Shown here: positions 1 through 22,413 of the stretch, piece by piece
Numbering within the stretch: the stretch's first letter is position 1
How the letters are laid out: every line of letters starts with the position of its first letter
IMG/VR virus record: IMGVR_UViG_3300034104_000828
Span: 1-22,413 of that record
DNA length: 22,413 nucleotides
Direction: 5' to 3' (one strand)
Source of the DNA: a virus
Translations under genes and position numbers: made by a program
The notes under the pieces: generated by a model
Databases searched by the model: none
Told to the model about the DNA's origin: nothing
Seen by the model: the letters and a program-made list of their open reading frames with translations, nothing else

Positions 1-432
1 ATCGGTGCAATCACTGGTAAAGGTATGGACTTGAACTTTGGTTTTGCATATACTTCATATGTAATCCCATTCTTGGCAAATGTTAAGTTTGTTCTTAACC
101 CAGCATTTGACAATGTTCATACAAATGATATTGAGAACCCAATCATTGATGGTTTCCCATTATCTTCTTACTCATTCATTATCTTTGATATCACTGACAA
201 TACTAATGACAACATCTTCTTGTTGAAATTGTCTTGGGATAATCAATTGAAATGGTGGTATCAAAATGGTACTATGGACTACATGGGACGTAGCCAAGGC
301 TTCCAGTCTTCTGGTCAGTTCAATGGTTACCGTGTAATGATGAGCCAAACAATGCCAGCTATCTGGGTTAAAGACCCAACTAAAGTTTTAAAAATTGTTA
401 TGAGAAACCCTGTAACAGGTGGATCATTCTAA
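1..432 (+). CDS. Probable major capsid protein, C-terminal part only
   Basis: The reading frame is open from the first base, so the gene begins upstream; the visible part is about 143 residues and ends at a TAA. The tail of the protein carries QFNGYRVMMSQTMPAIW followed by KVLKIVMRNP, which I recognise as the C-terminal style of crAss-like major capsid proteins (HK97 fold). The context agrees: a strong terminator follows directly, and a conserved capsid-adjacent gene and the tail block lie downstream. The codons look like those of an abundant protein, with CGT for Arg and TTG for Leu, unlike the AGA-rich small genes that follow. The capsid identity is family recognition plus context, not proof; another abundant virion protein is the main alternative. 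Confidence 0.68.
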   Translation: MGAITGKGMDLNFGFAYTSYVIPFLANVKFVLNPAFDNVHTNDIENPIIDGFPLSSYSFIIFDITDNTNDNIFLLKLSWDNQLKWWYQNGTMDYMGRSQGFQSSGQFNGYRVMMSQTMPAIWVKDPTKVLKIVMRNPVTGGSF

Positions 433-445
433 TCTAAACTAGAAA

Positions 446-480
446 GGAGAGGGAGGGGGAAACTCCTCCCTTTTTTTCTT
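446..480 (+). terminator. Rho-independent terminator after the capsid gene
   Basis: A G-rich arm (451-458) pairs with a C/T arm (463-470) in an 8-bp stem with one G-T wobble, closed by a GAAA tetraloop (459-462). A run of seven T follows at 471-477. The purine-rich stretch at 444-450 can pair further with the T-run. It lies 14 to 48 bases after the capsid stop codon and would isolate the highly expressed capsid transcript. Confidence 0.9.
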
Positions 481-502
481 TATATTTAACCAACATAAAA
501 AT

Positions 503-520
503 AAAACCAACAAAACATGG
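503..520 (+). promoter_or_regulatory. A-rich translation leader, first copy
   Basis: The leader AAAACCAACAAAACATGG covers the start codon at 517. It recurs with one base changed at 7729-7746, before the 61-residue gene. No Shine-Dalgarno sequence is present at either place. In Bacteroidota, starts preceded by A-rich sequence are usual, so this is probably a ribosome-loading leader. TATATTTA at 481-488, just after the terminator, resembles the Bacteroidota -7 element TAnnTTTG but has no clear -33 partner. Confidence 0.4.
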
Positions 521-1533
521 AAAATTTCACAATGGTAGAAACGGGCAATGGTACCGTAAAGAAAACAGCAATTGCTGTAAGACCGTTCTTTGACAATGCA
601 GTCTCTAATATGGGACTAGAAAATTATGGCTTATCTCTGTATGACGGAGTTAAGCACTTTGAACAACTTGCTTGCTTAGAGCAAAACGGAGTTATTAGAT
701 ATCTTACCGGTCTAAATGAATTTGCACCAGAGATTAAACTTCTAAAAGGTAATGACAAAGAAGCAAGAGTAAAAGAAATTAGAACAGCTATTGCTGAACT
801 TGAGACAGAGTTAGCAGCTAATGTTATAGAGATTGATGATCCTCAGTTCTGGAACAAAGTAAAGTTACTTAAACCTGACAATAAAGACTTCTGGAATAGA
901 ATTCATATTGCATGTGGTAATGATCCTTTATTCTTAGATCCTACAGATCCATATGATAGAATTAAACTTTATGCTATTGAAGCTGGAGGTTTTTCTATTG
1001 TAGCAAAAAGTTTTGATGATGCAAGATCAAGAGCTGTTCCACCTAAGTTTTACTTAGACAAACAAGAACAGACAGTTGTTGCAAGAACTGAATACAAGAA
1101 AATGCGTAACAAAGCACTTTCTGAACTTCAGAAATTATTTGACAAAAACAGTACTAAACTATTCTATGTAGCTAAAGTAGTAGATGGTAACAGTACACAA
1201 TATAGAAAATCAACACCTAATGATGTTATGTATGAGAACATGGACTTGTACATTAATGGTGAAGGTGTTGAGAGCAACAAAGAAAGAGCAGCTAAGTCTT
1301 TCCTTGAAGCTGTAAATATGGATATGGAAACACTTAAAATTAAGTCAATTGTAAGAGATTCCATATTTTTTAAGTATATTATTAATAAGGCTGATGGTTA
1401 TATCTATCATTCTAAAACTAATTCAATGTTAGGAAGGAATGTATCAGATGTAATAGAGTACTTGAAGAACCCACTCAATGAGGATGTTCTAATTGATCTC
1501 AACAAAGCCTGTGAGAAATTTTGGAATTCTTAA
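517..1533 (+). CDS. Conserved crAss-like protein next to the capsid gene (338 aa)
   Basis: This is a soluble, mixed-charge protein without signal peptide or membrane segment. A charged, probably helical stretch at about 80-103 (with ELETELAAN) precedes a Trp-rich part (FWNKVK, FWNRIH near 112-128), and the C-terminal half is Lys-rich. I recognise it only as the kind of protein that follows the capsid gene in crAss-like genomes; its function is not known to me. Position suggests a virion or head-assembly role such as a scaffold or inner-head protein. The start at 517 is set by the A-rich leader shared with 7729-7746. It is the first gene after the capsid terminator and is separated from the next gene by 12 bases. 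Confidence 0.72.
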   Translation: MENFTMVETGNGTVKKTAIAVRPFFDNAVSNMGLENYGLSLYDGVKHFEQLACLEQNGVIRYLTGLNEFAPEIKLLKGNDKEARVKEIRTAIAELETELAANVIEIDDPQFWNKVKLLKPDNKDFWNRIHIACGNDPLFLDPTDPYDRIKLYAIEAGGFSIVAKSFDDARSRAVPPKFYLDKQEQTVVARTEYKKMRNKALSELQKLFDKNSTKLFYVAKVVDGNSTQYRKSTPNDVMYENMDLYINGEGVESNKERAAKSFLEAVNMDMETLKIKSIVRDSIFFKYIINKADGYIYHSKTNSMLGRNVSDVIEYLKNPLNEDVLIDLNKACEKFWNS

Positions 1534-1545
1534 ACTTAAAATAAA

Positions 1546-2415
1546 ATGAAAAAAATGGTCAAAAAGAAAATGGGCGGCAAAGTTAAAAAATATGAAGATG
1601 GCGGCCCAGGTCCAGTAACCAGACAAGATATCAAGCAAGCTAAAATGCAAGCTAAACTTAATAGAATCAATGCTGGTACAGAACCCTCTACATACGAAAA
1701 AGTTGCAAATATTACTGGTAATGTAGCTAAAACTGCAGCAAGTGCAGCTCAAGTTGCTGATGCAGTTAGAGATACAAGAACTGGTATGAGTGGTCCTGGT
1801 GGAATGAAAAAAGGTGGCTCTGTTAGAAAGTATCAAGATGGTGGAATGACCGGTTTTGAAAGAAGACAAGCTAAAAAGGTAGGTAGAGCAGAGACAAAAG
1901 CAACTGTTGCTAAGATTGAAGGAGAAGGTACTGTTGCTCAAAAAAGAGATAACAGAGCTAAACGTGTATCTACAATGGCAGGAACTGCTAGAGCTAAAAC
2001 TCCAAGATCAGTTTCTACATCTACATCTACATCAAATTCTACATCTACAGTTAATAATAATGAAGCTCCTAGAACGCCTAAAACTACTCCAGGATCTACA
2101 AAAACTACTGGTAAAACTGTAACTAAACCTAATATTCCTGCAGGTAAACCAAAACCAGAATATACAAGAACTAGTGTTAAAACAGTAAATAAAGATAGTG
2201 TTAAAAGTCCTGTAAGATACAAAACAGGTGGTATGGTAAACTCTAATGCAAAAGTTTCTGCATTAAAATCTGCTGGATCAAAAGGTGTTAAATCTGGAGT
2301 TAATCCTAAAGCTGCTGCATCTAAAGTTGCTAGAGGTAGAGTTGGTGGAACAAGTTCTGCTCCTAAGACTGCTGTACCTAAAGCTAAGTATGGTATGGTA
2401 ATGCGTAAGAAATAA
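1546..2415 (+). CDS. Lys/Arg-rich low-complexity protein with Gly-Gly motifs (289 aa)
   Basis: A very basic, low-complexity and probably disordered protein. A 13-residue unit occurs twice, exactly 80 residues apart: KMGGKVKKYEDGG at 8-20 and KKGGSVRKYQDGG at 88-100. A third related motif, RYKTGGM, lies at 224-230. Residues 155-168 are a Ser-Thr linker encoded by a hexamer repeat, and the rest is rich in Lys, Ala, Pro and Thr. I do not recognise a fold. The charge suggests nucleic-acid binding, and the location between head and connector genes suggests an internal head protein. It is the first of a run of small basic genes, and its Gly-Gly motif recurs in two or three of the others and in the cargo protein at 20090. 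The function is inferred only. Confidence 0.75.
   Translation: MKKMVKKKMGGKVKKYEDGGPGPVTRQDIKQAKMQAKLNRINAGTEPSTYEKVANITGNVAKTAASAAQVADAVRDTRTGMSGPGGMKKGGSVRKYQDGGMTGFERRQAKKVGRAETKATVAKIEGEGTVAQKRDNRAKRVSTMAGTARAKTPRSVSTSTSTSNSTSTVNNNEAPRTPKTTPGSTKTTGKTVTKPNIPAGKPKPEYTRTSVKTVNKDSVKSPVRYKTGGMVNSNAKVSALKSAGSKGVKSGVNPKAAASKVARGRVGGTSSAPKTAVPKAKYGMVMRKK
1567..1845 (+). repeat. Duplicated Gly-Gly coding unit
   Basis: Two 39-bp coding units (1567-1605 and 1807-1845) lie 240 bases apart. They encode the same pattern K-x-G-G-x-V-(K/R)-K-Y-(E/Q)-D-G-G. The DNA has diverged at many third positions while the protein pattern is kept, which points to selection on the peptide rather than a recent duplication. 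Confidence 0.6.
2014..2049 (+). repeat. TCTACA hexamer microsatellite
   Basis: Three perfect TCTACA units (2014-2031), one degenerate unit (TCAAAT) and two more perfect units (2038-2049) stand in frame and encode a Ser-Thr linker. Loss or gain of units would change linker length by two residues without a frameshift. Confidence 0.85.
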
Positions 2416-2420
2416 TTACT

Positions 2421-2759
2421 ATGCCAAAAGATGCATGCTATTCTAAAGTAAAAGCACAGTATGCTGTGTTTCCTTCAGCTAGGGCTTCGCAGGCTATTGC
2501 TAAGTGCCGTAAAGGTTCTGGTAATGTTAGGAAAACTAAAGCTGGTAGTGATCTTAAAAGATGGCAAGCAGAGAAGTGGCAAGATACAAAATCTGGAAAA
2601 GCTTGTGGTGCCGGTGGTAAAAATGAATACTGCCGGCCAACAAGAAAAGTATCTAAAGATACACCTAAAACAAAGTATGAATTAACTCCTTCTAAACTAG
2701 CTGCTAAGAAAGCTGAGAAGTCTAGAGTAGGCATGGGAAGAAGAGTTAAAAAAGCATAA
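2421..2759 (+). CDS. Small basic protein, DUF5872-like (112 aa)
   Basis: Two parts are visible. The first (1-32) is MPKDACYSKVKAQY followed by VFPSARASQAIAKCRK. The second has a W-x5-W segment (RWQAEKWQD, 47-55) and a small Cys/Gly patch (ACGAGG, then YCRPTRKVS). I recall this layout from a family in large DNA viruses and phages listed as DUF5872; the number is from memory. The four Cys (6, 29, 62, 71) could bind a metal, but this is not established. The C-terminus is a Lys/Arg tail. The gene starts 5 bases after the preceding stop codon and ends 2 bases before the next start. A packaged DNA-binding protein is the simplest guess. Confidence 0.78.
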   Translation: MPKDACYSKVKAQYAVFPSARASQAIAKCRKGSGNVRKTKAGSDLKRWQAEKWQDTKSGKACGAGGKNEYCRPTRKVSKDTPKTKYELTPSKLAAKKAEKSRVGMGRRVKKA

Positions 2760-2761
2760 CA

Positions 2762-3043
2762 ATGGCAAAGTCCCCAGCATGGCAAAGAAAAGAAGGTAAG
2801 AATCCATCAGGAGGTCTTAATGCTAAAGGTGTTGCTTCTTATAGAAAAGCCAATCCAGGCAGTAAACTTAAAACTGCTGTAACTACTAAACCATCAAAGC
2901 TTGCTCCAGATAGTAAAGATGCTAATAGGAGAAAATCTTTTTGTGCTAGAATGTCTGGTATGAAGAAAAAACTTACAAGTTCAAAGACAGCAAATGATCC
3001 TAACTCAAGGATCAATAAGTCTTTGAGAAAGTGGAACTGTTAA
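2762..3043 (+). CDS. Small basic protein, DUF6321-like (93 aa)
   Basis: Highly conserved-looking blocks are SPAWQRKEGKNPSGGLNAKG (4-23), NPGSKLK (31-37), RRKSFCARMSGMKK (56-69) and the C-terminal SLRKWNC. This order matches a short domain that I remember from many large phages and giant viruses under the name DUF6321 (number from memory). Its role is unknown; it is positively charged and may bind nucleic acid or sit in the virion. It has two Cys (61 and 93). The start codon lies 2 bases after the preceding TAA, so translation is probably coupled. Confidence 0.8.
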   Translation: MAKSPAWQRKEGKNPSGGLNAKGVASYRKANPGSKLKTAVTTKPSKLAPDSKDANRRKSFCARMSGMKKKLTSSKTANDPNSRINKSLRKWNC

Positions 3044-3055
3044 AAATTATATAAG

Positions 3056-3472
3056 ATGAAAATGTTGAAGACTTGTAAAACAGGTTGCGGTAAAATGAAA
3101 TCCGGAGGAACTGTTAAGAAAGTAAAGAAGATGGCTGATGGCGGTCAAATTTATGGTATTCCACAAACTGGTCCTACTGGTCCCAACTATCAAGGTATTG
3201 ATACCATGAAGAAAGGTGGTATGGTTAAGAAGATGGCTAAAGGAGGTGCAACTAGTTTTGGTATGCTTTCAGTAAAAGCCGGTGTGGATAAAAACCCTAA
3301 GCCTACTGCAGCAGACAGAATTGTTGGTGCTAAAAAGAAAGCTAAGTTTGGAGCATCTGTTCCAGTACAACGTTCTCCAGCTCCAGGTAGAGTTAGATCT
3401 TCATCTGGTGTAGGTACTGTTCCTGTAGGTACACGTAAGAAAATGGGGGGTACAATTAGAAAAAAGAAATAG
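3056..3472 (+). CDS. Basic protein with four or five Gly-Gly motifs (138 aa)
   Basis: A short Lys-rich protein built largely of Gly-Gly motifs: KMKSGGTVKKVKKMADGG (13-30), MKKGGMVKKMAKGG (51-64) and KKMGGTIRKKK at the C-terminus (128-138). Between them lie a small Gly-Pro stretch (TGPTGPNYQG) and a Pro/Arg/Ser-rich part at 100-125. Two Cys stand near the start (7 and 11). No enzyme fold is visible. The motif pairs have the same layout as the duplicated unit in the 289-residue protein, so the two proteins probably share a partner or a processing enzyme. The gene ends with TAG, and the next ATG follows after 2 bases, which confirms TAG as a true stop here. Confidence 0.76.
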   Translation: MKMLKTCKTGCGKMKSGGTVKKVKKMADGGQIYGIPQTGPTGPNYQGIDTMKKGGMVKKMAKGGATSFGMLSVKAGVDKNPKPTAADRIVGAKKKAKFGASVPVQRSPAPGRVRSSSGVGTVPVGTRKKMGGTIRKKK

Positions 3473-3474
3473 TT

Positions 3475-3777
3475 ATGGCAGTAAGTAAAAAAAGTCAGGA
3501 TTGTAATTACGGATCAGACTGTCCTCCACAACATGGTTGTGTAGATGGTAAGTGTGTTCCATGGGCAAAAAAACCAGGAATACTTGGTAATACAAGTGCA
3601 AAAATTGGTGCCGGCATTATTGGAGCAGGTCTTGCTGCAATTGGAACCAGAGTTGCAAAAAACATAAAGGAGAACAAACCTGTTAGACAAGCAAAAAGAG
3701 CAGCTAAGAAAAATTCTGATCTTATTGCAAAAAGAGGTGGTGCAGTTGCAAAACGTACAACTACTAAAAGAAAATAG
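3475..3777 (+). CDS. Small Cys-rich/basic protein with a Gly-rich hydrophobic segment (100 aa)
   Basis: The N-terminal 30 residues hold four Cys with Gly and Asp spacing (C10, C16, C22, C27; DCNYGSDCPPQHGC), like a small disulfide-knit or metal-binding module. A Gly/Ala/Ile stretch at 41-61 (KIGAGIIGAGLAAIG) could be a membrane or amphipathic segment. The last 40 residues are Lys/Arg-rich and include KRGGAVAKR, a weak version of the Gly-Gly motif. This arrangement would suit a virion protein that touches both membrane and DNA, but that is inference. The TAG stop is followed by the next start after 2 bases. I do not recognise a named family. Confidence 0.7.
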   Translation: MAVSKKSQDCNYGSDCPPQHGCVDGKCVPWAKKPGILGNTSAKIGAGIIGAGLAAIGTRVAKNIKENKPVRQAKRAAKKNSDLIAKRGGAVAKRTTTKRK

Positions 3778-3779
3778 TC

Positions 3780-4139
3780 ATGCCTGTTAAAAAGAGTACT
3801 TCACCAAGAGAGTCTAAACAAAAGTTTTATTCACCTGACGGTAATTATAAAACAACAGTTAAGAAAAGATATGGTGCACCAGAAACAGTTAAAGAAACAA
3901 GAACTGTTAAAGGTGTAATTAATAAAGTTGCAAAGCCTAGTTCTGGCACAGCTCCATTAATTAAAGAAGAACCTCTAAGATATGCAAAAAAAGGCGGATC
4001 TACTGGTGATAAAAAGTGGATACAGAAAGCAATTAATCCTGCACATAAGGGTTACTGCACTCCAATGACTAAATCTACTTGTACCCCAAAGAGAAAAGCA
4101 CTTGCTATTACTTTAAAAAAGATGGCTAAAAAAAGATAA
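3780..4139 (+). CDS. Small basic protein with conserved KWIQKAINPAHKG tail (119 aa)
   Basis: The N-terminal 65 residues are basic and low in complexity. A Gly-Gly motif (RYAKKGG, 67-73) precedes the C-terminal domain KKWIQKAINPAHKGYC (78-93), which continues with TPMTKSTCTPKRKALA. I remember this C-terminal block as a recurrent module of unknown function in large phages and giant viruses, where KWIQKA is often followed by a HKG segment. Two Cys (93 and 101) flank a Thr-rich loop. The Gly-Gly motif sits just before the folded-looking part, as it does between domains of the cargo protein. It is the last gene of the basic cluster, with 3 bases to the ring protein start. Confidence 0.76.
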   Translation: MPVKKSTSPRESKQKFYSPDGNYKTTVKKRYGAPETVKETRTVKGVINKVAKPSSGTAPLIKEEPLRYAKKGGSTGDKKWIQKAINPAHKGYCTPMTKSTCTPKRKALAITLKKMAKKR

Positions 4140-4142
4140 GAA

Positions 4143-4841
4143 ATGTTAAATAGTACAATTGAAATAAAGATCAAGCAACGGCTAAATAAATTAGATAGCC
4201 AGGACTATGACAACATTGAATGTTGGCAAATAGTTGAGGCATTTAATAAAGCACAGGTTGAGTGGGCTAGAAGACAATTGCATGGCATTAACTTGGTTAA
4301 AGAAGGTGATGAAGGTTCTACTCGTAGAAAAGATGATCTACAAGTATTACTTAATAGAGAACCACTTACACTTTCAGATAAAGAATATTATTACTTTGGC
4401 AATCTTCCTGAAAACTATTTACAGTGGAAAAGAGTAGATGTTCTTGCTAAACAAGAATGCTGTGAGAAAAGAAGAATGACAGTATATCTTGCTCAAGAAG
4501 GAGATCTTAATGTTCTTCTAAGAGACAAGGGTAAGCAGCCAAACTTTGAGTGGGGTGAAACATTTGCTACTCTCATTGGTAATACCACACATATCTATAC
4601 TAACAATGAATTTGAAATACAGAGTGCAGATCTAATTTATTATAGACAGCCAATTAAAATTCAGATACAAGGATGTGTAGACCCATATACAAGTGTACAA
4701 TCTACACAGAATGTAGAATGTGAATTTAAGGATGATATAGTAGAATTAATAATTGATGAAGCAGCAAGTATTCTTGCTGGAGACATTGAGTCAGGAAACC
4801 AATTCTCTAGAGGTACAGAAACAGCAGAACGTAACAATTAA
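4143..4841 (+). CDS. crAss-like head-tail connector (ring) protein (232 aa)
   Basis: The N-terminus (IKQRLNKLDSQDYDNIECWQ) and the helix-rich C-terminus with DDIVELIIDEAASILAGDIE (196-215) match my memory of the crAss-like ring protein that stacks on the portal. An internal part (about 85-190) appears beta-rich. The structural role is family recognition: in crAss-like phages several ring proteins form the tail barrel below the portal. The gene stands alone here, separated from the other ring-type genes (12755-14496) by the fibre cassette. Its stop lies 2 bases before the next start. Which of the numbered rings it is cannot be decided from the sequence alone. Confidence 0.66.
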   Translation: MLNSTIEIKIKQRLNKLDSQDYDNIECWQIVEAFNKAQVEWARRQLHGINLVKEGDEGSTRRKDDLQVLLNREPLTLSDKEYYYFGNLPENYLQWKRVDVLAKQECCEKRRMTVYLAQEGDLNVLLRDKGKQPNFEWGETFATLIGNTTHIYTNNEFEIQSADLIYYRQPIKIQIQGCVDPYTSVQSTQNVECEFKDDIVELIIDEAASILAGDIESGNQFSRGTETAERNN

Positions 4842-4843
4842 TC

Positions 4844-5362
4844 ATGGAAAATAAAACAAGACTATTAAAAAGAAATCCAGAGCCAGCTAAAACACTTAGC
4901 AGACCACAAGTCACTGTTACACAACCTAAGAGTGAACCAGCTAAACCACAACCTACTCCAGATGCTGGAGTTGGTGGTAGTTCATTAGATACAATGACAG
5001 CAGCATGTGCTACAGAAATGATGAATGCTGCAACTAGTTTTCACAGACTTCATTTAAAAGTTACTGGTGATGGTTCTTATGCTGCACACAAAGCACTAGG
5101 AGAATTTTATGAAGGATTACATGGACATGCAGATACTCTTGTAGAAGGATATCAAGGTATAGCAGAAAAACTTCTGAAATATACAGACATGCCAATTAGA
5201 ACTCTAGATACTACTGCAGATGCTGTAGGTTATTTAAGAGATCTATATAATACAATTAACAAGCTCCAAGGTATGATGCCTTACTCAGAGATAGTAAATA
5301 ATCTGGATCTTGTTAAAGACTCTATTAATTCAACTAAGTATAAATTACTTTTCTTGAAATAA
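4844..5362 (+). CDS. Dps/ferritin-like protein with Pro-rich N-terminal tail (172 aa)
   Basis: Residues 1-48 are a basic, Pro-rich tail. The rest is helical and carries H70, H82, D97 and E101. The spacing (12, 15 and 4) equals that of the ferroxidase residues of Escherichia coli Dps (H51, H63, D78, E82). The segment GDGSYAAHKALGEFY (75-89) occupies the place of the Dps stretch that carries the second His. The fifth Dps ligand (D67) would fall on G86, but E87 is next to it. I recall related phage proteins listed as DUF5856. A role in binding iron or protecting packaged DNA is possible; a purely structural four-helix protein is the alternative. It is probably cotranscribed with the ring protein upstream. 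Confidence 0.7.
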   Translation: MENKTRLLKRNPEPAKTLSRPQVTVTQPKSEPAKPQPTPDAGVGGSSLDTMTAACATEMMNAATSFHRLHLKVTGDGSYAAHKALGEFYEGLHGHADTLVEGYQGIAEKLLKYTDMPIRTLDTTADAVGYLRDLYNTINKLQGMMPYSEIVNNLDLVKDSINSTKYKLLFLK

Positions 5363-5426
5363 TTTGGAAGTTTTAAAAACTTTCACTATATTATAATATA
5401 TGTTTATTAATTAAAAATTAGAAAAA
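5363..5426 (+). promoter_or_regulatory. AT-rich intergenic region with two palindromes, candidate promoter or operator
   Basis: This 64-base gap precedes a probably abundant virion gene. It holds a perfect inverted repeat, AAGTTTT-A-AAAACTT (5368-5382), and a perfect 14-bp palindrome, TATATTATAATATA (5387-5400). TATGTTTA (5399-5406) differs from the Bacteroidota -7 element TAnnTTTG by one base, but no -33 TTG lies at the expected distance. A promoter here is likely from context; the exact elements are uncertain. Confidence 0.4.
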
Positions 5427-7091
5427 ATGGCTTATTTTAATCATGCTTTTCAAAAAGCTTTCTTAGGCACTGGTGCTACTCGCGCAAGTGTTGCGGTTGA
5501 TAGATTGGGTACTACACCTATTTCTACTTCCACTGAGTTTGGTTATGTTACTACTGATGGTGTACCAACTTACGGTTTGAACCAATTAAAAGCATCTGCT
5601 GCTTCTGAGTATGCAAATGGTTACTTTGGTATCTTTAGCCCATCAACTAACTTGACTATTACTCCATCTTCTTGTTGTAATGTATATCTTGCAGGTTCTG
5701 CAATTTATGACAATGATAAGATTGGTCCTTTAGCAGGTGGTTATCAAGAGACTAACAAGTCTAAAATGATCAACCCTAAGTATGTATCACGTTTCTATTC
5801 TGTAGCTCCATGTGTTCCACAAAACAATGTGATCCACGTAGGTTCTACATTCTGGACTGCAGGTGGTGGTGTAGAAGCTGGTTCTATTACTACTCCAGGT
5901 GTTGGTTATGCACCTAACTCTACTACAGCTGTAGGAGTTAATACAACTAACGTAACTGGTACAGGTATAGGTTTAGAATTAGCAATTACTATTGCTGCTG
6001 GTGTACCAACAGTAACAGGTATTGTTAATCCAGGTAAAGGATATGTTGTAGGTAACACTGTAACAATCAACTCACCTTCAGGAACTCCTGGTACTCTTGC
6101 AGTATATACAATTACTGATGTAACTGATGCACATCCGCAAGTTGGTTGTGGTACTGATGCTGACTGCTGCAAAGAATTTTTATGTGGTGAGACTTACTAC
6201 CTTCGTTTGGATGTAAAAGGTTCTCCTGCATTACGTTTCTTAAATCACAATGCTTATGCAACTGTTGATGCATACACAGGATGTTGTGCACCAGATGCTA
6301 TTGCTCCAACTGCAGTTGACTCAACTGAAGTAATGATCAAATGGGCTAATGCAATTGTAAATAACCCAATCATTGCTCCATTTATTCAACCAGTTGTACA
6401 AGCTGAAAATGGTCAATTACTATATGCTCCAGGAACATCTGCTGCTTTCTTAGCTGCAAATGGTGCAACTACTTGGGATCTATATCCTGCTACTGCTCAC
6501 GTAGATGGTAGATGTGCTGGTCTTATCCTTAACGGTGCTTATGTTGACACAAGATTTGGTGACTGTACATTCCAAGTTTCTGACTTCTATGAAAAAGAGC
6601 CAGTTAAACTTTATGCTTCTGAAGTAGACTATACAGGTGAGCCTTGTTTGTTCCAAACACTTTGTGTAGTTACACAATGTGATGGTCTTCAAGTTCAAGG
6701 TCTTGGTGAAACAGTTCTTAGAGAACTTGTTCTTTCTGAGTCTTACAGACAAAACTTCTTGGCTACTGATTTCCGTATCCGTGAGATTACTCAAGGTAAC
6801 CAGATCATTGGTGCAATTGACCGTGGAGCATTATACTACAGATATGTACTTATTCACAATGTACCACGTTTCAATAACCCAACTGGTGTATTTGATAATG
6901 ATCAGTATGCATTGACTATTTTCTCAACTAATCCAATTCCTACTTTTGTAAGTGATGTGACTGCTTGGTTAACTGGTTGTGATAATGCATGTAATGTTGA
7001 AGCATTTACTTGTAATACTGTATGTAATGTTGGTGTTAATTTCCCAGCACTTCCATTGTACAATCCTTACAATGTAGTTTCTTGTAACTAA
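5427..7091 (+). CDS. Abundant virion structural protein with GxGY-type insert (554 aa)
   Basis: Conserved-looking blocks are NDKIGPLAGGYQETNKSKMI (96-115), NPKYVSRFYSV, KEFLCGETYYLRLDVKGSP (249-267) and ALRFLNHNAY. I recall this combination from structural proteins of crAss-like and other marine Bacteroidota phages but cannot name the part of the particle. An insert at about 148-232 is Gly/Thr/Val-rich, with two GxGY turns (PGVGYAPN, PGKGYVVGN), and looks like a small beta domain added to the core. The C-terminus has many Cys (CDNACNVEAFTCNTVCNVG). Codon use changes from AGA to CGT for Arg, as in the capsid gene, which indicates high expression. A terminator follows and an AT-rich possible promoter precedes, so it may be its own transcript. 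Confidence 0.72.
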   Translation: MAYFNHAFQKAFLGTGATRASVAVDRLGTTPISTSTEFGYVTTDGVPTYGLNQLKASAASEYANGYFGIFSPSTNLTITPSSCCNVYLAGSAIYDNDKIGPLAGGYQETNKSKMINPKYVSRFYSVAPCVPQNNVIHVGSTFWTAGGGVEAGSITTPGVGYAPNSTTAVGVNTTNVTGTGIGLELAITIAAGVPTVTGIVNPGKGYVVGNTVTINSPSGTPGTLAVYTITDVTDAHPQVGCGTDADCCKEFLCGETYYLRLDVKGSPALRFLNHNAYATVDAYTGCCAPDAIAPTAVDSTEVMIKWANAIVNNPIIAPFIQPVVQAENGQLLYAPGTSAAFLAANGATTWDLYPATAHVDGRCAGLILNGAYVDTRFGDCTFQVSDFYEKEPVKLYASEVDYTGEPCLFQTLCVVTQCDGLQVQGLGETVLRELVLSESYRQNFLATDFRIREITQGNQIIGAIDRGALYYRYVLIHNVPRFNNPTGVFDNDQYALTIFSTNPIPTFVSDVTAWLTGCDNACNVEAFTCNTVCNVGVNFPALPLYNPYNVVSCN

Positions 7092-7110
7092 GAATAATTA
7101 AAACTTAAAC

Positions 7111-7149
7111 AAAAGGGGAGAAGAGTTCTAAACTCCTATCCCCTTTTTT
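7111..7149 (+). terminator. Rho-independent terminator after the 554-aa structural gene
   Basis: AAAAGGGGA (7111-7119) pairs with TCCCCTTTT (7139-7147), and the inner GAGTT (7123-7127) pairs with AACTC (7131-7135) around a CTA loop. A T-run ends at 7149. The long stem has two internal mismatches. Together with the terminator at 446 it brackets the two genes whose codon use suggests the highest expression. Confidence 0.85.
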
Positions 7150-7160
7150 ATTAAATACCT

Positions 7161-7721
7161 ATGGCTAATCACGTATTAAGTTTAGAAGTTCCAACAGTAA
7201 TGAATACCTGTGTTCTAAAGATTATGGACACAAGTGTATACTTTGATCTGTTGCCAGTAACTTGTCCTACATTAAATGTAACTGTTCCTGGGTTTGCATA
7301 TTCAGTTCAACTTGAAGGAACTCAGATGACTGAGTTTGTAGCTAGTGGGCATATTACATTAACGGCATGTGATCTTAACTTACAAACAAGTAATTGTGGG
7401 ACACAGTATGCAAATCTGCCAGATGGTATTTATGTAATTAAGTATAGTGTATCTCCCAATGATCAGGTGTTTGTAGAATACAATCATATGAGAATAAGCT
7501 ATGCTCTCAATAGATATTATAAAACTTTATGTGAGGTAGATGCAAATGCATGTGAACCACCTCTCAAAACTAAACAAAGACTTGAAGCACTAGGTCTAAT
7601 TAAAATGTATTTAGAAGCTGCTAAGGCTAAAGTAGAATACTGTCATGAGCCACAAAAGGGAATGTCATTATATAACTATGCACTTAAACTTCTAAACAAA
7701 TTAGATTGTGTAAACTGTTAA
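7161..7721 (+). CDS. Conserved virion structural protein (186 aa)
   Basis: The N-terminal half (1-120) is beta-rich, with LPDGIYVIKYSVSPND (92-107), FVEYNHMRISYALN (109-122) and the paired Cys of LTACDLNLQTSNCG. The C-terminal 60 residues are helical and contain LEAAKAKVEYCHEP followed by MSLYNYALKLL, ending in CVNC. I recall this two-part layout from Bacteroidota phage structural genes next to fibre genes, without a known role. A baseplate, fibre-adaptor or fibre-anchoring part would fit its place between the 554-residue protein and the Cys-rich repeat protein. The start lies 11 bases after the terminator T-run, so it is probably read from a promoter overlapping the terminator or by read-through. 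Confidence 0.68.
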   Translation: MANHVLSLEVPTVMNTCVLKIMDTSVYFDLLPVTCPTLNVTVPGFAYSVQLEGTQMTEFVASGHITLTACDLNLQTSNCGTQYANLPDGIYVIKYSVSPNDQVFVEYNHMRISYALNRYYKTLCEVDANACEPPLKTKQRLEALGLIKMYLEAAKAKVEYCHEPQKGMSLYNYALKLLNKLDCVNC

Positions 7722-7728
7722 CAATTTT

Positions 7729-7746
7729 AAAACCAACAAAATATGG
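7729..7746 (+). promoter_or_regulatory. A-rich translation leader, second copy
   Basis: AAAACCAACAAAATATGG is identical to 503-520 except for one base (T instead of C before the ATG). It precedes the 61-residue gene. Seventeen matching bases at two start codons 7.2 kb apart, in a region without other repeats, suggest a functional leader. Confidence 0.4.
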
Positions 7747-7928
7747 CAACATGTCCAAACTGTAGAAACAAAATGTCATGCGGGTGTCAGAAGAGACAAG
7801 CATCAGATGGCAAAACTGTATGTTCTAAGTGTGCTAATACATACGAAGAACAATTAAAACAAAGACAAACAATGGCAACAGTATCTCAGACAAATCAAGT
7901 CTGGGGAAAAGATAGATATAATAAATAA
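7743..7928 (+). CDS. Small zinc-ribbon-like protein (61 aa)
   Basis: Six Cys are in the first half: C4-x2-C7, C13-x-C15 and C27-x2-C30. The outer pairs, about 20 residues apart, are typical of a zinc ribbon, and the central CGC could add or replace ligands. The C-terminal half is polar and Gln-rich (EEQLKQRQT) and looks helical or disordered. Such a small protein could be a regulator, an assembly chaperone or a minor virion part; nothing in the sequence decides. It lies between two structural genes, 3 bases before the next start, and has the shared A-rich leader. I believe similar proteins occur at the same place in related phages, but this is memory only. Confidence 0.68.
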   Translation: MATCPNCRNKMSCGCQKRQASDGKTVCSKCANTYEEQLKQRQTMATVSQTNQVWGKDRYNK

Positions 7929-7931
7929 ACT

Positions 7932-9821
7932 ATGACAAAATTTCCTCCTCCTGGACTCTCTGCATCATACTTTGGTTTTGAACCCTGCTGTGGAGGAAAT
8001 ACGGTGTACTTTAGTTTTAATGGTACAACTGTACAACCTAACTTAGGTATTAATATATACAATGGTCCTCCAGCAATTGGTTATGATCCATTAACTGATA
8101 CTTATGTCCCTTTAACAAATCAATGTTATAGAATATTTAGAGGTGATGCTTCAGCTCCAGGAAATCCAATTAATGGGTCTAATTATGGAAACTTACAAAT
8201 AGTACCCACTAATTTTGGAGGTAACTATATTTGGGATAGTACTACTACATATGAAACACCATGTGGTGATGAAGAACCTGGATTTTGTCCAGATTGTGTA
8301 GCTCAGTGTTATACTATATACTCATGTGATGGTAGTGTTCCACCACTTACTACTAATACAGATTTATCAGCATATGTTGGTGGTAGTGCATCAATACAAG
8401 TAGATGCAGATCTTGGGTTTGATTGTTACATGGTAACTCTTGCTCCGGATTGTGATAATGCAATTACTGTAGTTGTAGATGGAGATATACCATGTCCATG
8501 TGCATGTGAGTGTTATGAAATAATTGGTACAGCAAAACTAGATTATGTTGACTGTGATGGCAATCCAGTAAGCACATTTGTAAATGGTTATTGGAAAGAT
8601 TGTTCTAAAGTATATCCATTTACAACTCCAGCTGCTGGACCAAATCTTACAATTATAAATCATGGTGATTGTATAGATGGTTTATGTCCTACAGAATGTT
8701 ATGAACTTGTAGACTGTGCTGGTATAGAAGATCCTATTTATACAACAGCTCAATCATTATCACCATTTGCCACATTAGGTCAAGTAGTAATTATAGATGG
8801 TTATACTAACTGTTGGACTGTAAATGATGTTGTAGATTGTGACTGTGCAATTGATGTTGTTGTAACTCAAGCATTTGCAGATTGTGCTACATGTACAGCA
8901 GGTCCAAATTACACACTTACAAACTGTGATGATTTGGGTACTACTATTTATACTTCAAATGATCTTAGTGGATATGTAGGTCAAGTAGTAGAACTCAGTC
9001 CAGATTGTCCAGGTTGTTGGATTGTAGATGTCTATCCAAATCCAATTCCATCAGATGTAGATGTAACTGTAGCTCAGGAATTTACAGATTGTGAAGCATG
9101 TAAGACTACTTATTATCAACTTACAGATTGTACAGATACAGAAGCCCCTATAATTACATCAACAGATCTTTCTGATTATGTAGGAAGTACTATCATTCTT
9201 GAATGGTGTCCTACTACTTGCTGGACAGTTTCTGTTTCTCAAACAAGTACAGGATCTGGAGTTCTTGGAGATATACTAAATGAATATAGTTCATGTTTAG
9301 AATGTCTTAATAGTTTTCCATGTGTTTGTAAAAGAATTAAAAATCATGATGCAGTAGCTCATAACTATGATTATGTAGATTGCAATGGTGTAGTACAAAC
9401 TATATCACTTCTTTCAGGAGAAAGATCTGATAGAATTTGCATGAAGTTACTTCTTACTTCTTTTGCAACAGATTATGTTGAAACATTTGGTAATTGTACT
9501 AATGGTGTATGTCCTCCTCAAATCTATCCAAAGAGAAATGTTGAACCAGGATATGTAACACCAATCTGTAGTACAGAAAAATATGAAAAGATAACTTGTA
9601 AGTCTGCAGAAGTATTATACAAATCTGTACTTGAATTAAGATATGGCATTAGTAACTGTTGTCCTGAAGAAGATAACAAGTGGTTAATTAAAAAAGAACT
9701 TATAGATTTAGAAGCTCTAAGAGATCCAGAATATATGTGTGAAGTAAACACATGTGACTGCCCACCTTCAACATGTGGATGTAGCTGTGGAACAACACTT
9801 AGAACTTGTAATTCTCATTAA
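7932..9821 (+). CDS. Cys-rich modular repeat protein, probable fibre or surface protein (629 aa)
   Basis: I count 52 Cys in 629 residues (8.3%). After an N-terminal domain (1-122) come alternating modules. Type A (126-190, 256-321, 327-390, 395-458) follows the pattern (C/Y)Y-x-L-x2-C, then DLSxYVG, CW-x-V, and a closing C-x2-C. Type B (192-253 and 464-528) contains YDYVDCNG or LDYVDCDG and ends GNCTNGVCP or GDCIDGLCP. The C-terminal domain (530-629) has a conserved-looking helical part (ITCKSAEVLYKSVLELRYG) and a Cys-rich tail (CDCPPSTCGCSCG). Repeated beta-modules with fixed Cys suit a rigid, disulfide- or metal-stabilised fibre or adhesin. The receptor is unknown. The neighbours are fibre-like genes. 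Confidence 0.72.
   Translation: MTKFPPPGLSASYFGFEPCCGGNTVYFSFNGTTVQPNLGINIYNGPPAIGYDPLTDTYVPLTNQCYRIFRGDASAPGNPINGSNYGNLQIVPTNFGGNYIWDSTTTYETPCGDEEPGFCPDCVAQCYTIYSCDGSVPPLTTNTDLSAYVGGSASIQVDADLGFDCYMVTLAPDCDNAITVVVDGDIPCPCACECYEIIGTAKLDYVDCDGNPVSTFVNGYWKDCSKVYPFTTPAAGPNLTIINHGDCIDGLCPTECYELVDCAGIEDPIYTTAQSLSPFATLGQVVIIDGYTNCWTVNDVVDCDCAIDVVVTQAFADCATCTAGPNYTLTNCDDLGTTIYTSNDLSGYVGQVVELSPDCPGCWIVDVYPNPIPSDVDVTVAQEFTDCEACKTTYYQLTDCTDTEAPIITSTDLSDYVGSTIILEWCPTTCWTVSVSQTSTGSGVLGDILNEYSSCLECLNSFPCVCKRIKNHDAVAHNYDYVDCNGVVQTISLLSGERSDRICMKLLLTSFATDYVETFGNCTNGVCPPQIYPKRNVEPGYVTPICSTEKYEKITCKSAEVLYKSVLELRYGISNCCPEEDNKWLIKKELIDLEALRDPEYMCEVNTCDCPPSTCGCSCGTTLRTCNSH
8307..9515 (+). repeat. Alternating Cys-rich protein modules (A1 B1 A2 A3 A4 B2)
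   Basis: Four A modules (8307-8501, 8697-8894, 8910-9101, 9114-9305) of about 65 codons and two B modules (8505-8690, 9321-9515) of about 62-65 codons. Similarity is clear at protein level but weak in the DNA, so the duplications are old. A2 to A4 are the most alike. Confidence 0.72.
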
Positions 9822-9824
9822 TAA

Positions 9825-9840
9825 TTAGTATATTATAGAT
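9825..9840 (+). promoter_or_regulatory. Shared leader element TTAGTATATTA
   Basis: TTAGTATATTA (9825-9835) lies 5 bases before the ATG of the first fibre gene and occurs again at 12155-12165, 11 bases before the ATG at 12177. It could be a -10-like promoter element or a leader. An AT-rich 11-mer can recur by chance, so support is weak. Confidence 0.25.
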
Positions 9841-11502
9841 ATGAAACCTTTGAATCTAGATAACAAACCTTGCAGCCCAATTTCATCTAACTGTGTTATT
9901 TGGCAGGGTCCTGATATTCCGTGCATTAAACTATGTGCGGGTGATACAGTATCTGATGTAGTAGCTAAGCTTGCTGCAGAACTATGTACTGTTCTAGATA
10001 TCTTGAATGTAACAAATTATGATTTGTCATGTTTCAATTTAACTGCCTGTGCACCAAATGATTTTACAGCACTTATTCAGTTTTTAATTGAAAGAATTTG
10101 TGCACTACAAACTGAAATAAATACTATTGCAGATCCATCAACAAGTCCTATTGTAAATACAACTAAATCTACAGGTGCTGATACATTAGTTACAGTTGCA
10201 CCATGTTTTGTAGTAGGTGGTGTAACAGTAATGACTGTTTCTCAATATGCTCAAGCAATCGGTATTAAAGTTTGTTCCCTTGTAACAGAAATTGCAACTA
10301 TTCAAGCTAGTATAACAAGTTTAGATCTTAGAGTTACAGCTTTAGAGTCTGCACCAGTTCCTACATTTACATTACCTTCTATTCCGGTAGATTGTACATT
10401 AAGTGGAACAGTTGTATCTCCAGGTAACTATCCTATTGATACAGTTTTAAATGCATTACTTAATGATAATACTTATGGTTACTGTGCATTAAAAGCAGCA
10501 ACGGGAGAAGCATCTGCAATAACTGCAGCAGTATTATCTCAATGTATTACTGATGCAGATACATCACTTGTATTTGGTACAGCATTTTCTGTAGCATATG
10601 CAGGTACATGGGTAACATCAGCTAATTTAAATACAGCAGCAGAGGCAATTAATAACTTATGGATTGCAATCTGTGATGTATATAATTATGTAAGTACATT
10701 CTCAATTACAGTAGCTGACACCGCTACTGTAAATTTAGATAACACAGGTAATGTAATTACAGCAAATATTACAGATACTGGTTGGGTAGATCTTAATGGT
10801 TTTGCTTATTACTCTGGAGTAACAAAACCACAGTGTAGAAGAATTGGTAATCAAGTTCATTTTAGAGGTAATGTGTATATTCCTTTAGAAAATCCAGCAT
10901 CTCCAGGATCTGTTATTCCTTTTACTTCATTGAATGCATATAATTCAATTCAAGGATGTACTACATGGAGTGGTGTTGGTGGATGTTCAATCAATGCTAG
11001 TGGTTCAATTACTTTTAATAATGGTGCTTCAGTGGTACCAACTTCAATTACTGCTGGTAACTTTGATGGACTGTATAGATCAGGATGGCAACCAATTGCA
11101 AGACAAATTAATGTAGGAGGGTCTACTGGTACAGCTTTAACTAGTATTGTAAATATATTTATTACATCTACTAAACAACTCCAAATCCAAACTCTATTAG
11201 ATATTGAAGAAACAACAATAGGAACTTCTGCAGTAGGTAATAGTCCATTTAGATTTATAACATCTAACATTAGATCTGGTGAATATTTACCAAATTATAT
11301 TGCAGCAGCTTCTGATATTCATAATGCACCATCTAATGCAAACTTTCCGTTAGTATCTAATACATTTAATAATACTTGGAACTTTAGTTGTGATGCTGCT
11401 CAACCAGATCAGATTGGTGGTTTTGAACTTAGTCTAGATGGTATGATTGCATATCTAGATCCATGTAATACTGAAACGGGCTTATCAATTGTATGTCCAT
11501 AA
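9841..11502 (+). CDS. Tail-fibre-like protein with conserved N-terminal anchor module (553 aa)
   Basis: The N-terminus (MKPLNLDNKPCSPISSNC, then VIWQGPDIPC) and the following helical part (about 36-92) form a module that I recall from many Bacteroidota phage fibres. A short coiled coil (LVTEIATIQASITSLDLRV, 147-165) would support trimer formation. The middle (about 180-300) has repeated beta and Ala-rich parts. The C-terminal 240 residues start with DTGWVDLNGFAYYSG and CRRIGNQVHFRGNV, which is typical of fibre-tip or receptor-binding domains. Its role is probably host recognition. The first 50 residues share the C-(V/I)-I-(W/Y)-x-G-x-D-I-x-C pattern with the next gene. The start lies 19 bases after the previous stop codon. 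Confidence 0.74.
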   Translation: MKPLNLDNKPCSPISSNCVIWQGPDIPCIKLCAGDTVSDVVAKLAAELCTVLDILNVTNYDLSCFNLTACAPNDFTALIQFLIERICALQTEINTIADPSTSPIVNTTKSTGADTLVTVAPCFVVGGVTVMTVSQYAQAIGIKVCSLVTEIATIQASITSLDLRVTALESAPVPTFTLPSIPVDCTLSGTVVSPGNYPIDTVLNALLNDNTYGYCALKAATGEASAITAAVLSQCITDADTSLVFGTAFSVAYAGTWVTSANLNTAAEAINNLWIAICDVYNYVSTFSITVADTATVNLDNTGNVITANITDTGWVDLNGFAYYSGVTKPQCRRIGNQVHFRGNVYIPLENPASPGSVIPFTSLNAYNSIQGCTTWSGVGGCSINASGSITFNNGASVVPTSITAGNFDGLYRSGWQPIARQINVGGSTGTALTSIVNIFITSTKQLQIQTLLDIEETTIGTSAVGNSPFRFITSNIRSGEYLPNYIAAASDIHNAPSNANFPLVSNTFNNTWNFSCDAAQPDQIGGFELSLDGMIAYLDPCNTETGLSIVCP

Positions 11503-11513
11503 TAATATAAGAT

Positions 11514-12059
11514 ATGTCACTAAATAAATGTCAAAATTGTGGGTGTGATGATGCACTAGTAACTCTTCCACCATGCCCAACTCCAGCCGGATGCCCAGAT
11601 CCAGAACCGTGTTCTGAGGTCTTTGATGCACAGTGTATTATATACACCGGTGCAGATATTGAATGTGGTGATGATACAGTAGTAACATCAGATACTAATG
11701 TAGCAGTTGCTCTAAATGAAATTACTACATACTTCTGTCAAGAACTTACTCAACAGAAGTTAAGATATGTAAAAGAGATTAATACAAACTTTGATAATAC
11801 AACACTTACAATTACACAAGCTGAATTAGCAGCATGCGGTATTACACCATCTCTATGTAGTTTAAGTGGTTCTGAACCTTCAGATTTTGTTATTAGTCTT
11901 TGGTATCTTTCTGCAGGTGTTTGGAAACTCCTTCAACCATATGAATCTCCAACAGAATTCTATGGTGTATCTGTAAATGATACAACAGGTTTAATTACTA
12001 TTGGTATTGTAAGACCTATGGGTACAACAACAAGGTTAAGAGCCGTATTAATATTCTAA
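11514..12059 (+). CDS. Short fibre-associated protein sharing the anchor module (181 aa)
   Basis: The first 36 residues are Cys/Pro-rich (CQNCGCDD, CPTPAGCPDPEPC). The anchor module follows: C41-IIYTGADIE-C51, then DDTVV and a helix closed by C75. It parallels C18 to C49 of the preceding fibre. The C-terminal 85 residues look beta-rich (FVISLWYLSAGVWKLLQPYE, 125-144) and end in RLRAVLIF. The protein may be a short fibre, a cap, or a second fibre attached to the same site. It is the last gene before a strong terminator and so ends the fibre cassette. No family name is known to me for the C-terminal part. Confidence 0.66.
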   Translation: MSLNKCQNCGCDDALVTLPPCPTPAGCPDPEPCSEVFDAQCIIYTGADIECGDDTVVTSDTNVAVALNEITTYFCQELTQQKLRYVKEINTNFDNTTLTITQAELAACGITPSLCSLSGSEPSDFVISLWYLSAGVWKLLQPYESPTEFYGVSVNDTTGLITIGIVRPMGTTTRLRAVLIF

Positions 12060-12094
12060 GAAGTTACAGTTGTTGGTTTCTGTGACAACAAGGC

Positions 12095-12125
12095 AAAGCC
12101 CTCGCACTAGCGGGGGTTTTGTTTT
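12095..12125 (+). terminator. Strong rho-independent terminator ending the fibre cassette
   Basis: AAAGCCCTCGC (12095-12105) pairs over 11 bp, with two G-T wobbles, with GCGGGGGTTTT (12110-12120) around an ACTA loop. A further T-rich stretch follows. Just upstream, GTTACAG (12063-12069) can pair with CTGTGAC (12080-12086) in a second smaller hairpin. This is one of the few GC-rich places in the window. Confidence 0.92.
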
Positions 12126-12176
12126 ATGCTTATATTTGCTAAAGTGCATAATTTTTAGTATATTAATCTATATGGT
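12126..12176 (+). promoter_or_regulatory. Candidate promoter region for the tail operon
   Basis: TATATTTG (12131-12138) fits the Bacteroidota -7 consensus TAnnTTTG completely, and TTAGTATATTA (12155-12165) is shared with the leader at 9825. A -33 TTG at the usual distance is not evident, because that position falls in the terminator stem. A promoter is expected here because a strong terminator precedes a long chain of coupled genes. Confidence 0.4.
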
Positions 12177-12758
12177 ATGAAGGAATTTAAGAGCCCGGAT
12201 TTGACAGGCCCAAGATACAGACCTAAAGTCCATACTATGTTGAACAAAGAGTTCTTTGATAGTTTTAGAAAAAAGTATCCCAGATACAAGGATGTGGATA
12301 ATGACACACTAAGAAAGATTATTAGATCTTTTAATAAAAGTGTTTGGACAAAAGTAATAGATACAAGAGATGGTATGCAATTACCAAACTCTGTAGGTTG
12401 GCTTTTTATTGGTTCGTGTGACAATAGTAGGAAAGAAAATATTGATTATGCCAAGTCCAAGAAATATGGTGTAAAAGTTACAAACAAGAATTGGGAAACA
12501 GATGGTAAACTAGCTAAGATATTCTTTACCAGTTTTGCAATTAAACACAAGATGAAGAATAGAGAGTTGTGGAAGTTTGTGGCCAATAGAGACTTTAAAA
12601 GATCTGTTGCTAAATCCTATCCTGAAAACTGGAATACTTATATTGTAGTTGATCCTACAAAAAAACTAAGACTAGAGAATAGAAAACAGTATTATAAAAG
12701 TGTTCTTTTAAAGCAGCAACAAGATGGTTTAAAAGACTATAATGAATTTGATCTATGA
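12177..12758 (+). CDS. Conserved crAss-like tail-block protein (193 aa)
   Basis: A compact basic protein with the blocks LPNSVGWLFIGSC (69-81), ETDGKLAKIFFTSF (107-120), NRELWKFVANRDFKRSVAK (128-146) and YPENWNTYIV. I recognise these as a conserved protein of the crAss-like tail gene block, but I do not know its exact place in the particle; an assembly or hub function is possible. There is no signal peptide or membrane segment. Two ATGs are close together near 12171-12179; the one at 12177 gives the usual N-terminus KEFKSP. The gene ends in a TGA that overlaps the next start (ATGA), so the two products are probably made in a fixed ratio. Confidence 0.68.
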   Translation: MKEFKSPDLTGPRYRPKVHTMLNKEFFDSFRKKYPRYKDVDNDTLRKIIRSFNKSVWTKVIDTRDGMQLPNSVGWLFIGSCDNSRKENIDYAKSKKYGVKVTNKNWETDGKLAKIFFTSFAIKHKMKNRELWKFVANRDFKRSVAKSYPENWNTYIVVDPTKKLRLENRKQYYKSVLLKQQQDGLKDYNEFDL

Positions 12759-13417
12759 CCACAATTGGAGAAGCAATCTCAAGAGTTAGAAATACACTCA
12801 AAGCAGTAAAGGAAGATGCTTTCTTAACTGATAGAAACATATACTTTCTACTGACTAAGTATGGGCAAACATTGCTTAAGAGAGAAGACAATCAGTTCAG
12901 GCTGATGAAAATTAGTTCTATCTTCCAAGTACTGCCTTATGTTGAACTCATTGATGTAGACAAGGTGGAAGCTGGATGTATTGGTGTTTACTCAGGTTGT
13001 TATTTTAAAAGATCAAAAGAAAAACTACCAACTATTTTAAATGGTGTATTTGGTCCAATTATACGTACTGTATCTTCAATAGATGGTACAATAGAGTTAT
13101 TCCGTACAGATCCTGGTACTTGGGTTTCTATGACTAAAACTACAACCTTTAAGTACAATAGAAGTATTTATTTTTGGTACTTAAATGGTTATGTATACTT
13201 TCCTAATGTAGATTGGGATGCTGTTAGAATAGAAGCAATCTTTGAAGGTCAAGCAGACACATGTACTACAGATGATTGTCTTATAAGACAAGATCAACCA
13301 TTACCATTTCCAGAATATCTGTTCTCTGAAATTGAACAGTATACTGTTAAAGAATTAACCATATCATTACAGGCTCCTTCAGATAATATAGATGATAGCC
13401 AAAACACTCTTAGATAA
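12755..13417 (+). CDS. crAss-like tail ring/connector protein (220 aa)
   Basis: The N-terminal helix pair (ISRVRNTLKAVKEDAFLTDR, 9-28, followed by FLLTKYGQTLLKRE) and the central beta-rich part with LNGVFGPIIRTVSSIDG (95-111) match the ring-type proteins of crAss-like tails as I know them. The C-terminus has PFPEYLFSEIEQYTVKEL (185-202), a helix typical of these connector folds. It would form one of the stacked rings of the tail barrel. The start overlaps the upstream stop by 4 bases (ATGA), and its own stop overlaps the next start by 1 base (TAATG). The precise ring number cannot be assigned from the sequence alone. Confidence 0.68.
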   Translation: MTTIGEAISRVRNTLKAVKEDAFLTDRNIYFLLTKYGQTLLKREDNQFRLMKISSIFQVLPYVELIDVDKVEAGCIGVYSGCYFKRSKEKLPTILNGVFGPIIRTVSSIDGTIELFRTDPGTWVSMTKTTTFKYNRSIYFWYLNGYVYFPNVDWDAVRIEAIFEGQADTCTTDDCLIRQDQPLPFPEYLFSEIEQYTVKELTISLQAPSDNIDDSQNTLR

Positions 13418-14496
13418 TGGACTTTAATTACACACTCCGGTACAGAACATTTAATCAATTGTTAGAAGATGTAACAGTTGACTTAAATACATTTGCTCTA
13501 GAAAATATGATAGAGCCACAGCAGTTAATTAAACTGGTGAAGAAATTAAACTATGATCTTGGTTTAAGAATCAATCAACAAAGAGAAGTAATTCTTGATG
13601 TGTGTCATGGTAAAGTAAAACTACCAGATGATTTCTACACATTCAACTTTGCATTTATCTGTGGTCACTTTACTGAACACGTGGGTTATAATGGATGGGT
13701 GGGTGGTACTAATATCCAAGAAGTACCATATGTAGAGACTCCAGCTACCGTAGATGTATGTGCACCAATTACAGTAAACTGTGCTACATGTAATGCAAAC
13801 CCATGTAACCATACTGCAGCATGTCCAGACAATACATGTCCTGCTACATGTGCTCCCAATCCTATTCCAACTGAGTATGATCCTTTAGCTCCTTATGGAG
13901 ATGTTTGTACAAGACCAAGGGTTTTTATGAACTGTAAAGGAGATAAGTATGAACTTGTTCAAGTAATTAGTAATCCAGGATCTACAAGAGTTTATACACA
14001 ACTCTTTCCATTAAGAATGAAGACTAGTCAGAATATAGAATGTGACTGTCCAAATCTTTATTGGAACACCCCAAATGAAGGTTGGATCAAAGATGGGTTC
14101 TTATTCACAACCTTTGATACTGGTAAAGTATATTTAAACTACCAAGGTCAAATGGAGGATGAGAATGGTAACCTATTAGTTCCAGATCATGATCTACTTA
14201 ATGAATACTATGAGTATGCATTAAAAGCAAGAATCATGGAAAACCTTTATTTGAATGGAGAGGATGTAGCACAAAGAATGCAGCTTATTGAACAGAGAGT
14301 AAGAGTAGCTAGAAATGCTGCATTAAGTCTTGTCAATACTCCAAACTTTAGAGAGATGGCTGATATGTGGTGGGCTAATAGAAAAGCTATGTACGGTAAA
14401 TATTATTATATGTTTGAGAGTTATTCTCCAGATAATAGATACTATAGAAATAATGGTTACAATGGTACCAATGGTTACAATAGAAGATACATGTAA
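13417..14496 (+). CDS. crAss-like tail ring/hub protein with Cys-rich insert (359 aa)
   Basis: Conserved-looking parts are FNQLLEDVTVDLNTFALEN (12-30), LPDDFYTFNFAFICG (69-83), YLNYQGQMEDENGN and the helical C-terminal part HDLLNEYYEYALKARIMENL followed by an IEQRVRVARNAAL segment. The latter I recall from crAss-like ring/hub proteins. Residues 115-145 hold seven Cys (115, 122, 125, 130, 136, 141, 145) in a Pro/Asn-rich loop that looks inserted between two structural halves and may bind metal or form disulfides. The C-terminal tail is Tyr/Asn/Gly-rich (NNGYNGTNGYN). The gene is coupled to both neighbours by TAATG overlaps. The role as a tail barrel component is inferred from family and place. 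Confidence 0.7.
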   Translation: MDFNYTLRYRTFNQLLEDVTVDLNTFALENMIEPQQLIKLVKKLNYDLGLRINQQREVILDVCHGKVKLPDDFYTFNFAFICGHFTEHVGYNGWVGGTNIQEVPYVETPATVDVCAPITVNCATCNANPCNHTAACPDNTCPATCAPNPIPTEYDPLAPYGDVCTRPRVFMNCKGDKYELVQVISNPGSTRVYTQLFPLRMKTSQNIECDCPNLYWNTPNEGWIKDGFLFTTFDTGKVYLNYQGQMEDENGNLLVPDHDLLNEYYEYALKARIMENLYLNGEDVAQRMQLIEQRVRVARNAALSLVNTPNFREMADMWWANRKAMYGKYYYMFESYSPDNRYYRNNGYNGTNGYNRRYM

Positions 14497-17400
14497 TGGC
14501 AAAACTTCAGGATACATCTCAGAGTGTTACGCACACATTTGTAAAGGGTCTTAATAAAGATTCAGATCCTTCATTTGTATCAGAAGGTATGTGGATACAT
14601 GCCCGTAATGCAACTAACAATACATCAGAAGGTAATTTAGGTACTCTATCAAATGAAGCATCTAATGTGCTATGTGCTGTAGCCGGAGTTACTATGCCTA
14701 CAACTGGTGCAAATGGAGTAACAGATGTTTATATAATAGGAGCAATTCATCTCTACTCAGATAAGTGGATCATCTATTCTGCAGGTCATGCTTTAAATGG
14801 TAAGCCTGTTATGTCAGAGATTGGTTTACTAGAAGAAGAGAGATGTATTTACAGACCTATTGTTCAAGATGAATGCTTAGGTTTTGATAAGAGATTTCTT
14901 ATATCAGGATCATCTAGAGAAAAAGAAGACTGCTCATGGCAAGTATATTGGGCTGATGGTTTAAATCCAGATAGATTTTTAAATGTAGGAGATCCACAAA
15001 CTTGGCCATCTAATGACTATCAGTGGCTACTTAATACTATTACTAACCCTACTCCAGCTGTTTATAATACATCAGTAAACCAGTATGTAAACTCTACAGG
15101 TGATCTGACACTATGGCCTGGTGTAGCATGGGTGCAAGACTGTTCCACTAATGTAAACTGTACAACCTGTGATGACACTAATGAATTAGATTGTGATCGT
15201 ATTAGACTTGCAAGACTTGTACAAACACCATGTCTTTCTATTCAAAGAGGTGAGTCTGGTGGGACACTTAGAAATGGAACATACTTTGCTGTTATTGCTT
15301 ATTTAATAAAGGGTCAGAGAGTTACAGATTATTTTTCTCCAAGTAATACCCAACCAATTTATTTTCCTGATGATCTACAAGGAGCTATTACAATTAATGT
15401 AGAAGCAGATCAAGAAAACTTTGATGAGTTTGTATTAGTAGTTGTACAGAATATTAATCAGGGTACTGTTGCAAAACAAATTGGTACATACTCTACAAAG
15501 ACTAATGTTATTGAGTTAGATCAAATAAAAGATGACTTAATAACTGTCCCACTAGAATTTCTTCCAATTACCAATCCAATCTATGAAACATCAGATCAGA
15601 TTACAGATGTAAATAGTTACTTACTTAGAGTTGGTCCAAGAACAAGATTTGACTTTAACTACCAACCACTAGCAAACATAATTAGAGCTAAATGGGTATC
15701 TGTAGAATATCCTGCAGACTATTATGTAAAGGGTGGTAATAAAGGTAGTTACTTAAGAGATGAAGTATATGCATTCTTTATTCGTTGGGTATATAATACT
15801 GGAGACAAGTCTGCATCATATCACATTCCAGGAAGACCTCCTCAAGATTATAGTTATATCCTTACAGGAACAAATACTACAGTATCAGGTAATGAGAGAA
15901 CAAATACTATTAATGATGTAAATACTTTAACAAATAGTGATCAACTATTTGAGATGTATAATACTGCTAATACCAATGGTGTTGCATCTATTCTTGGTAC
16001 AACTACAAATGATGGTGGCACTGTAATTGCCTCTGGAGAAATGGGTTACTGGGAGTCATCTGAGATATATCCAGATAGACAACCAGAGATATGGAATTCT
16101 ACTGAGCACTGTTGGACTGGTTCAGATGGACATGCTAGTTATATAGATCCACAAGGAAATACTATTTACATTAATGATCTTTGTGGTCTCAATATTAGAC
16201 ACCATAAGTTTCCAGATAATCATTTAAGTGCTAATACTTTACACTATAGACCAAGTACAGCTTCTGTACCAGGAGACTCTAACAATCTGAATATCAGATT
16301 AATGGGAGTAGTATTTGAGAACATAGCATTACCAAAAGATAATGACGGTAATGATATTCCAGGTATTGTAGGTTATGAAATCTTAAGAGGTTCAAGAGAA
16401 GGTAACAGATCAATTGTGGCAAAGGGTATGCTCAATAACATGAGAACCTATAAGATCAAAGGAGATGTTGCTAGAAATAGAACTGGACTATATCCTAACT
16501 ATCCTTTTAACTGTATTCAAACACCAATGAATACAGGTAACTCTTCAGAAGCAAACTATCGGTTTAATGATCCATATATTAAATTAGACCAGGGTTATAG
16601 TCAAACTGTACCTATTGAAATAAATACTTTTCACTCTCCAGATACAATGTTTAGAACTCCTTTCTTAGAAGGGACTGAACTAAAACTATATGGTGCACTT
16701 AGTGGTTATTCATTTCAATCATTTAAGTATCCGGATGAGCATCCTAAGTTTAAGTTGATAAGTGATGCTGCTATGGGCCTAGCACTACTAATAGGTTTTG
16801 CAGAAGCACTTGTTTCACTTACAGGTAAAAAAGTAATGAGACAACCTGGTGCTAGTTTTACTACACAACCTGTTTTAAATCTAGTAAGTACTGGACCTGG
16901 GGTTACTCTAACTAATCCTACGGATCCCTTCTATGAAGCTCCTAATCAAATTGCACAAACTCAAATTAAGAACTTAGATGTAGGTAATCCAACAGGTGTG
17001 GCAATACCAGGATCATATTTTCAAAAATTAAAAACATATTTTAATCAGGGTAGTATTATTACTAATGTATTTGGTGGAACTAATACACTTGATCAAATAT
17101 TTGAAGGTTTCAACTATGACGTTGGATTTAAAATGGGAGGAACATTTACAGCTCCTGATATTGATGTAGAATTATCTGCAGCAACATACTTAGAATCTTC
17201 TGGTAACGTATCTTTTTTTGGTGCTGTAAGTAATGTTCTTGGTGCTCTAAATAAATTTTTCTATTACTTCTCAGAAGGTGCTGATGCAACACTTGGTGTA
17301 ATTTATGCATTTCTACCTTTTGATCAGTACGCACTCCAAATGATATCACATGGGTTGTATGATAGTTTCTTACCACCTAGTTTTATTCAGAGATCAAATC

Positions 17401-20090
17401 AACCATACGTTACTAGATTAAAAATAGATGATGCTTTTTATATTAGAGGTAATATACAAGAAGTTCCATATTATCAATCTCAGTGGCCTGCTGTTGTAAA
17501 TAATAGATACTCTATTAACAATCTTAAAAGATCTGACTCAGTTGTTTTAAGAACTCTTAGTGGTCCATACTTTCAACCAGCATATCCTAACGGTGTAGAT
17601 CTAGGTCCTAAGTTTATTTTAAATAGTTCTAACAAATACTATGACCAGTCACTTGTGACAATGTCATACTTTGAGAATAATGCTTCTGGTCAAGGTAATG
17701 CCTGGGGTAATATTTCTGGACCATCTTTTGATGATAGAAGTATTTCAACACCATTCTCTCTTCCAATTGCAAGTCACTATGGTGCTATTAAAGTTAGAAA
17801 AAGAAACCAGTATGGTCAACTTGAATCTGTAAAACAAATTGCAATAACCCCATGTGAGCAAAAACTAGATGATAGTTATTATGCAAATCATATATGGCCA
17901 GAGCAGTACACGTGTTCAACAGGTATTCAATACACTATAAATAAAATTACTCTTACACCAATATTCTTTGGCGGAGATACTTTTGTAAACAGATACACTG
18001 AGAAGAACTCAATGTTCTTTTTCTATGACTGGTTATATGGTCAACCAGATGGTTTTGAATTTAACTATCTACTAAGACAGATGATACCGGAACCTAAGTT
18101 CTGGGTTAACTCAACTAAGTATGACGTATCTGATTTTTCAAATATACTTACTCAGTTCTTTAATGGTGGTACTCCTCCGGGAACTGGTTGGAAACCTACT
18201 CAGTTCTATTCAATGGACTTTAAGGGCTTTGATTATAGAGACAATACAGCTGGAAACTACCCTGGTATTTTTAGACCAAAAGATTGTTACTTCTACCTAG
18301 CTGTTTCTTCAGTGAGAGATTTCTTTGTAGAATCAGAAGTACTTGTAGATTTTAGAATTCAAGGTATTACTGAAGCAGAAAAATATTATGACCCATATGG
18401 ATATACGGATCTCATCAGTATGTTTAATATGGACCCACAAATTATTACTAGAGGTAATGAATATAGGTATGATTATTCATTGAGTATTACTAAAGCATTT
18501 AGTCAGTACTTCTCAGCTGGTAACTTACAGAGCAGATACTATAATCCAAATATTGCCAAACTGTGTTATACTTATTTTCCTGATAGAATTATCTATTCTC
18601 TTCCACAACAACAGGAGGCAATTAAAGATAGTTGGTTTGTATTCTTAGTAAATAATTACAAAGAATTCCAGTCACAGATTTCAGGTGTTAAGGCTATTAA
18701 TAAAAATGGTATTGTAATTACATTTAAGAACAATAGTCCATTGATGTATCAAGGTGTAGATACTCTACAAACAGATCTTGGTACTAAGATTACTATTGGA
18801 GATGGTGGTCTATTTAGTCAACCGGGACAGTCTGTGATTAATGCAGATCAGTCTTATGAATATGGTTCATCACAGAATAGACTATCTGTAATTTCTACTC
18901 CAGCTGGTATTTATTACATCTCACAGAACCAAGCTAAGATATTCTCACTAGGAAGCAATCTAAAAGAGATCTCTCAGATTGGTCTCAAATGGTGGTTTAA
19001 TAATTTCTTACCTTATAAGTTAACTGATGACTTCCCAGATTACCCATATCAGGATAACCCTGTATCTGGTATTGGTTGTCAGTCTATATATGATAATGAA
19101 AACAGTATCTTGTATTTTTCTAAAAGAGATTACCAACTATTAGAAAAATGGAAGTCTCCAAACTTTACAGGTACAATTATATATGTGCCTCTAATTACAT
19201 CAGGACCTAAGAAAGGTCAGGGAGACTATTTCCAAATACAGAATGCTAATGGTACTATACAACCTGGTATATATCAACTTGGTAATCCGTTACTATTTGA
19301 AGATGCATCCTGGACAATAAGTTATGACCCTAAGAATGAATTCTGGATTTCTTTCCATGACTGGCATCCTGATCTAAACATGGGTACCAAAGATGTATTC
19401 TTAACTACTAAGAAGAACGGTATCTGGAAACATAATGAAGGTTGTACAAGTTTCTGTAACTTCTATGGTGATCAGTATCCGTTTGAAATAGAGATGCCAA
19501 TTATTACTGGCCAAACAGTTACCACTGTTAAATCTATTGAATACATATTAGAGTGTTATAGAAGAAGACCACAAAACTGTATTGATCAGTTCCATGTCTT
19601 AGATTATAACTTTGATAAAGCTGTAGTATACAATTCTGAACAAGTATCAGGATACTTAAATCTTAATATCTTTCCTAAGAACAATGTAACTCTAAGTGAG
19701 ACTTATCCTAAGGTAAATCAATCTAACTTATCTTCTTTTGATATCTTATTTAGTAAAGAAGAGAACAAGTATAGATTTAACCAGTTCTGGGATATTACTA
19801 GAGATAGATCAGAGTTTCCAATTGGATCAGACTATCCACCAACAGGACCAGTCATTCCAGGTACAACAGTACTACAAGGTAATTATGCAGATAGAAACAT
19901 CTGGTTTACTGAATCAAATGGTTATAAGAGAACTCTTAATCCAACAAACTTAGACTACAACAAACCTGAACTACAAAGAAAGAAGTTTAGACATTACTTA
20001 AATTACTTAACTTTAATTAGAGAAGACAGTTCAGATACTAACATGATCTTAAAAATTGTAAATAGTAAAAATCAAATATCTCTCAGATAA
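14496..20090 (+). CDS. crAss-like muzzle (tail stabilisation) protein, 1864 aa
   Basis: The N-terminus has the typical FVKGLNKDSDPSFVSEGMW (15-33) and IHARNATNN blocks. The C-terminal 230 residues include HVLDYNFDKAVVYNSEQVSG, SKEENKYRFNQFWDITRDR and NLDYNKPELQRKKFRHYLNY, which I recognise from the muzzle protein that closes the tail end in crAss-like phages. Between them is a long beta-rich body. A Cys cluster (DCSTNVNCTTCDD) lies near 210, and a hydrophobic helix, GLALLIGFAEALVSL, near 760-775 could be buried in the assembly or touch membrane during entry. It is the largest gene here. The start overlaps the previous stop (TAATG), and its stop overlaps the cargo gene start in the same way. 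Confidence 0.85.
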   Translation: MAKLQDTSQSVTHTFVKGLNKDSDPSFVSEGMWIHARNATNNTSEGNLGTLSNEASNVLCAVAGVTMPTTGANGVTDVYIIGAIHLYSDKWIIYSAGHALNGKPVMSEIGLLEEERCIYRPIVQDECLGFDKRFLISGSSREKEDCSWQVYWADGLNPDRFLNVGDPQTWPSNDYQWLLNTITNPTPAVYNTSVNQYVNSTGDLTLWPGVAWVQDCSTNVNCTTCDDTNELDCDRIRLARLVQTPCLSIQRGESGGTLRNGTYFAVIAYLIKGQRVTDYFSPSNTQPIYFPDDLQGAITINVEADQENFDEFVLVVVQNINQGTVAKQIGTYSTKTNVIELDQIKDDLITVPLEFLPITNPIYETSDQITDVNSYLLRVGPRTRFDFNYQPLANIIRAKWVSVEYPADYYVKGGNKGSYLRDEVYAFFIRWVYNTGDKSASYHIPGRPPQDYSYILTGTNTTVSGNERTNTINDVNTLTNSDQLFEMYNTANTNGVASILGTTTNDGGTVIASGEMGYWESSEIYPDRQPEIWNSTEHCWTGSDGHASYIDPQGNTIYINDLCGLNIRHHKFPDNHLSANTLHYRPSTASVPGDSNNLNIRLMGVVFENIALPKDNDGNDIPGIVGYEILRGSREGNRSIVAKGMLNNMRTYKIKGDVARNRTGLYPNYPFNCIQTPMNTGNSSEANYRFNDPYIKLDQGYSQTVPIEINTFHSPDTMFRTPFLEGTELKLYGALSGYSFQSFKYPDEHPKFKLISDAAMGLALLIGFAEALVSLTGKKVMRQPGASFTTQPVLNLVSTGPGVTLTNPTDPFYEAPNQIAQTQIKNLDVGNPTGVAIPGSYFQKLKTYFNQGSIITNVFGGTNTLDQIFEGFNYDVGFKMGGTFTAPDIDVELSAATYLESSGNVSFFGAVSNVLGALNKFFYYFSEGADATLGVIYAFLPFDQYALQMISHGLYDSFLPPSFIQRSNQPYVTRLKIDDAFYIRGNIQEVPYYQSQWPAVVNNRYSINNLKRSDSVVLRTLSGPYFQPAYPNGVDLGPKFILNSSNKYYDQSLVTMSYFENNASGQGNAWGNISGPSFDDRSISTPFSLPIASHYGAIKVRKRNQYGQLESVKQIAITPCEQKLDDSYYANHIWPEQYTCSTGIQYTINKITLTPIFFGGDTFVNRYTEKNSMFFFYDWLYGQPDGFEFNYLLRQMIPEPKFWVNSTKYDVSDFSNILTQFFNGGTPPGTGWKPTQFYSMDFKGFDYRDNTAGNYPGIFRPKDCYFYLAVSSVRDFFVESEVLVDFRIQGITEAEKYYDPYGYTDLISMFNMDPQIITRGNEYRYDYSLSITKAFSQYFSAGNLQSRYYNPNIAKLCYTYFPDRIIYSLPQQQEAIKDSWFVFLVNNYKEFQSQISGVKAINKNGIVITFKNNSPLMYQGVDTLQTDLGTKITIGDGGLFSQPGQSVINADQSYEYGSSQNRLSVISTPAGIYYISQNQAKIFSLGSNLKEISQIGLKWWFNNFLPYKLTDDFPDYPYQDNPVSGIGCQSIYDNENSILYFSKRDYQLLEKWKSPNFTGTIIYVPLITSGPKKGQGDYFQIQNANGTIQPGIYQLGNPLLFEDASWTISYDPKNEFWISFHDWHPDLNMGTKDVFLTTKKNGIWKHNEGCTSFCNFYGDQYPFEIEMPIITGQTVTTVKSIEYILECYRRRPQNCIDQFHVLDYNFDKAVVYNSEQVSGYLNLNIFPKNNVTLSETYPKVNQSNLSSFDILFSKEENKYRFNQFWDITRDRSEFPIGSDYPPTGPVIPGTTVLQGNYADRNIWFTESNGYKRTLNPTNLDYNKPELQRKKFRHYLNYLTLIREDSSDTNMILKIVNSKNQISLR

Positions 20091-22413
20091 TGGGTAACAA
20101 AAAAGTATTAAGCAAAGCTACTAGAGAGTTAAATAAGACTAAGAGATTTGCTGCACCTAAAAATATTATTGAAGATCCAAGAGGTCAATGGGCATACCCA
20201 GGTGAGATAACTAGAATTCCATCTGATAAAATTACAATGCAGGGTGTACCATATCCTGTTATGGCATACCCTAATATGGGAGAACCACAAATGATGTATC
20301 CAGGACAAGATTACGTATTTCCTGGAGCAGACTATGTAGATGAGTATCCACAAATGAAAAAAGGTGGTACACCTAAGAGTCTAGTTAAGATGCCAAAGCC
20401 AAGTAAGAAAGGTCTAGCATCTAAAAAATTTTCAAGGAGTCTAGAAGCTACCAACAAATTATTTACTGAAAACTATCTCTTTGCAAAACCAAAGTCTAGA
20501 AAAAGAAAAGTATTTGACCCCAATGCTGCATATTATCAAGAGGGTGGTATAAGCACACAGGAAGCTATTGATGATGCTAATAATGCTATGATGAAAGCAA
20601 GATTAGCTTATGCTTACATGCATGGTAATCCTGCAGCACAAAGAATGGTAGTAGCTCCTGATCAACCATATGTATTTGATGACGGGGATACTGGAACTCA
20701 TTTTATGGCATCTATGGATAACTATGCCGTACCATTAATACAAGATGTTAATGGTCAACTTATGCTTGGTGATTTTGGACCTGAGTCTGCAGAAGCCATG
20801 CGGTTTGATAATCCAGATGATGCACAGTACTTTGCAGAACATTATAAAGAAGTAACACCAGATCCATCTTATAGAAAAGAATATCAAATAGGTGGAGCAG
20901 CAGCATCTCCTTTTGATCTTGATCCAAAAACAATGAAGAGATATCTTGCTGATCTTAAAAACCAAGAAAACAATATTAAAAAGGGTTACAGAAGTGGTAA
21001 ATGGTATCCTCATCCTAGTCCTGAAGGAGGTTTAGATACCATTGCTTATGGACATAAACTTACTTCAAGAAATAGTCCATACTATCAAGGTATATCAGAT
21101 GAACAAGCAGAAGCACTATTATTAAAAGATGTACTACAAAACCAAGCACTAGCTAAAAAACAAGTAGATGCTAAATTTGGAGAAGGTACATTTGACTCAC
21201 TACCACAAGATAGACAAATGCTCTTGGTAGACTACCAATATAATCTTGGTACTTTAGCAGAATTCCCAAAGTTTGTTAAAGCTGTTGTTGAAGGAGATAC
21301 TAAGACTATGATAGCTGAACATACAAGATATGGCGGCAAAGATCCACTTACTAGAAGAAATCAGTGGACACTAAATGTTATTGATAATCTAACACAACCT
21401 ATACCTGAGAAACCAAGTAATGGTGTAACAATTCCATTAGCTAATGTTCCTGATGCAACTAATGTAGTATTACCACAAATAGAAGGTGGACCTGAAGGAG
21501 CAATAGAACTAGAACTTTCTCCAGAAGAAATTGAACAATATCAAATGGGTGGGTATATAGTAGAAGATGTTGATGCTACAAATGAAGTTGCTAGACCGTG
21601 TCCTCCTGGATATATATTTGATCCAAAAGCAGGTAGATGTGTACCTGAACATGCTTACAGACTAAATAGAGCAGCTGAAAAAGATGACATTAATGTAGAT
21701 GATGCGCTTAGAGAAAATAGAAGATACTATGAGGGATATCAGTTTATGAAAGATTGGCAAAATTCTCCTATGTATGATAAGATGTTAAAAGCAGGTGCAA
21801 GAAGTCCTGAGTCTTATGAGTACATGAAGAAGATGCGTCAACAACAACTTGATTCAACTCCACCATTGCAAATATTACCACAACCAGAAGATGAGCCAAA
21901 TACAGGTGGTTACTCAATGAATGCTACTGGTCAGATTGTAATTCTTCCTGAAGGATTCCGTACACGCGGTACTCACTCTCATGAGTTATCCCATTCTTCT
22001 GATAGACCAGTTAGGGGTAAGAGAAGTAGATTAATTCCACAGAGAGATGTTGATTATGTAAATAAAAACAAGGCAAAGACTATTGCAGATAGTAGGGCAT
22101 ACCATAACTATAAAGATGAGTATGATCCTATGTTTAAAGAATACCCTGAATATAAAGAACAAGTAGATGACAATTTTAAAGAATTCTCATCAGACTATGT
22201 AGGTGAACCAACTGAAGTAAGAGCAAGACTTAATGCTATTAGACAGTTATCAAAAGAAGCTGGCCTATATGATCCATTTACACAAGGTGTTTCACCAGAT
22301 TTGTACTATAAAAAACTAAAGAACTATCAGTTTGAAAAAGGTGACAAATCAGGTTTTGATCCAATGAGACAACTCCAAGATACATTTAGTGATGAAGAGA
22401 TTATCTGGTTGCT
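20090..22413 (+). CDS. Cargo/ejection protein with lysozyme-like and HELSH peptidase-like domains (N-terminal 774 aa, open at window edge)
   Basis: The frame starts at the TAATG overlap with the muzzle gene and stays open to the last base. Residues 1-270 are basic and low in complexity, with motifs QMKKGG (88-93), YYQEGG (148-153) and EYQIGG (264-269). Residues about 280-430 look like a GH24-type lysozyme: E293, then WYPHPSPEGG, DTIAYGH (316-322), SDEQAEALLLKDV and VDYQYNLGTL; the usual Asp before TIxYGH is replaced by H308. QYQMGG (483-488) follows. Residues about 605-740 carry GTHSHELSH with zinc motif H631-E632-x2-H635 and a possible third ligand, E709, in EPTEVRARLNAIR. In crAss-like phages, cargo genes follow the muzzle gene. 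The enzymes would open the cell wall during DNA entry. Confidence 0.78.
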   Translation, partial: MGNKKVLSKATRELNKTKRFAAPKNIIEDPRGQWAYPGEITRIPSDKITMQGVPYPVMAYPNMGEPQMMYPGQDYVFPGADYVDEYPQMKKGGTPKSLVKMPKPSKKGLASKKFSRSLEATNKLFTENYLFAKPKSRKRKVFDPNAAYYQEGGISTQEAIDDANNAMMKARLAYAYMHGNPAAQRMVVAPDQPYVFDDGDTGTHFMASMDNYAVPLIQDVNGQLMLGDFGPESAEAMRFDNPDDAQYFAEHYKEVTPDPSYRKEYQIGGAAASPFDLDPKTMKRYLADLKNQENNIKKGYRSGKWYPHPSPEGGLDTIAYGHKLTSRNSPYYQGISDEQAEALLLKDVLQNQALAKKQVDAKFGEGTFDSLPQDRQMLLVDYQYNLGTLAEFPKFVKAVVEGDTKTMIAEHTRYGGKDPLTRRNQWTLNVIDNLTQPIPEKPSNGVTIPLANVPDATNVVLPQIEGGPEGAIELELSPEEIEQYQMGGYIVEDVDATNEVARPCPPGYIFDPKAGRCVPEHAYRLNRAAEKDDINVDDALRENRRYYEGYQFMKDWQNSPMYDKMLKAGARSPESYEYMKKMRQQQLDSTPPLQILPQPEDEPNTGGYSMNATGQIVILPEGFRTRGTHSHELSHSSDRPVRGKRSRLIPQRDVDYVNKNKAKTIADSRAYHNYKDEYDPMFKEYPEYKEQVDDNFKEFSSDYVGEPTEVRARLNAIRQLSKEAGLYDPFTQGVSPDLYYKKLKNYQFEKGDKSGFDPMRQLQDTFSDEEIIWL

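Follow-up and report, generated by a model that had tools for sequence, protein, structure and literature searches.

What is the role of the Gly-Gly (GG) pairs that lie between the domains of a long crassvirus cargo protein, and is the chain cut at them or does it bend there? The question is raised by an open reading frame (ORF) at the end of a 22.4-kb virus record, called the window throughout. It bears on the passage of large folded cargo through a narrow tail, a problem that can be tested here at specific positions of the chain, in part in the cultured phage phicrAss001. Crassviruses are the commonest gut viruses. Their cargo proteins have been described as partly unfolded and ejected (PMC10172136, PMC10136315), and shuffled multi-domain proteins delivered by phages, the polyvalent proteins, are described in the passages found of PMC5512222. 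A preliminary description of the window, made from the sequence alone, placed four GG motifs and a weaker TGGY between the domains of this ORF, and proposed either cleavage of a polyprotein or flexible joints that let the chain thread through the tail.

The cargo gene and its surroundings

Pfam matches of its ORFs identify the window as DNA of a crAss-like phage. They include two ring proteins (CrAss_Ring_2, 3.9e-26; CrAss_Ring_1, 1.1e-8) and the muzzle protein (crAss_MUZ, E = 8.6e-20), and the first ORF (25-432) has the same C-terminal residues as the Crass_capsid-matching ORF of a relative (G003). The ring, muzzle and capsid proteins expected of Crassvirales are present and in their usual order. 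The muzzle gene (14496..20090, plus strand, as are the cargo ORF and its parts) stands immediately 5' of the cargo ORF (20090..22411), which encodes 774 residues up to the contig end and is truncated there. A relative identical over these 774 residues (L003) is 2102 residues long and has an amidase at its end. We retrieved 80 loci via the muzzle protein and compared the first gene after it. Where complete, this gene encodes 324-2507 residues, and in several relatives the cargo region consists of separate genes.

The product of the cargo ORF is probably packaged in the virion and ejected, because the gene follows that of the muzzle and its leader is homologous to that of a relative of a virion protein detected by mass spectrometry. 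This N-terminal leader domain (residues 20-93, 20147..20368), which has a GG at its end, matches the leaders of gp41 of Cellulophaga phage phi17:2 (hhalign E = 3.6e-7), where it ends FQAGG, and of Leptolyngbya phage Lbo-JY46 (E = 6.5e-12). By its annotation the phi17:2 protein is related to phi4:1 gp40, a protein recorded as detected in virions by MS/MS.

Phage Lbo-JY46, which has a cyanobacterial host, also carries a crassvirus-like muzzle (L127, 17334-25809; 24% identity over 88% of the muzzle of the window), and the protein next to the leader-bearing one has a tag-like C-terminus. Together the muzzle, the leader and the tag-like end suggest, by sequence likeness, that crAss-like phages occur outside Bacteroidota. 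A search of genome contigs for the host returned a single distant match, in a Pseudomonadales MAG, and was uninformative. A crassvirus-like muzzle of 43% identity is encoded on WLWP01000004.1 (L110), which is binned in a Pseudomonadales MAG and is probably a free phage contig that was misbinned. The two next cargo genes gave no match in a tblastn search of INPHARED.

Domains of the cargo protein

A structure model of all 774 residues (pLDDT 41) was too poor for use, and the lysozyme module was modeled separately. The lysozyme-like domain of the preliminary description (residues 276-434, 20915..21391) is supported. It matches the T4-type lysozyme family in Pfam (PF00959, E = 1.3e-5), the AlphaFold model made with 25 relatives has a pLDDT of about 88 over residues 276-434, and the best fold matches that Foldseek found in the PDB consist almost entirely of endolysins and muramidases, T4 lysozyme among them. 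In the model, the GG at 268 falls in an unstructured lead-in, 7 residues ahead of the confidently folded part, and the GG at 487 comes after a short helix and a linker of 40 residues modeled with low confidence. The peptidase-like domain fared less well: there is a HELSH sequence, a HEXXH zincin-like motif, at residues 631-635 (21980..21994), which may mark a peptidase, but a Pfam search of this part gave no match. Domain content varies among the relatives, and one of 1620 residues (L009, 10001-14860) has no lysozyme; a protein-kinase-like stretch in it was seen by eye only and has no Pfam match.

GG motifs of the cargo ORF

The ORF has 8 GG in 774 residues as compared with 3.6 in shuffled sequences (p = 0.024). 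The pattern [YFAM][QKR]xGG is present in 4 copies where 0.14 would be expected, and 0/5000 shuffles reached this number. The GG motifs are real and non-random, and the four motifs and TGGY each lie at the residues previously assigned to them. Joint 1 (QMKKGG, residues 88-93, 20351..20368) closes the leader; of the 47 relatives that share this leader end, 45 keep its GG, although the two preceding residues vary, and G92 and G93 are invariant in the alignment of relatives (A9). Behind joint 2 (YYQEGG, residues 148-153, 20531..20548) the following module is swapped in two relatives (L005 and L008), and immediately after joint 3 (EYQIGG, residues 264-269, 20879..20896) docks the lysozyme module. 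Joint 4 (QYQMGG, residues 483-488, 21536..21553) lies within a copy of the tag described below. Here G488 and Y489 are nearly invariant in the same alignment and G487 is not, the first Gly being kept only in internal tags.

The four motifs had been treated as one kind, and this does not hold. The first three are linkers with an aromatic residue or Met at -3, Gln or Lys at -2 and little preference after the GG, whereas the fourth belongs to a tag copy. Nor is TGGY (residues 605-608, 21902..21913) a weaker motif of the same series. It is not conserved, reads NLAGY in a relative (L013) and was ruled out as a joint. Three further GG had not been mentioned. The lysozyme domain contains two of them (313 and 415), which do not form joints; the third, at 466, is just upstream of the tag.

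Similar sequences were seen in other genes. At L105 (6072-8252), and in similar genes at other loci, the second and third cargo genes open with short basic leaders that end in KAQxGG or LPQARTG, and KAQxG with one Gly is found at some internal joints, so a single-Gly variant of the joint may exist. Between the capsid and ring genes of the window (1546-4139) small Lys-rich ORFs are clustered that are packed with KKGG and YxDGG motifs, a GG signature that they have in common with the cargo proteins. Two of these ORFs match DUF5872 and DUF6321, which are fused in PHROG 727, one family of 450 residues.

GG joints and module borders

Module borders were located by comparing 63 non-identical post-muzzle proteins. 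The ends of segments of high identity were clustered and taken as breakpoints, and a breakpoint was counted as near when it fell within 8 residues of a GG. This was the case for 67% of 248 clustered breakpoints and for 15% of random positions. After removal of redundancy it was 53% of 113 against 15% by chance, and none of 500 random draws reached 53%, although these counts are drawn from related sequences and exact p-values should not be over-read. Among control pairs, PG, KK, EE and NP showed little or no enrichment and DG and PP a modest one. Of the non-redundant right-hand ends near GG, 13/42 coincide with the second Gly itself and 13/42 more lie within the next 2 residues. The lysozyme module starts no more than 4 residues from a GG in 23/25 relatives, with differing modules upstream. 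The coincidence of GG joints with module borders is strongly supported by these data. The earlier proposal that GG marks domain borders thus holds in relatives and in cultured crassviruses, and alignment of orthologues, in which motif positions are tied to domain edges, does not refute it.

At the DNA level the Gly codons of the joints are mixed (GGT, GGA, GGG and GGC), about as at other Gly residues. Since codons and flanks vary while GG is kept, selection acts on the protein. Purely DNA-level conservation of GG is unsupported.

The C-terminal tag and its internal copies

Residues 471-494 (AIELELSPEEIEQYQMGGYIVEDV, 21500..21571) are an internal copy of a tag of about 25 residues, ELTxEEIxxYxxxGYxVEEL, which forms the C-terminus of 45 post-muzzle proteins and is also present within them. 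The two settings differ in the residue that precedes the invariant Gly of the tag. It is Gly in 45/49 internal copies but in only 12/45 C-terminal ones, where it is otherwise Gln, Ala, Leu, Asp or Lys (Fisher 3.6e-11; with redundancy removed at 60%, 9/9 vs 5/20, p = 2e-4). From this contrast it follows that the second Gly is part of the tag and that a double Gly is needed mainly where the chain continues. A joint and a cut site alike predict such a pattern, which argues against GG as an inert part of the tag. That GG belongs to the fold of the tag was ruled out, the first Gly being free in C-terminal tags. The internal copies suggest former protein ends that have since been fused.

Cultured crassviruses

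The cargo protein gp45 of phicrAss001 contains 21 GG. PhiCrAssBcn1 is a Bacteroides crassvirus that shares its host species with phicrAss001, and its gp45 is that of phicrAss001 minus 110 residues, with the remainder about 98% identical on both sides. The missing block runs from GG 263-264 to GG 373-374 and the switch lies within a shared GGTGG, so that a natural module deletion is already at hand in a cultured system. Over all gut-phage gp45 proteins the enrichment of breakpoints near GG is weak (0.44 vs 0.27), because low-identity alignments also end for other reasons.

An extended gp45 that reaches from the tail into the capsid was proposed, which would be threaded N-terminus first past constrictions under 50 A in phicrAss001; its residues 214-245 bind the tail rings and residues 425-552 form one ordered domain on the portal (PMC10172136). 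GG 209-210 directly precedes the tail-ring-binding residues. Residues 425-428 read A-F-G-G, so that the ordered region, by the published numbering and not by coordinates, opens two residues before GG 427-428, where modules meet in other crassviruses. Because the ordered region starts upstream of this GG, the joint appears to be uncut. The terms 'proteoly', 'cleaved' and 'protease' are absent from the text of the phicrAss001 atlas. We considered whether the window ORF is the orthologue of gp45, including its portal-bound domain 425-552, and rejected this after profile comparison, which detected no similarity between the two families (hhalign E = 0.42). In the relatives of the window the gp45-like gene is probably the next but one, from a weak match (E = 0.016).

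Search for a protease

Among the Pfam matches listed for the 90 proteins of one relative (G003), which for one half covered the first 25 of 64 families, we recognised neither a prohead or GG-specific protease nor a cysteine protease, and the peptidase-like matches among those listed belonged to two proteins, one of Peptidase_M15_3 and one of VWA/putative metallopeptidase type. In another relative (G001) the genes for TerL, portal, a 420-residue protein without family match and capsid are consecutive, with no recognised prohead protease. A search of 12 records for Peptidase_C48 gave no match and carries no information, as its controls were silent too. The gene of the VWA/putative metallopeptidase protein (DUF2201) in G003 adjoins a gene for a MoxR-type AAA ATPase (L107, 2983-5477), and the two products are possibly a chaperone or protease pair; phicrAss001 gp52 is likewise annotated as a VWA protein.

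Interpretation of the GG joints

With moderate confidence we favor the reading that GG marks the joints of an uncut cargo protein, built like beads on a string for threading. The conserved N-terminal leader closes with a GG joint, and after it come small modules and enzyme domains, namely the lysozyme, the zincin-like part and, in the longer relative, an amidase. Modules are gained, lost and swapped at the joints, and the tag of about 25 residues closes the protein and persists internally at apparent former ends. In the mature virion the chain may be intact, with the GG joints as flexible, unfoldable points at which folded modules are strung out and threaded singly through portal and tail. The flexible joints of the preliminary description thus become the favored reading and fit better than cleavage, given where the ordered region of gp45 begins. 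Several points tell against it: an ordinary flexible linker seldom requires a strict GG; the strict retention of GG, with its aromatic and Gln-rich preference upstream, looks like a recognition site; phicrAss001 shows only one module-border GG as ordered, from published residue numbers; the enrichment near GG is weak over all gut-phage breakpoints; and the full-length model is poor.

The main rival is processing, in which a phage or host protease would cut behind GG, either inside the capsid or following entry, and would release the leader, the lysozyme and other modules as separate proteins, like adenain in adenovirus. A cut site would account for the almost exclusive retention of GG where more chain follows, for shared stretches whose last residue is the second Gly, and for a preference that lies N-terminal of GG (Tyr, Phe or Met at -3, Gln or Lys at -2) and is weak after it, as expected of a P-side site; zincin-like parts, moreover, are thought to process polyvalent proteins in the passages found of PMC5512222. 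We nevertheless consider processing unlikely, although cutting after entry may occur, and the cleaved polyprotein of the preliminary description loses ground. No GG-specific or prohead protease was recognised among the matches listed for G003 or between TerL and capsid in G001, joints are present also in relatives without a recognised peptidase, the ordered region of gp45 begins upstream of its joint, and the atlas text is silent on proteolysis. More specifically, a crassvirus GG-specific system that cuts cargo polyproteins into separately acting injected enzymes, with a gene content unlike that of phage prohead proteases and convergent with adenovirus and asfarvirus maturation, seems to us unlikely, slightly more so than processing at large. 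Could GG instead be a scar of recombination at short shared DNA, which places it at borders with no function in the protein? Module swaps exactly at joints and the PhiCrAssBcn1 switch inside GGTGG are what such a scar would leave, but Gly codons and flanks vary while GG stays, and DNA homology alone does not predict the difference between C-terminal and internal tags; we regard this as very unlikely. About as little credit is due to a docking signal, by which the tag and the aromatic-x-x-GG linkers would bind each module to portal, tail wall or chaperone during packaging. It is in keeping with a tag that ends 45 different proteins and is repeated inside them, with a tag-like C-terminus even in Lbo-JY46, and with the binding of gp45 to tail rings just after GG 209-210 and to the portal by residues 425-552. 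However, the first Gly is not conserved in C-terminal tags, so GG is dispensable for the tag, and no binding partner is known; a docking role is thus improbable.

Comparison with known systems

Substrates of the adenovirus proteinase (adenain) and of asfarvirus pS273R carry GG with an upstream preference at the borders of precursor parts. The cargo family differs in having an aromatic residue at -3 and Gln or Lys at -2 and in that no such protease was recognised, and at least one equivalent joint, in phicrAss001, appears to be uncut.

Phages and conjugative elements encode polyvalent proteins (Iyer, Burroughs, Aravind 2017, PMC5512222), which are, in the passages found, like the cargo family in being long, multi-domain proteins with shuffled domains and zincin-like peptidases, delivered with DNA. 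At least two different enzymatic or effector domains, as in polyvalent proteins, are found by Pfam in L003 (lysozyme and Amidase_2). A domain of polyvalent type, ART-PolyVal (PF18760, E = 1.2e-10), was seen in a single relative of 2507 residues (L087, 11122-18645), and the HELSH part of the window matches no Pfam family. Unlike polyvalent proteins, the cargo family has wall-lytic enzymes among its domains, and neither a regular GG joint nor a recurring C-terminal tag is mentioned in the passages found of PMC5512222.

The closest comparison is with cargo protein C1 of phicrAss001 (gp45; PDB 7QOG and others), which like the window ORF is encoded just after the muzzle gene and is rich in GG, and from which a module has been lost from GG to GG. 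It is virion cargo, whereas the presence of the window product in virions is predicted from sequence. The tag is absent from gp45, for which a transmembrane segment is predicted. In the part of the literature searched we found no description of GG joints, of the tag or of GG processing in crassviruses. GG may be read as punctuation of the proteins that crassviruses inject, showing the limits of each module, the pieces open to exchange and the sites at which cutting or bending should be sought. Ejected multi-domain proteins are known, and the grammar of their joints appears to be new.
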